The notes beneath the pieces were generated by a model. It ran no database searches and was not told the DNA's origin. It saw only the letters and a program-made list of their open reading frames with translations. A stretch of DNA of 64,000 nt from Gammaproteobacteria bacterium (lineage in GTDB: Bacteria > Pseudomonadota > Gammaproteobacteria > UBA4575): contig JAPONM010000036.1 in the NCBI GenBank assembly GCA_026713925.1, forward strand, positions 124,001-188,000. The letters run 5' to 3'. Both the position numbers and the translations under genes were made by a program. Shown piece by piece: positions 1-64,000 of the stretch. Within the stretch, counting starts at the first letter, position 1. Every line of letters begins with the position of its first letter.

Positions 1-3000
1 AGTAACCCAAGTCCGTAGTCTAAAGCCGCTGCAGCCTGCTGTTTGGTAAGTTCGGGAACAATCAAGCCTACGAGGGAAAAAAGACGGCCGGAATCGAGAA
101 TGAGAGGATTTTCGGCAATGGCCTCTACAACCCAATGATAAATCTGCATCTCGGTTACGCCCGAGTACCGCACAATAACTTCGTATGGCAAGGCCTGATA
201 ATATCGTGATTTACTAATTTCGTAGGAAAATTCCTTACAGACTCTTTTCGTAATTCTCTCCAACGCCGAACGAATATGGTTTCGGGAAAGCCAACTCTGT
301 GGGATAGACTCATATAAGCTGCGTATGTGATACAAATCAAAATCCGAAACGTCAAAAATTGCCTCCAGTGCATCTTTTTCCTGCCCAGGAGTAACGCGAC
401 GAAAGAATTCCTCTGCAAACGGCCCGGTGTGGTAGGGTGGTTTACCTTCCCACATTCTTCTATGGGCTTCCTGAATAGACTCTGGCGAAGTTTGCTGTAA
501 TTCTTCGAAGATGTAATCCCAATCCTTTGGCGGATCAGGTTCAGGCTCACAATCGCCAAGAGATCCACTGTTTCGCTTATCTTCCCGTTCTTCATTACTT
601 GTTGATAGAGCTATACGCCCTTCAAAACCCCAGTCCTCCCAACCATTTTGAGTGGCAATATTTACAATAGATTCCCATTCTTGAGATGTTGTACCACCAA
701 TTTGAATGTACCGCACAGCATGATTAAAGAGCGCTTTCTGTTTCTTCTTGTCTTTGACAGAAGCAATTGCTGACTGGATTCGTTCCACATTTGGCCAACC
801 ATACCGGTAGCCAATCAGTGCTAACGCTGTGGATGACAAAACTTTGTCCAAATCCACCAAGTTCTTTATGGCGTATGGGAACTCCCTGCCTGCCCAGCAA
901 AATTTTCGATCTTTCCAGCGACTTAGGATAGCCAAACTCGAAGCAGGACAGAGCTTTGTGATCCCCTCGATCGTCCCATCCCAGTCAAAGTGCTTGTCGC
1001 GTGCCACAAAATCATAGACTACTTCCGCAGCTCGCGAGAGGCGATAACACAACTCCGGTTGTGGCTGTTCAGGATCGGATGCAACGAAAGCAAGTTCAAG
1101 CAAAGCAGACCAGCGATCCATATTTTCCTGACCGATTTGCCCTGCTACCTCCACCGCTTTGTCCACGTAGTCCTCCGCTTCATCAGAACTTAACGCGTAG
1201 ATCGCTCTGGATATGTCGATACAGGTTTCAATCTTTTGCTCTGCATCCATACGGTCTTCGTTGATGATCTCGAATGCCTCTTTGGCAAAGTCATATGCAT
1301 AGTTGGAATACGCGTCCGAATGCGCGCAAAGTCTCGCCAACCTCGTTAATGCTGGAGTAAATAGTTTTTGTTTGAGCGATCCTTTCCATGTGACAAACCT
1401 TTCCATTCTCGCCGTCGTGGGATCAACTATGAGTAGGATTTCAATCCAGATTCTTGAGATCTCTTTCGATATGATGCGATCATCCCGATGATAGATGTGA
1501 GAAGCCTTCTGAGCTTCCGAAACGCACTCCTCGATTGCCTGATCCAACTCATTAGACCTGAGCTGTCCCAGAAAAGCACGAGTCCATAGCGTGTGCCAAG
1601 GTAAAACTGTACCAACATCCTCAAGAAACTCTTGGATATCCCTGTCGTGATAATGGCTTTCTTTCTCCATCTGCCTTTTCATTTCCGGTTTTGCCAAGTT
1701 TGAAAGTTCGATGGATTCACCTCGCAGCGCTGCTCTCAAGCAATTTGCTCGCAGCAACGTGAATCGTGGTTCATCTGAATGCCTGCTGAAATAATATTTC
1801 TCAGGAGATGGAATATAGATGTCGAGGACATCGGCAATCTCGCTGTATTGTGCAGCGTTACGGGCAATCGCCGCTTGCACCACAGAGTTCACGACTGAAA
1901 GGGTCGGTTCCTCATACGACGGCCCTAATTGGTGCTTTTGTATCTGTCGTGCGTATCTTTTCAGCCCACGAAGTGCAGCCTGGACAGCGTCCAAATGCGG
2001 GTATTTGAGGACTGCGCTCTGCTCGTCGATAGCAGCAAGCAATATACATATGTTTCCCAAGGAATGGACAACGACGTCATCGATCTGATCGTGTTGCCCC
2101 AGATCAACCATTCGCTGAAAAACGATTGAGCCTACATGGTAAGCAACTACTCTCGGCTTCCAGTTCTCTAGCTCTTTGACAAATGATTCAGCCCCATTGA
2201 GGTAAAGTTGACACATCGCCATTTCGGCGATGTCGCTATCATCTATTGCAGCATTTTCTCGTTCTTTCTTGGACAATTGCGACCAGTTGTGAACCCATTT
2301 TTGTGTGAGACGGAGGTAGCTGCGGGACTCGGCTAACGTATCTGCACAACCGGATAGAAGGCATGCCTCGTATGCGTGGTGTCCGCCATGCCAATCCGTC
2401 GAGAATGTCTTCTGCGATACTATTTCTTGAAGCTGATAAGCAGGCAATAAGTGTGAAATCAGGTCCGTATTGTCCTGTATCAACGACTTCTGTCGGTCAT
2501 TTCCGGCTGTTTCACCTCCGGCTTTCAGGGCCAGTTTTGCTGCATCATCGTATCGTTCGTTTCTGAGTGCGGCTTTTAGCGCGAACTGCAATCGCTGCAA
2601 AGATGCATTACGTTTATCGACTGGATTTTCATCCGGCAGTTCTTCATCTTTAAGCACTAGGTCAACAAGCTCACCATACTGTCCGGCTTCCAGCATTAAC
2701 TGCGGTAAAGCGGAGGCAACGTAGCTGTACTTCAAAGCAAGAGGCTGCAGTGCTCTGATGAATTCGATAAGCCTGGTTTTTGTTGGCTTATACGTCTCTC
2801 TAAACCATGTCTCTGACGGCTCGTCAAAAAACTGTACCGCATCACCCGTCAGTGACAACGGACGTCCCAGATCCAAGATAAACGTCCTAATAGCACTCGC
2901 ACTTAACCCAGAAGCCAATGACAGAACCTTAATTGGAATGAAGGGGCGGAGGGCCGCCAGCGCTTCACACAATGTATGTATCTGTTTGGCTTCAGCCTTT

Positions 3001-4583
3001 GGGGCACTGTCCAAGAGCTGCTTAATCGACTGTTCAAAAATGTTCTTGATTGCATCTTCAACAGTTGTAGGGTTTGGACCAAGCATAAACAGTGTCTCAG
3101 GCAAGTTGAGATTTCTGTCCAATGCGATTGCCTGAACACGGGGGTTCTGGGAACTTAAGCGGTGGAACTCCAGAACGTCATGAGAAGTTGCATCAGGAAA
3201 CCTCTTCCTTAGCAAGTTAGCTGTTTCGTCTTCTGAGAAAGGCCGGAGTTTCAAATCAACGTATCCGCTTGGCGGACCCAGCTTTTCGATCCGATGGGTG
3301 CGGCTCAAGAGTACGAGCACCACACCGTCAGGCAATTGCTGTCTAATGAGATCTTTCGCGAAACTGGCACGCTCTTGATATTCTTCTGCTGCCATTTCAG
3401 CATTGTCTGCCGCATCAATCAGCAATACCAATCTTGCATCAGGGTCGCTTCCCTTCAACACCTTAATCGATTGCCTGAGGCGATAATTGAAAGCCTTCAG
3501 ATAGTCGACCGGTCTGGCATAGGTCGATGGAATAAGGGGATGACAGAGCTTATGCGAAGCCAACTCATTTGCAATTTGCACAAGCCCAACACGATGTTCG
3601 TCGCGCCTTTGGGTCAAGTTTCTGTACTCGCCGTTGTTAAAGCAATCATAAAGCACTGCAACCGAATGACTTGGCATTCGGTGACACAACCTTTTTGCCA
3701 GAACGGTTTTCCCCACTCCGCCTTCAGCGTGAAGGATCACAGGATTAAGGTCATTCCTAAAAATTTTATGGAAGTATTCATCCTCCTGTTCCCGGGCAAA
3801 ATAGCTTTCTGCGCTCTCAATTGAGCAAGGTGCGGGGAACAACTCATCCTCATCTGTATTGAGGAAGCGAAGGACGTCTTCACGGGTGATTTCAGGATTG
3901 CTTGCCTGCTCCGGCAACGCTTTCTCAACCACAAGTCTCCAAAGCTGGTCGGCTACTTCCTTATCTGAGCCGGCCAAGTAGCCGTTAAGCTCTTCAATCA
4001 AGAGACTCCGCTGTTTCCAATGCGCATCGTTTGCATCGTCAATACGAAAACTGGCGAAAAATTCCTGAGCCAATGCATCATCTTTGGTGTTCAAGTACCC
4101 TTTGATTTGATTCCACTGCTCTGAATCCTCAGGAGCTAGTGCGTTCTCTCGAATCCTACCAAGAAGTTCTTTCACACCCTTTGCAACACGCCGGTTGGTT
4201 GTAAATGTGAAATCCACTGTTTGTTGGACAGGGTCCTCAGCTTCCTGCTTGAAAATCTCAAAACGCTTGAAAAAACCGGTTAGGGTTTTGCCCAATGCAC
4301 TCAGCGTCCAAGGGTCGCTCACATACGAGTGCTTCAGCTGGTGGTAAGAAATCTTCTTTGCGTGCTTGATAGTGCTGTCGCCATAGTATTCCGCAACATC
4401 AACGACCTCCTCACCTGTTTCAGAATTATTATTCTGGGATTCGTCACTGGGCACACCCTCTATGGTGATGCATACCAGCTCTGACCGAGGATCTAGCAGA
4501 CCAAGACAACGACGGGCAGCCCATCGATAGTGAAACTGATCACCTGCCCTTGAATATCGAACTGTATCTGATTTTTTGGTCAT
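1..4583 (-). CDS. Giant STAND/NACHT-type NTPase with Cap4-like nuclease N-terminus (partial, C-terminus beyond window)
   Basis: An open frame of at least 1527 codons starts at the ATG at 4583 and has no stop before the left edge, so the C-terminus is missing. The first ~150 residues resemble the Cap4/DUF4297 type of dsDNA nuclease: an acidic ITIEG strand near residue 38, then a QLK motif near residue 83 that fits the Q-x-K of PD-(D/E)XK enzymes. A Walker A motif GGVGKT lies near residues 284-291 and a Walker B-like LVLLIDAAD near residue 384. The rest is a long helical region with many short helix pairs, as in the sensor arms of STAND proteins. The order nuclease-NTPase-helical sensor is that of Avs-type antiphage proteins, which recognise a phage protein and then cut DNA. 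It follows a DEDD exonuclease by 84 bp on the same strand. The Avs assignment is inference; the P-loop and architecture are visible. Confidence 0.8.
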   Translation of the reverse strand, partial: MTKKSDTVRYSRAGDQFHYRWAARRCLGLLDPRSELVCITIEGVPSDESQNNNSETGEEVVDVAEYYGDSTIKHAKKISYHQLKHSYVSDPWTLSALGKTLTGFFKRFEIFKQEAEDPVQQTVDFTFTTNRRVAKGVKELLGRIRENALAPEDSEQWNQIKGYLNTKDDALAQEFFASFRIDDANDAHWKQRSLLIEELNGYLAGSDKEVADQLWRLVVEKALPEQASNPEITREDVLRFLNTDEDELFPAPCSIESAESYFAREQEDEYFHKIFRNDLNPVILHAEGGVGKTVLAKRLCHRMPSHSVAVLYDCFNNGEYRNLTQRRDEHRVGLVQIANELASHKLCHPLIPSTYARPVDYLKAFNYRLRQSIKVLKGSDPDARLVLLIDAADNAEMAAEEYQERASFAKDLIRQQLPDGVVLVLLSRTHRIEKLGPPSGYVDLKLRPFSEDETANLLRKRFPDATSHDVLEFHRLSSQNPRVQAIALDRNLNLPETLFMLGPNPTTVEDAIKNIFEQSIKQLLDSAPKAEAKQIHTLCEALAALRPFIPIKVLSLASGLSASAIRTFILDLGRPLSLTGDAVQFFDEPSETWFRETYKPTKTRLIEFIRALQPLALKYSYVASALPQLMLEAGQYGELVDLVLKDEELPDENPVDKRNASLQRLQFALKAALRNERYDDAAKLALKAGGETAGNDRQKSLIQDNTDLISHLLPAYQLQEIVSQKTFSTDWHGGHHAYEACLLSGCADTLAESRSYLRLTQKWVHNWSQLSKKERENAAIDDSDIAEMAMCQLYLNGAESFVKELENWKPRVVAYHVGSIVFQRMVDLGQHDQIDDVVVHSLGNICILLAAIDEQSAVLKYPHLDAVQAALRGLKRYARQIQKHQLGPSYEEPTLSVVNSVVQAAIARNAAQYSEIADVLDIYIPSPEKYYFSRHSDEPRFTLLRANCLRAALRGESIELSNLAKPEMKRQMEKESHYHDRDIQEFLEDVGTVLPWHTLWTRAFLGQLRSNELDQAIEECVSEAQKASHIYHRDDRIISKEISRIWIEILLIVDPTTARMERFVTWKGSLKQKLFTPALTRLARLCAHSDAYSNYAYDFAKEAFEIINEDRMDAEQKIETCIDISRAIYALSSDEAEDYVDKAVEVAGQIGQENMDRWSALLELAFVASDPEQPQPELCYRLSRAAEVVYDFVARDKHFDWDGTIEGITKLCPASSLAILSRWKDRKFCWAGREFPYAIKNLVDLDKVLSSTALALIGYRYGWPNVERIQSAIASVKDKKKQKALFNHAVRYIQIGGTTSQEWESIVNIATQNGWEDWGFEGRIALSTSNEEREDKRNSGSLGDCEPEPDPPKDWDYIFEELQQTSPESIQEAHRRMWEGKPPYHTGPFAEEFFRRVTPGQEKDALEAIFDVSDFDLYHIRSLYESIPQSWLSRNHIRSALERITKRVCKEFSYEISKSRYYQALPYEVIVRYSGVTEMQIYHWVVEAIAENPLILDSGRLFSLVGLIVPELTKQQAAAALDYGLGL

Positions 4584-4667
4584 CGGAATCTGATAGATTC
4601 AACTCAACTTTCTTACCTTGCAAACTATTAATGATGGAGCCTGCCAGTCAAGTTCTCTCTCGCATTT

Positions 4668-5279
4668 CTATTCTGCAGTCCTTGCCCTATCCCCGTATCG
4701 CCGCATCACCTCAACTACCCGAGCAGTTTGCCGACTATCGATCTTCGCACCATGAATTCCATCACCCTTCGCCCTGAGATCTTCAACACCCAGTGCTTCC
4801 GTCAACGTATCTAACGACGGACCTCTATAGCTGCACGGTAAATCCATTGCTTGTGCCCAAGAAATAGCTGCTTTCTGACTACAAAAGACACCTTTGATCG
4901 AGGGCATATTCAGATGGTATTGAGCAGCTTGATCGAGCAAGATTGGCCAATCAAAACTTGCGTTGTGAATGACAATGAGTTGATCATTCAGGTAATCAGC
5001 AATTTGACTCCACTGCAAATCAAAGGATTCGAATCCGGCGACCTGTTCGTTGGTAATGCCATGTATCGACTGCGCTTCTTCTGAAATTCTTTTTTGTGGT
5101 CGCGTTTTATGATCTACGGATTCCGCTATTTCTCGATTCCTCACCACCGTGACCCCAAGCGTAACGATATCCGGCAGGCTATTTTCATTAGGAAGACCGG
5201 TGGTTTCGGTATCGAAGACAATGTAATTGTCAGGTAGTTGGGTGAATGTTCACAGCAGTTCGTTGTACATTGCCGTCAT
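4668..5279 (-). pseudogene. DEDDh 3'-5' exonuclease (DnaQ/RNase T-like), interrupted by in-frame TGA near the N-terminus
   Basis: The frame encodes a ~200-residue DEDDh exonuclease. Exo I is FDTETTG, Exo II includes HNASFDWPIL, and Exo III is HGAKIDS with the H-x4-D of the DEDDh class. The natural start is the ATG at 5279, which overlaps the stop of the RES toxin gene as ATGA, typical of translational coupling. Nine codons later a TGA occurs (5250-5252), then the frame continues at once into the Exo I strand. No ATG, GTG or TTG lies between this TGA and Exo I, so an intact enzyme cannot be made without readthrough, a rare start such as ATT, or a sequencing error. The next GTG, near 5147, would omit the first catalytic motif. 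It sits between the RES-Xre pair and the STAND gene and is probably co-transcribed with them. Exonuclease identity is firm; whether the gene is dead is open. Confidence 0.75.
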
Positions 5280-5968
5280 CTCATACCGCTGCCATCTAGG
5301 GGCTCCACCTCAACGATCGATCCCTGGTTATAGTGGTACCGAAGATATCGCCAGTGAATGGTGTCCGCGAGCACTTTGGGACGCAATACGCCAAAACACT
5401 CCCCATCCGCTCTCACACTTTGGTAGTGAATGCCGAAGCTATCAGCATCCCGCAATGCATAGCCGAGCTGCTGTGCTTCACTGTAGTCATCGGGATGGTA
5501 AATGGTGTGTCCAGTCAATTGTCGCACGTCATGCAAAGTGGTGGGTCCCAATTGCGCACGTATAACGCGCATTTCCTGGGTAGTTTTTTCTACTCTCGAT
5601 TCTCGAAGAAATCGTGCCCGGTGAAACGAAGACTCAGCAATGGCGACCGCCTCATCAGACGCGCAGCAATAGATACCAAAATCTCGGTTGAATCTTCCCC
5701 CTCGACCATCGACCGGCGGATGAGTAAAGGCCGCCATAATCCAGGATGCGCCCTCTCCGTACACACGGTCTTCCGGCGCCACAAGACGTATATCACCCAC
5801 TTCGTCACGTAACCGGGGATTCGTCAGCGATTCGACCGCATAGAGCACTTCCCAGTCCCGTGGACCGGAGACACGCTCAAACAAGTCAATCTGGGGATAA
5901 CGTGACAGAATGACCCGATAGACCGGTTCATCCAACTCGCTAAGGGGTAGAATATCGATGTCGATCAC
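5276..5968 (-). CDS. RES domain toxin (NAD+-degrading)
   Basis: This 230-residue protein has the signature of RES toxins: a YRV segment near residue 17, GGRFN near residues 90-94 with Arg92, Tyr100, Glu112 in AIAES, and Ser184 in HYQSV. RES toxins such as MbcT break down NAD+ and arrest growth when the partner antitoxin is lost. The start overlaps the stop of the upstream DUF2384 antitoxin gene as ATGA (5968-5965), and its own stop overlaps the exonuclease start the same way, so three genes are chained. Family and partner are clear from sequence. The NAD+ target is family knowledge, not seen here. Confidence 0.88.
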   Translation of the reverse strand: MIDIDILPLSELDEPVYRVILSRYPQIDLFERVSGPRDWEVLYAVESLTNPRLRDEVGDIRLVAPEDRVYGEGASWIMAAFTHPPVDGRGGRFNRDFGIYCCASDEAVAIAESSFHRARFLRESRVEKTTQEMRVIRAQLGPTTLHDVRQLTGHTIYHPDDYSEAQQLGYALRDADSFGIHYQSVRADGECFGVLRPKVLADTIHWRYLRYHYNQGSIVEVEPLDGSGMR

Positions 5969-6366
5969 CAGCCACCCCGCTCCGTATCGAGGAAATCCCT
6001 GACCACGGCCAGATCCACTACCTGTCCGGCCAGCAACCGGTCCAGCGGTGCTGTGCCATTGAACAGCGGGTTGTCATTGGGAGTAGCCAGCCACTGATCG
6101 GCCAATGCCTGGTCGGGTAACAGGATTTGCAGGGATTTATAGATTCCCAGGATATAGCTAGCCCGTTCCAGTAGGTCCCGTGTCAGCTTGGCCTTCTCCG
6201 GCTGGCCCTTCCAGTTGTAGAGAGTCTTCTCGTTGCTAAGCCCTAGCAGGGTCATCTGCTGAGTTCCGGTCAGGTGCCATTGACTGAAAATAGTAAAAAT
6301 CGCCGGCAACAGTGAACTGGTGACACTGGGACCACGTTGCAGCAGTTGTTCGGCTTGAACAATCAT
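5965..6366 (-). CDS. Xre/MbcA/ParS-family antitoxin (DUF2384) of the RES toxin
   Basis: A 133-residue protein has an N-terminal helical region with an HTH-like part (LLGLSNEKTLYNWK) and a C-terminal toxin-binding segment around WLATPNDNPLFNGTAPLD. This matches the MbcA/ParS/Xre antitoxins that pair with RES toxins. I chose the ATG at 6366 because GGAGGT lies at 6371-6376, five bases upstream; an upstream TTG at 6378 would place the Shine-Dalgarno inside the gene. It is the first gene of the run toxin-exonuclease-STAND. Two perfect palindromes upstream (6380-6395 and 6415-6432) are probable autoregulatory operators. Confidence 0.88.
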   Translation of the reverse strand: MIVQAEQLLQRGPSVTSSLLPAIFTIFSQWHLTGTQQMTLLGLSNEKTLYNWKGQPEKAKLTRDLLERASYILGIYKSLQILLPDQALADQWLATPNDNPLFNGTAPLDRLLAGQVVDLAVVRDFLDTERGGW

Positions 6367-6379
6367 GATTACCTCCAAT

Positions 6380-6395
6380 ACTGTATTTTTACAGT
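6380..6395. promoter_or_regulatory. Operator palindrome 1 of the RES-Xre operon
   Basis: The sequence is ACTGTA-TTTT-TACAGT, a perfect six-base inverted repeat. It sits just upstream of the antitoxin Shine-Dalgarno and downstream of the predicted -10. It shares its half-site with operator 2, so both are probably bound by the antitoxin or by the toxin-antitoxin complex. Confidence 0.7.
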
Positions 6396-6405
6396 GCTTT
6401 AATGC

Positions 6406-6434
6406 AGCCTAGCAGACTGTAACAATACAGTCAA
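6406..6434 (-). promoter_or_regulatory. Predicted sigma70 promoter of the RES-Xre operon
   Basis: On the minus strand a -35 TTGACT (6429-6434) is followed after 17 bases by TAGGCT (6406-6411). The -35 overlaps operator 2, and operator 1 lies downstream of the -10, a layout suited to repression. The -10 is a weak match to TATAAT, so the exact element is uncertain. Confidence 0.5.
6415..6432. promoter_or_regulatory. Operator palindrome 2 of the RES-Xre operon
   Basis: The sequence is GACTGTA-ACAA-TACAGTC, a perfect seven-base inverted repeat whose core matches operator 1. The two centres are 36 bp apart. It overlaps the predicted -35 element. Confidence 0.7.
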
Positions 6435-6738
6435 CTATATCAAAGATACTTCTTGAAAGTACTGGTCATGACGGTGACGACCAGAGCAAACCCAAGGCCC
6501 ATGGCAGGATGATCCGAGTCAAGTGCACGCTGAGGGGCGACAACAGGCATAGTACCCAGGAAGACAGAACGACAGCAATGTTTCTTGTTAGGTAAGATGT
6601 AACACAGAGATTATGTCAGTAAGTTTCAGCGCACTATGTACAGCAGCACTTTCTCTTTTTGTCATAATTATTTTCTCATCATTAGCCATACCCCTCGAAC
6701 TTTATAATAGACAATAAAGGTATTTTGTAATCAACCAT
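6435..6738. other. Intergenic stretch without recognised gene
   Basis: About 300 bases separate the RES-Xre operon from the small nuclease gene that ends at 6739. I see no credible ORF, RNA or strong hairpin. It is AT-rich toward its right end. Confidence 0.5.
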
Positions 6739-7272
6739 TCAAACGAGAGCGCCATTTACAGCAAGATTGCAAAGCTTCTTTTTGATCAAGTGAGAAAGGT
6801 CATCAGTATCCCCTAGCTCTAGAATTTCGCGTGTTGTAAGAACTACGAGTCGACGCCTTTCCGCAAGGGCTTTGGAAATTATGCTATGTGCTGCAGAAAG
6901 ATTATCTTGGTTGCCAGTAATTCCTTTCGGGGAAATCAAAATTCCGAAATCCAGCCCCCTATGACGTAGTTTGGTATCAAACCAGTTGACTTCTTCACTA
7001 CCAATCCGGACGGACCAATTCTTACACTCCACAAGAATAATGTTGGGGAGAAAGCTCAATCCGGCATCATCGCAGTCATTCCACAACGCAACATCTATCT
7101 CTTCAGTATCAAAAACGTTTAGTGCATTGCGATGTGTAATAGTGATGCCTGGTACCAGTGCAAAAAGCGAGCAAATAAACTCCTCTAATGCCCGGCCTTG
7201 TTCAGTGGTGTTTAGAGCATTTTCTCCTGTACGGATAAACTCCTCCAATACCTGTCTATTAATCACAGGCAT
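6739..7272 (-). CDS. PD-(D/E)XK restriction-endonuclease-like protein
   Basis: A 177-residue protein has a clear PD-(D/E)XK nuclease pattern: Glu30/Glu31 in ALEEFI, Asp60 in EEIDVALW, and the strand IILVECKNW with Glu82 and Lys84. This resembles Mrr-type and nuclease-related-domain cores. The chosen start is the ATG at 7272, which shares one base with the stop of the upstream gene (TGATG), so the two are translationally coupled; a TTG at 7287 also exists. Together they form a two-gene unit in which both members carry a nuclease motif. No methylase lies nearby, which argues against classical restriction-modification. Substrate unknown. Confidence 0.75.
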   Translation of the reverse strand: MPVINRQVLEEFIRTGENALNTTEQGRALEEFICSLFALVPGITITHRNALNVFDTEEIDVALWNDCDDAGLSFLPNIILVECKNWSVRIGSEEVNWFDTKLRHRGLDFGILISPKGITGNQDNLSAAHSIISKALAERRRLVVLTTREILELGDTDDLSHLIKKKLCNLAVNGALV

Positions 7273-8189
7273 CAGGAAATTCCACAATGCACTCGCTGAT
7301 TGCGAAGATTCCTAACGATATCAACAAATGACTGATTACGCATCTTGTTCAAGAGGTCGTTTGCTGGAATAGTGAGAACAGTGGGAGCGATTGAAGCCCA
7401 TGAATTTTTAGTCATTGAAGGACCATCACCATAAACCAAGAGACTCCATGTTGATCCAGACTCTGCAGTCATTTGAGCACATTGTCTAAGTACACCTCTA
7501 GCATGCTCTTCACATCGAAGCTTTAATTTCATTTCAACGAGAAGGGGGTGCCCAAACATACTTTGGAAAATGTCCGACCAGACTACGAGGTCAACCTTGC
7601 GATTATCCAAGGGTGCTTCTACGGCAAATTCAACACCTGATTCTCGTATTGCCTGAGTTATAATTTTTTCAAACCTTACTCCATCATTAGCGATAGTAGC
7701 TGTTTGTACATTGTGTAGAAATTTGTCGATGTGTGCTCCCATACCATGGGCATTGTGTGCTTCCAGCTTTTCTAACTTTTTTGGAGAAGAAGGTGCTGAT
7801 AAAACTTGGTCGAATGCAAAATCAATTGCTTTGCGATTCAAGAGACTCACGCGCAAGACTAGAAATTGTTGAAGATTGAAAGGTATAGATCCGCTTTTCG
7901 GAGGGGCAAATACGATAATTTGGCGACCAAGAGCGACTGCTTGGCCAAGCTCAAATATAACCGACTCTGATCGACGCTCCCGGGTCAGTACACCTACAAC
8001 AAGATCAGCATTAGTAATTAGATCTAGGACATTTGTGTACAGGTCACGACCATCATCTATGTCGTTAGGAAGAAGTAACTGTACTTTTCGTTCTAACAGA
8101 GAAGAACGAATATTTTCAATATTTGTACCGATGGGTGCTGAAATATAGCAATTCCGTCTTGCGCGACCTAACTTTTTTCTTCTGACCAT
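7272..8189 (-). CDS. Fusion of a TIR/2-deoxyribosyltransferase-like domain and a PD-(D/E)XK domain
   Basis: The first ~100 of 305 residues have the fold signature shared by TIR-like and nucleoside 2-deoxyribosyltransferase proteins: CYISAPI near residue 14, ADLVVGVLT near 61, then SVIFELGQAVALG with Glu80 in the position of the catalytic acid. Residues ~170-225 form a PD-(D/E)XK core: Glu174, Asp200 in KVDLVVW, and Glu219/Lys221 in LLVEMKLKL. A short helical linker joins them. Such N-terminal domains often cleave NAD+ or nucleotides in immune proteins. It overlaps the downstream small nuclease gene by one base. The function of the pair is not known to me; a defence role is inferred from domains and neighbourhood. 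Confidence 0.72.
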   Translation of the reverse strand: MVRRKKLGRARRNCYISAPIGTNIENIRSSLLERKVQLLLPNDIDDGRDLYTNVLDLITNADLVVGVLTRERRSESVIFELGQAVALGRQIIVFAPPKSGSIPFNLQQFLVLRVSLLNRKAIDFAFDQVLSAPSSPKKLEKLEAHNAHGMGAHIDKFLHNVQTATIANDGVRFEKIITQAIRESGVEFAVEAPLDNRKVDLVVWSDIFQSMFGHPLLVEMKLKLRCEEHARGVLRQCAQMTAESGSTWSLLVYGDGPSMTKNSWASIAPTVLTIPANDLLNKMRNQSFVDIVRNLRNQRVHCGIS

Positions 8190-8344
8190 TGTTTATATCT
8201 GTTTGTGTTGAAAGAACACTTAATCCTCTGTTTCATTTGTGCTGTGATTTTTAGCTTCAGCCGTTCTTACAGGGGTTACTTGCCTCATGCATACCTCGTC
8301 GACAATGGGTGAATTCTACAATTTCACGCCAAGCTTACAAAATG

Positions 8345-8762
8345 CCCAAGAGCTCTTATTGCCAATCCTGATCATCATCAGTATCCTGGTCCTCGGACTT
8401 AAGCCCAGTCTTCGGTGCTTGCCTTGCCTTATTCCATTTGGCATGTTGCGAGCGGGCAGCTTGCATACTACCTCCTCTGTCTGGATGTTTCATTCGCTTT
8501 CTATGATGGTCCAGACACCCCTCGAAGTATTGTCTACTGCTCCAACATGCTTCAGGTCGGTGCGTGCCCATCCGGCACGGTGATCCACTTCGGACTGCAG
8601 CCCATCTTTGTCAGGGATATCCAGGATCTCGTCAGACAGTGCCAAGTCTATGGCAATCTGCTCTGAGAGTTTATAGATCGATGCAGAACCACCCAGCAAT
8701 TCCAATGCTTTGAGGGTTGGTCAGAGCAAGTCCTCGCGCGTGGGTGATTGTAACTTAACCAT
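8345..8762 (-). pseudogene. Remnant of an Mrr-like restriction endonuclease (Mrr N-terminal domain and linker)
   Basis: From the ATG at 8762 the frame reads MVKLQSPTREDLL, then TGA, then PTLKALELLGGSASI and on through SRGVWTI. This is the Mrr N-terminal winged-helix domain, ending near 8500. A frame change follows and the linker continues in another frame as KWNKARQAPKTGLKSED and DDDQDWQ, where TAA interrupts the usual DW-x-EELL segment. The catalytic ExK domain is missing. At least two stops and one frameshift show it is decayed. The TGA falls at a place where related proteins plausibly carry Trp, as in the exonuclease at 5250. Confidence 0.7.
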
Positions 8763-8868
8763 ATCCTAATCTAGTCAAATATAACCCTTTATTTGACTGC
8801 CTAGCCATGCCCTATAAATTAAAGAGTGGGGAAAAACCACAAATTGCTCCAAGCAAAGGCCAGAAACG

Positions 8869-8886
8869 CCCGTCTATCTGGACGGG
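8869..8886. terminator. Small GC hairpin
   Basis: CCCGTC-tatctg-GACGGG is a perfect six-base stem with a six-base loop. It lies past the short ORF at 8874-8960 and upstream of the Mrr remnant on the minus strand. No T-run follows, so its role as terminator is weak. Confidence 0.3.
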
Positions 8887-8960
8887 TGTTCCTTGCAATA
8901 GCTGTCCAGCAGATTCTTCTTGCGGGCCTCTTCCAAGCTAAGATACTTGCCAATAGCCAT
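8874..8960 (-). pseudogene. Short truncated ORF, 28 aa, resembling the start of a small conserved protein
   Basis: The ORF reads MAIGKYLSLEEARKK and then NLLDSYCKEHPS before a TAG inside a small hairpin. Proteins beginning with SLEEARKKG-x-LD-x-F-x-KEHPS are found as ~60-residue hypotheticals in proteobacteria, so this looks like a broken N-terminus. It could instead be a genuine tiny gene. Low confidence. Confidence 0.3.
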
Positions 8961-8962
8961 AA

Positions 8963-9265
8963 CTACTCAACAACAAGTAACCAACTGCAGTGTTTGTAAA
9001 TCAAGTCCATAACCTTTGCCGACGCTTCAATATCCTCAATACTGTACCCTTCATCATTCATCATGTTTGTAGTGCCTTGACTCGTATATCCTAGAAATTC
9101 GCACCAGAGAAGAAGTGCCTTATGCACCGCGTTTTGGACAACCTCGGTTTGGGATTGCTCTAGGGTGACTGTCTCGAATGGATTGGGGCGTTCCTGTGGC
9201 TCATCAGCAAAGGCCAAAGGAGATAAAAATAAAGCAGTTATAAGCACTGCCAGCCTAAATTTCAT
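8963..9265 (-). CDS. Small exported protein with signal peptide
   Basis: The 100-residue product begins with a clean Sec signal: MKFRLA, a hydrophobic stretch, and a cleavage site near AFA-DE around residue 20. The mature part is acidic and helical with two Cys (CEF and KHCS) that could pair. I do not recognise a family. It lies just downstream of the large membrane-anchored protein gene 9450-11438 on the same strand, with 184 bp between them. Confidence 0.6.
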   Translation of the reverse strand: MKFRLAVLITALFLSPLAFADEPQERPNPFETVTLEQSQTEVVQNAVHKALLLWCEFLGYTSQGTTNMMNDEGYSIEDIEASAKVMDLIYKHCSWLLVVE

Positions 9266-9449
9266 GGTCTGGTTACCTCACTCAAATACGTTTTGACACG
9301 TCACTACCGCAGTCCAGGATGAGTGGCACAAGGTAGGGGTTGAACTACCACCAAGCTCACAGCACCTCTCTCAACTGCTATAATTTCTATCCTCCATTGA
9401 TGGTGCGTCCCAAACGACCCAATAGTAGCAATGCCAAAATACTCTGCAG

Positions 9450-11438
9450 TTACCACGGCTCCCCCCCGCAAGACTTGATAGTCTGGACATCCTCTTGGAA
9501 GCTTTTACGGCTAACGTCAATCCATGCTCCAATTCGTTTGTGCCAGTCTTCTACCTGTTCCACGTCAGGTGGAAGGCTTGGTGCTGTCGTCAACACCCGA
9601 TGAGGTAGAATACATTCCAGAGGGCGTTGAATCTTCTGATAAGTGTTAGTCCGCGTATACACTTCGTTGTTTCCCTGCTGGTCTTCGTACTCACCAATCC
9701 CCTGTGGTCGGTTTGGACACAAAGACTTCGCTCCTGCCAACATTGCACCTTTATCACGTACCCATGCAGCATGTCGCCAAATCTCGGGGGATCTGTCTTT
9801 CAAAGCCATCGATCGCCTCCCATCACCCATCTCTCCCTTCTTCCAGCTAGCGACTCCATACTCCAATGCTGAAATAACGTTACGTCTCCATGCTTGCCGA
9901 GCTTCGCAGTGTTCCATATCGTCTTGTCTACACCACAATTCAGCGACCCTGATCTCTCTGGCTAATTTCTTTATGTAATCCAAATCAGCACATGCAAGAG
10001 CCAAGGAGGCTTCAAGCTCTACGAGTTCTACAACCTGAGGAACCCCAATGATTAAATTGCCTTCCACTACTGCGTCATCAATAATCCCAACTTTTGACCG
10101 GAACTCATGCGTCGCCTCAAATGATGTGATCAATAGTCCTGGATCGTTTTCCCGCAAACCTCTAGCTCGAAGAAGATTCGCCCTAATGCCTACCAAATAA
10201 GATGCCACTAATTCTTTCCCTTTCACTCGAGCAATTTTCAACCACCGCTCCGTTCTTGCTTCTCTTTCTACAAATTCCTCTTCCGACCACTGGATTTCCT
10301 CTAGCACGCGACAGGCGATGTCCATTTTCATATCCTGGGTACCTCTTGCTGCCACTTTTTTTGGTATACAGTTTTCCTCTACCTGCAATTCACTTTTAGC
10401 CTCGTCCGCTCTTGTCAACCAGGTCCTAGTCGCCAGCATCGCACCTTCTGATAGTACCCCTTGAGTGTCTTTGAAAGTCTCAATTTGGCGTTTGAGCGCC
10501 GTAACTACTCCCTCGATATTGACATGAATATCGTGGATAAATAGTTCTCCCTCTGTCTGAAAGTTTCTAGTACTCGCCCATGCTTCAATAAGCCCTCTTT
10601 CTGCAGCTATCTGCTCGGCCTCGTACCATTTACGTACAGCAGCCTTCGCCATTTTTTCAGAGCCTTCTTGTTTGGCCACTCGGAACTCCGCTATCCCCAA
10701 ATTGACAAGAAGCCTCATTCGGGTTTCTTCCTCCTGAACCTCCGTCAGTAATCGCGTGTATATCCCCAACGCCGCTTGTTGTGCCTCTTCTTCTCCTATT
10801 TTATCTGCACGAATATTTTCGATATATGCAATTATGAATTCCGCTTCCTTTTGCCATTTCTCTGTTGTCAGTTGCCGCCGTACCTGCCGCGCTCTATCAC
10901 GCACCCACTCATATTCCTTATCATTTCCAATTTGTGCTCTAGTCAGCCAAGCTTCGTAAGTCATTCCGGTTACCACCATTCTTTCCAATGCATCTGCTAG
11001 TTCTTCCAAATCATGCTTCCCACGGCGGAAAATACCCTCTGCACTTGTGCCACCCCCCTTTGCCCATATCCGAACAACTGCTTCATCTGCTCCAACGTAG
11101 CCTTCAATTAGTGCTAGACTTCGAGTTCTGGTGAGTGCCTTATCCCGTTTCCCTGCGTGTTCCTCCGTTTCCTTGTCTTGTCTCCAGCTTCTTCCTAATT
11201 CGTAAAACTGTTTCCCCTGCTGGTCCACCCACTGCAATAAATCTTCTGTATACCTGCCTTCTTTGTCGTTGCGTAGCTTTGCAACTAGAACCGTCGCATC
11301 ATCGGGAGCACTACGCCGCATGGTATCCCATAATTCCCATTCACTTATCTGCTGTCTGTTCAATGCCACAAGTAATAGAACAGACGATATTCCTGTCAGC
11401 GCAGCCACGATTGCTGCTACTTGACTGGCTCTTTCCAT
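9450..11438 (-). CDS. Large membrane-anchored, mainly helical protein of unknown function
   Basis: This 662-residue protein has one N-terminal membrane helix (about residues 6-26, AAIVAALTGISSVLLLVAL) followed by a short cytoplasmic-style NRQQ sequence. The rest is rich in charged amphipathic helices, such as EEEAQQAALGIYTRLLTEVQEEETRMRLL written here in part only as EEEAQQAALGIYTRLL, suggesting TPR-like repeats. No catalytic motif is obvious. The codons and AT content match the rest of the accessory block. It might be a scaffold or sensor. I do not recognise the family. Confidence 0.6.
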   Translation of the reverse strand: MERASQVAAIVAALTGISSVLLLVALNRQQISEWELWDTMRRSAPDDATVLVAKLRNDKEGRYTEDLLQWVDQQGKQFYELGRSWRQDKETEEHAGKRDKALTRTRSLALIEGYVGADEAVVRIWAKGGGTSAEGIFRRGKHDLEELADALERMVVTGMTYEAWLTRAQIGNDKEYEWVRDRARQVRRQLTTEKWQKEAEFIIAYIENIRADKIGEEEAQQAALGIYTRLLTEVQEEETRMRLLVNLGIAEFRVAKQEGSEKMAKAAVRKWYEAEQIAAERGLIEAWASTRNFQTEGELFIHDIHVNIEGVVTALKRQIETFKDTQGVLSEGAMLATRTWLTRADEAKSELQVEENCIPKKVAARGTQDMKMDIACRVLEEIQWSEEEFVEREARTERWLKIARVKGKELVASYLVGIRANLLRARGLRENDPGLLITSFEATHEFRSKVGIIDDAVVEGNLIIGVPQVVELVELEASLALACADLDYIKKLAREIRVAELWCRQDDMEHCEARQAWRRNVISALEYGVASWKKGEMGDGRRSMALKDRSPEIWRHAAWVRDKGAMLAGAKSLCPNRPQGIGEYEDQQGNNEVYTRTNTYQKIQRPLECILPHRVLTTAPSLPPDVEQVEDWHKRIGAWIDVSRKSFQEDVQTIKSCGGEPW

Positions 11439-11491
11439 CTCCGCTTCTCTTCTAGTCCGTTTCGATATTTAGCTAGACTGACTGGAACTCT

Positions 11492-11782
11492 TTAAGTAGC
11501 AGGAAGGTCGCGTCTTGCTGCGGGTAGTCTTCTTTGGTTAGAGCATGGGCCTACCATCACGTTTGGGTAGATTGCCTCAATCGAATCTTTGACACCCAAA
11601 TACCGGCAGTAGGCGTGGCGTAGAAGTGCCGGTCCCATGACCTGCAAAAAATATTCGTTACCGGCGTAGCTTAAGTCCACATGCAGCGTATCCGATTGAT
11701 ATAACAAAGGTTTTTCAATGACTTCAATCTGTTCAAGCCGTGACATCGCTCCAACTCTTAAATTTCCTAGGCTGCCGATCAT
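11492..11782 (-). CDS. Hypothetical protein, 96 aa, coupled to a HipA-like fragment
   Basis: The start codon overlaps the stop of the upstream HipA-like ORF as ATGA (11782-11779). The product has a plausible globular start (LYQSDTLHVDLSYAGNEY) but ends in an Arg/Pro-rich tail, NQRRLPAARRDLPAT, that looks like out-of-frame sequence. It may be a truncated gene. No family recognised. Confidence 0.35.
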   Translation of the reverse strand: MIGSLGNLRVGAMSRLEQIEVIEKPLLYQSDTLHVDLSYAGNEYFLQVMGPALLRHAYCRYLGVKDSIEAIYPNVMVGPCSNQRRLPAARRDLPAT

Positions 11783-12027
11783 CCCTTTCGCATTATCTCA
11801 GCTCGTTTGCTCACACCCGCAAGAATTGACTCGGCTGCTGATGCCGGCACGCCAGTATCGGCGGCCATAATTGATGTCTCTGCTATTGCATCATCCATCC
11901 TCGTGATCAGGTCGGAAAAGATACTATCCATGTTCTGCCCACGCAGCCCTGCTTTTTGACCTGTCTGATAGAAGTGTCGGAGTTGAATTTGATTTAGACG
12001 ATAATGGTTTCTGTTCCCCAAGGCCAT
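11779..12027 (-). pseudogene. C-terminal fragment of a HipA-family kinase toxin
   Basis: The 82 residues (MALGNRNHYRLNQIQLRHF, then a helical stretch, then PASAAESILAGVSKRAEIM) match the extreme C-terminus of HipA proteins, where a GN-(K/R)-HY-R segment precedes the last helices. The kinase core is absent and a stop lies just upstream of the ATG, so the bulk of hipA has been deleted. It could also be an expressed small protein, since an ATGA overlap links it to the next ORF. Similarity is from memory. Confidence 0.45.
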
Positions 12028-12403
12028 GGCTAGTTAGCACAAGTAGTAGTTACTAAACAGTGTACCAAGTGTGCACCCTAAAATAAGGGTTCTAGTCATA
12101 CACAAACTGAATTTTAGACTCTTAACTTGAAGATTATATGCTTAAATCTACCCCTGCAACTAATCCAAACTCTTGGACAAATTGATGTTTTTAATGGTTT
12201 CCGCAGGCTAAGAATTACCTGCTTTTGTGCAGCCTATAATACAATCTTGTGGACTGCTCATGCTCGGCCTCACGGATGGTAGCTTACTTACGGCCAGGCG
12301 GCTATATTCGCGAACTGTCTGATAAGCAGGTTTCGCTATTTTTGACTTAACTCTTTGCAAATGAAGAAATCGACCAAAGTAATTCATCATCGGATAGAAC
12401 CGT
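12028..12403. other. Intergenic stretch with no credible gene
   Basis: AT-rich spacer between the HipA remnant and the TIR gene. One minus-strand ORF starts inside the TIR gene (12474) and runs to 12208, but it resembles no protein and has poor composition. Nothing else is visible. Confidence 0.5.
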
Positions 12404-13771
12404 TTACGCCCGTTCTTTCCTAGCACGGCGAATTTGGCCTTGCTCTTCGTAGTAACTGTCGATGAATTCACCATCTATGAAGCGTTTTGCGACGAGGACA
12501 GGATCTTCTTGTATGTTAAGTGTGGACAAAACAGCTGTGAACATTTCCTCGATGGCAGCTCGTATGCTCCGAGTAATCTTGAATTTGCTCCTTGAGCGGT
12601 TTAGGAGGCCTTCAGAGAATTGATTAGAGTAACTAAGGACATCTTTTGACCACCAGTAGGTATTGTTACGCATCCCTTGGAGGAGGGTTTCGCAAAGATG
12701 CCTGGACATCCAGTTTGATTCGTCACTCAAGAGCCAGACTAGGCATTCAAACGGATCAAACGAATTTCGTGAGTAATGGCCGTCATGTGCGTGCACAAAT
12801 GATTGCGCAAGTTCAGCAGCAGTATAATTTCCGTAGGTAGGATGACGCCAAGCAATCAACTCACCACATAATGGAGCATTTCCATCCGTAGTTTCGGGAG
12901 AGCCATAACTAAACAACTGATGTGAGTCAGACCACTCAGTCTCCAACAATAAGTCGAAAACGTCGGAAAGACCTGTATCGAACCCAGGAATAGTAAGTTG
13001 CGGCACGTACATGGCAAGTAAATTTGGGTTATCTCTAGCGCATTCAAGTAGGCCGGGCCATTCCTGCAGGAATTCGTGCACTTGCTCGGGATGAGTCAAT
13101 TGGCAAATTTTGCGATTTTCACCTTCAACTGACCAACCCATTTGAAGTTCAGCCCAAGCAATATTCAACCCGCGCTCCCTTCCGCCTTCAGCATCTGGAA
13201 ATGGCAGCGGGAAAATCCATCGGCGGCCAAGGTTCAGGTCCGGATATCGTAGCTGGGCTTCCATGATCTCTATAAGGTCAATCCACCACTCATCCGTGAC
13301 GTTTGGTGGCGAGAGTCCTTTGTCAGTCAATAAATCTCGGGCGACAATGAGCGGATCCTCCTCTGGGTGAATCTTTCTGAGAAGGCTGCGCACTACCTCT
13401 TCGATACCACATGATGAAGAGACTGCAAACAGGTCTGCCAGCAGTGGCGAATACTGCAATACTTCATCACGACTAATATTATGCCAGATAGGTAGAATGA
13501 TCCGACGGTCTTCCATATCCTCACGTGCTACCAAGCCGCTTAACTCCCTTTGTGACATGCGTTTGGCGAAAAAATGTTGACTTAGGATAACTATGCCAAA
13601 TCGCGACCGGACTAAACCTCGATCGATTGTTTCCCGTAAGCTATCCCCGACTTTGAGAACGAATTCATCGTACCAAACGTCTAAGTGATGTTCGCGAAGC
13701 GCTTGCGCAAGGGGGCGAACAAAGTCGTCCTTGTCCTCACTAGCATGGCAGATAAAAACGTTGTGTTGCAT
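12404..13771 (-). CDS. TIR-domain protein, likely NAD+-consuming defence effector
   Basis: The first ~130 of 455 residues are a TIR domain: HNVFICHASEDKDDFVRPLA, DVWYDEF near residue 31, GDSLRETIDRGL near 42, SRFGIVILSQHFF near 56, and Glu77 in MSQRELSGL at the usual catalytic position. TIR enzymes of bacterial immunity cleave NAD+ or make cyclic-ADP-ribose signals. The C-terminal ~320 residues have no domain I recognise and may sense or regulate. The ATG at 13771 begins directly at the TIR domain, eight bases after the DUF4238 stop; an upstream in-frame start would lie within the DUF4238 gene. The two form a likely operon. Confidence 0.82.
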   Translation of the reverse strand: MQHNVFICHASEDKDDFVRPLAQALREHHLDVWYDEFVLKVGDSLRETIDRGLVRSRFGIVILSQHFFAKRMSQRELSGLVAREDMEDRRIILPIWHNISRDEVLQYSPLLADLFAVSSSCGIEEVVRSLLRKIHPEEDPLIVARDLLTDKGLSPPNVTDEWWIDLIEIMEAQLRYPDLNLGRRWIFPLPFPDAEGGRERGLNIAWAELQMGWSVEGENRKICQLTHPEQVHEFLQEWPGLLECARDNPNLLAMYVPQLTIPGFDTGLSDVFDLLLETEWSDSHQLFSYGSPETTDGNAPLCGELIAWRHPTYGNYTAAELAQSFVHAHDGHYSRNSFDPFECLVWLLSDESNWMSRHLCETLLQGMRNNTYWWSKDVLSYSNQFSEGLLNRSRSKFKITRSIRAAIEEMFTAVLSTLNIQEDPVLVAKRFIDGEFIDSYYEEQGQIRRARKERA

Positions 13772-13779
13772 CAAGTCAC

Positions 13780-14649
13780 TCAATGCATAAGCGAACGAAT
13801 CAATTGTTCCGAGCAGCCAGCAATCCATCGACTTTGACTGGCGGTGGCCGTGTTTATCTTCCTGATAAACCAATCTTCATCTTGACCAAGTATTGTGAAA
13901 GTTTCCAGTTCCGGATTAGGTGATGCTAGAACAACCACATCGTGGGCAATAGGGAGGCAACTCTGCTTATTGTTCATCATCTTGAAAATGGTGGTGCCAT
14001 GACTTCCAATTACAAAACTTCTTTTAGGGATGCCAATGACACCAACCCACAAACCGGTTTCCCTGCAAAAATTTTCCTCATCTTGAATAAGGTGGCTATC
14101 ATCCCCAGCTGCAAATTTTGCATCGACATTTCGTTGAAGTTTTTGCATCAGTTCTACAATTTGCTGATCTTGGAAAAGCGTATTTCTGTCAGGCAACGGA
14201 TAGCCCTGTTGTTCGGCCCTCCCTTTTGCTGCTTCATAGAATAAATTTTTAAAACTTTCGCTCAACTTTACTCTCCGTTGAGATTCTGGTGTTCTCCGCG
14301 CTATAGAAAGCATAAATCGTTTGAAGGTATTGGAATCTTTTTCAGATAGTTCTGGGCATTTTTTGCCTCGGGCTTTTTCGATGATCTCATTTACAACGGT
14401 GCCTGCTGCACTTTCTAGCTTTCCAATAGCTTTATCATACTTATAGCCTTTTTTAGTCAAGTCACCTGTGTCAGGATCTAAGGCATGTTCGGTATACAGG
14501 TCATTGATGACAAAATTGCTTCCTGGTTTGGTTTTTCGGACATTTCCTGTTTCCGTATCACCCACCCAGAAATAACCTTCAGAATCACAAAAATTTCGAA
14601 GCAGAAATTGTGGAACGTAATGCTGCCGTTTCGGGTGATTAGAGCTCAT
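13780..14649 (-). CDS. DUF4238 family protein
   Basis: A 289-residue protein begins HPKRQHYVPQFLLRNFCD, followed by a GD-x-ETG segment and a DLYTEH motif, the hallmark of DUF4238. The family has no settled biochemical role but often occurs in mobile and defence contexts. It ends eight bases before the TIR start, so the two are probably translated together. The conserved N-terminal His/Tyr/Gln cluster suggests an enzyme or nucleic-acid-binding fold, but no catalytic assignment is possible from sequence alone. Confidence 0.8.
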   Translation of the reverse strand: MSSNHPKRQHYVPQFLLRNFCDSEGYFWVGDTETGNVRKTKPGSNFVINDLYTEHALDPDTGDLTKKGYKYDKAIGKLESAAGTVVNEIIEKARGKKCPELSEKDSNTFKRFMLSIARRTPESQRRVKLSESFKNLFYEAAKGRAEQQGYPLPDRNTLFQDQQIVELMQKLQRNVDAKFAAGDDSHLIQDEENFCRETGLWVGVIGIPKRSFVIGSHGTTIFKMMNNKQSCLPIAHDVVVLASPNPELETFTILGQDEDWFIRKINTATASQSRWIAGCSEQLIRSLMH

Positions 14650-14911
14650 CCGAATTTATCTTTACAGTTTTATCCATTCAAAAAACTCGGCACACAGCGA
14701 CACATAATATCTGGAGTCAGGCCTGAATAAAATGGTTCTACATTGCGGCCCTACGCAACATGAAGAAATCGCTGGGCACTGTGCCGAAAGCGTGCAACAA
14801 GATCTGCTTAAACTTGCAAGCAAAGGCCACACTAGCCAGCTCAATGTGATTTCTCTGCCTATGTATGCCACAACTATAATGACGCAAAGATTTCATCCCA
14901 TCCCAGTTTCA

Positions 14912-16942
14912 TCATACAAGCCGCATTCTCAGTTTCGAAAAACATTTCGGATCATCCCTTCCGTCATATTCAACTGTCCATTGCAAACACGCACGCAAAC
15001 ATAACCGTGCCAAACTTTCTGCATAGTTTCTTGTATTGCTCCCGTATTGCCCCAACTGGTCACTCTTACCATGAATGGTTTGACTACGTCCTTTGGTGTA
15101 GATTTTTTTGATTCTCTTGAGATGTTTGTCTTCATCCTTAAGGGCTAAGCGAGCCTTTATCAAATCTTGGATACCTTCCACTCTGTTACCATCAGCTAAA
15201 GCTTCCATCGATGAACAGAATTTAACAATCGCTATAGAATCTACCTGCTCCCGACAGCCCTCATGAAACCAAAGAATTGCCCGAAAAAGTGCGTTTAATA
15301 TCTTGGGCTGTGACACAGAATTTTTGCCATATATAAAACACTTGATGACTTCTCCAGCACAATGAAATATTTCATCGAAGTCCGTTCGTAACTTGGCCCA
15401 ATCATCCTTTTTCAGCCAAGTAACTCCACCTGAAATATAAGATCGCGAGCTTTGCCATCCGCACGGCCTACCTGGAATCGCAACCAAGTAATCCTGCAGA
15501 TACGATTGCCGGTCAAAAGGGAGTGTTATCACATCCAGAGCCGATGATGGTCTTTCCCATGCAAGAGAAATCACTGCCGTAGCAAGGCGCGCGGCTGTCA
15601 AGGCTTTTTGAGAACCTGCCTCAGATCCCATCTTTGAAACAGCAACACTGCAAACAAAATCGCTCTTTCCAATGGCATCAAGAATCTTCGTCTCGCACAT
15701 TGCATCCCTGGAACCCTTTCTCTCGCGCAGTCTTTCTCCACGCCATGACCTTTGTATGCGTAAGAGCGAAACCTTCGATAGGCTGCTATTCCCATATGTT
15801 CTTTCAAGCCATGCAAGCCTCGGCTCGAACCGAACAGGACCCATAGACAGAGGTTCAAGATCATGGACGTTACAGAGATAACAACCGAAAACATACTCGC
15901 GCTCCGGTATGTTATCGATCCAGTCACGAAGTTTTCCAGTCACAGACTTCAGAATGACTTCAGCGACTTCCTCCATGCTCAATTCATTGTCCTGATTGAC
16001 AAGAGCCATTCCAAACGCCTGTTTCACCATGCGACCCCACTCTGAGTCAGTGAAGTCAGATTTGTTTGCGTCAAAGCATGTATCCATTACCGACTTGGAA
16101 AGTGAATAAAGCATCCTGTCAATCTCAGGTGTGATGTCAATCACCTTTCCATTGCCTACATCCAGTGAGATCGGAAAGGGATAATGATTCTCTGCAGTGT
16201 CTCGAATCCAGAGTGGACCCTCTGGAGGGTTATCGATTTCCCTAACAATATCCTTGACCTGTCGGATACAATATTTACTGTTATTCACATAGTTATTGCT
16301 TGCAATTTCTTTTACGCTATTTTTGAATTCCAAGATTCTATCAGGATGTCCAGGCCCTCTTCTTGTACCTGCTTCAGGCCGTTTCATAATATATGAATAG
16401 TGATGTATTTTTTCTATCTTCGGTGCTTTAAGTCCGATTTTTATCATGTACTTCAGAATTTTCTCTGCCTGACCCCCAAGAGCAACTAATACTTTAGGCC
16501 TGCCAATGTCTATCTGCTCTTGGAGTACAGGCATCCAGCGTTTAGCCTGATTTTCCAAATAGTTTCGATCTCGTTTTTTCTTGTTCCTTTGACTAACGAT
16601 CTCCGGCTCTTTAATGGCATTCGTTATATAGCAATCCCAACCTTCGTTCGATCTTGGCAACCCATGCTTTAGACCTGACTCTGATAATGCCTCACGAAAT
16701 AACCTGTCCCCATTATGTGAGTTCCATTGCAGGTTTTCGGTCTTGTCTACTGATCTCCGATCGACACGTTTTACCCCAGAAAGGCTGGGATTTTCTCCAA
16801 TAAACCAGACTGGACTGTTGATGTTTCCGAGCTGACCTGTAAGCCAGGGATAAACATCAAACCAATTATCCAGATGATCTCTTCGTATTATTTCCTTAAT
16901 ACTATTGACAAGCTCCAATAGATTCTCCGTCTTCTTGTTCAC
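14912..16942 (-). CDS. Fusion of a uracil-DNA-glycosylase-like domain and a HEPN-like domain
   Basis: Residues ~30-220 of 676 look like the UDG superfamily: VWFIGENPSL in place of the family 4/5 GE-x-PG loop, GDRLFREAL, CYITNAIKEP, VLVALGGQAEKIL, and RGPGHPDRI as the HPS-like loop. The middle (230-480) is unassigned. The last ~200 residues resemble HEPN domains of the ApeA type: LFRAILWFHEGCREQVD, KFCSSMEALADG, and R619-x4-H624 in GRSQTIHGK, fitting the R-x4-6-H catalytic motif. HEPN proteins are usually RNases activated on infection, and DNA glycosylases are known to act on modified phage DNA. A plausible reading is damaged or modified DNA sensing joined to RNA cleavage. This architecture is new to me. 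The gene stands alone, with spacers on both sides. Confidence 0.7.
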   Translation of the reverse strand: MNKKTENLLELVNSIKEIIRRDHLDNWFDVYPWLTGQLGNINSPVWFIGENPSLSGVKRVDRRSVDKTENLQWNSHNGDRLFREALSESGLKHGLPRSNEGWDCYITNAIKEPEIVSQRNKKKRDRNYLENQAKRWMPVLQEQIDIGRPKVLVALGGQAEKILKYMIKIGLKAPKIEKIHHYSYIMKRPEAGTRRGPGHPDRILEFKNSVKEIASNNYVNNSKYCIRQVKDIVREIDNPPEGPLWIRDTAENHYPFPISLDVGNGKVIDITPEIDRMLYSLSKSVMDTCFDANKSDFTDSEWGRMVKQAFGMALVNQDNELSMEEVAEVILKSVTGKLRDWIDNIPEREYVFGCYLCNVHDLEPLSMGPVRFEPRLAWLERTYGNSSLSKVSLLRIQRSWRGERLRERKGSRDAMCETKILDAIGKSDFVCSVAVSKMGSEAGSQKALTAARLATAVISLAWERPSSALDVITLPFDRQSYLQDYLVAIPGRPCGWQSSRSYISGGVTWLKKDDWAKLRTDFDEIFHCAGEVIKCFIYGKNSVSQPKILNALFRAILWFHEGCREQVDSIAIVKFCSSMEALADGNRVEGIQDLIKARLALKDEDKHLKRIKKIYTKGRSQTIHGKSDQLGQYGSNTRNYAESLARLCLRACLQWTVEYDGRDDPKCFSKLRMRLV

Positions 16943-17021
16943 TAAAGTAAGTCATAGCCGTTCAAAGTTTTCGATATTTGATGGTGAATAAAATTAAACA
17001 AATTGCATTTGGTCACACAAT

Positions 17022-18368
17022 TTAGTGTTGCAGCTTGTCAATGTCAGCGTTCAATGGATCATAATCTCCGACATCATCGATGTTTTTTTTCTGTGACTGG
17101 ATGGCAGCGACTACTGCTCTGCCATTCTGTAAAACAGCCTGTATAAGTTCTCTCAAATGAACAGTAGTTTCAGCATATGAACCAATATAACCTGATCGGA
17201 CAAGGCCAAGGAACGGACCTTGGCGAAGGTATCGACCATTGAGACTTTTGTAACTAACACGTACACCACCTCTAGGTCCTTTGCATTCAGGGCTAGTTCT
17301 CAGCAACTCAAAATGGTCTATTGGAATTACAATTGCTGAGTTTTTCATTGCGCCGTTGCGTTTTACAAACTTCAAATAAAAAACTTGCGGATTCAAACGA
17401 TACTTATACTGACCCGGAGTAGGTTCAATGCTGAAATCCCGCATGCGTTTAATCTCTGATTCAAGATTTGCGTCCGGTCTGTATATCCAGTCTGGGCTGG
17501 ATTTGTTAGAGTTCTGCCGTTCTAGCATCTTGTACTGTAACATTACGATGTTCTGGTGGGTTTTGTTTAGGTAGATGAGATCGACACCAAAGACTTTTTC
17601 AAGTGGCCTTCGGTTTGCTGTGTAGACTTCGAGCTTTTCAAAGTCCTTTTCAAACACTGCACGCCCAGTGACATCACTACTTGCCAAGTCATAACCCGGA
17701 ACAAAACGTGCATCATGTTCGATAACAGAATCTTCAACGATATTGACTCGATCAAGTGCTGTTTCTCTGCCTTTGACTAGTTCTAGGGAGACAGCTTTGT
17801 CATCAGCGGACAAACCAAATGCACGAAGAGCTGTTTGCACTGCATCTTGCTGTACAGCTTCATTATTCTTATATCGTTTAGGAGAGGAAATTGAGGCAGT
17901 TACAGAGCGCATTGGGCCACAGTTTGTTTTAATTTCTGCTAGTTTCTCGATTAAATGAACACTGAGTTTAGAAGACAACACGCTAGCTACCTCGTCCGAG
18001 GACAGTTTAGTTTGCAAATTCGTTGAGTGTGGTTTTTTTGTAACGAGCGATGGCAGTTCTAATTTGGATGAAGGCTTTATATGATGTGCACGTCTTATCT
18101 TGACTCGGGATTCAAGCGTCGAGACAGAAGCTCGTGAACTCACTACTCCAAAATATATTCCAGACTTAAAAATGTTTCTTTCAAGTAAAATACAAGCAGT
18201 AGGGGTTTGAATTTTACCTATTGATAGATGTGACCTAGCAATAGTAAATTCATTTGCCCCATGTCTTGAATCAAGCAGCTGCAACCATTCATCGCTGTCA
18301 AATTGAAATACTACAAGCCCTTTTTTTCGGACAACTTCTTTGAGTTTGTTTAGCCAGTCAATTTTCAC
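17022..18368 (-). CDS. Hypothetical protein with PD-(D/E)XK-like (QxK) motif
   Basis: A 448-residue protein without a recognised family. Residues ~255-283 read RPLEKVFGVDLIYLN and then NIVMLQYKMLE: Glu257, Asp263 and Q278-Y-K280 fit a PD-(D/E)XK core of the Q-x-K kind. The N-terminal ~120 residues are basic and may bind nucleic acid. It lies between the UDG/HEPN gene (79 bp away) and another Q-x-K protein, on the same strand, inside the defence block. A nuclease role is inference. Confidence 0.5.
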   Translation of the reverse strand: MKIDWLNKLKEVVRKKGLVVFQFDSDEWLQLLDSRHGANEFTIARSHLSIGKIQTPTACILLERNIFKSGIYFGVVSSRASVSTLESRVKIRRAHHIKPSSKLELPSLVTKKPHSTNLQTKLSSDEVASVLSSKLSVHLIEKLAEIKTNCGPMRSVTASISSPKRYKNNEAVQQDAVQTALRAFGLSADDKAVSLELVKGRETALDRVNIVEDSVIEHDARFVPGYDLASSDVTGRAVFEKDFEKLEVYTANRRPLEKVFGVDLIYLNKTHQNIVMLQYKMLERQNSNKSSPDWIYRPDANLESEIKRMRDFSIEPTPGQYKYRLNPQVFYLKFVKRNGAMKNSAIVIPIDHFELLRTSPECKGPRGGVRVSYKSLNGRYLRQGPFLGLVRSGYIGSYAETTVHLRELIQAVLQNGRAVVAAIQSQKKNIDDVGDYDPLNADIDKLQH

Positions 18369-18522
18369 TTAATTTCAAATACTAGTTACAGTAACTGCTT
18401 AAATCATTGGTCACTAAATAGACAAGAGCTTGATGTATTGCTCTGCACCTGATAGTTATTTGAATTGTGGCACAACTCAAATCACCCCAAAATGATAAGG
18501 CACATTTAAGATGGATATTTGC

Positions 18523-19428
18523 CTAGTTTGAAAGCTCTTTGCCCTCAGGCACCTCGACAGTTACAGCAACCGTAGCCGCAATAGGTCCAGATCGTCTGTA
18601 AAACAAGCTTCCCATATCATGTGAATCTGCATCCGTAAAACGCCTCCCTTCCTTGCAGCTTAACAGCAGGTCTGCCATAAAATGTTCGAGACGCCAACCG
18701 TAATCGTAGACAGCTGCATCACTAGCCAGGTCTTTGAGTGATGGGCTGTAGCCCTTTGCTTTTGTGCTAAGGGCTTCTGCAACTTGTCGGTAAGGGACTA
18801 CCCTAGAACCCAAAAAAGGATTTTCAGTAACATCAACATTTTGGGTAATAGGTACCTGTACGTGCAGTGGAATTGTAGGAGGATTGTAAAACAAATAAAA
18901 AACAGGGATATGGTGCAAGTTTGTGTATTTGCCAATTGCCTCAAATTGACGGTCATGGGCATGAAGCGCCTGATAGCGAGAGGTCTTTTCAAATGTGAAT
19001 AACCGTTGTGAAAGCATTGAAGGGGCACGCTTGTCACGCTGCCCAAGACGGGCCATTCCAACAAGGTAATCGTATTCTTCCAAGTGATTAATCTCTCCAA
19101 CTTTTGGATAGAGTCGTTTGGATTGAAGCAACGCTACTTTTTGCCGAATTATCGAACCACCACACTGAAAGAATACAAACACACCGATATCAGCTATCTC
19201 CCATCCGTTAAAGTGCCTTAACCCTCCAAGGTAATGGGTCTCAATTCGAATACCCCAACCAGACGGAAATATGCGAGGAGTAGAATACCCCATCAAATGC
19301 TCAACAAGCGTTGTATCTAGATGAGGCTCATGGATAGCCGGTACATTTTGAATTTTCTCTGCAAGTCTTCGGTTCGATGCTGCAAAAATACCCCGAAACC
19401 AACTAATAACCTCAGCAGGTATGTTCAT
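18523..19428 (-). CDS. Hypothetical protein with PD-(D/E)XK-like (QSK) motif
   Basis: A 301-residue protein. Glu43 in TTLVEHLM, Asp80 in EIADIGVFVFF, and Q102-S-K104 in VALLQSKRLYP line up as a PD-(D/E)XK nuclease core with a Q-x-K third motif. The strand around residue 82 is strongly hydrophobic, as expected. The C-terminal half is unassigned. It is a single gene with spacers of over 150 bp on each side. No family name recognised; the nuclease call is from motif only. Confidence 0.5.
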   Translation of the reverse strand: MNIPAEVISWFRGIFAASNRRLAEKIQNVPAIHEPHLDTTLVEHLMGYSTPRIFPSGWGIRIETHYLGGLRHFNGWEIADIGVFVFFQCGGSIIRQKVALLQSKRLYPKVGEINHLEEYDYLVGMARLGQRDKRAPSMLSQRLFTFEKTSRYQALHAHDRQFEAIGKYTNLHHIPVFYLFYNPPTIPLHVQVPITQNVDVTENPFLGSRVVPYRQVAEALSTKAKGYSPSLKDLASDAAVYDYGWRLEHFMADLLLSCKEGRRFTDADSHDMGSLFYRRSGPIAATVAVTVEVPEGKELSN

Positions 19429-19611
19429 CAGATTTCTCCATCTTAATAAATTACTGACTGATTTTTCCCATAGAAGGTGGGCACTATCGGAAAGACAAAT
19501 ACATGATTCTCAGGCTACCTGCTGCCATGGAAGTTTTAAGTGGGATAGATAGCGGGTTTCGTAGAAAAGAACACTAGCGCAAAGAATAGAAGAAGCTATG
19601 AAAAATGAATA

Positions 19612-20637
19612 TTACCCTGCGTTTAATTTAGTCTGAAAATCTCTCACCACTTTCAAGACTTCTTCAAATGTCGGCACATCACCATAAAACATCTCCTGAC
19701 GCATATTTTCGTAATCAGATTTCCACGCGGGCAAATCAGCCTCTGTCGGTACGAGCCGCAAATGTTCATATTCCATTGTTGAATAATCAACCCACGCATA
19801 ACGAAAGAAAATCTGACGATGTGCGGCTATTTGATGGAATAGATCAAGGCTATGGTAAGCCTGATTACCGATACCGGCTTGAATCAGCCGGCAAAGATCA
19901 TAGTAATGACGTGCCATACCATCTCGCCCTCTCCTATTAATTTCCGGACGAAAAGCCTCCTCATGCAGTAGCATCGCCTTTTCCCAAAAGGTGCGTACCG
20001 GCATCACTGCTTTGACATTTGTGCCTGGTTCCTGCAACAAATCAGGGAAAGCATTGCTGATGTAAGGCCGGGCCTCAATAGATTCAGCAGGGTCCGTATC
20101 CGAGCGGGCACCCATTTCAATTTTCACAACACGACGAAGATAGGCGGCCTGCTCTGGAAAAGACGTTGGGTAGAACAACAGTAAAGTTTGTCTATCAGGA
20201 TCATCTGGATCTAGTTCAAGCGTCCACTCGAGTATCTCCGGCAAATCCGATGAGATGATACTGGAGAGCGCTGGATAAATGCTGTCGCTGATACATTGCT
20301 GACAAGCCGCTTTCAGTGCTTTGAGACGTTTTCCAGTTTGCGACTTGCTAGGTGCCCGTTCCGGTGCTCGGTCTCCACCAAAACCCAACACAGCCCGGTT
20401 GATCACAATATCGATGTCTTCAGAAAAACGGTCAATGAGGTTCCAGCATTTCGATAATGACGTGCCACCTTTGAACGTAAACTGCTCACCCCATTCAGGC
20501 AGTGCAAACAACTTGTGCAGAGTCCAGCAAACCCAGAAGTCTTTTTCAACAGCAACCTCTGACAGGTTCAGCTTTGCACCTGCTTCTGTACAGATCAACT
20601 GACGTCGCTCTGCCGACATCTCAACAAACTCCTTCAT
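19612..20637 (-). CDS. abiEii: AbiEii-family nucleotidyltransferase toxin
   Basis: This 341-residue protein has the AbiEii pattern: [17 protein letters not shown] near residue 28, FKGGTSLSK (Gly57, Gly58, Ser60), and DRFSEDIDI with Asp74 and Asp76 as metal ligands of the nucleotidyltransferase fold. AbiEii toxins modify tRNA or other targets with nucleotides and stop growth. The ATG at 20637 overlaps the antitoxin stop as ATGA; an upstream in-frame start would lie inside the antitoxin gene. It forms a type IV toxin-antitoxin system with the next entry and adds an abortive-infection layer to the island. Confidence 0.88.
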
Positions 20638-21257
20638 GCCGTACTTTCCTGAAGCTGCAGCTTGCGAATGGTATCTGCGATCCAAGCTGGAGCATATCGA
20701 ATGTCCTTCATCAACTGCTTAAGGGCCTTATTATCGAGGCGGCGGTCAAGCTGCTTAATAGTTTGCTGATTAACATTTTTTTTGCCCAGGTAACGCAGTG
20801 CCTGAATTACCAACCCACTACTTTTTCCTGCAGTAGCCATGTTGCGGGGAGTGGTGTGCTTCAGGATAATCTGGCGCGGGCCAATCTGGACTATCCGTGT
20901 ACGGCCATCCGTTAAAAAGACAACTTTAGTAGGCACTTGTGTAGAAAGTCCAAGTAGGTTAGCCGCATAGGCTCCGGAGGGTTGTAACCGAGTGGCATCG
21001 CGACCTGCCAAGGCATTTGCAATGTCATCAGTAGATGGTTGCAACATGCCAAACTGAGAGTCTGTTTTCGGGTAGTCATAAAGCCCACGGGCCAGTTGCC
21101 GAATGAGACCACTGTCCCGATGCCGCATCAGTGCAAGATCAACCGCACGGCGGGTCCCAAGATCTGTGAAGCTGTCAGGCGTAAAAACCCATCCTCGGCC
21201 ACGGGAACGAATCCGCCGGAGAATCCTGCTGCCAGTACTATTTGCGTGCTTACCCAT
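20634..21257 (-). CDS. abiEi: AbiEi-like antitoxin (DUF6088-type)
   Basis: The 207-residue protein has an N-terminal winged helix ([19 protein letters not shown]) followed by the conserved GLYDYPK segment and [14 protein letters not shown], typical of AbiEi-type transcriptional antitoxins. Members bind inverted repeats upstream of their own gene. The 70 bp upstream are very AT-rich (21258-21327) and probably hold the promoter. Coupled by ATGA to the toxin. Confidence 0.85.
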
Positions 21258-21327
21258 ATATCACCTATATTATTTGAAATAAAATTATATATATATTTCT
21301 TTCAAAAATAAAGCAATACCTACAACT

Positions 21328-22194
21328 TCATCGACCAAGATAAGCTGTAGTCACCTGTTCCCGTTCATGGCCGAGTTCCTGGCTGATGATCAGCCGGGCC
21401 TGGTGGTCCAGTTCTTTCTGTTCCGGGTTCAGCGCCGTGCGGTCTGGCCCTTCGGTGGCAGGACACTTCCAGCCCGTCAGTTCCTCATATCTTTCCTGCG
21501 CATACGCATGGCGAAGCCCGTGCATGTTTGAGAGTCCGGCCCTTGTGGTGTTGCCCTCGTAGACTCTTAACTGCTGCACGTAGCTTCGATGCGGCGGGAT
21601 CAATGAGCCGAAGCCGGCAAGTCTTCTTGCCCGGTTCAGCACCTCCCGCTGGGCTTCTATACGGATGGGAATGGCCCTGGGCTTGCCGCCCTTGGTCCAA
21701 CTCGCCTTGAGCTGGATGTGATCCTTCCGGTCGGCATGGCTCGGTGTAAACTTCATGGCCTCCTCCCGTCGCAGGCCAAAGGCCCGCTGCAGTTCCAGAC
21801 TCATGCGCACATGCTCGTCCTTGACCTTGTCAAGCTGGTGTTGTGTAAGGTCTTTGGCCTTTGATTGGTTCGTCACAAAACGCCGGTCCGGAATGCCGTA
21901 ATATTCATTGGAGTTGGCCATGACGTTCCGCTTGTTGACCTTGACGGCCCACCAGCGGATTGCTGCCATCCGGTTTTTGATGGTTCCTGTTGAGAGACCC
22001 CGGTCCTGCCAGTGCTGGACCAGGGCCTCGATGTGTTTCGGTTTGAGCGATTTGGCCTGCATCTTCCGGTAGCCCATCGCATGCAACTCGTTGGCCGCCC
22101 GGGTCAGGATCCGCTCCCGATTTCTCTGCGTGGCATAGCTGCCTTCCCGGCATTGCCTGCAGAGCTGTTTCAAGTTGTGGTTCAAGTCTCGCAT
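21328..22194 (-). CDS. Integrase-domain protein (tyrosine-recombinase type found on integrative elements)
   Basis: The 288-residue product begins MRDLNHNLKQLCRQ, the usual start of this integrase-domain family, and the ATG at 22194 has GGAG seven bases upstream. An in-frame ATG at 22275 also exists. Recombinase residues are visible: Arg in GLRREEAMKF, the HGLRHAY motif, and GHEREQVTTAYLGR with the terminal Tyr. Such genes often lie within integrative elements without being the main integrase. Here the element already has a tRNA-adjacent integrase at 29805. This gene marks either a nested element or a boundary in the island. Confidence 0.8.
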   Translation of the reverse strand: MRDLNHNLKQLCRQCREGSYATQRNRERILTRAANELHAMGYRKMQAKSLKPKHIEALVQHWQDRGLSTGTIKNRMAAIRWWAVKVNKRNVMANSNEYYGIPDRRFVTNQSKAKDLTQHQLDKVKDEHVRMSLELQRAFGLRREEAMKFTPSHADRKDHIQLKASWTKGGKPRAIPIRIEAQREVLNRARRLAGFGSLIPPHRSYVQQLRVYEGNTTRAGLSNMHGLRHAYAQERYEELTGWKCPATEGPDRTALNPEQKELDHQARLIISQELGHEREQVTTAYLGR

Positions 22195-22651
22195 CGTGTT
22201 CTCCGATATCTGGTGAGTGTTTCTGAGCACCTCAGCACCTGAATGCTGCGGTTTCGCTTGCGCGAATACGCTCATGGGGCACGACCCCCGTAATGACTTG
22301 GTCAGGCCTGTTCAAGGCCACGCAGGAGGACTTCTGTGGAAGACGGACCTGCGACAGTCAACATGCCCGATATACGGGCGATAGGATTTACACCTCCTTT
22401 GAAACAAGCGGAGTTACCGCATGGATTGAAATAAACGGCCCTGCGCACAGCACCCGTCGTCCTGACCCGGAAGGTCAGAGCGGTGTGCCATTCACGTGGC
22501 TTTGATGGATGTCACGCACAGGCGAGCCCGCACGTGCCGATAGGCAGAATGCCTTGAGTTGAAGATGGAGACCGGCCCAAGGGACCTGAATCCGGACTAT
22601 CTGTATAGACAGACAGTGTATTTGAAGATGGATCGCCGGCGTTGCCGCTGT
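22195..22651. other. Noncoding stretch, possible plus-strand small RNA
   Basis: More than 450 bases without a credible ORF lie between the integrase-domain gene and a terminator-like hairpin on the plus strand (22652-22683). The DNA is GC-rich with several short inverted repeats. A transcript ending at the terminator is possible, but no promoter is obvious. Confidence 0.3.
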
Positions 22652-22683
22652 GCACCTGTTACACGATCCGGAGGTGCTTTTTT
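22652..22683 (+). terminator. Rho-independent terminator, plus strand
   Basis: GCACCT (22652-22657) pairs with AGGTGC (22672-22677) across 14 bases and is followed at once by six T (22678-22683). There is no plus-strand gene upstream, which hints at an unannotated RNA or a relic. Confidence 0.5.
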
Positions 22684-22861
22684 GCCACGGATATACCGCC
22701 ATGGCATCGGTACAAAATCGTTACGGTGAGTATACCATTCAGTGCAATCCTGTCACGGAAAATCTTCTTATCATTTGGCTAACAGTACGACGCCGTAATT
22801 CGCGGGGCACTCGGACCCGGAGCCAGAAAGATGCGGTACTGACTGGATTCGGGACAGATAT

Positions 22862-22913
22862 GTGGCCGCGTCACTACCGCGCTTGCTTCGCGCCCGGGTA
22901 GTGACACGGCCAC
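22862..22913. terminator. Long hairpin downstream of the autotransporter gene
   Basis: A 17-base left arm (22862-22878) pairs with 22897-22913 with one non-Watson-Crick position, and the loop contains a second GCGC/GCGC pairing. It lies about 100 bp past the stop of the minus-strand surface-protein gene. No T-run follows. It may stabilise or end that mRNA, or be a mobile-element palindrome. Confidence 0.45.
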
Positions 22914-23010
22914 GTACGTGGGACGGTCGTTTCGCCGAAGAGTCCTCCCGGGCGTTCGCCGTCCCGCAGGGTGCCGCTGCCCGGGTCAGCCAGCCCTTGT
23001 GCAGTCCGCC

Positions 23011-26000
23011 CTACCAGTGCGTCCCCAGGTGCAGGCGCAGGAGGTGTTCCGGGGCGCGGTCATCGTCCAGGGGTTCCTGTCGCGCGCCGTGCAGTTCGAG
23101 TTCGAAGTGCAGGGCCTCCTGGCGTGCGAGGCCCAGGCGCCAGCCGAGGCGGATCTCACGCGCGGTGTCCGACAGGGCAAGCCCGGCATGGGGGGTGCCG
23201 ACCAGCTGTCCGCGTGCATGCAGCACGCCGTAGCCGAGGGTCGCCTCGAGGTGCCTGTTCGGTGCTGTATCCTTGCGGTCATCACTGGCTGCCAGCCGGC
23301 TTGCGGCATCCGGGTGCAGCAGGGCGTTCATGCCACTCGTGGCGGAGGCCCCCATTGCCTGGTGCAGCGTCATCGACCAGCCGGCCGCCGAGGCCGGGTG
23401 CGGGTCCCAGGCCAGCGAGGCGGCCAGGCCACGTTCACGAAACTCCGAGTCATCATGGGTCAGCAGGCCGCGGGCCTGCACCGAGGCGCTGATCCCGCGC
23501 TGCGGGTCGGTCCAGGCGAGGCTGGTGGCGAGGTCCGCGCCGAAGCCAGTCTCGGCATCGCCGCCGTCATGGCGCAGCCCGATCTCTACCGAGGGATTCA
23601 GTTGCGCCCCGGAGGCCAGTTGCATCTGCCAGGTGCCCTCGAGCCCCAGGCGTACCCGGGTGAGTTCGGCGGACGTGCCGGCAAGTTCCTCCCCGATCGA
23701 ATCCGATTCCGTGCGCACGTACAGGCCATCGGAGACGAGCGCCAGTTCTGGGCGGGCCCCGGCCTCCCCGGCATGCAGCACGCCACGTACGCCCGCGCTT
23801 GCCATCTTCAGCTCGGTGTCGGCCTTGAGCGTCGTGGCGCCATCCGGCTTGAGGCGGATCTCGCCCTCGCCGTAGCCGGCCAGGCCCCATACCGAGACAC
23901 TGTCGTTGAGCGTACGGTGCACCCAGGGATACAGGCCCGTCATGTCCGAATCGATGTCGCCCGCTTGCGTTTGCGAGCGGTACTCGCCGTCGCCGTCCGA
24001 GTGCGACAGGATCAGGCCGGCCCGCAGGGACCCGCGCACGAGGTCAGCGCCCAGCATGCCGGTGAGGGCCTCGCCGTCGAGTCTCAGATCCCCTTCCTCG
24101 CCATCGAAGCTCGCGATCGCCCCACGGCCCCAGAACGAGGCTAGGCCGCCTGTGCCGGTATCGGCGGTGTATGAGAACGAAGCGCCATTCAAGGCATCAG
24201 CCCAGGCGAGGCTTCGTCCCATCCCGGTCTCGAAGGTCCATTCGGGTGCGGCGTCGAGCGCCTCACGGCCGGCGCGTAGCGTCTTGAGGTCCAGGCCCGC
24301 CATGCTGGCGGTAAAACCGGGCTGCGAAGCCGTGAAGCGGTCTTCGGCCGCCTTTAGCACCTGGTCCGACACGGTGCGCCCGAAGCGCACCAGCCATCCT
24401 TCCACCATGGACTCGCTCATCCTCACCCCCGGGGTGTGCCCCTCGCCGGAACCCGACCAGGGGCCGTAGGCGTTGGCGTTCATCGCCCGCACCTGGACCT
24501 GGTAGAGCGTCTCAGGCGCAAGGCCCGTCAGCCTCGCGCGAAGCTCGCCCGGGTTCACGGTACTTGGCCTCCACGCCCCACCGGGGCCTGCCCGGTAGCG
24601 CACGGCATAGCCGGTGATCGCGGGACGCCCCGCATTGGCGGGCGCCATCCAGGAAGCCATAAGCACGGTGTCACTGTCTGCATCCGAGCGCACCTGCGGG
24701 ACATCCGGGGCCAGTGGGGCCTCCGGCGCATCGAGGACCGTGATCATCACCCCGGTCGTCACGCTGGCATCCCCGGCGCTGGCGCGCACCACGACCGAAT
24801 AGCCCGAACGCTGCTCGTAATCGTATACCACCCCGGCCCGGGTGCGCAGCTGGCCGGTGGACGCCACGATCGTGAACGCCTCCCGGTCTTCTCCCTCGAG
24901 GGTGTACTGCACCGGCTCATCAATGCCTGTGGCCGTGGCCGCCACCGGGGCGCCGATGTCCATGGCCGTCACTGTGGGCGCATCTCCAATGCTCTCCCGG
25001 AAACTGCGCTCTGCAGTCTCTGGGGCCGACAGGCTCGGGGTGGTGGCGTCGTCATCGCCATCGCCATCGCCATCGCCATCGCCATCGCCATCACCCGGAT
25101 CACCAGGGTCGTCGTCATCGCTAGGGCCGCCCGGACCACCTGGACCGCCACCAGGATTATTCGGGTCACCGTCATCGCCACCGGGATCGTCGCCCGGATC
25201 GTCGCCGCCGGGAGGCGTGTCGCCCTCATAGATCGTCACCACCGCCGTGTTGGGGCTGCCAATGACGAAGTTCTCCGGCGGGTGCACCAGGTACACCGAG
25301 AAGGTCTCGTCGTCGCCGTCGGAGTCCCGGGCCGTCCATATCTCGGCCGTGGCGCTTGACCTCCCCGCAGGGACCGTGATGCTGTCAAGCGTGCCGTGAT
25401 CACCCGCCTCCGACGTGCCCCGATCCACCCGCATCCGGACCCCCACGTCGTGCTGGAGCACCGTCTGGCGCGAGCCCTGGTACAGCAAGGCCCTGACCGT
25501 CACCGGAGAACCCTCCGGCACCGGGTTCGGCGAGACCCACAGCCGAACGTTCAGATCGTTGTTACTGTCCAGGATCGTGATCTGCACCGAGGTCTTGCTG
25601 CCCGACGTCACGCCCGAGGGCAGGTTGTCCGTGTCGATCGACACCGTGAAGGTCTCGTCGTCCGCGTCGTCGTCGGGGTTCGCTGTAATCCTCCAGGAGC
25701 TTTGCGTCGACCTCGAATTGCCCCTCAAGAAGACGAAGTAGTCGTCCGACGGGGTCGAGTAGTCGCCCGGCTCCGCCGTATCGTTCGTCACCGTCACGGG
25801 GATTCTCGCGCTGCCTGTGCCTGGCATCGGCTTCGAGAGCGTCGCTATAACCGGGATTGTGTTTCCCTCGCTCACGTAGTCCGGGGAGACCGAGAGAGAG
25901 ACCGTGGCGGGCGGGGGCGGGGGCTCCACAAGGCTCACCGAGACCATGTCGCCGTCGGTCCAAGTGAGGCCGGCGTTTAACCATACAGCAGTTCTCCCAG

Positions 26001-26502
26001 ACAGATCCGCATCAGCCAGGGAAAACCGTTTAGTGCCTACTCGTAGAGTTAACACATTCAGCCCGCTAATGGATGACACACTCTCCCTGACACCAAAAAC
26101 CAAAGTGCCACTTGAGTTTAGATAGAGAAACTCGACCTTATAATTTGTACCTGAATAGCTGAACTCGTAATCTGTGAGCGCGGTGGTGCCGGACCCTGTT
26201 GGAGGAGAACATCTTCCAGTTATGCCCGCTGCAGTCGTGCTGCATCCTATATCAGTTGCAATCTGATTTGCGGTCAGCGTGGCGGACCAGACGTGGGTCC
26301 CACCATGATCAGCCTGCGCAGGGGCGGCGGCGAAAAGGGAGAACGCGCCGAGCAGCAGGGCGAGGGCCGGAAGGAGACGGGAAGGGCGGGTGCGGCTGCG
26401 CCCGGGACGTGGATCAGGTAAGGATGGGGAACCTGCCGGGGCCGGGGAATGGGTGGAGGAGGCCGGTCGTTGCGCGCCGACCGAACGCCGGGCGCACCTC
26501 AT
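23011..26502 (-). CDS. Calx-beta/cadherin/FnIII surface protein with C-terminal autotransporter-like barrel
   Basis: A 1163-residue exported protein. A long basic leader precedes the hydrophobic signal (about residues 43-60), with cleavage near AQA-DH at 64. Two Calx-beta-like repeats follow (about 200-425), each with SVSP-x-x-VSEG or PNPVPEG and DDETF-x-V. Next is a Gly/Asp/Pro linker (~428-495) with a Gly-Asp run, a cadherin-like domain (about 500-595, DYEQRSGYSVVV), and a fibronectin type III domain (about 600-695, LAPETLYQVQVRAMN). The last ~350 residues form an outer-membrane barrel ending HLLRLHLGTHW. It probably reaches the outer membrane and displays adhesive repeats. GC content is clearly higher than in the flanking defence genes, suggesting a different source. 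The start is uncertain because heptanucleotide repeats replace any Shine-Dalgarno. Confidence 0.82.
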   Translation of the reverse strand: MRCARRSVGAQRPASSTHSPAPAGSPSLPDPRPGRSRTRPSRLLPALALLLGAFSLFAAAPAQADHGGTHVWSATLTANQIATDIGCSTTAAGITGRCSPPTGSGTTALTDYEFSYSGTNYKVEFLYLNSSGTLVFGVRESVSSISGLNVLTLRVGTKRFSLADADLSGRTAVWLNAGLTWTDGDMVSVSLVEPPPPPATVSLSVSPDYVSEGNTIPVIATLSKPMPGTGSARIPVTVTNDTAEPGDYSTPSDDYFVFLRGNSRSTQSSWRITANPDDDADDETFTVSIDTDNLPSGVTSGSKTSVQITILDSNNDLNVRLWVSPNPVPEGSPVTVRALLYQGSRQTVLQHDVGVRMRVDRGTSEAGDHGTLDSITVPAGRSSATAEIWTARDSDGDDETFSVYLVHPPENFVIGSPNTAVVTIYEGDTPPGGDDPGDDPGGDDGDPNNPGGGPGGPGGPSDDDDPGDPGDGDGDGDGDGDGDDDATTPSLSAPETAERSFRESIGDAPTVTAMDIGAPVAATATGIDEPVQYTLEGEDREAFTIVASTGQLRTRAGVVYDYEQRSGYSVVVRASAGDASVTTGVMITVLDAPEAPLAPDVPQVRSDADSDTVLMASWMAPANAGRPAITGYAVRYRAGPGGAWRPSTVNPGELRARLTGLAPETLYQVQVRAMNANAYGPWSGSGEGHTPGVRMSESMVEGWLVRFGRTVSDQVLKAAEDRFTASQPGFTASMAGLDLKTLRAGREALDAAPEWTFETGMGRSLAWADALNGASFSYTADTGTGGLASFWGRGAIASFDGEEGDLRLDGEALTGMLGADLVRGSLRAGLILSHSDGDGEYRSQTQAGDIDSDMTGLYPWVHRTLNDSVSVWGLAGYGEGEIRLKPDGATTLKADTELKMASAGVRGVLHAGEAGARPELALVSDGLYVRTESDSIGEELAGTSAELTRVRLGLEGTWQMQLASGAQLNPSVEIGLRHDGGDAETGFGADLATSLAWTDPQRGISASVQARGLLTHDDSEFRERGLAASLAWDPHPASAAGWSMTLHQAMGASATSGMNALLHPDAASRLAASDDRKDTAPNRHLEATLGYGVLHARGQLVGTPHAGLALSDTAREIRLGWRLGLARQEALHFELELHGARQEPLDDDRAPEHLLRLHLGTHW
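25053..25092. repeat. Hexanucleotide tandem repeat encoding a Gly-Asp linker
   Basis: Six copies of CATCGC plus a partial CATC lie in the surface-protein gene and encode alternating Asp and Gly. Copy changes keep the reading frame and would lengthen or shorten the linker between the Calx-beta and cadherin-like parts. Confidence 0.85.
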
Positions 26503-26503
26503 G

Positions 26504-26546
<43 letters not shown>

Positions 26547-26548
26547 AT

Positions 26549-27100
26549 TATACTACACTTCACCCCCCGAATCCTTCCCGGCACTTCAAACATGGCAACC
26601 CTCCTCTATTAGTCCGGGTCCAACCCGGAGGTCAACATTTCTTCCTGCAGCACCCCTGCGCCAGCCAGGTCATCCTGTCCATTCGAGTTATAGATAACCG
26701 GGCTATGTCCAAACACCGAAACAGTAGCAAAATCTTTGTGAATTTGGTGTGACCTATACGGGAATTATCGTGACCATTGCGTGAATTATCATTTTTCTGA
26801 ATCCTGAAGAATCCAGTCCTCAGGCATGCGGGTCTCAACACTCGAAGCAGTTTGCCTTTGCCTGTGTCTTGCGAATTGGATCGATTTCACATCGGGACGC
26901 TAAAGCTCGGAATTTCCGGCATTGCAGCCAGCACGATAAAACAACAGCTTGCCCGTGAAAGTTCATCCGGATAGGAGTGTGACCGTGTCACACTTGAGGG
27001 ATCCGGCGGCAAATCCGGGCCTGGCTCTCTCTTCCAGACTCCACTGAGACTGCTCCCTGGTACGCTGTGCAATCCCCTGCATCTCCTCCCGGGCCAGCAC
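26549..27100. other. Intergenic stretch between surface-protein and initiator-like genes
   Basis: About 550 bases with no convincing gene. Minus-strand ORFs here have biased, unconserved composition. The left end probably carries the promoter of the surface-protein gene. I see no RNA gene. Confidence 0.4.
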
Positions 27101-27925
27101 TTACCCTCCCCGGGCCTGCTGTCGGATGTCCAGTATCTGACGTACGAGTGGATTGTTCTCATCCACGGGGCCCGGCTCAGGCAACTGCCCGGCCTGTGCG
27201 GCCACCTGCCGTCGTGTCCTGCGTGCCTGTGCGATGCGCAGACCCCGCTCCGGGGTAAATTTGCCTTCCAGGGCCCGTTTGATCAATGCCCGCAAGCAAC
27301 CCAGCGGCGAAGCCCGTATGCCGTCTGCAGCGATGATTCCAGCCCACTCATCGAGCACCAACTGATCGAGGGGCGGACTCAGTTCCTCGATCATCTCCCG
27401 AGCCCACTTCCGTTCGGTGGGCAGCAGATCCTTCGGCAAGTGCAAATCGGGCAAATCTCCACCACCACGATTCGGTATCCCGGATTCAACTTTGGGCTTT
27501 GCCTCCTGTGGTAGTGGTGGTGGTTCCCTTACGGTTCTTCTGGTGGTTAATGGGGTGTCACCCGTGACACCCTCCCCATGACACCGGTGACACGGGGGGG
27601 TGACACCCCTGTCAGGGGGTGGTGTCAACTTGTCACGGGGGGATGTCAAATTGACATCCCCTCCAACCATCAATCTGTACAGGTTCGAGGAACTCGAGCC
27701 GTCATCCCGATTGCGTGGTACAACGGTAACCAGTCCACGCTGGACCAGGTATTGAATGGCACGTTGAACGGTGCGCCGGGATACGCCCACCTTGTTTGCC
27801 ACGGTCGAGATACGTGGCCAGCAGACTCCCTTGTCATCTGCGGCATCGGCCAGCACGACCAGGACGAACTTAGGCACCGGCCCGAGGTCCTGGCGCAGGG
27901 CCCACTCACTGGCTGTGAGGCTCAC
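27101..27925 (-). CDS. HTH replication-initiator-like protein
   Basis: This 274-residue protein starts with a winged helix of the HTH_36 type (residues ~10-85): GPVPKFVLVVLADAADDKG, ISTVANKVGVSRRTVQRAI, then YLVQRGLVTVVPR. This is the DNA-binding part of phage O-like and plasmid Rep proteins. A Pro/Thr-rich middle follows, then a helical C-terminal domain (KWAREMIEELSPPLDQL). The DNA coding for the middle contains a dense set of TGTCA/TGACA palindromes (27553-27661), which recalls lambda O, whose gene holds the origin. It lies 28 bp after the small HTH gene, in a probable operon. Confidence 0.7.
   Translation of the reverse strand: MSLTASEWALRQDLGPVPKFVLVVLADAADDKGVCWPRISTVANKVGVSRRTVQRAIQYLVQRGLVTVVPRNRDDGSSSSNLYRLMVGGDVNLTSPRDKLTPPPDRGVTPPCHRCHGEGVTGDTPLTTRRTVREPPPLPQEAKPKVESGIPNRGGGDLPDLHLPKDLLPTERKWAREMIEELSPPLDQLVLDEWAGIIAADGIRASPLGCLRALIKRALEGKFTPERGLRIAQARRTRRQVAAQAGQLPEPGPVDENNPLVRQILDIRQQARGG
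27553..27661. repeat. Cluster of TGTCA/TGACA palindromes inside the initiator-like gene (possible origin iterons)
   Basis: Within 109 bases there are at least six TGTCA or TGACA units. The first palindrome is GGGTGTCA-cccg-TGACACCC (27553-27572). The last (27639-27661) has perfect 11-base arms around a single A. Others lie at about 27580-27592 (TGACAC-CGG-TGACAC) and 27601-27635. Repeats this regular inside a coding region suggest binding sites for the encoded protein. Confidence 0.6.
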
Positions 27926-27953
27926 AGGCTCAGCCTAGACCTATTCGTATAAC

Positions 27954-28205
27954 TCATTCCCCGTTGGGGCCAAGAATGATCCGGGCGACCTCTGAGGCTG
28001 GGTAATACACACGCCGCCCGATCTTTCTCCCGCAGGCCTTCAGGGCCCGGGTCTGGCGATCACTCGGATAGCTCAGGCTGTACCGCAGGCCGCCGGTAGT
28101 GCGGCCGAGCAACTGGGCCAGCTGCGTCTGTGATAACAACAGGCCAAAACGTTCCGTCAATTGATTCTCCAATGCAACGGCATGGGGACTGTTCGTGTCT
28201 TGCAT
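27954..28205 (-). CDS. Small HTH DNA-binding protein (AlpA/plasmid-type regulator)
   Basis: An 83-residue protein with LSQTQLAQLLGRTTGGLRYSL near the centre and GRRVYYPASEVARII at the end, typical of small excisionase- or MerR-like helix-turn-helix proteins on mobile elements. The ATG at 28205 has AAGGAG nine bases upstream; a longer in-frame start at 28250 lacks such a site. It precedes the initiator-like gene and may control it or act as recombination directionality factor for the nearby integrase. Confidence 0.65.
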   Translation of the reverse strand: MQDTNSPHAVALENQLTERFGLLLSQTQLAQLLGRTTGGLRYSLSYPSDRQTRALKACGRKIGRRVYYPASEVARIILGPNGE

Positions 28206-28392
28206 GATCCAAGTTCTCCTTGTGCAGGTTTCGAAAACACAAGACTGCAAAAGACGTCAAACAAAATCTATAGAAAATCGATACAGGAAGTGTCGCGGTT
28301 TTTCATTGACAGGTAATGTAAAATAGAAAAGGGTTTGGTCTAGGCTATGCCTATATTAAGACATAGCAAAAAATCGAAGTAGGCCAGGTCTA

Positions 28393-28677
28393 CTATGCTT
28401 TGCGGTACTTGCTGTACACACATTCAAGGTAACGCTTTCGTTTAACCCGATCTTCTAGACAGATACACTCCCACTCCGCCTTTCTCCATGACAGAGTCGC
28501 CGGATCGCACTTTGGCTTCTCTCCCAACTCATTACACAATTCTTTGATGCGGTGTACATGATAGTCATGCGCTCTGCTTGGCCGATTTTCCAACCATTCT
28601 ATCCATCCAGCGAACAGGATAGGCGAGATTGGAATGAGGACAGTAATTACCACCAGCACTAAACTCGTAAATGTCAT
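28393..28677 (-). CDS. Small membrane-anchored hypothetical protein
   Basis: A 94-residue protein with one strong membrane helix at the N-terminus (about residues 4-24) and a charged cytosolic part with four Cys (LCNEL, KCDP, ECICLE). Family not recognised. It lies in the small-gene module near the integrase. Confidence 0.5.
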   Translation of the reverse strand: MTFTSLVLVVITVLIPISPILFAGWIEWLENRPSRAHDYHVHRIKELCNELGEKPKCDPATLSWRKAEWECICLEDRVKRKRYLECVYSKYRKA

Positions 28678-28834
28678 TTGTCTTCTGAATCTCCGTTGAC
28701 GCTGTGCTCATGTAGAGCACTACTTTTCTAAATCTGATCCTATAAGATAGGCTAAACGTACCGCGCGCTGATACCTTCCGCTTCAATCGACATGGTCAGG
28801 CTCGCGGATGTCCGTCTTCGATCATAGTTCTCAC

Positions 28835-29107
28835 CTACCACCTGCCCATCAGTGTGCGACGTTGCCGTTTTGTAGCACGGAAAGCTGTCTTCATGGTTTC
28901 GCCCTCCGTGGCAACGAAGACATCCTGCAGGCGGGACAGACGGTTCATCAACCGTTTTGCTTCCCGCTCAACTTCCGCGACATCCTTGCGGGTCAGGATC
29001 AGGCCCTTCGGGGTCTCAGTGCCAAACTGGGCAACAAGCTTGAGGTCGCGCTCTTTGATTCCCCGTTGCTGACAACGGGTTCGGATGTGTCTGGTCAACG
29101 TGTGCAT
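28835..29107 (-). CDS. Small basic hypothetical protein with RHIRTRCQQRGI motif
   Basis: A 90-residue product starting MHTLTRHIRTRCQQRGI and continuing with LVAQFGTETPKGLILTRKDV. The R-H-x5-R-x2-QRGI start resembles short mobile-element proteins of the DUF4258-like kind, sometimes toxin-like. I chose the ATG at 29107, which has GGGGAA upstream; the longer frame to 29218 overlaps the next gene. Function unknown. Confidence 0.55.
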   Translation of the reverse strand: MHTLTRHIRTRCQQRGIKERDLKLVAQFGTETPKGLILTRKDVAEVEREAKRLMNRLSRLQDVFVATEGETMKTAFRATKRQRRTLMGRW

Positions 29108-29150
29108 GACAGTATTCCCCAATTGCTGGACTTGCTGGAATCGGGGACCA

Positions 29151-29654
29151 TTAGAAATCGGACAACTTGAGAGCTCTCCGGTGGCGGAGACTGTCCGCAA
29201 GCTTCCACGACGCTTCACCCGGAAATTTTATGTAGAGGTCACGCCATGCATTGCGGTTGGTATTCTCAGCAACGCATCTGGCGAATTGCGAGGGGGACAT
29301 GCTCTCCTCGCCATAGCAAAACCTATCATGGCGAATCTCGGCATATGCATCCTGGCCTTTGTACGACATCCGGATCTGAGTACCGTTCGGCAAGAAAACT
29401 GTCTGCCATTGATAGCCTCGGCCAGGATCACCGTATTTCTCCCTGAACGCTTCATCTTCCTCATCGACGAGTTTCTCAATGTACTCGGCTGACCAAATGT
29501 GGGGATCGCCTTCTGTACGTTCCAGGAAGCTTTCTACGGAATGAGCGATTAAGTGTGATACATCCGCATCGCTGGAACGCCGGACGAGGTCGGCATATAG
29601 CTCAACATGGAGCGGCACATAGATGTAATTCGTTGGTTCGCTAGATTGGGTCAT
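29151..29654 (-). CDS. Hypothetical protein of mobile elements, 167 aa
   Basis: The N-terminus (YIYVPLHVELYADLVRR) resembles a ribbon-helix-helix segment, followed by HLIAHSVESFLERT. The C-terminus carries NRNAWRDLYIKFPGEASWKLAD, a signature I associate with conserved hypotheticals on integrative elements. A palindrome (29668-29693) stands just upstream and may be an operator for this gene. Function unknown. Confidence 0.55.
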   Translation of the reverse strand: MTQSSEPTNYIYVPLHVELYADLVRRSSDADVSHLIAHSVESFLERTEGDPHIWSAEYIEKLVDEEDEAFREKYGDPGRGYQWQTVFLPNGTQIRMSYKGQDAYAEIRHDRFCYGEESMSPSQFARCVAENTNRNAWRDLYIKFPGEASWKLADSLRHRRALKLSDF

Positions 29655-29667
29655 TGACAGGCTCCTT

Positions 29668-29693
29668 ATACTATTTAGTACTGATTATAGTAT
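29668..29693. promoter_or_regulatory. Inverted repeat upstream of the 167-aa gene
   Basis: ATACTAT (29668-29674) and ATAGTAT (29687-29693) are perfect inverted repeats 12 bases apart, 14 bp upstream of the start at 29654. A likely operator. Confidence 0.45.
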
Positions 29694-29804
29694 TGCTGAA
29701 TAGCACTGTCAATAGTTAAAAACAATTTATACAACGAATTTACAATGGCACTTCCACTATCAATCCCTTAACGGTATTTCGGAGAACTTAATAACTCGCC
29801 CAAC

Positions 29805-30845
29805 TCAGTCCATAACCCGATCTAAGCGCTCCACCAAGTCCTCGGCTCTCAGGTGCGTATAACGCTTGAGCATCTGCATGGACTTGTGCCCGGAGATCGC
29901 AGACACTTCCTGATCCCCCAATCCCGCCTCAACTAGTCGAGATACCGCTTCATGGCGCAGATCATGAAAGCGCAGGCCCTCGATACCGGCTTTCTTCAGG
30001 GTACGGTGCCAAGCCGGGCGGAACTCGTACGGGCGGCGGATACCGTCTCGCCCGGGCTCGCCCCAGAAGATAAGGTCCGTGTCCAGGGGGCGCACGGGAT
30101 TGCTAAGGGCAGCACGAAAGACCTCGGTGGCCTGTCTTGTCAGGGGGACGGTTCTGGATGATCCGTTTTTTGTTTCCGTAAGATGAACAGTGCGCTTGTC
30201 CAGGTCCACCTGTGAACGCGTTAGCGACTTGATCTCCCCGGCACGCATGCCGGTGTAGAGCGCGATTCTTGCTATCCAGCCTAGCATGGGGTTGGAATGC
30301 TGGTCGCAGGCCTTGAACAATGATTTTTCCTCATCCACACTCAACCTTCGGTCCCGGCCTTTCCCCGGTGTGGGTTTTCGGATATTAGCGACCGGATTGT
30401 AGAACAGGCCTACACGCCATTCCTTGATAGCGATGGTGAACAGGTGTGAGAGCAGGGAGAGTTCCAGGCGCACAGTGTTGTTTGATTTGCCCTTCTCCAG
30501 TCGTTGATCCCGGTACTTCGCAACCAGGTCGGGTGTGATCGCAGCAAGGCTGTAAGCCCCCAGGCTTTCCTTCAAGGCCTTGGCCTTGTGTCCCTCAGCA
30601 TAGGCTGTAGTCGTACGTTTGGTGGAGGACACTTCACGCAGGTAACGGTCCAGTGCGTGCTTCAGCAAGAGGCGGTCCGAGCCGGCCCGGTCGATGTACA
30701 CCCCGCGCACCATCTCATCTTCAGTGCGCCTTGCCCAGTCCTGTGCATCGCGCTTGGTACGAAAGGTCTTGATGGTGGTCGGCCATCCGCGTTTGCGGAT
30801 CATCGCTTTCCAAGTGTTCGAGGGGGTTTTTGTGATGGTGGCCAT
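29805..30845 (-). CDS. int: Tyrosine integrase at tRNA-Phe
   Basis: A 346-residue site-specific recombinase. An N-terminal arm-binding domain (TWKAMIRKRGWPTTIKTFRTK) is followed by a SAM-like core-binding domain and the catalytic domain with Arg in TGMRAGEI, FHDLRHEA, SGHKSM, and Tyr in LKRYTHLR. It lies 85 bp from the 3' end of tRNA-Phe and on the same strand, the usual layout for a genomic island integrated in a tRNA gene. It would join attP to the tRNA 3' end. Confidence 0.93.
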   Translation of the reverse strand: MATITKTPSNTWKAMIRKRGWPTTIKTFRTKRDAQDWARRTEDEMVRGVYIDRAGSDRLLLKHALDRYLREVSSTKRTTTAYAEGHKAKALKESLGAYSLAAITPDLVAKYRDQRLEKGKSNNTVRLELSLLSHLFTIAIKEWRVGLFYNPVANIRKPTPGKGRDRRLSVDEEKSLFKACDQHSNPMLGWIARIALYTGMRAGEIKSLTRSQVDLDKRTVHLTETKNGSSRTVPLTRQATEVFRAALSNPVRPLDTDLIFWGEPGRDGIRRPYEFRPAWHRTLKKAGIEGLRFHDLRHEAVSRLVEAGLGDQEVSAISGHKSMQMLKRYTHLRAEDLVERLDRVMD

Positions 30846-30852
30846 GGGTCCA

Positions 30853-30874
30853 TTTCAGTAGAAGTGTACTGAAA
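30853..30874. promoter_or_regulatory. Palindrome upstream of the integrase
   Basis: TTTCAGTA-gaagtg-TACTGAAA has perfect eight-base arms and begins eight bases before the integrase start codon. It could be an operator or a binding site in the attachment region. Confidence 0.5.
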
Positions 30875-30930
30875 TTGTACCGCATGACACAGGGATTGAA
30901 AAGGGGATTAAACTATCCCATTGAAATATA

Positions 30931-31006
30931 TGGTGGCCAGGGGCGGAATCGAACCACCGACACGAGGATTTTCAGTCCACTGCTCTACCGACTGAGCTAC
31001 CTGGCC
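30931..31006 (-). tRNA. pheT: tRNA-Phe (GAA)
   Basis: A 76-base cloverleaf on the minus strand. The acceptor arm GGCCAGG pairs with CCTGGCC. AGCTCAGTCGG-TAGAGC forms the D arm, and the anticodon loop CTGAAAA carries GAA. GGTTCGATTCC is the T arm, and the CCA end is encoded. Its 3' end is the insertion point of the accessory region. Confidence 0.96.
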
Positions 31007-31084
31007 AAATTTCAAGGTTCAAATTCAAGATGCTCTGTACAAACCTGTTCATCGCAGGGATCAGCAAACCCTGCGGTTGTCTCC

Positions 31085-31360
31085 TTATTCGCTACCAGGA
31101 TCAACAAATTCCTCAGGCCTCTCTGATCCTTCTCCGAAAAAGAATTTTTCCATCTCCTCTTCCAGAAATTTGCGTGCTTTGGGATCGACAGGAGTCAACC
31201 GATACTCGTTGATCAGCATGGTTTGATGATTTACCCACATTTGCCACCCTTCCTTGGAAACATGTTCGTAAATTTTTTGCCCGAGTTCCCCCGGATAAGG
31301 CATGTACTCGAGGCCTTCAGCTTCTTTGTTAAGTTTTACACATTGAACTGTGCGCATCAT
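31085..31360 (-). CDS. yggX: Probable Fe(II)-trafficking protein YggX
   Basis: A 91-residue protein with the YggX pattern: MRTVQCVKL near the start, [35 protein letters not shown], and [13 protein letters not shown]. Members protect iron-sulfur clusters from oxidation. Two adjacent ATGs (31360 and 31357) could start it. It overlaps the 3' end of mutY by about 30 bp, a common mutY-yggX pairing, which fits MutY being an iron-sulfur enzyme. Confidence 0.93.
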
Positions 31361-32465
31361 GCGAGCCTTCCTTTATACGTGGTATTACCTGTTGCAGGGT
31401 CTTGTGCACCGGGGCAGCCAGACCGATTTTTTCACTAGAGGCTTTATACCAAACCCCGACAGCGTCTTCCATCACACCAATGGGTTTGTCTGCGACATAT
31501 ACAAGCGTGGGATACATGTGCAGGCGGAAATGCGAAAAAGCATGAGTGATCACGGGCAATGTCTTCTTCTTGGTTACATCTGCCCCGTATTGCCTGTCCA
31601 GCCATTCCTGCAGGCATGCCTCATCCATAAACTCAGGGAAACTGTACAAGCCGCCCCAGACACCCAAAGGCGGACGCTTTTCCAGCCAAATAGCACCCTC
31701 ATTATTTTGCACCAGTGCGATCTGCACCTTGCGTTGCGGCAAATTCCGAGAGGGTCGGGAAACCGGCAGTTCATGCTGTCGCCGCTGTCCAAACGCCATA
31801 CAGCCCTTTTGAACAGGGCACAGCAGGCAACCAGGTCGGGTGCGGGTACACAGGGTTGCACCAATATCCATCATGGCCTGCGTGTAGTCAGCAATGTCAT
31901 GATCAGGCAACAATGACTCTGCATGTACCCAGAGTTGCGCTTCGACCTTGCTCTCACCAGGCCAGCCTTCCACTGCAAAATACCTTGCAAGTACACGTTT
32001 TACATTGCCATCCAAGATAGCATGCCGTTGATGAAAACCCAGTGCCAGAATGGCAGCTGCCGTGGTGCGGCCGATGCCCGGCAATGCAGTCATCTCTTTC
32101 ATGTTTTCCGGAAACCTGCCCTGGTGCCGTTCGCAAATCTGCCTAGCAGCCTTGTGCACATTGCGGGCACGCGCGTAGTACCCCAGCCCGGTCCAGTAAT
32201 GCAGCACTTCATCAAGTCCTGCGCCGGCAAGCTGCCAAACATCCGAAAAGCGCTGCACAAACCTCTCATAATACGGAATCACGGTGTCAACCCGTGTCTG
32301 CTGCAGCATGATTTCCGAGATCCAGATGCTGTACGGATCGCAACTGTGCTGCCAAGGCAGGTCTTTTCGACCATGCTGATCAAACCATACCAGGACCTGC
32401 TTGCTGAACGTACTGCTCACAGGCACATGTCCCGGCCGTTTCCAGGAGTCACGTACCGCCTGCAT
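31329..32465 (-). CDS. mutY: A/G-specific adenine glycosylase
   Basis: The 378-residue protein removes adenine mispaired with 8-oxoguanine. Visible are catalytic Glu51 in EIMLQQTRV, the helix-hairpin-helix LPGIGRTTA near 128, Asp152 in LDGNVKR, and the 4Fe-4S loop C206-x6-C213-x2-C216-x5-C222. A C-terminal NUDIX-like 8-oxoG recognition domain follows ([22 protein letters not shown]). It is the first gene of the mutY-yggX pair. Confidence 0.95.
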
Positions 32466-32494
32466 GGAAAACTACAGACTTTCATCCGGCATGA

Positions 32495-32974
32495 CTATCC
32501 GTCACGTTCCCATGCCCCTGATCGACCGCCTGATTTCTTCACCAGGCCGACCGCCTGGATAATCATGCCCCGGTCTACGGCCTTGCACATGTCATACACC
32601 GTCAATAACGCAGTCAGTACGGCAGTGAGGGCTTCCATTTCCACACCGGTTTGCCCGAATGTCTCCACTGTAGCCTTGCAATACACGGCAGGCGGGGCCT
32701 TTTCGGTCTCGAACTCAACCTCGACCGAGGTAACCGGTATGGGGTGACACAGGGGTATCAGATCAGAAGTTTTTTTGGCACCTGTAATTCCGGCAATCCG
32801 TGCAATCCCCAGCACATCGCCTTTTTTATGACCCCCACTTTGAATGAGCCGCAGGGTTTCTGTCTGCATGCATATTCGACCGTCGGCAATGGCGAGGCGA
32901 CGCGTGACCGGTTTTTCACCGATATTCACCATATGGGCTTCACCTTCAGGATTAAAGTGCGTAAATTTACTCAT
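32495..32974 (-). CDS. moaC: Cyclic pyranopterin monophosphate synthase
   Basis: A 159-residue MoaC, acting in molybdenum cofactor synthesis. Motifs include [19 protein letters not shown]-like [22 protein letters not shown], and the C-terminal MCKAVDRGM with KSGG. The ATG at 32974 gives the normal length; the frame extends upstream to 33022. It is divergent from moaD. Confidence 0.95.
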
Positions 32975-33001
32975 ATTGCTGACCTGTATTGCCGAAACTG
33001 T

Positions 33002-33013
33002 GATGGTACCATC
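33002..33013. promoter_or_regulatory. Palindrome in the moaC-moaD divergent region
   Basis: GATGGTACCATC is a perfect 12-base palindrome located between the two divergent start codons. It may be a shared regulatory site, but it is short and could occur by chance. Confidence 0.3.
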
Positions 33014-33057
33014 TGGTATCAATATTTCGCATTGTCAATAAAACCTGAAATCCGATT

Positions 33058-33291
33058 ATGTCTGTTCATGTAAAGTATTTTGCAAGCCTGCGGGAGACGC
33101 TCGGACGTTCGGAGGATTTAATTTCGATTACCGGGACAGCAACCGTAGAGGAAATCTGGCACCAGACAACCGGGAAAACGGAGCGGGCCGAGCACGTGCT
33201 GGCAGCTGTCAACCAAGAGTATGCAGATTTTTCACATGTAGTCAAAGACGGTGATGAAGTGGCTTTCTTTCCTCCTGTTACCGGAGGATAA
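33058..33291 (+). CDS. moaD: Molybdopterin synthase sulfur carrier subunit
   Basis: A 77-residue ubiquitin-like protein with VHVKYFASLRE at the start and the required C-terminal Gly-Gly (FPPVTGG) that is thiocarboxylated. It passes sulfur to the molybdopterin precursor with MoaE, which is not seen in this window. Transcribed away from moaC. Confidence 0.94.
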   Translation: MSVHVKYFASLRETLGRSEDLISITGTATVEEIWHQTTGKTERAEHVLAAVNQEYADFSHVVKDGDEVAFFPPVTGG

Positions 33292-33429
33292 GGTGCCACG
33301 CCCAAAGACTCATTGAACACCCTGTTCATTTGCTCCACCGCGTATACCCGGTACGGGCACACCGGTCAGGGCTGAAGCCACAGCTTCATGCTTTCCAGGC
33401 GCTTCGGAGTGCTCCCTGCACATACAGGA

Positions 33430-34785
33430 TCATCGAATAAGAATGAACAGACCCCGTGCTTCACGCTGAATATTCAACAGCAGCGCATCAGGATTTTTCT
33501 TGATGGCGGATTTCATGTCCTGAATTGTCTTCACCCGCGTCCGGTTTACACTGATGATGATATCGCCTTTGCGAAGACCGGCTGCCGCAGCCCTGCCACG
33601 TGCCTCAACTACCTCAATCCCGGCTGCAGCCCTGCGGGAGGGATCTTCCTGTACTTCACTCAGCTTGGCTCCGGCCAGTTTTTCATTCAGTGACTTCCCG
33701 CTCACCGTGTAGGTTGTATGCTTGCCCACCGAGGCAGTCAGCTGGTGTGTCTTGCCATCCCGCAACACCTCGATATTGACTTTTGAACCCACTCTCAACA
33801 GTCCGATTTCATTGCGCACCTGGGTCGAGCTATCCACCTCACGTCCGTTTACCGCAATGATGACATCGCCAACTTTTACACCAGCCTTCTGTGCAGGAGA
33901 TTTTGCTTCGACACGTGCCACTACCACACCTTTCTTGCGGGCCACTCCAAATGCTTCCGCCAGCTCGGGTGTCAGGTCCTGCACGACAAATCCGAGGCGC
34001 CCCCGCCTGACTTCACCATGTTCAACCAGTTGAGTAATGATCTGCCTGGCCATATTGACGGGGATTGCGAACCCGATCCCGATATTGCCGCCGCCTGACC
34101 CGTAAATGGCCGTATTGATTCCGATGAGCTCCCCACGCAGATTCACCAGTGCCCCGCCTGAATTTCCGGGATTAATGGATGCATCGGTCTGAATGAAATC
34201 TTCATACGATTCGATCCCGAGGCCGCTGCGACCGAGTGCGCTGACGATTCCGGATGTCACGGTTTGTCCCAGGCCGAACGGATTTCCTATTGCCACCACG
34301 AAATCACCCTGTCGAAGGTGATCCGAATCCCCCAGGGGTATTTCAGTCAGGTGCTCAGCATCAATCTGGATCACGGCAATGTCCGCCCCAGGGTCCTTGC
34401 CGATGACATTGGCATTGAAACGCTGTCCATTCTCCAGTGTCACCACAATATCATCAGCCTTGTCAATTACATGCGAGTTCGTCACGATATAGCCGTCTTT
34501 TGCATCTACTATGACACCCGATCCCAAGCCACTGATGCGCCGTTCCCGGCGCTGTTCAGGCACATCAAAAAACCGTCGAAAGAACGGATCATCAAAAAAC
34601 GGGTCACGTACAACCACCTTGCCCCGGGTGGAAATATTGACGACTGCAGGGGTGGTTTTCTCCAGCATCGGTGCCAGCGTAGGCAGAACCAGACCGTTCG
34701 AGCCTGCAGCCGGGGCGCCCGACACCGGGACCAGAAACCCCAGCATGGCCACCAATGCGACAGCCTGAAGTATATTTCTCAACAT
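33430..34785 (-). CDS. degQ: Periplasmic Do-like serine protease (DegQ/MucD type)
   Basis: A 451-residue trypsin-fold protease with an N-terminal signal (about residues 5-25). The catalytic triad is His105 in TNSHVI, Asp135 in ADIAVIQ, and Ser209 in GNSGGAL. Two PDZ domains follow (about residues 255-345 and 360-450). It degrades or refolds damaged envelope proteins. It lies in a run of stress proteins with cbpA and hsp20 on the same strand. DegQ, DegP and MucD cannot be separated with certainty here. Confidence 0.93.
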   Translation of the reverse strand: MLRNILQAVALVAMLGFLVPVSGAPAAGSNGLVLPTLAPMLEKTTPAVVNISTRGKVVVRDPFFDDPFFRRFFDVPEQRRERRISGLGSGVIVDAKDGYIVTNSHVIDKADDIVVTLENGQRFNANVIGKDPGADIAVIQIDAEHLTEIPLGDSDHLRQGDFVVAIGNPFGLGQTVTSGIVSALGRSGLGIESYEDFIQTDASINPGNSGGALVNLRGELIGINTAIYGSGGGNIGIGFAIPVNMARQIITQLVEHGEVRRGRLGFVVQDLTPELAEAFGVARKKGVVVARVEAKSPAQKAGVKVGDVIIAVNGREVDSSTQVRNEIGLLRVGSKVNIEVLRDGKTHQLTASVGKHTTYTVSGKSLNEKLAGAKLSEVQEDPSRRAAAGIEVVEARGRAAAAGLRKGDIIISVNRTRVKTIQDMKSAIKKNPDALLLNIQREARGLFILIR

Positions 34786-34842
34786 GTTTCGAATGATGTC
34801 CCTGATTGATGTGACCGGACCAGATTATACGGATAAATTCGG

Positions 34843-35751
34843 CTAAAGGTGTTCACGTGGATTGAACTTAAAATGCTGTGCCATTTCCTGATATAGCTTG
34901 CGATCATGCTCTGTTGAGGCCTCGGGCGCAACGATCTGCAGCGTGATGATTTGGTCTCCTGCAGGTTTACCGGGCAACCCACGGTTTTTCAGACGCAGTT
35001 TTTTGCCAGACTTCGAACCAGCAGGGATGGATGTCTCCACGCGTCCTCCCAGTGTTGGTACCTGCACGCGCGCCCCCAATGCAGCCTCCCATGGACTGAC
35101 AGGCAAATCCAGCAGAACATCCCGGCCATCCAGCCTGAATAACCCGTGCGGCTGAATCCGCACCTCAAAATAAAGATCCCCCTTTGAGCCACCTCTTGCA
35201 CCTGCGCCACCTTGCCCGACAAGGCGTATACGTTTGCCTGAAGTCACGCCAGGAGGAATTTTGACCTCCAGGCTGCGCCCGTCGTGCAGGCGCACATTCC
35301 TGATCCCACCTGAATAGGTCTGCTCCAGAGTCACTGACAGGCTCGAATGCTGGTCCGGCCCTTTCGCATTCAATGGCTGCCCTTGAGCAAATCCTCCTCC
35401 GAACAAAGACTCAAAAAAATCACTGAACCCGGATGCGCCGAACCCTGCCCCGGAAAAGGTGTGGCCGGAAAAGCCGGAATTAAAAGCATGCATGTCCTGC
35501 CAGCCAGGCGGCGGTTGAAAGTCCTGCCCTGCTCTCCAGTTGGCGCCCAGCTGGTCGTAGGCCTGGCGTTTCTCGGGGTCTTTCAGTACCTCATAGGACT
35601 CTCCCAGTTCCTTGAATCTCTGCTCTGCGTTGGGCTCCTGACTGACATCCGGATGAAATTTTCGCGCAAGACGGCGATAGGCCTTTTTGATTTCGGCATC
35701 GTTTGCATCACGCGCCACACCCAGAGTTTCATAGTAATCTTTGTATTGCAT
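34843..35751 (-). CDS. cbpA: Curved-DNA-binding-type DnaJ protein
   Basis: The 302-residue protein starts with a J domain (MQYKDYYETLGVARDANDAEIKKAYR, HPD in KFHPDVS; shown here only to help locate it) followed by a Gly/Phe-rich stretch (residues ~85-130) and two beta-rich C-terminal domains. It lacks the DnaJ zinc centre, so it is the CbpA/DjlA-like co-chaperone class that works with DnaK. The ATG at 35751 is preferred over a GTG six bases upstream. Confidence 0.92.
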   Translation of the reverse strand: MQYKDYYETLGVARDANDAEIKKAYRRLARKFHPDVSQEPNAEQRFKELGESYEVLKDPEKRQAYDQLGANWRAGQDFQPPPGWQDMHAFNSGFSGHTFSGAGFGASGFSDFFESLFGGGFAQGQPLNAKGPDQHSSLSVTLEQTYSGGIRNVRLHDGRSLEVKIPPGVTSGKRIRLVGQGGAGARGGSKGDLYFEVRIQPHGLFRLDGRDVLLDLPVSPWEAALGARVQVPTLGGRVETSIPAGSKSGKKLRLKNRGLPGKPAGDQIITLQIVAPEASTEHDRKLYQEMAQHFKFNPREHL

Positions 35752-35838
35752 ACGCACATTCTATGCTGCAAGCCTTCAGCAGAACGCCGCGACAACCGCA
35801 GCGTTCTGATTTCCCTACACGCATCCTCAGATGAGGGC

Positions 35839-45281: not shown

Positions 45282-46385
45282 TTACTGTCTGGCACCCAGC
45301 TGCAACGCGCGTTGCCGGACCGCTTCCCGGTCCACAGGGTCAGCTGGTGCTGAGGCATGCTCCGGCCAACCCTGAATGTGCCGGGAAATGATTTCTGTCA
45401 GGGCCTGAATATGTACAGATTCGTCATTGAGAGCAGGAATGTAGTTAAAAGACTCGCCACCACTGCGCAAAAAAATCTCATGGTTCTGCATATCGATCTC
45501 TTCCAGCGTTTCAATACAGTCTGCCGAGAACCCGGGACAGAATACATCGACTGACTTGATCCCTTTCGCGGGCAGCTTTTTCAGGGTGTCGCTGGTATAG
45601 GGCTGTAGCCATTCGGCAATCCCGAAGCGTGACTGAAAAGTGAGTAGCCACTCCTCGTCCTTCAATTCTAGTCGTTCCGCAATCAGCCGTGCCGTTTGCT
45701 GGCACTCACAGTGGTAGGGATCTCCCTGCACAAGATTTCGTTTTGGCAGACCGTGAAAGGAAAACAGCAGCTTTTGGCTTCGCGGGTGATGTTCCCAGTG
45801 AGACCTGATCTGTACGGCACAGGCATCGATATACTCGGGTTCTGCGCCGTAATTGTTCACCATGCGTATTTCCGGCAGCCACCGTAGCCGGGCAAACTCT
45901 TTTGCAATTGCATCGAATGTGGAGGCGGTAGTGCTTGCAGAGTACTGCGGATATAACGGAAGAACCAGGATCCGGCGGGCATTGTTTTCCTCCAAGGCTT
46001 GCAATGCGGAAGCAATCGAAAGCTGGCCATAACGCATGGCCAGTACAACTTTCACACGGCCTGCACAAGACTTCTCAAGTGCCTCCTGCAGTGCGGATTC
46101 CTGTTTCTTGCTGATGGCCAGAAGCGGCGAGCCTTCATCCGTCCAGATTTTTGCATAGGCTTCGGCTTTCTGACGGGGACGCAGTCGAAGGACCACCGCA
46201 TGAAGAAGGACCCACCACAATGCTCTCGGCAGTTCAACAACCCGGGAATCCCACAAAAACTCAGCGAGATATTTTCGGATCGCACGGACCGTAGGGGCAT
46301 CAGGTGTCCCAAGATTCACGATCAGTACACCCAGACATATGTCGCCTCCATGTACATGATCCCGCTTGCCTTTAAATTTCGACAT
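45282..46385 (-). CDS. hemH: Ferrochelatase
   Basis: A 367-residue enzyme that inserts iron into protoporphyrin IX. The motifs are GVLIVNLGTPDAP, FSFHGLPKRN (with the catalytic His), DEEWLLTFQSRFG, and CPGFSADCIETLEEI. The ATG at 46385 follows a GTG. Converges with the fructosamine kinase gene, with 10 bp between the stops. Confidence 0.95.
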   Translation of the reverse strand: MSKFKGKRDHVHGGDICLGVLIVNLGTPDAPTVRAIRKYLAEFLWDSRVVELPRALWWVLLHAVVLRLRPRQKAEAYAKIWTDEGSPLLAISKKQESALQEALEKSCAGRVKVVLAMRYGQLSIASALQALEENNARRILVLPLYPQYSASTTASTFDAIAKEFARLRWLPEIRMVNNYGAEPEYIDACAVQIRSHWEHHPRSQKLLFSFHGLPKRNLVQGDPYHCECQQTARLIAERLELKDEEWLLTFQSRFGIAEWLQPYTSDTLKKLPAKGIKSVDVFCPGFSADCIETLEEIDMQNHEIFLRSGGESFNYIPALNDESVHIQALTEIISRHIQGWPEHASAPADPVDREAVRQRALQLGARQ

Positions 46386-46491
46386 CACTAAGGACGGTTG
46401 CGCCTGTGCGGTAACTGCGAATCATGAACCAAGTGCACGAGGATATGCGGTGCGAAACTGGCCGGATAGCATACTGCCCAGAAAGTATGGG

Positions 46492-47100
46492 TTATGCCAG
46501 TTTGTTGAGACGCTTGTGCAGGGGACTGGTGCGCGGAAAGTGAGCCAGCAAGAATTTCATCTGATCGGCCAGCACACGATGGCCCTGTAAAAATATGTAT
46601 TCGGCATGGGTCGGGGTAAACGGTATGGCCAGAAGTTGCATGCCAGACTGTTCTGGCGTTTGTCCTGCCTTGTGGTTATTGCATCGTTTGCAGGCTGAAA
46701 CGACGTTGTTCCATTCATCCCTGCCACCTCGGCTCAGCGGGCGTATATGGTCCCGTGACAAGTCACGACGATGAAACCGTTCACCGCAGTACATACACAT
46801 GTTGGCGTCACGCTTGAAAAGTGTCCGGTTGTTCAAGGGTGGTGTGTAGCTATGGTGCAGGGAGCGGTTGTTGCCTTGTGTGGCAATAATGGAGTGCACC
46901 TCGATCTGGCTGCGAAGACCGCTGCGGGCATTGATACCGCCACGAATCACATACAGGCGCTCCCCGCAGGTATAGGCGACCTGCTCGATGTGATACAGGC
47001 GCACGGCATCCTGGTAATTGACCCATTCCATGGGCATGCCCGATACATCCGTGCGCAGTATTTGCAGACTGAGGTCGCTCACTGGGTACTTCAGGTTCAT
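46492..47100 (-). CDS. HNH endonuclease
   Basis: A 202-residue protein with an HNH domain: CMYCGERFHRRDLSRDH, then DEWNNVVSACKRCNNHKAG. Two Cys pairs hold a zinc. It matches the stand-alone HNH proteins common in proteobacteria, whose role is not settled. The ATG at 47100 avoids an unconserved N-terminal extension to 47196. Confidence 0.85.
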   Translation of the reverse strand: MNLKYPVSDLSLQILRTDVSGMPMEWVNYQDAVRLYHIEQVAYTCGERLYVIRGGINARSGLRSQIEVHSIIATQGNNRSLHHSYTPPLNNRTLFKRDANMCMYCGERFHRRDLSRDHIRPLSRGGRDEWNNVVSACKRCNNHKAGQTPEQSGMQLLAIPFTPTHAEYIFLQGHRVLADQMKFLLAHFPRTSPLHKRLNKLA

Positions 47101-47594
47101 GTTTACACTGTGCCGGTACATGGTGCTGCACTTCGATATATTGGAACACGGGAATACTACACTATTTCTAAGGTTACGAAGTTCACAATTGAACATTGAC
47201 GGGGACAGGAAAATAACCCTTGCAGGCCGGCCTGCACTGCCTGCCCGGCCTTCCAGGTCCGATCACAACAGGGATCTGGCACAGAAATCAGGCAGGGAGT
47301 AATGGAGTGTTGTGAAAAGGATAACCGGAGATATTGAAGTAGTTTATTCACATTGGCCACTAAACGTCAGGCCGTGCAGCCCGTCTCTTGCGAATCCGAG
47401 TCTATTATACAAACTATTGATTTATAAAGATAATATTCGGCAATTCCCGGAAATTCCGCTGCATGGACGAAAATTCCCGGGTCATTGACCCCGGATACAA
47501 CACTTTATCCACAGCACAGACCAATAAATTTGTATGCATGTAGGGGCCCCTCACCCAACTGTGGCGCGCACACCTTGATAAACTATGCCTGACC
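47101..47594. other. Intergenic region before priA
   Basis: Some 490 bases with no convincing gene. One perfect DnaA box (TTATCCACA, about 47506-47514) lies upstream of priA. The stretch near 47400-47440 is AT-rich and probably carries the priA promoter. Confidence 0.45.
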
Positions 47595-49790
47595 ATGTCA
47601 TCACCCCCGATTTTAAAACTTGCCCTGCCTGTGCCACTGTACCGGTATTTCGAATACCGGCTTCCTGCGCAGCCAACATTCGGAGATATCCGGATCGGGG
47701 TGCGTGCAAGGGTACCTTTCGGCAACCAAACACTCGTCGGCATTGTGGTCGGGAAACACCGCAGCCCCTCACTGCCTCCCGGCAAGCTGAAAGCTGTTCT
47801 GGAAATACTGGATGACGAACCGGTATTTGACCCCGTGCTGCAAAAAGTGCTGTTCTGGACCGCCAGTTATTATCAGCAGCCACCTGGCGAGGTGTTCAGT
47901 GCCGCCCTGCCCGGCGTGCTGCGCAAAAACCGGCGCATCACCGCTGCGACCTGCACGATCTACCGGGCCTGCACAGATCAGGCTGGCGGACAGGTCTTGC
48001 ACAATGCCCCGAAACAGCACCAGGTACTTGAACTGATCCAGTCCCACCCCGGGGGATTAAGCTCAGGTGAAATGAATGCCCGCATGACCCACTGGCGACC
48101 AGCTGTTCGTGCCCTGATTGGAAAAGGCCTGGTCGAGGAGATCATACGTGAGCAGACCATGGCCAGAACCCCGAATACCCGGGCACAGCCCCTGATCTTG
48201 AATCAGGAACAACAGCATGCCTATGAGCAGATTTGCCGGAACATGCAAGAATTCGGAACCTACCTGTTGGCCGGTGTAACCGGCAGTGGCAAAACCGAGG
48301 TATACCTGGCCCTTGCAAAAGACGTGATCCACCATGGGCGACAGGTACTCATCCTTGTACCGGAGATCGGCCTGACCCCGCAACTGGTACGGAGAATTGA
48401 AACCAGGCTGAATGTGCCGGTTGCACGGATGCATTCGGACCTGAACGCAGGCGAACGGGCACAGGCATGGCTGCAGGCCAGCACAGGGAAAGCAGACATC
48501 GTGGTCGGTACCCGTTCGGCCGTATTTCTGTCTTTCAAAAACCTAGGCCTGATCGTGGTGGACGAGGAACATGATTTGTCATTCAAACAGCAGGATGGCC
48601 TTTTGTACAACGCACGTGATGTCGCTATCTACCGGGCTAAACAGCTGTCTGTCCCTGTTGTTCTGGGCAGCGCTACCCCTTCCCTGGAAAGCCAGCACAA
48701 TGTCCATCGTAGCCACTACCAGAGAATCGTCCTGAGCAAACGGGCGAAACGTGCCAAAATCCCACAGGTCAAGCTGATCGACCTGCGATCCAAGCCGGTT
48801 ACAGACGGGCTGTCCAGTGAGCTGATTCAGGCCATCGATGCTGAACTCATGAACCGTCACCAGGTCTTGCTTTTTCTGAATCGACGCGGATACGCTCCCT
48901 TCCTGCTATGTCATGAATGTGCCTGGACTGCTGAGTGCTCACGCTGCAATGCGCACATGGTGTTCTACAAAAAACAGAACATCCTCAAGTGCCACCATTG
49001 CCTGAATCAGGAACAAGTCCCGGCTGCATGCCCACAATGCAATTCAGAAAACATCCTTTTCCTTGGTGAAGGGACACAGCGAATAGAAGACAGGCTCAAG
49101 GAAATTTTCCCGAACACAGCCATGGCGCGCATTGACCGTGACAGCACGCGCGGGAAGAACACCCTGCAGGACAGGCTGGATGATATCCGCAAGGGTAAAT
49201 ATCAAATTATCATCGGCACGCAAATGCTCACCAAAGGACACGATTTTCCCAACGTGACGCTTGTTGGCATTCTGAACGTTGATCACGGGCTGCTAAGCAG
49301 CGACTTCCGAGCGACAGAACACCTTGCACAGCTGATCGTGCAGGTTTCAGGCAGGGCTGGACGTTCACTGCATAAAGGCAAGGTGTTACTTCAAACCCAT
49401 CAACCAGAACACCCCCTGCTGAACTGTCTGTTAACTCGCGGATACCGGGAATTTTCCGAGGAGGTTCTCAAACAACGTGAAAGCTGCGGGCTGCCGCCGT
49501 ATACCTTTATGCTGCTGATACGCGCACGTGCACATCAGCAGGACCTGACCTACCGGTTTCTTCAGGACGTCAAATCCTCCATGCTGTGCGCAGGTGCATC
49601 CGGGCTGAATCTGTTCGGACCCATTCCTGCAAACCTTGAACGCAAGGCCGGCATGTATCAAAGCCTGGTAGTGGCCATCGCCTCAAGCAGGAATGCCCGG
49701 CAAAAGCACTGGGCTGAACTCATCCAGCAGCACCCGCTTGCAAAACGTGTGCGCTGGACCATTGAAGTGGACCCACTCGAAACAGGCTGA
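47595..49790 (+). CDS. priA: Primosomal replication-restart helicase PriA
   Basis: A 731-residue protein. The N-terminal 3'-DNA binding domain is at residues ~1-110. Walker A AGVTGSGKTEVYLAL, DEEHD in IVVDEEHDLSFK, and helicase motifs GSATPSLES and GTQMLTKGHDFPN follow. Two zinc fingers (CHECAWTAEC, CHHC and CPQC) lie between them. It reloads the replisome at stalled forks. Confidence 0.96.
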   Translation: MSSPPILKLALPVPLYRYFEYRLPAQPTFGDIRIGVRARVPFGNQTLVGIVVGKHRSPSLPPGKLKAVLEILDDEPVFDPVLQKVLFWTASYYQQPPGEVFSAALPGVLRKNRRITAATCTIYRACTDQAGGQVLHNAPKQHQVLELIQSHPGGLSSGEMNARMTHWRPAVRALIGKGLVEEIIREQTMARTPNTRAQPLILNQEQQHAYEQICRNMQEFGTYLLAGVTGSGKTEVYLALAKDVIHHGRQVLILVPEIGLTPQLVRRIETRLNVPVARMHSDLNAGERAQAWLQASTGKADIVVGTRSAVFLSFKNLGLIVVDEEHDLSFKQQDGLLYNARDVAIYRAKQLSVPVVLGSATPSLESQHNVHRSHYQRIVLSKRAKRAKIPQVKLIDLRSKPVTDGLSSELIQAIDAELMNRHQVLLFLNRRGYAPFLLCHECAWTAECSRCNAHMVFYKKQNILKCHHCLNQEQVPAACPQCNSENILFLGEGTQRIEDRLKEIFPNTAMARIDRDSTRGKNTLQDRLDDIRKGKYQIIIGTQMLTKGHDFPNVTLVGILNVDHGLLSSDFRATEHLAQLIVQVSGRAGRSLHKGKVLLQTHQPEHPLLNCLLTRGYREFSEEVLKQRESCGLPPYTFMLLIRARAHQQDLTYRFLQDVKSSMLCAGASGLNLFGPIPANLERKAGMYQSLVVAIASSRNARQKHWAELIQQHPLAKRVRWTIEVDPLETG

Positions 49791-49875
49791 AGGATCAGGA
49801 CAGTATTTCCCAAATTTTGTGCAGGACGCATGCATTTGGGTACAATGCAGCCTGTCCCACAGGATAATCCCTCTC

Positions 49876-51621
49876 ATGCAAGCGCAAATCTCGAAACTGC
49901 TGGCCGCTGCGGTGTCCCGCTTGCAAACTGAAGGAGAGTTGCCTGCGGACCTGAGCGCCGATATCCGGATCACACGCAGCAAGGACAAGGCCCATGGGGA
50001 CTTTGCCTCCAGCCTGGCGCTCCGGTTGTCCAAATCCGCCGGCATTCCTGCGCACGTGCTGGCTGAAAAGATCGCCTCGCATATCCCCGAGAGTTCAGGC
50101 ATCGCAAAAATTGAAACCGCTGGTCCCGGATTTATAAATTTCTATCTGCGTGCCGGTGCCGAAGTAGGAATACTGGACCAGATCATTCACCAGAATGACC
50201 GGTTTGGCGGGCGCGCAGCATACACCAACAGGAAGATACTGATTGAATTTGTTTCGGCAAATCCTACCGGACCCCTGCATATTGGACATGGACGAGGGGC
50301 CGCATACGGGGCAACCATAGCAAACCTGCTCGAAGCGACAGGCAATGAGGTACGACGCGAATACTATGTCAACGATTCGGGTCGCCAGGTGGATATCCTG
50401 GCTGTCTCGGTATGGCTCAGGTATCTTGAACTCTGTGGGCAGACACTGCGCTTCCCGGACAGCGCCTATCAAGGTGACTATATCTGGGATATTGCAGCCT
50501 CCGTGCACCGCGAATTCAGTGAGGCATTCCTGCATCCTGCAGAATCGATACAGTCCTTACAGGATGACTGTGAGCAGATCGACCCGGAAACCTGCATCGA
50601 TGCGGTGATCGGCCAAGCCAAACTGCTGCTCACAGAAAATGAATATGGAACGTTTCGCGGGCGGGCACTGGATATCATCGCAGATGATATCCGAAATGAC
50701 CTGGAACATTTTGCCGTCACGTTCGACCGATGGTATTCGGAACGGTCACTGACCCGAGCCAGGATACAGGTTGTGCTCGACACCCTGACTGAAAACGGGC
50801 ACACCTATCTGAAAGACGGTGCCTTGTGGTTTGCCAGTACAGCCTTCGGTGACGAAAAAGACCGTGTGCTGGTACGCGAAAACGGCCAGCCGACCTACTT
50901 TACATCAGACATTGCCTATCACCTGGACAAGTATGAACGCGGCTTTGACCAGTTGATCAACATCTGGGGGGCCGACCACCACGGCTATATTCCGCGTGTG
51001 CGGGCGGCCATGCAGGCCCTGGGCAAAGACCCGGGCCGCCTGCACGTCCTGCTGGTGCAATTTGCCAATCTGTACGAGGCTGGGGAAAAACTCACTATGT
51101 CCACCCGCTCTGGGGAATTCGTGACGCTACGGCAATTGCGCAAGCAAGTTGGCACGGACGCCGCGCGTTTTTTCTATGTGATGCGCAAATGTGAACAGCA
51201 TCTGGACTTTGACCTGGACTTGGCCACCTCGAAAACACAGGACAACCCCGTCTACTATGTACAATACGCACATGCAAGAATCTGCAGCATCCTCAGGCAG
51301 GCTGATCCGCCTGTACTGGATGGCGGGCTGATCAGGGCAGATGCCGCACTCCTGACCCAGAAACATGAAACAAACTTGATCAAACTGCTGACCCAATTCC
51401 CGGAAAACGTACAGGCAGCTGCTGACCAGTTTGCCCCCCACGTCGTGGTTGGTTACCTGCGCAACCTTGCAAATACCTTTCACAGTTTTTATAACGCTCA
51501 CCAGGTACTGGTGGCGGACACTGCGCTGCGTAATGCCCGCCTCAAGCTGATCCGGGCAACACAAATCGTGCTGAGCAACGGCTTGACCCTGCTTGATGTC
51601 AGCGCACCTGAACAAATGTAG
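49876..51621 (+). CDS. argS: Arginyl-tRNA synthetase
   Basis: A 581-residue class I synthetase. HIGH motif is in PTGPLHIGHGRGAAYG, and a KMSKS-like motif in EKLTMSTRSGEF. The ATG at 49876 begins with the normal Add1 domain (MQAQISKLLAAAV); the frame extends upstream into the end of priA and is not used. A SPOR gene follows after 8 bp. Confidence 0.96.
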   Translation: MQAQISKLLAAAVSRLQTEGELPADLSADIRITRSKDKAHGDFASSLALRLSKSAGIPAHVLAEKIASHIPESSGIAKIETAGPGFINFYLRAGAEVGILDQIIHQNDRFGGRAAYTNRKILIEFVSANPTGPLHIGHGRGAAYGATIANLLEATGNEVRREYYVNDSGRQVDILAVSVWLRYLELCGQTLRFPDSAYQGDYIWDIAASVHREFSEAFLHPAESIQSLQDDCEQIDPETCIDAVIGQAKLLLTENEYGTFRGRALDIIADDIRNDLEHFAVTFDRWYSERSLTRARIQVVLDTLTENGHTYLKDGALWFASTAFGDEKDRVLVRENGQPTYFTSDIAYHLDKYERGFDQLINIWGADHHGYIPRVRAAMQALGKDPGRLHVLLVQFANLYEAGEKLTMSTRSGEFVTLRQLRKQVGTDAARFFYVMRKCEQHLDFDLDLATSKTQDNPVYYVQYAHARICSILRQADPPVLDGGLIRADAALLTQKHETNLIKLLTQFPENVQAAADQFAPHVVVGYLRNLANTFHSFYNAHQVLVADTALRNARLKLIRATQIVLSNGLTLLDVSAPEQM

Positions 51622-51629
51622 GGAAAATC

Positions 51630-52163
51630 ATGGCTGTAAGAAAAAAACGAAAACCTGCCAAGCGAGGCCGTCTCTTTCCGGCTTGGGCCTGGCTGGGGTT
51701 GGGAATCATTTCAGGAATCGGCATTGCCATGTCAATCGACATTGACGGCTGGTATGCCGGCAAAAACCGGGCGGTTACACAAGAAGCCGTAAAACCTGCA
51801 GAATCCCTGGAAAAAAGGAAATTCGATTTCTACACGCTGCTGCCCGAACTGGAAATCATCATCCCGCAAGATGAAATCACCCTGCAAGGCGAACAGCCTG
51901 TCAAACCGGCACGCCGTCCTGAACACAAGGGCGGTTACTTGCTGCAGGCAGGTTCATTCAAACAGTTCGACGAGGCTGACAGTCTCAAGGCACGCCTGGC
52001 ACTGCTGGGAATTGAGGCTCATATCCAGTCCGTGGAAGTAAACGACATTACATGGCACCGGGTCCGAATCGGGCCTTCCAATGACCGGCAGGCTCTGGAG
52101 GAAACACGAAAAAACCTGCGCACCAACCAGATCGACACAATATTGATGCAAGCGAAACAGTAG
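51630..52163 (+). CDS. SPOR-domain cell-division protein (FtsN-like)
   Basis: The 177-residue protein has a basic cytosolic tail (RKKRKPAKRGR), one membrane helix (about residues 17-36), a short linker, and a C-terminal SPOR domain (about 105-175; GYLLQAGSFKQFDEAD, HRVRIGPSNDRQ). SPOR binds denuded glycan strands at the septum. The argS-SPOR pairing is common in gammaproteobacteria. Confidence 0.9.
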   Translation: MAVRKKRKPAKRGRLFPAWAWLGLGIISGIGIAMSIDIDGWYAGKNRAVTQEAVKPAESLEKRKFDFYTLLPELEIIIPQDEITLQGEQPVKPARRPEHKGGYLLQAGSFKQFDEADSLKARLALLGIEAHIQSVEVNDITWHRVRIGPSNDRQALEETRKNLRTNQIDTILMQAKQ

Positions 52164-52192
52164 CGCTTCAGTGACGGCTGACCGCGCGCGAT

Positions 52193-54007
52193 TCATACTG
52201 CAAGGGACGCATACATCGCATCGATGTCTTCTGCAAACTGCCTCACCAGCTGTGTTCTTCTGATTTTCAAAGTCGGAGTAAGCAAACCGTTTTCAATCGT
52301 CCAAGGCTCCAGGTACATGCATGCCCTGCGTACCTGGGCATACCCGGGAAACTCCCTCAGGCATTTGGCCAGACACCGCAGTACATGCTTGTGTACGGCA
52401 CTGTTGCGCAGACTTTCCTGTGCCTGACTTTCAAGCCCTAGATCCTCTGCAAGAATCCCCCATTGCGTTTCATTCAGGACCACAAGAGCAGACAGAAAAG
52501 CCCGGCCTTCGCCCAGAATCATGACCTGCTCAAACAGGGGATCGGTACAAATTGCGGTCTCCATGTCCTGGGGTGAGACCTTCTCGGCATTGGCCAGGAC
52601 AATGATGTCCTTGATTCTGCCTGTGATATACAGATACCCCTCGTCGCTTATGTGCACGATATCACCTGTGTGCAACCACCCTTCAGCATCGATCACCTGC
52701 TCAGTCGCCTGCAGATCGTTGTAATACCCCAGCATCACGCAGTCGCTGCGTGTATACAACTCACCGCCTTCGCCAAGCCTGGTCTCAATGCCCGGTAACG
52801 CCTTGCCTATACTGAATGGGTCATTGGCATCCGGACGGCCTACGCTGATAACAGGACTGCTTTCTGTCATGCCGTAGCCCTGGTAAAGCGGTATGCCAAG
52901 GCTGATAAAAAACCGCGTGATGGTTTTGTCCAGTGCTGCACCGCCTACAATTGCAAAACGCAGTCTTCCACCCAGTCTCCGGCTGATTTTTGCAGCCACC
53001 AGGTAATTCAGCAGTGGCCATGCCAACAGGCTCCAGTGCCACCCGGCCTTGCCTGTCTTGTGCTCAAACCGCCGCCAGCCGATTTGCTGTGTCCATGTAA
53101 ATACTCTTTTCCTCAAAGATGACTGTTGCGCCACCTGGCTCAGAATTTTTGCATATATCATCTCGTAAATGCGTGGCACCGATACGAAAACAGTCGGACA
53201 CACTTCCTGTAGATCCTGTGCCAGCTGCTGAATCGAACGGGCAAAACATACCGTCATGTTGGCCATCATGGGCATAAAACAGCCTGCCGTGCGTTCCAGG
53301 GCGTGCGACAGGGGTAAAAAAGACAAAAACACGTCCTGCTCAACGAACTCTGCACACTGCAAGGCGGCATACGCGTTGGATAGTATGTTTTTATGGCTGA
53401 GCATGACCCCTTTGGGACGGCCTGTGGTACCCGAGGTATAGACGATCGTGGCAAGCTCTTCGCTCTCCTGGGATACGGACTGATATCTGCCGTGCGCATC
53501 GCCATCCAGCCAATCATGCAGATGGACCAGACGGGTATCGTCATCCTCAGCATGTGTCAGCGGAGCGACGCTGACTACGCATTGCAGCGCCTCATGGATG
53601 CTTGTGATCTGCGACAACTGACGCCACTGGCGCTGATTCTGAACGAGTATCACCTTGATGCCAGCATTCTCGACAATGTAGGCTACGTTTTCAGGCCGGT
53701 CATTCGTATACAGGGGTACTGTCACCAGGCCCATACCCAGTGCGGCCATATCGAACATGATCCACTCCGGGCAATTCCGCAGCATGACTGCCACGCGTTC
53801 CCCCATGCCCAGCCGTTCACTGCGCAGTGCGGCCTGAATCCCTGCTGCACCGTGTGCAACCTGTTGCCAAGTCAAGCTTTCCCAGCACCGGGTCTCGTCA
53901 TCGTAGAAGCCGTAGGCCTGTGAGTGCGGAGTACGCATCACACGTTCGCAGAGCAGACCAGGCAAGGTCAATGCGACTTCGGGAGTGATGCTGTCAGCTT
54001 GTTTCAT
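52193..54007 (-). CDS. AMP-dependent long-chain acyl-CoA synthetase
   Basis: A 604-residue adenylate-forming enzyme. The phosphate loop is IVYTSGTTGRPKGVMLSHKN, with GYGMTESSPVIS, and LHTGDI near the hinge; ITGRIKDIIVLANAEKVSP carries the C-terminal lysine region. It resembles the FAA1-like fatty acid CoA ligases. The ATG at 54007 gives a standard start (MKQADSITPEVALTL). Confidence 0.9.
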   Translation of the reverse strand: MKQADSITPEVALTLPGLLCERVMRTPHSQAYGFYDDETRCWESLTWQQVAHGAAGIQAALRSERLGMGERVAVMLRNCPEWIMFDMAALGMGLVTVPLYTNDRPENVAYIVENAGIKVILVQNQRQWRQLSQITSIHEALQCVVSVAPLTHAEDDDTRLVHLHDWLDGDAHGRYQSVSQESEELATIVYTSGTTGRPKGVMLSHKNILSNAYAALQCAEFVEQDVFLSFLPLSHALERTAGCFMPMMANMTVCFARSIQQLAQDLQEVCPTVFVSVPRIYEMIYAKILSQVAQQSSLRKRVFTWTQQIGWRRFEHKTGKAGWHWSLLAWPLLNYLVAAKISRRLGGRLRFAIVGGAALDKTITRFFISLGIPLYQGYGMTESSPVISVGRPDANDPFSIGKALPGIETRLGEGGELYTRSDCVMLGYYNDLQATEQVIDAEGWLHTGDIVHISDEGYLYITGRIKDIIVLANAEKVSPQDMETAICTDPLFEQVMILGEGRAFLSALVVLNETQWGILAEDLGLESQAQESLRNSAVHKHVLRCLAKCLREFPGYAQVRRACMYLEPWTIENGLLTPTLKIRRTQLVRQFAEDIDAMYASLAV

Positions 54008-54177
54008 CCGGAAATATGTGGACTGTGCGGTCTTTCGCACCGGGCGAGGGAACCAGCATTATGATAATTATTTTCTATGGCCTTCATTGTACACCCGTGC
54101 AAATCTCCAGAGACCGGAGGGTCAAACTTGATTTACGCCTTTTGCGCCTTTATAAGGAACAAATATAAAGCTTCTGT

Positions 54178-55233
54178 ATGAATATGTCAGATACATCCCT
54201 TGAATTTGCAGTCCCCCTGGAAGACATTCCGGAAACAGCGGTGATCCAGTCACGCCTGCCCGTGTACACCGCTCAGCAAAGAAAAGAAAAAATTGCTCGC
54301 ATCAAGCATCTGCTCAAACAGGAAAATGCAGTACTGATTGCACACTATTACACCCATGAAACCCTGCAAAAAATCGCTGAAGAAACTGGAGGCTATGTAT
54401 CCGACTCACTGGAGATGGCACGTTTTGGCAGCCGCCACGAAGCCACGACGCTGGTCGTTGCAGGGGTTCGCTTCATGGGAGAAACCGCAAAAATACTGAA
54501 CCCTGAAAAACGGGTTCTGATGCCGACCCTGCAGGCAACCTGCTCTCTTGATCTCGGTTGTCCCGCCAGGGAATTCAGTGAATTCTGCGACCGGCACCCA
54601 AACCATGAAGTTGTCGTTTATGCCAATACAAGTGCCGAGGTCAAGGCCCGTGCGGACTGGGTCGTGACTTCAAGCATTGCCGTGAAAGTGATTTCCCACC
54701 TGATGGACCAAGACAAAAATATCATATGGGCCCCTGACCGCCATCTGGGCCGCTATATTGAAAAAGTTACGGGTGCGAGCATGATTTCATGGCAAGGGGC
54801 CTGCGTTGTACATGAGGAATTCAAGGCCCGTGCACTGGGTGACCTGATTGCGCAATACCCGGATGCCGGCATCCTGGTGCATCCTGAGTCACCCGAGGCA
54901 GTCATCGAGGCTGCTGATGTAGTCGGTTCGACCACTGCACTGATCCAGGCAGCCAAGGAACTGCCACACCGGGCATTCATCGTGGCGACAGATAACAGGA
55001 TTTTCTACAAAATGAAAAAAGCCGCACCGGACAAGACTTTCATAGAAGCCCCCACAGCCGGTGAAGGCGCTACATGCAAAAGCTGTGCACATTGTCCATG
55101 GATGGCCATGAACGGCCTCCATAACCTTGAAGCCGTGCTGGAATCCGGTGACAACGAGATTTTCGTTGATGAGGAAATCCGCAGGAAGGCGCACCGCTCA
55201 ACCCGCCGCATGCTGGAATTTATTGCTCATTAG
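54178..55233 (+). CDS. nadA: Quinolinate synthase
   Basis: A 351-residue 4Fe-4S enzyme of NAD synthesis. Motifs are [28 protein letters not shown], and [18 protein letters not shown] with cluster Cys. Its 3' end overlaps a small minus-strand ORF (55198-55374). Confidence 0.95.
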
Positions 55234-55374
55234 AGATTCCTGCAGCAGGCACCAGTGTATGCGATCGACATCCAAACCGGGTTGCGGCTTGCCCCTGTGT
55301 ACTACCACCTGATCGCATGACATCTTCGTGAAGTAATCCTTGGACATCTTGTCGGGCACTTCGTTTTCGCTCAT
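55198..55374 (-). CDS. Small ORF, 58 aa, coupled to ycgL
   Basis: The ORF starts at 55374, overlapping the ycgL stop as ATGA, and runs to a TGA at 55198 inside the end of nadA. The product begins [19 protein letters not shown] and contains [19 protein letters not shown]. It has no homologue known to me. The overlap with ycgL and the protein-like composition favour a real gene; the 36-bp overlap with nadA argues for caution. Confidence 0.35.
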
Positions 55375-55616
55375 GCAAATGTACAGGTCTGTGATGGCAT
55401 CTGCAGATAATAACCCTGTTCATTCAAGCTGGTCATGACCTGTCCGGCATCAGCCTGTGAAAGGGTACGGCCCTCGGTCAACTCGAACTCCAGAACAAAA
55501 TCAGGCTTTCCAAAAAGGACCTTCAGCCTGTCCGGGACGACATCAAAACAGTCTTTTCTGCCCAAGTACAGGTATGTATCGGATTTTTTCAGGCTCTTGT
55601 AGACATAGCATCTCAT
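55371..55616 (-). CDS. ycgL: YcgL-domain protein
   Basis: An 81-residue protein starting MRCYVYKSLKKSDTYLYL and containing VPDRLKVLFGKPDFVLEFEL, the YcgL pattern. Function not established. It shares one base with the speA stop (TGATG) and is probably translated with it. Confidence 0.88.
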   Translation of the reverse strand: MRCYVYKSLKKSDTYLYLGRKDCFDVVPDRLKVLFGKPDFVLEFELTEGRTLSQADAGQVMTSLNEQGYYLQMPSQTCTFA

Positions 55617-57559
55617 CACATGCTCCCACCCCTACTCGATGCCGGTGAATCCAGATAACTGTCTGCCTGAAGGGCTGCCTCAAGTGCTTTCAGTGCCTGC
55701 CCGGCAACCTGTACAGATGCATTCGTTTCAGCAAGTCTGGCACGCCAAGTGCGGCGCATTTCAGCAGCATCGATGTGAACACAAGACAGCACTTTTTCCA
55801 CGGTATCACCTGGCTGGTGTTCACAGACCCGATACTCCCCATCCGGGTTCAACTCTACATTCACGGCGTAGGTATCTCCAAACAGGTTGTGCATGTCGCC
55901 GAGTATTTCCTGGTATGCGCCGATCAGGAATACGCCTATCAGATACTTCTGATCCGGACCGAATTCATGCAGGGACAGGTACGGCTTGACCGAGTCCCCC
56001 ACTACATAACGATCAATCTGACCATCCGAGTCACATGTCAGGTCATGCAGGCGCACCTGCCGGGTTGGAGCCTCGTCCAAGCGGTGCAGCGGCAGTATCG
56101 GGAAAATCTGATTCAGACCCCATATGTCCGGTGTTGACTGAAACAGGGAAAAATTGCAAAAGTACTTGTCTACAAGTTTTTCTTCAAGGTCATTGCAATA
56201 CTTGGCATCCAGGGAATGCCTGAATTTCGATAACCGTCGATACGCCTCCTGTGCAATGTTTTCTGCATGGGCCTTTTCAGTCAAGGAAATGTCCGCGCGG
56301 GAAAAGTCATCGTTCACCTGTTTCACGGCCTGCATCAGCCGGGTGTAATCACGCGAATGATCCACAGCACTGTCAAGCTCTTCGGTACTGGAGCGGATAT
56401 GCTGGCACACCTCAACAAGCCCTTTCAGCTTTTCGCATGCATCACCCGAATCGCCAGGGAAATCAGTATTGGTGTCCGAGACATTTTCCTGCCTGTACTC
56501 AGCGTCAATGACATCGGTCACCAGTATCGCGTGGCATGCCGTCATGGCGCGTCCGTTTTCTGTGAAAACAGTCGGTGGCGGGACACTCCGTTGCTGACAA
56601 ACGGAATGGACAATACTGATCACGCAACGGGCGTATTCATCGATGCAGTAATTCATTGAAAAATATGAGTTCGACCGGCTGCCCTCATAATCCACGGCAA
56701 GGCCTCCGCCCACGTTCAGTTGAGTGAGGTGAATCCCGAGTCTGGAAAGCTCTGCAAAATAGCTCATGCCTTCTTCAATGCCCGCGCGAATATGTTTCAA
56801 GGAGGGGATCTGCGAACCCATGTGAAAATGCAGCATACGCATCCACCCGGACGCACCATTTTCCTTCAGTTCCTTGAGCAGTTGCAGTACCTCGCTTGAA
56901 GTCAGCCCGAACTTTGAGCGTTCGCCCCCTGTATTTTGCCAGTTGCCCTCCACAATCGCTGACAAACGGACCCGCATGCCTAAAACAGGCTGGACATTGA
57001 TCTCGACCGACTGTTTGATCACATGTTGAAGTTCATCCGGACTTTCCAGAACAATAATCACATCGTGCCCAAGCAACCGGCCAGTCAATGCCAGACGTAT
57101 GTAGGTCTCATCCTTGTACCCATTGCAGATAATGGTCCGGTTACCTGTCTGCAGGATCCCCAGGCAGGCAATCAGTTCGGCCTTGCTTCCCACCTCGAAT
57201 GCTATCGGCCACTGGTCCTGCTGGTGAAAATGCCGGAGAACCGAAGCCTGCTGGTTCACCTTGACCGGATAGGCAGCAACATAGTCGCCAGCATAGTTGC
57301 AGAAAGCGATTGCCTCGTGGAAAGCTGTGTATAGCCTGTCCAGCATGTGCTGCAAAATTTGCGGAAAACGAACCAGTACCGGAAAGCCAATCCCCTGTTC
57401 TTCAAGATCCATGCTCAATTTATACAGGTCCAGCTCACAGGAGCCGGCATGAACACTGACGTGCCCCGCCGCGTTAATACCAAAAAATCCCATGCCCCAC
57501 TTGAGGACACGGTAGTACTCGCTGGCATGCCGAGGACTCCAATTCTTCGGGATGTTCAT
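55616..57559 (-). CDS. speA: Biosynthetic arginine decarboxylase
   Basis: A 647-residue PLP enzyme making agmatine for polyamine synthesis. The PLP lysine is in AAYPVKVNQQ; ICNGYKDETYIRLAL, FHMGSQI, and NVGGGLAVDYEGS follow. It is divergent from speE, the spermidine synthase gene, so both ends of polyamine synthesis lie side by side. Confidence 0.94.
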   Translation of the reverse strand: MNIPKNWSPRHASEYYRVLKWGMGFFGINAAGHVSVHAGSCELDLYKLSMDLEEQGIGFPVLVRFPQILQHMLDRLYTAFHEAIAFCNYAGDYVAAYPVKVNQQASVLRHFHQQDQWPIAFEVGSKAELIACLGILQTGNRTIICNGYKDETYIRLALTGRLLGHDVIIVLESPDELQHVIKQSVEINVQPVLGMRVRLSAIVEGNWQNTGGERSKFGLTSSEVLQLLKELKENGASGWMRMLHFHMGSQIPSLKHIRAGIEEGMSYFAELSRLGIHLTQLNVGGGLAVDYEGSRSNSYFSMNYCIDEYARCVISIVHSVCQQRSVPPPTVFTENGRAMTACHAILVTDVIDAEYRQENVSDTNTDFPGDSGDACEKLKGLVEVCQHIRSSTEELDSAVDHSRDYTRLMQAVKQVNDDFSRADISLTEKAHAENIAQEAYRRLSKFRHSLDAKYCNDLEEKLVDKYFCNFSLFQSTPDIWGLNQIFPILPLHRLDEAPTRQVRLHDLTCDSDGQIDRYVVGDSVKPYLSLHEFGPDQKYLIGVFLIGAYQEILGDMHNLFGDTYAVNVELNPDGEYRVCEHQPGDTVEKVLSCVHIDAAEMRRTWRARLAETNASVQVAGQALKALEAALQADSYLDSPASSRGGSM

Positions 57560-57634
57560 AATGATGTATGATCCGGTTGCCTGTTGTATGAGATAGCCCG
57601 CTTCACTTTACATTTCCCTGCAACACAGAATCAC

Positions 57635-58492
57635 ATGCAAGACACGGAAAAATCATGGTTTACCGAGACATGCACGGAATGTGGCACCGCGCTCTCATTC
57701 GAGATCGATGAAATACTTCACCAGGAACAGACACCCTTTCAAAAAATAGAAATCTATTCAACCAAAAGTTTTGGCAAGCTGATGGCGATAGACGGTTTCG
57801 TTATGCTAACGGAACGTGACAACTTTATATACCATGAAATGCTGGCACATCCAGTCCTGTTCAGTCACCCGAATCCCGGTCATGTCCTGATCGCTGGAGG
57901 TGGCGACTGCGGTACCTTGCGGGAAGTGGCAAAACATATCTGTGTACAGAAAATCATACAGGTCGAAATTGACGAACGGGTCACAAGGCTGTCAGAAAGG
58001 TTTTTCCCGGAATTGTGCGAGGCCATTCAGGATCCGCGTGTCGAGTTGATTTTTGAAGATGCGGTGGAATGGGTGCAAAAATTGAAACAGGGTTCAGTGG
58101 ACGTCATTATCGTCGATAGTACAGACCCGGTAGGACCAGCACGAGGCCTGTTCTCCACACCGTTTTACAGGGACTGCCTACTTGCACTAAAGCCAGAGGG
58201 CCTGCTAGTCCAGCAAAGCGAATCACCGCTGGTTCATTTCGAGAGCATTATCCGGCCCATGCATGCCTCCATGCGAAAAGCCGGATTTGCTGCCACCGAA
58301 CTGATCCATTATCCGCAACCCTGTTATCCTACCGGGTGGTGGAGCGCCACGATTGCAAACAAGGCCGGGAGGCTTGCCTGTGCCCGACAGGAGTCTGCCA
58401 AACATCCAGGATTCAGGACCCGCTATTACAACCACGCGATACACCATTCAAGTCTTTCAGCCCCGCAATTCATCAGGGACCGGGAACAATGA
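57635..58492 (+). CDS. speE: Polyamine aminopropyltransferase (spermidine synthase)
   Basis: The 285-residue enzyme transfers aminopropyl from decarboxylated SAM to putrescine. GGGDCGTLREV, QVEIDERVTRLS, and IIVDSTDPVGPA are the family motifs. The ATG at 57635 starts MQDTEKSWFTE; the upstream frame to 57584 is less likely. A bidirectional terminator follows. Confidence 0.94.
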   Translation: MQDTEKSWFTETCTECGTALSFEIDEILHQEQTPFQKIEIYSTKSFGKLMAIDGFVMLTERDNFIYHEMLAHPVLFSHPNPGHVLIAGGGDCGTLREVAKHICVQKIIQVEIDERVTRLSERFFPELCEAIQDPRVELIFEDAVEWVQKLKQGSVDVIIVDSTDPVGPARGLFSTPFYRDCLLALKPEGLLVQQSESPLVHFESIIRPMHASMRKAGFAATELIHYPQPCYPTGWWSATIANKAGRLACARQESAKHPGFRTRYYNHAIHHSSLSAPQFIRDREQ

Positions 58493-58519
58493 AAAAAGCG
58501 CCTCTCAGGAGGCGCTTTT
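58492..58519. terminator. Bidirectional rho-independent terminator between speE and amtB
   Basis: GCGCCTC (58498-58504) pairs with GAGGCGC (58509-58515) around a four-base loop. Six A precede it and four T follow, so it can work for both speE (plus) and amtB (minus). Confidence 0.88.
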
Positions 58520-58540
58520 ACCAGGCTGAGGCGAAAAGCT

Positions 58541-59806
58541 TTATTCGATTACAAATTCAGGGTAGGCCTCCAGGCCACACTCGGAAATATCTGCACCCTG
58601 CATCTCCTCTTCCTCGCTGATACGGATGCCCATGATCATCTTGATGACACCCCAGATGACCAGGCTCGCCAGGAATACCCAGATGAATATTGTGGCGGCA
58701 CCCAGCAACTGTCCACTGAATTTCACATCAGGATTGGTAACCGGCACCACCAGCAATCCCCACAGTCCGGCGGTGCCATGCACGGAAATCGCACCCACAG
58801 GATCATCGATCTTGAGTTTGTCCAGCAACACGATGGACAACACCACAAGACCACCGCCTGCAGCACCAATGAGGGTCGCTGCCAGGGCAGAAGGGGTTGA
58901 AGGCTCAGCTGTGATTGCCACCAGGCCTGCCAATGCACCATTCAGGGCCATCGTCAGGTCCGCCTTGCCAAACCACAGGCGGGCAACGATCAAGGCAGCC
59001 ACCAAGCCTCCTGCGGCTGCCGTGTTGGTATTCAGAAAAACCATGGCTACCGCATTGGCACTGGCGGCATCTCCCAACTTAAGTACAGAACCGCCATTAA
59101 AGCCAAACCATCCCATCCACAGGATAAACGTCCCCAGCGTAGCTAGGGGAAGATTCGCACCCGGGAAGGCAATAACCTTGCCACTCGGTCCATACTTGCC
59201 CTTGCGGGCTCCGAGCAAGAGCACTCCTGCCAATGCAGCAGTGGCGCCCGCCATGTGCACGATGCCCGAACCTGCGAAATCGGAAAATCCAGCGTCGCCG
59301 AGATTGAACCAGCCAAACACATCCTTGCCGTTCCATGTCCAGCTGCCTTCCAGCGGATAAACCAGCCCGGTAAAGACGACCACGAAAAGCAGGAACGACC
59401 ACATTTTCATTCGTTCAGCTACGGCACCTGATACGATCGACATGGCCGTCGCGACAAATACGACCTGGAAAAAGAAGTCCGAAGCATCCGCATAAACCGA
59501 ATCACCATGGAACCCATTTTCCGCAGAAGCGGCCAATGCATCCTGTACCAGACTCTCCCCTCCTGCGATACCTGACAAAAACCAGCTGCCGTCATACATG
59601 ATCATGTATCCGCAAATCATGTACATGATGCAGGAAATCGAATACAGGGCAACATTCTTCGTGAGAATTTCGGCTGTATTCTTGCTCCGTACAAGTCCCG
59701 ATTCGAGCATGGAAAAGCCTGCTGCCATCCACATCACCAGCGCGCCGCACATCAGAAAGTAAAATGTGTCGATCGCATATTGCAATTCAAAAATTTGATC
59801 TACCAC
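58541..59806 (-). CDS. amtB: Ammonium transporter
   Basis: A 421-residue protein with about 11 membrane helices. Family motifs include FYFLMCGALVMWMAAGFSMLE near the start, DFAGSGIVHMAGATAALAG, and the paired pore His region. It takes up ammonium and is blocked by GlnK when nitrogen is plentiful. It lies 29 bp after glnK on the same strand, the standard glnK-amtB operon. Confidence 0.95.
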   Translation of the reverse strand: MVDQIFELQYAIDTFYFLMCGALVMWMAAGFSMLESGLVRSKNTAEILTKNVALYSISCIMYMICGYMIMYDGSWFLSGIAGGESLVQDALAASAENGFHGDSVYADASDFFFQVVFVATAMSIVSGAVAERMKMWSFLLFVVVFTGLVYPLEGSWTWNGKDVFGWFNLGDAGFSDFAGSGIVHMAGATAALAGVLLLGARKGKYGPSGKVIAFPGANLPLATLGTFILWMGWFGFNGGSVLKLGDAASANAVAMVFLNTNTAAAGGLVAALIVARLWFGKADLTMALNGALAGLVAITAEPSTPSALAATLIGAAGGGLVVLSIVLLDKLKIDDPVGAISVHGTAGLWGLLVVPVTNPDVKFSGQLLGAATIFIWVFLASLVIWGVIKMIMGIRISEEEEMQGADISECGLEAYPEFVIE

Positions 59807-59835
59807 AACTTCCTCCTAAGGATAGTTTTTTTCAT

Positions 59836-60201
<366 letters not shown>

Positions 60202-60419
60202 TTACGTGATCCAGATGCAACTGACCAGACAAATCGGCATCTGTGCGCACGACCGCTGCAGTCACTTCAAAACCCGAGACCTCATCCCCACATCCGGATT
60301 TCAAGGAATCAATTTCCCAGACTGCCTGTCAAGACGGCTGTCAATACCATCTGGCGTAACTTCCTGTTCATCAGCGTTCCACCTAGAAAATTTGACTGCT
60401 TGGTTCTACATCCAAGCTT

Positions 60420-60437
60420 AAGCACACACCATGCCAA
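60420..60437 (-). promoter_or_regulatory. Sigma54 (RpoN) promoter of glnK-amtB
   Basis: On the minus strand TTGGCATGGTGTGTGCTT matches the -24/-12 consensus TGGCAC-N5-TTGC, with GG (60434-60435) and GC (60422-60423) exactly ten bases apart. Only two of the conserved bases differ. Confidence 0.7.
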
Positions 60438-60531
60438 ATCTGCCAGGCCTAGACAAAACAATGAGTTACAAAAATAGCCTTCACAATTGAAACCATGTGT
60501 GTACAACATCGCGCACTCATTCAAACCTATG

Positions 60532-60548
60532 TGCACCGTATTAGTGCG
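60532..60548. promoter_or_regulatory. NtrC-like binding site
   Basis: TGCACC-gtatt-AGTGCG fits the NtrC dyad TGCACC-N5-GGTGCA with two mismatches. It lies about 100 bp upstream of the sigma54 promoter, the normal distance for an enhancer. Confidence 0.6.
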
Positions 60549-60957
60549 ACTTGTCATGAACCCATTGAACGAACGTCCCGTTGATTTCTCACGCTCTTGC
60601 CTGAACGCAAATGCACCCAATCCACGCGGCACACGTACCTGCAAACCTGCTTCCGGAAACTGAGTGAACAGGGACTAGCCCAATGACTCAATGGTGATGC
60701 CGTGTACATCCGGCACCGTGAATCCTGTATGCCACCGCATCGGGACAAAAACCCGGTTCCCTGCAGAAATAACATCATGGAATCTTGTTTTGGATGTGTG
60801 GTCTGTCAGGCCAGTGCAAGGATTCAGGAAAATGGTATCTCTGCCCCACAGAAAAAAGTGCGATCGCCTTGTACGAGCGCCTTTAACCTTAAATCCAAAC
60901 ATACAAAATCAAATGTGCTATATTTTTACGCCCTGACCGCAAGGAGTAGTGACCACC

Positions 60958-61212
60958 ATGAAGCTTAGCCCACGCATCCTAGACGAGGTTGTACACAAGG
61001 TTAGTGCAGCCCTTCCTGATGACCTGAAAAAAGGCAAGGAAAAGATTGAAAAAAATGTGCGCGGCGTTGCGGAAGGCGTTTTCCAGCAACTGGATCTTGT
61101 TACACGAAATGAGTTCGACGCACAAAGCGAGATGCTGGCGCAAAGCCAGTTGCGCATCAAGGAACTGCAGGAACGCATACAGGAACTTGAAGAGAAACTG
61201 CAGAGTGACTGA
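60958..61212 (+). CDS. ubiK: Ubiquinone biosynthesis accessory factor UbiK
   Basis: An 84-residue protein (MKLSPRILDEVVHKV, RNEFDAQSEMLAQSQLRIKE and a C-terminal coiled coil of leucine repeats). UbiK/YqiC helps the ubiquinone enzymes at the membrane. The ATG at 60958 has AAGGAG 11 bases upstream; a GTG at 60949 lies too close to it. Confidence 0.9.
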   Translation: MKLSPRILDEVVHKVSAALPDDLKKGKEKIEKNVRGVAEGVFQQLDLVTRNEFDAQSEMLAQSQLRIKELQERIQELEEKLQSD

Positions 61213-61349
61213 CGGGCCAGCCAGGCCTGCAACAGGCACAGTGCATACCCCCGTCGCCCAGGCATCACCCTAAGCTAGGTCCAGTCCCCTCAGGTGGGCA
61301 CGCGAGTTGCCCGTACAGACTTCAGCAAAACCGCAGCAAACACGGAGAA

Positions 61350-61847
61350 TCAGCGCACGGAATCCAGCATGTAGTCAACGGCTCTTCGAACCTCTTCATC
61401 AGAAAAATCAAGACGCCCGCCTTTGGGCGGCATCGTACCTATGCCCTTGATGGCACTTGTATAAAGCTGCTCAACGCCCTTGGCTATTCGGGGTTCCCAA
61501 CTCGCCTTGTCACCCAGTTTCGGGGCATTCAGGACACCCGTGCCATGGCATACGGCACAGGCCTGATAAATCTGCTCGACCGGTTTTCCTGCATCAGCCA
61601 CGACCAGCTCAGGCTCGCTTTTGCCTGTCTCACCTTCTGTTTCCTCAGCCGTTTCAAATTCACTGTCCGCCAGATGCAAGCTCCCTACAGGCCTGATACG
61701 ATCCTCAATATTTTCCTTGATTACAGTTTCATGGGAATAGTCCGCATCCGAAATGAGCACATTTGCAAGGGCCAGTATCGCGACCGTCGACCCGACCAGC
61801 ACTCCGAGTACAATTTTTAACGTTTTGGCAAACTTCGTGTCACTCAC
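61350..61847 (-). CDS. Membrane-anchored cytochrome c5
   Basis: A 165-residue c-type cytochrome: one membrane helix (about residues 10-32), an acidic spacer (65-85), the heme site C97-x-x-C100-H101, and the axial Met139 in GTMPPKGG. It probably carries electrons in the periplasm. Converges with ubiK. Confidence 0.92.
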   Translation of the reverse strand: MSDTKFAKTLKIVLGVLVGSTVAILALANVLISDADYSHETVIKENIEDRIRPVGSLHLADSEFETAEETEGETGKSEPELVVADAGKPVEQIYQACAVCHGTGVLNAPKLGDKASWEPRIAKGVEQLYTSAIKGIGTMPPKGGRLDFSDEEVRRAVDYMLDSVR

Positions 61848-62038
61848 ACAAACTCCTATTTCTGTTGGTTTTTGCTTGAGGTGCGCTGCGAATTATAGTG
61901 AATGATCCACATGAAACCAAATACTCATTACGCGATAGCCGGAACACCTGTTTTGCCAGAGACCGTCTATCCCTTGCCCATCGGCTAACTTAGCCGTGTG
62001 CAATCCTATGCAGGACAGTGCGAAACAATTGCACACAC

Positions 62039-63808
62039 TTATGATGCCTGTCTATAGTGAATGGGTTCCGGGGCTTCCACGTGTACAGTCACGATGTCCG
62101 TATCATGGTATTGCTGATGACGAACCGAGCAAGCCAGGTGTCGCAGCAGCCGAAGTGATACTTCCCATTCACCTGAAGCTGCGTCGGCCTGCTCGCCAAG
62201 CAATGCGATCCGGTCCTGCAGGTTTTCCTCACCGGCTGCAGCGATAAACTCGAGAACCGCCTGGCCGCTTTCCTTGTGCGCAGTCAGGAGCAGGCGGCGT
62301 CCGCGAGGCTCTTTACCTTCTTCATGCCTGAGCAGTGTCAGCAGAGTCTCTTCGGCGGCCCCGACAAGGCGGTTTGCCATCGCCGCATCCCATCCGTTGC
62401 GCGATGCAAACTCACCCAAGAATGTCTTGATCTTCGGCAGTGCCGAAAGGTCAAGTTCCATCACAATCCGGCTGCGGCGGGACTCTGTCAGTTCCATGAA
62501 CAGTGTCATGAGGATGGCGACCAGGCCACCAGCCGTCATCCCGTTTTCAAGAAGACCCCCTGCAAACTCCGAAACATGCTCAGGAAATATCCATCCATTC
62601 TGGAATCCTACTCCAACCCAGAATGCGACACCGACGACCAGACCCTTGCGATAGTCGATTCCATCTTGAATGGCAACTTTCATACCTACAATAAAGAGCA
62701 TGGCCAGCAGTACGCCGATGTAGGCAGCAGCAACCGGTCCCGGTATCGCCAGAATCACGGCAAGTGCCTTCGGAAAGAACGCCAGGACAACAAACACTGC
62801 CCCGAGGGCAATCCCGACGCGACGAGCTCCGACGCCGGTCAGTTCGGCAACTGCCACGCTTGTTGAATAGGTCGTATTGGGCACAGTTCCCATGAGACCG
62901 GATAACAGGTTACCCATCCCGTCCGCAGCGACCGTTCCCTGTACTGCCCGGAAATCCACCGCCCGGGGTCTGCGCCAGGATACGCGTTGAATGGCGATGG
63001 AATCACCGATCGTTTCAATTGCACCGACCAGGGTCACAAACACAAATGCCGGAAGAAGTGACCAGAAAACTGGCCCGAAGCTCAAGTCTAGGCCTGGCCA
63101 TGCTCCACTCGGAAGCCCTATCCAGGAAGCGGTTGCAACACGCTCCACATCGTACAAGCCAAACAATCCGGCAACCGCCGAGCCTGTAAAAACCCCGATG
63201 ACAGGCGCCCAAAGACGCAGCACGCCCTTTGCCTTCAGTGCAATCGAGGCAATAACGAGCACGGTTGCCAGTGCACTCAGCGGCGATGCCAGTTCTGAAA
63301 CCCCTACTGGCACATCCTTCAGAAACCCAAAAATGATCGGCATCACCGTGACCGGTATCAGCATGATAACTGTTCCTGCAACGGCTGGAGTCAGGATGCG
63401 ACGAAGCAGCGACAGCCGTGTAGAAAGCACAAACTGGAAAAATGATGAAACCACGACCAGCGTAGCAAGCATTGCCGGACCGCCTTCGGCGATCGCTGTA
63501 ACACAGATCGCAATGAAGGCTCCGGAAGTGCCCATAGCCAGCACATAGCCGGCACCAATCCGGCCCACCCGCAGCGCTTGTAAAATCGTACTCACGCCGC
63601 TGACAGCCACCGCGGCAAAGACGGCCCATGACAGAAAGGCATCGCTCCCGCCTGCTGCGCGAACTATGATCGCCGGGGTCAGTACGATACCGGATATACA
63701 AAGAATTGCTAACTGTAGGCCGAGGCCGAAAGAAAGTGCGGTGGGGGGCTTCTCATCAGGTTGATAGCGAACACTCGTGCGCGCGTCGGAAGTGTCAGTG
63801 CCTATGAT
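62039..63808 (-). CDS. NCS2-type purine/xanthine permease fused to a C-terminal HATPase-like domain; start codon unclear
   Basis: The frame encodes about 12 membrane helices of the nucleobase-cation symporter-2 family: TPAIIVRAAGG near the start, TVPNTTYSTSVAVAELTGVGARRVG in the middle (given in part), and GAIETIGDSIA. After the last helix ~135 residues follow with DLSALPKIKTFLGEF and NRLVGAAEETLLTLL, resembling an RsbW-like ATPase N-box, though degenerate. The protein-like frame reaches 63808 (SVRYQPDEKPPTALSFGLG) but has no ATG, GTG or TTG until 63610, inside the second helix. GAGGG at 63813-63817 is seven bases before an ATA (63805). An ATG at 63812 is one base out of frame. Either a rare start or a frameshift applies. 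Confidence 0.82.
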   Translation of the reverse strand: MIGTDTSDARTSVRYQPDEKPPTALSFGLGLQLAILCISGIVLTPAIIVRAAGGSDAFLSWAVFAAVAVSGVSTILQALRVGRIGAGYVLAMGTSGAFIAICVTAIAEGGPAMLATLVVVSSFFQFVLSTRLSLLRRILTPAVAGTVIMLIPVTVMPIIFGFLKDVPVGVSELASPLSALATVLVIASIALKAKGVLRLWAPVIGVFTGSAVAGLFGLYDVERVATASWIGLPSGAWPGLDLSFGPVFWSLLPAFVFVTLVGAIETIGDSIAIQRVSWRRPRAVDFRAVQGTVAADGMGNLLSGLMGTVPNTTYSTSVAVAELTGVGARRVGIALGAVFVVLAFFPKALAVILAIPGPVAAAYIGVLLAMLFIVGMKVAIQDGIDYRKGLVVGVAFWVGVGFQNGWIFPEHVSEFAGGLLENGMTAGGLVAILMTLFMELTESRRSRIVMELDLSALPKIKTFLGEFASRNGWDAAMANRLVGAAEETLLTLLRHEEGKEPRGRRLLLTAHKESGQAVLEFIAAAGEENLQDRIALLGEQADAASGEWEVSLRLLRHLACSVRHQQYHDTDIVTVHVEAPEPIHYRQAS

Positions 63809-63940
63809 TCATCCCTCAAGTTTCGTATGAATAGCCGACCCTGATCCCATCATACAGCATTGCCTGGCACGTTTGAACAAAGCACAGGACATGACTGAGC
63901 ATCCGGCCGGAAACGCTGAAGTCATGACACGTATTGGAGG

Positions 63941-64000
63941 CTATTCTGTCTCACGCTGCACGAGTTCATCCGTCAATTGCAGCAGCAGGTCATGTCCCCC
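63941..64000 (-). CDS. C-terminal end of an unidentified protein (partial)
   Basis: The last 19 codons before the TAG at 63941 read GGHDLLLQLTDELVQRETE in the frame that is open to the right edge. Too short to assign. Confidence 0.35.
   Translation of the reverse strand, partial: GGHDLLLQLTDELVQRETE

Follow-up and report, generated by a model that had tools for sequence, protein, structure and literature searches.

The gene at positions 14912-16942 (minus strand) of the window, as we call the whole 64,000-nucleotide stretch of DNA that was analysed, encodes a single protein in which a UDG-superfamily DNA-glycosylase-like module is followed by a complete copy of a protein that is likely HEPN. 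Our leading, still tentative reading is that of a fused defence protein, with an RNA-cutting HEPN effector tied to a base-recognising UDG module. One protein joining the two parts had been proposed in the initial annotation, and this was borne out by the single 676-aa frame, the UDG match, and the invariance of R619 and H624. The same annotation knew of no described glycosylase-HEPN fusion; we likewise found none in the literature searched, and a glycosylase fusion of HEPN is not mentioned by Anantharaman et al. 2013 (PMC3710099).

Reading Frame and Modules

The frame runs uninterrupted from a GTG start, with zero internal stops, and was recovered in the genome of origin (G000:C36). All features of this gene lie on the minus strand. 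The UDG module covers residues 1-214 (16301..16942) and the stand-alone HEPN-type protein residues 219-676 (14915..16288); the linker between them amounts to a few residues, the UDG C-terminal helix spanning 200-215 and the HEPN protein starting at 219. An in-frame GTG at V219 (16286..16288) may be a relic of the stand-alone HEPN gene or could serve as its internal start. Within the HEPN-type protein, the HEPN-like four-helix domain was predicted at approximately residues 544-662 (14957..15313), and the predicted RNase motif, R619-x4-H624, is located at 15071..15088.

The HEPN-Type Protein

A stand-alone protein of ~455 aa is contained in full in residues ~219-676; its family was found at about 36 loci and represents a previously undescribed HEPN-type family carried by bacteria, plasmids, and phages. 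The relatives came from 28 loci of the genome_contigs collection and one viral contig, beside plasmid, phage, and other genome loci, including two Sinorhizobium plasmids and an Acinetobacter phage gene annotated as "HEPN domain-containing protein." Conservation was evaluated on 34 aligned proteins, with identity to the window protein down to 16%. The residues G368, W558, L582, Y615, G618, R619, H624, and G625 were invariant, R619 and H624 being the only charged ones among them (34/34). The residue directly after R619 was S or N in all 34, and the position of E565 was occupied by E or D in 33 of them. A loss of R619 and H624 among homologues would have spoken against the initial annotation; both residues persist down to 16-18% identity.

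The AlphaFold2 model of residues 215-676 had a pLDDT of 88.7 (model numbering plus 214 gives protein numbering). It contained a helical domain at 332-444, with helices at 332-350, 354-368, (374-384), 390-410, and 420-444 in model numbering. R405 and H410 of the model, that is, R619 and H624, closed helix 390-410, ahead of the final helix; the motif and the HEPN-like helices that had been noticed from the sequence were found together in a C-terminal bundle. In the model, the motif ends helix 3 of a HEPN-like bundle, and helices 2 and 3 are separated by an additional helix. PMC3710099 defines HEPN by R-x4-6-H ending helix 3, with a polar residue after R and an acidic residue, a further helix being frequent between helices 2 and 3. 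The window protein and the HEPN superfamily (including Csm6/Csx1, ApeA, and Abi HEPN) share R-x4-H closing helix 3, the polar residue after R, the nearby acidic residue, and a four-helix bundle, which has 115 aa here and 100-120 aa in the superfamily. The best structural matches over this region were DrrA (Z 7.3, rmsd 4.6, 114 aligned residues) and Csm6 (Z 6.0, rmsd 4.6, 110 aligned residues); both lie under the threshold stated for helical bundles, of which unrelated ones can reach Z 6-7. Both DrrA and Csm6 are placed in HEPN families by PMC3710099.

By contrast with the described superfamily, the window protein had no match to a described Pfam or PADLOC family, and its middle domain had no recognised relative. 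No described HEPN family was detected for the C-terminal part by Pfam, PADLOC, PHROG HEPN families, PDB sequence, or profile search, and none of 32 family members had a Pfam HEPN match. Foldseek with the HEPN model gave no significant match against PDB and viral structures (E>0.9 for the solved HEPN domains). The comparison with HEPN/ApeA profiles, which had been suggested as a check, gave nothing significant: hhalign against five ApeA-type HEPN domains (PF18739) returned E 0.2, spanning the motif only. The matching family PHROG 38039 has no assigned function. Taking the conserved motif and the modelled bundle together, the C-terminal part is likely HEPN, and we infer that it has RNase activity.

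Considering that this part is a complete stand-alone protein from start to end, that its family occurs without UDG in all other genomes, and that Brig1 and Brig3 give defence with a glycosylase domain alone (PMC11078745, PMC13160076), the chain could carry two independent effectors, the glycosylase hitting phage DNA and the HEPN protein working as it does alone, so that the fusion merely co-delivers them. We regard this as somewhat unlikely, since fusion, as opposed to gene neighbourhood, usually implies coupling, and here the two modules are a few residues apart.

Relatives and Origin of the Fusion

The full protein, its parts, or its families were used as queries against genome_contigs, viral_contigs, plasmids, phages, E. 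coli genomes, and in ~1,700 genome searches, and no other UDG-HEPN fusion was detected. The tblastn search of residues 1-214 against every relative locus gave no match. The open frames of the relatives have their own starts, near query residue 215-220 or later, and no UDG upstream. The same architecture, which the initial annotation had proposed to look for in other genomes, was not found. All relatives are stand-alone HEPN proteins, so the best argument that the two parts work as a system, conservation of the fusion, is lacking.

The closest relative, L016 (also recovered as G784), is from the same genus and 72% identical; it is a stand-alone gene of 454 aa without UDG, adjoining type I restriction-modification genes. 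In the local alignment, which starts at V219, the ATG of L016 aligns with the in-frame GTG of the window gene. In the tree, the window protein was nested in a well-supported clade of stand-alone members (100/99 for the 2-row set and 99/100 for the 6-row set). Since every relative examined lacks the UDG, including L016 with its start at residue 219, the fusion looks like one recent joining in a single lineage, in which a UDG gene was added to the 5′ end of a mobile, defence-associated HEPN gene; this is the parsimonious reading.

Alternatively, the fusion could be accidental or inert, produced by the recent loss of a stop between adjacent genes or by a sequencing or assembly error at the junction, so that the true products would be two proteins or a decaying gene. 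The single occurrence, the UDG-free copy in the same genus, the GTG that persists at the ancestral HEPN start, and the position among stand-alone members in the tree are all compatible with it. Against this, the open frame runs through the C-terminal helix of the UDG and enters the HEPN protein within ~4 codons, which leaves little room for an indel, and all the UDG motif positions and all the HEPN motif residues are intact. Moreover, comparison with L016 shows purifying selection on the HEPN part (dN 0.16 and dS 0.61 by NG86, dN/dS about 0.25-0.35). An accidental or inert fusion is in our opinion unlikely.

The UDG Module

The Pfam UDG family (PF03167) matched residues 38-190 with E 6.4e-11 and 43 bits (cut-off 24.3); the NCBIfam matches to family 4 and UdgX were weak and under their cut-offs. 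Residues 1-230 were modelled with a mean pLDDT of 70 from a 16-row alignment that itself includes UDGs. With this model, all 47 Foldseek matches at E<=0.001 were UDG-superfamily structures, and the best structural Z was 12.9 (UdgX and Thermus UDG), with 10.7 for MUG and TDG. The predicted fold has the alternating strands and helices of UDG, with motif A ending the first core strand. A comparison of residues 1-230 with UDG families had been proposed from the start, and both predicted fold and Pfam match show the N-terminus folding as a UDG, against the refuting outcome of a fold unlike UDG.

The motifs were placed by alignment with 15 UDGs. IGENPS (48-53), CYITNAIK (104-111), and VALGGQA (153-159) fall at the expected UDG positions, as had been supposed from the sequence; GHPDRI (198-203), included in the same supposition, is in or before the C-terminal helix, downstream of the true histidine motif, H181-Y182-S183-Y184-I185, which follows model beta-strand 175-179. 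Motif A proper is G49-E50-N51-P52-S53 (16784..16798). The second-strand motif, C104-YITN108-AIKE112 (16607..16633), holds the base-binding Asn position, aligns with YITNxVK of family 4 and UdgX, and corresponds to model strand 104-110. In the histidine motif, H180-H181-Y-S-Y-I-M-K-R188 (16379..16405), H181 aligned with HPSYILR of other UDGs, in a column at least 90% conserved. Family 4 UDG and UdgX were the best structural matches (Z ~12-13) and have a second motif of the CYITNAIK type. They differ from the window module in having four cysteines for a 4Fe-4S cluster, GExPGxxE in place of GENPS, and HPS in place of HYS. Cys104 is the sole cysteine in residues 1-214, the other family-4 cysteine columns being without Cys, so the module lacks the Fe-S cluster that family 4 and UdgX have. 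Asn is found at the position of N51 also in MUG and TDG. Going by motif A, the active site of the module would be Brig-like or MUG-like.

Since the whole genome of origin carries four other UDG genes, the module is an extra, divergent UDG. Sequence searches of genomes and relative loci gave no closer kin than generic UDG similarity, and no close relative of the module was present elsewhere in the 24 relative-bearing genomes searched. A likeness of locus L054 to residues 16-64 was due to chance, L054 being an amidohydrolase. It is very improbable that the module is no glycosylase but a DNA-binding sensor with little or no catalysis, or that it regulates the RNase by restraining it, because the residues at the catalytic positions are kept (E50/N51, N108, and H181). 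Changes in its motifs would fit such a role (no Fe-S Cys, W73 for the pocket Phe, E112 at the position of UdgX H109, and HYS for HPS). A base-recognising glycosylase module is the preferred reading of the N-terminal third.

Proposed Mechanism and Comparison with Known Systems

In the mechanism that we propose, the HEPN-type RNase of the C-terminal two thirds, which is found alone elsewhere, would probably cut host or phage RNA once triggered, and phage growth would be stopped. The Brig-like, Fe-S-free UDG module of the N-terminal third would recognise, and probably excise, an unusual or modified base in the invading DNA, and the fusion would couple RNA cleavage to the detection of this base, or to that of the abasic site left behind. 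From the features described above we infer the two activities, what they act on, and how the domains signal to each other. The specific step by which the glycosylase reads a modified or unusual phage base, and its binding or the abasic site switches on the fused HEPN RNase, is possible and is put forward with caution. If true, this would be the first link of base-excision sensing to RNA-cleaving abortive infection. Anti-phage effectors are known among both Brig-type glycosylases and HEPN RNases; the two kinds act on different nucleic acids, and a coupling between them is not known. Such a coupling would let the recognition of modified bases serve as an alarm and not only as an attack, would account for a glycosylase defending without reliance on DNA damage alone, and would offer a ready-made base-specific, RNA-cleaving sensor.

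Brig1 and Brig3 are similar to the window module in having a UDG-superfamily fold outside the Fe-S type and in being located in defence islands (PMC11078745, PMC13160076). By comparison of residue names, and not of sequences, the catalytic N50-P51-S52 of Brig3 corresponds to N51-P52-S53 in motif A of the window protein; in Brig3, N50 is positioned at the glycosidic bond, and defence is lost with N50A (PMC13160076). The Brig proteins differ in that they are single-domain and ~260 aa long, whereas in the window the UDG module is joined to an RNase-type protein. Neither an ADP-ribosyl glycohydrolase nor a glucosyl hydrolase was annotated among the scanned genes neighbouring the fusion. DS-11, a CBS-HEPN protein from DefensePredictor (PMC13092281), resembles the fusion as a one-protein defence made of a sensor domain and HEPN; its sensor is a nucleotide-binding CBS domain, while that of the window would be a DNA glycosylase domain. 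In that work, the CBS-HEPN protein was validated and UDG was among the predicted, unvalidated defence domains.

Neighbourhoods of the HEPN Family

The relatives in loci L016, L017, and L018 have type I and type IIG restriction-modification genes as neighbours, and others adjoin a retron and, on a plasmid, an OLD-like/UvrD pair. These links with restriction modification and mobile elements are shared with the HEPN superfamily and, by association only, support a role of the family in defence or superinfection exclusion. No constant operon partner was found; the upstream genes differ among loci and include type IIG restriction-modification, RES, DUF559-like, HTH, and phage cement protein genes.

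Several arrangements were observed at single or few loci. In L017:4901-9308, an MmeI-like type IIG restriction-modification gene stops 1 bp before the stand-alone HEPN gene, and both probably form one operon. In three Alphaproteobacteria (L034:6851-9284, L036:6843-9272, and L038:1919-4353), the HEPN gene comes right after a conserved gene of ~347 aa with a C-terminal DUF559-like nuclease region, as a recurrent two-gene unit. Four loci (L031:9389-12809, L033:9404-12859, L035:9387-13202, and L037:1683-5138) have the same convergent three-gene cassette adjacent to the HEPN gene, and the middle gene of this cassette (~715 aa), tested in L031, matched PADLOC mad8. Phage structural regions hold family genes in L008:4326-5699 (Acinetobacter phage vB_AbaSI_5) and L029:7518-9269 (prophage-like, with a cement protein); superinfection-exclusion genes often sit within such regions. 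A DUF4238 gene next to the HEPN gene was clear only in the window and L031 (motif scan), with a DUF4238-like ORF by L005 (by eye), which are too few cases to speak of linkage.

Genomic Setting of the Fusion

The fusion gene is located in a low-GC island (0.45 versus 0.53), which is a horizontally acquired defence island and in this way speaks for the reading as a defence protein. It contains a tyrosine integrase (21328-22275), which adjoins a clear type IV toxin-antitoxin pair formed by an AbiEii nucleotidyltransferase toxin and a DUF6088/AbiEi-type antitoxin (19612-21257, minus strand). Just downstream of the fusion gene there are a TIR-domain gene (12404-13873, minus strand), whose best PADLOC match was PDC-S66 (E 4.6e-57), and an overlapping DUF4238 gene (13780-14649, minus strand); together they look like a two-gene defence unit. 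Just upstream and on the same strand, the genes at 17022-18368 and 18523-19428 had no match to Pfam, NCBIfam, PADLOC, or PHROG families and are possible new defence genes. The gene at 7272-8189 (minus strand) showed a weak N-terminal domain of the nucleoside deoxyribosyltransferase/TIR-like type (PF05014, E 3e-7). Outside the low-GC island, a GC-rich ORF of 1163 aa (23011-26502, minus strand) had, by eye, Asp-Gly repeats with cadherin/fibronectin-like and autotransporter-like regions.
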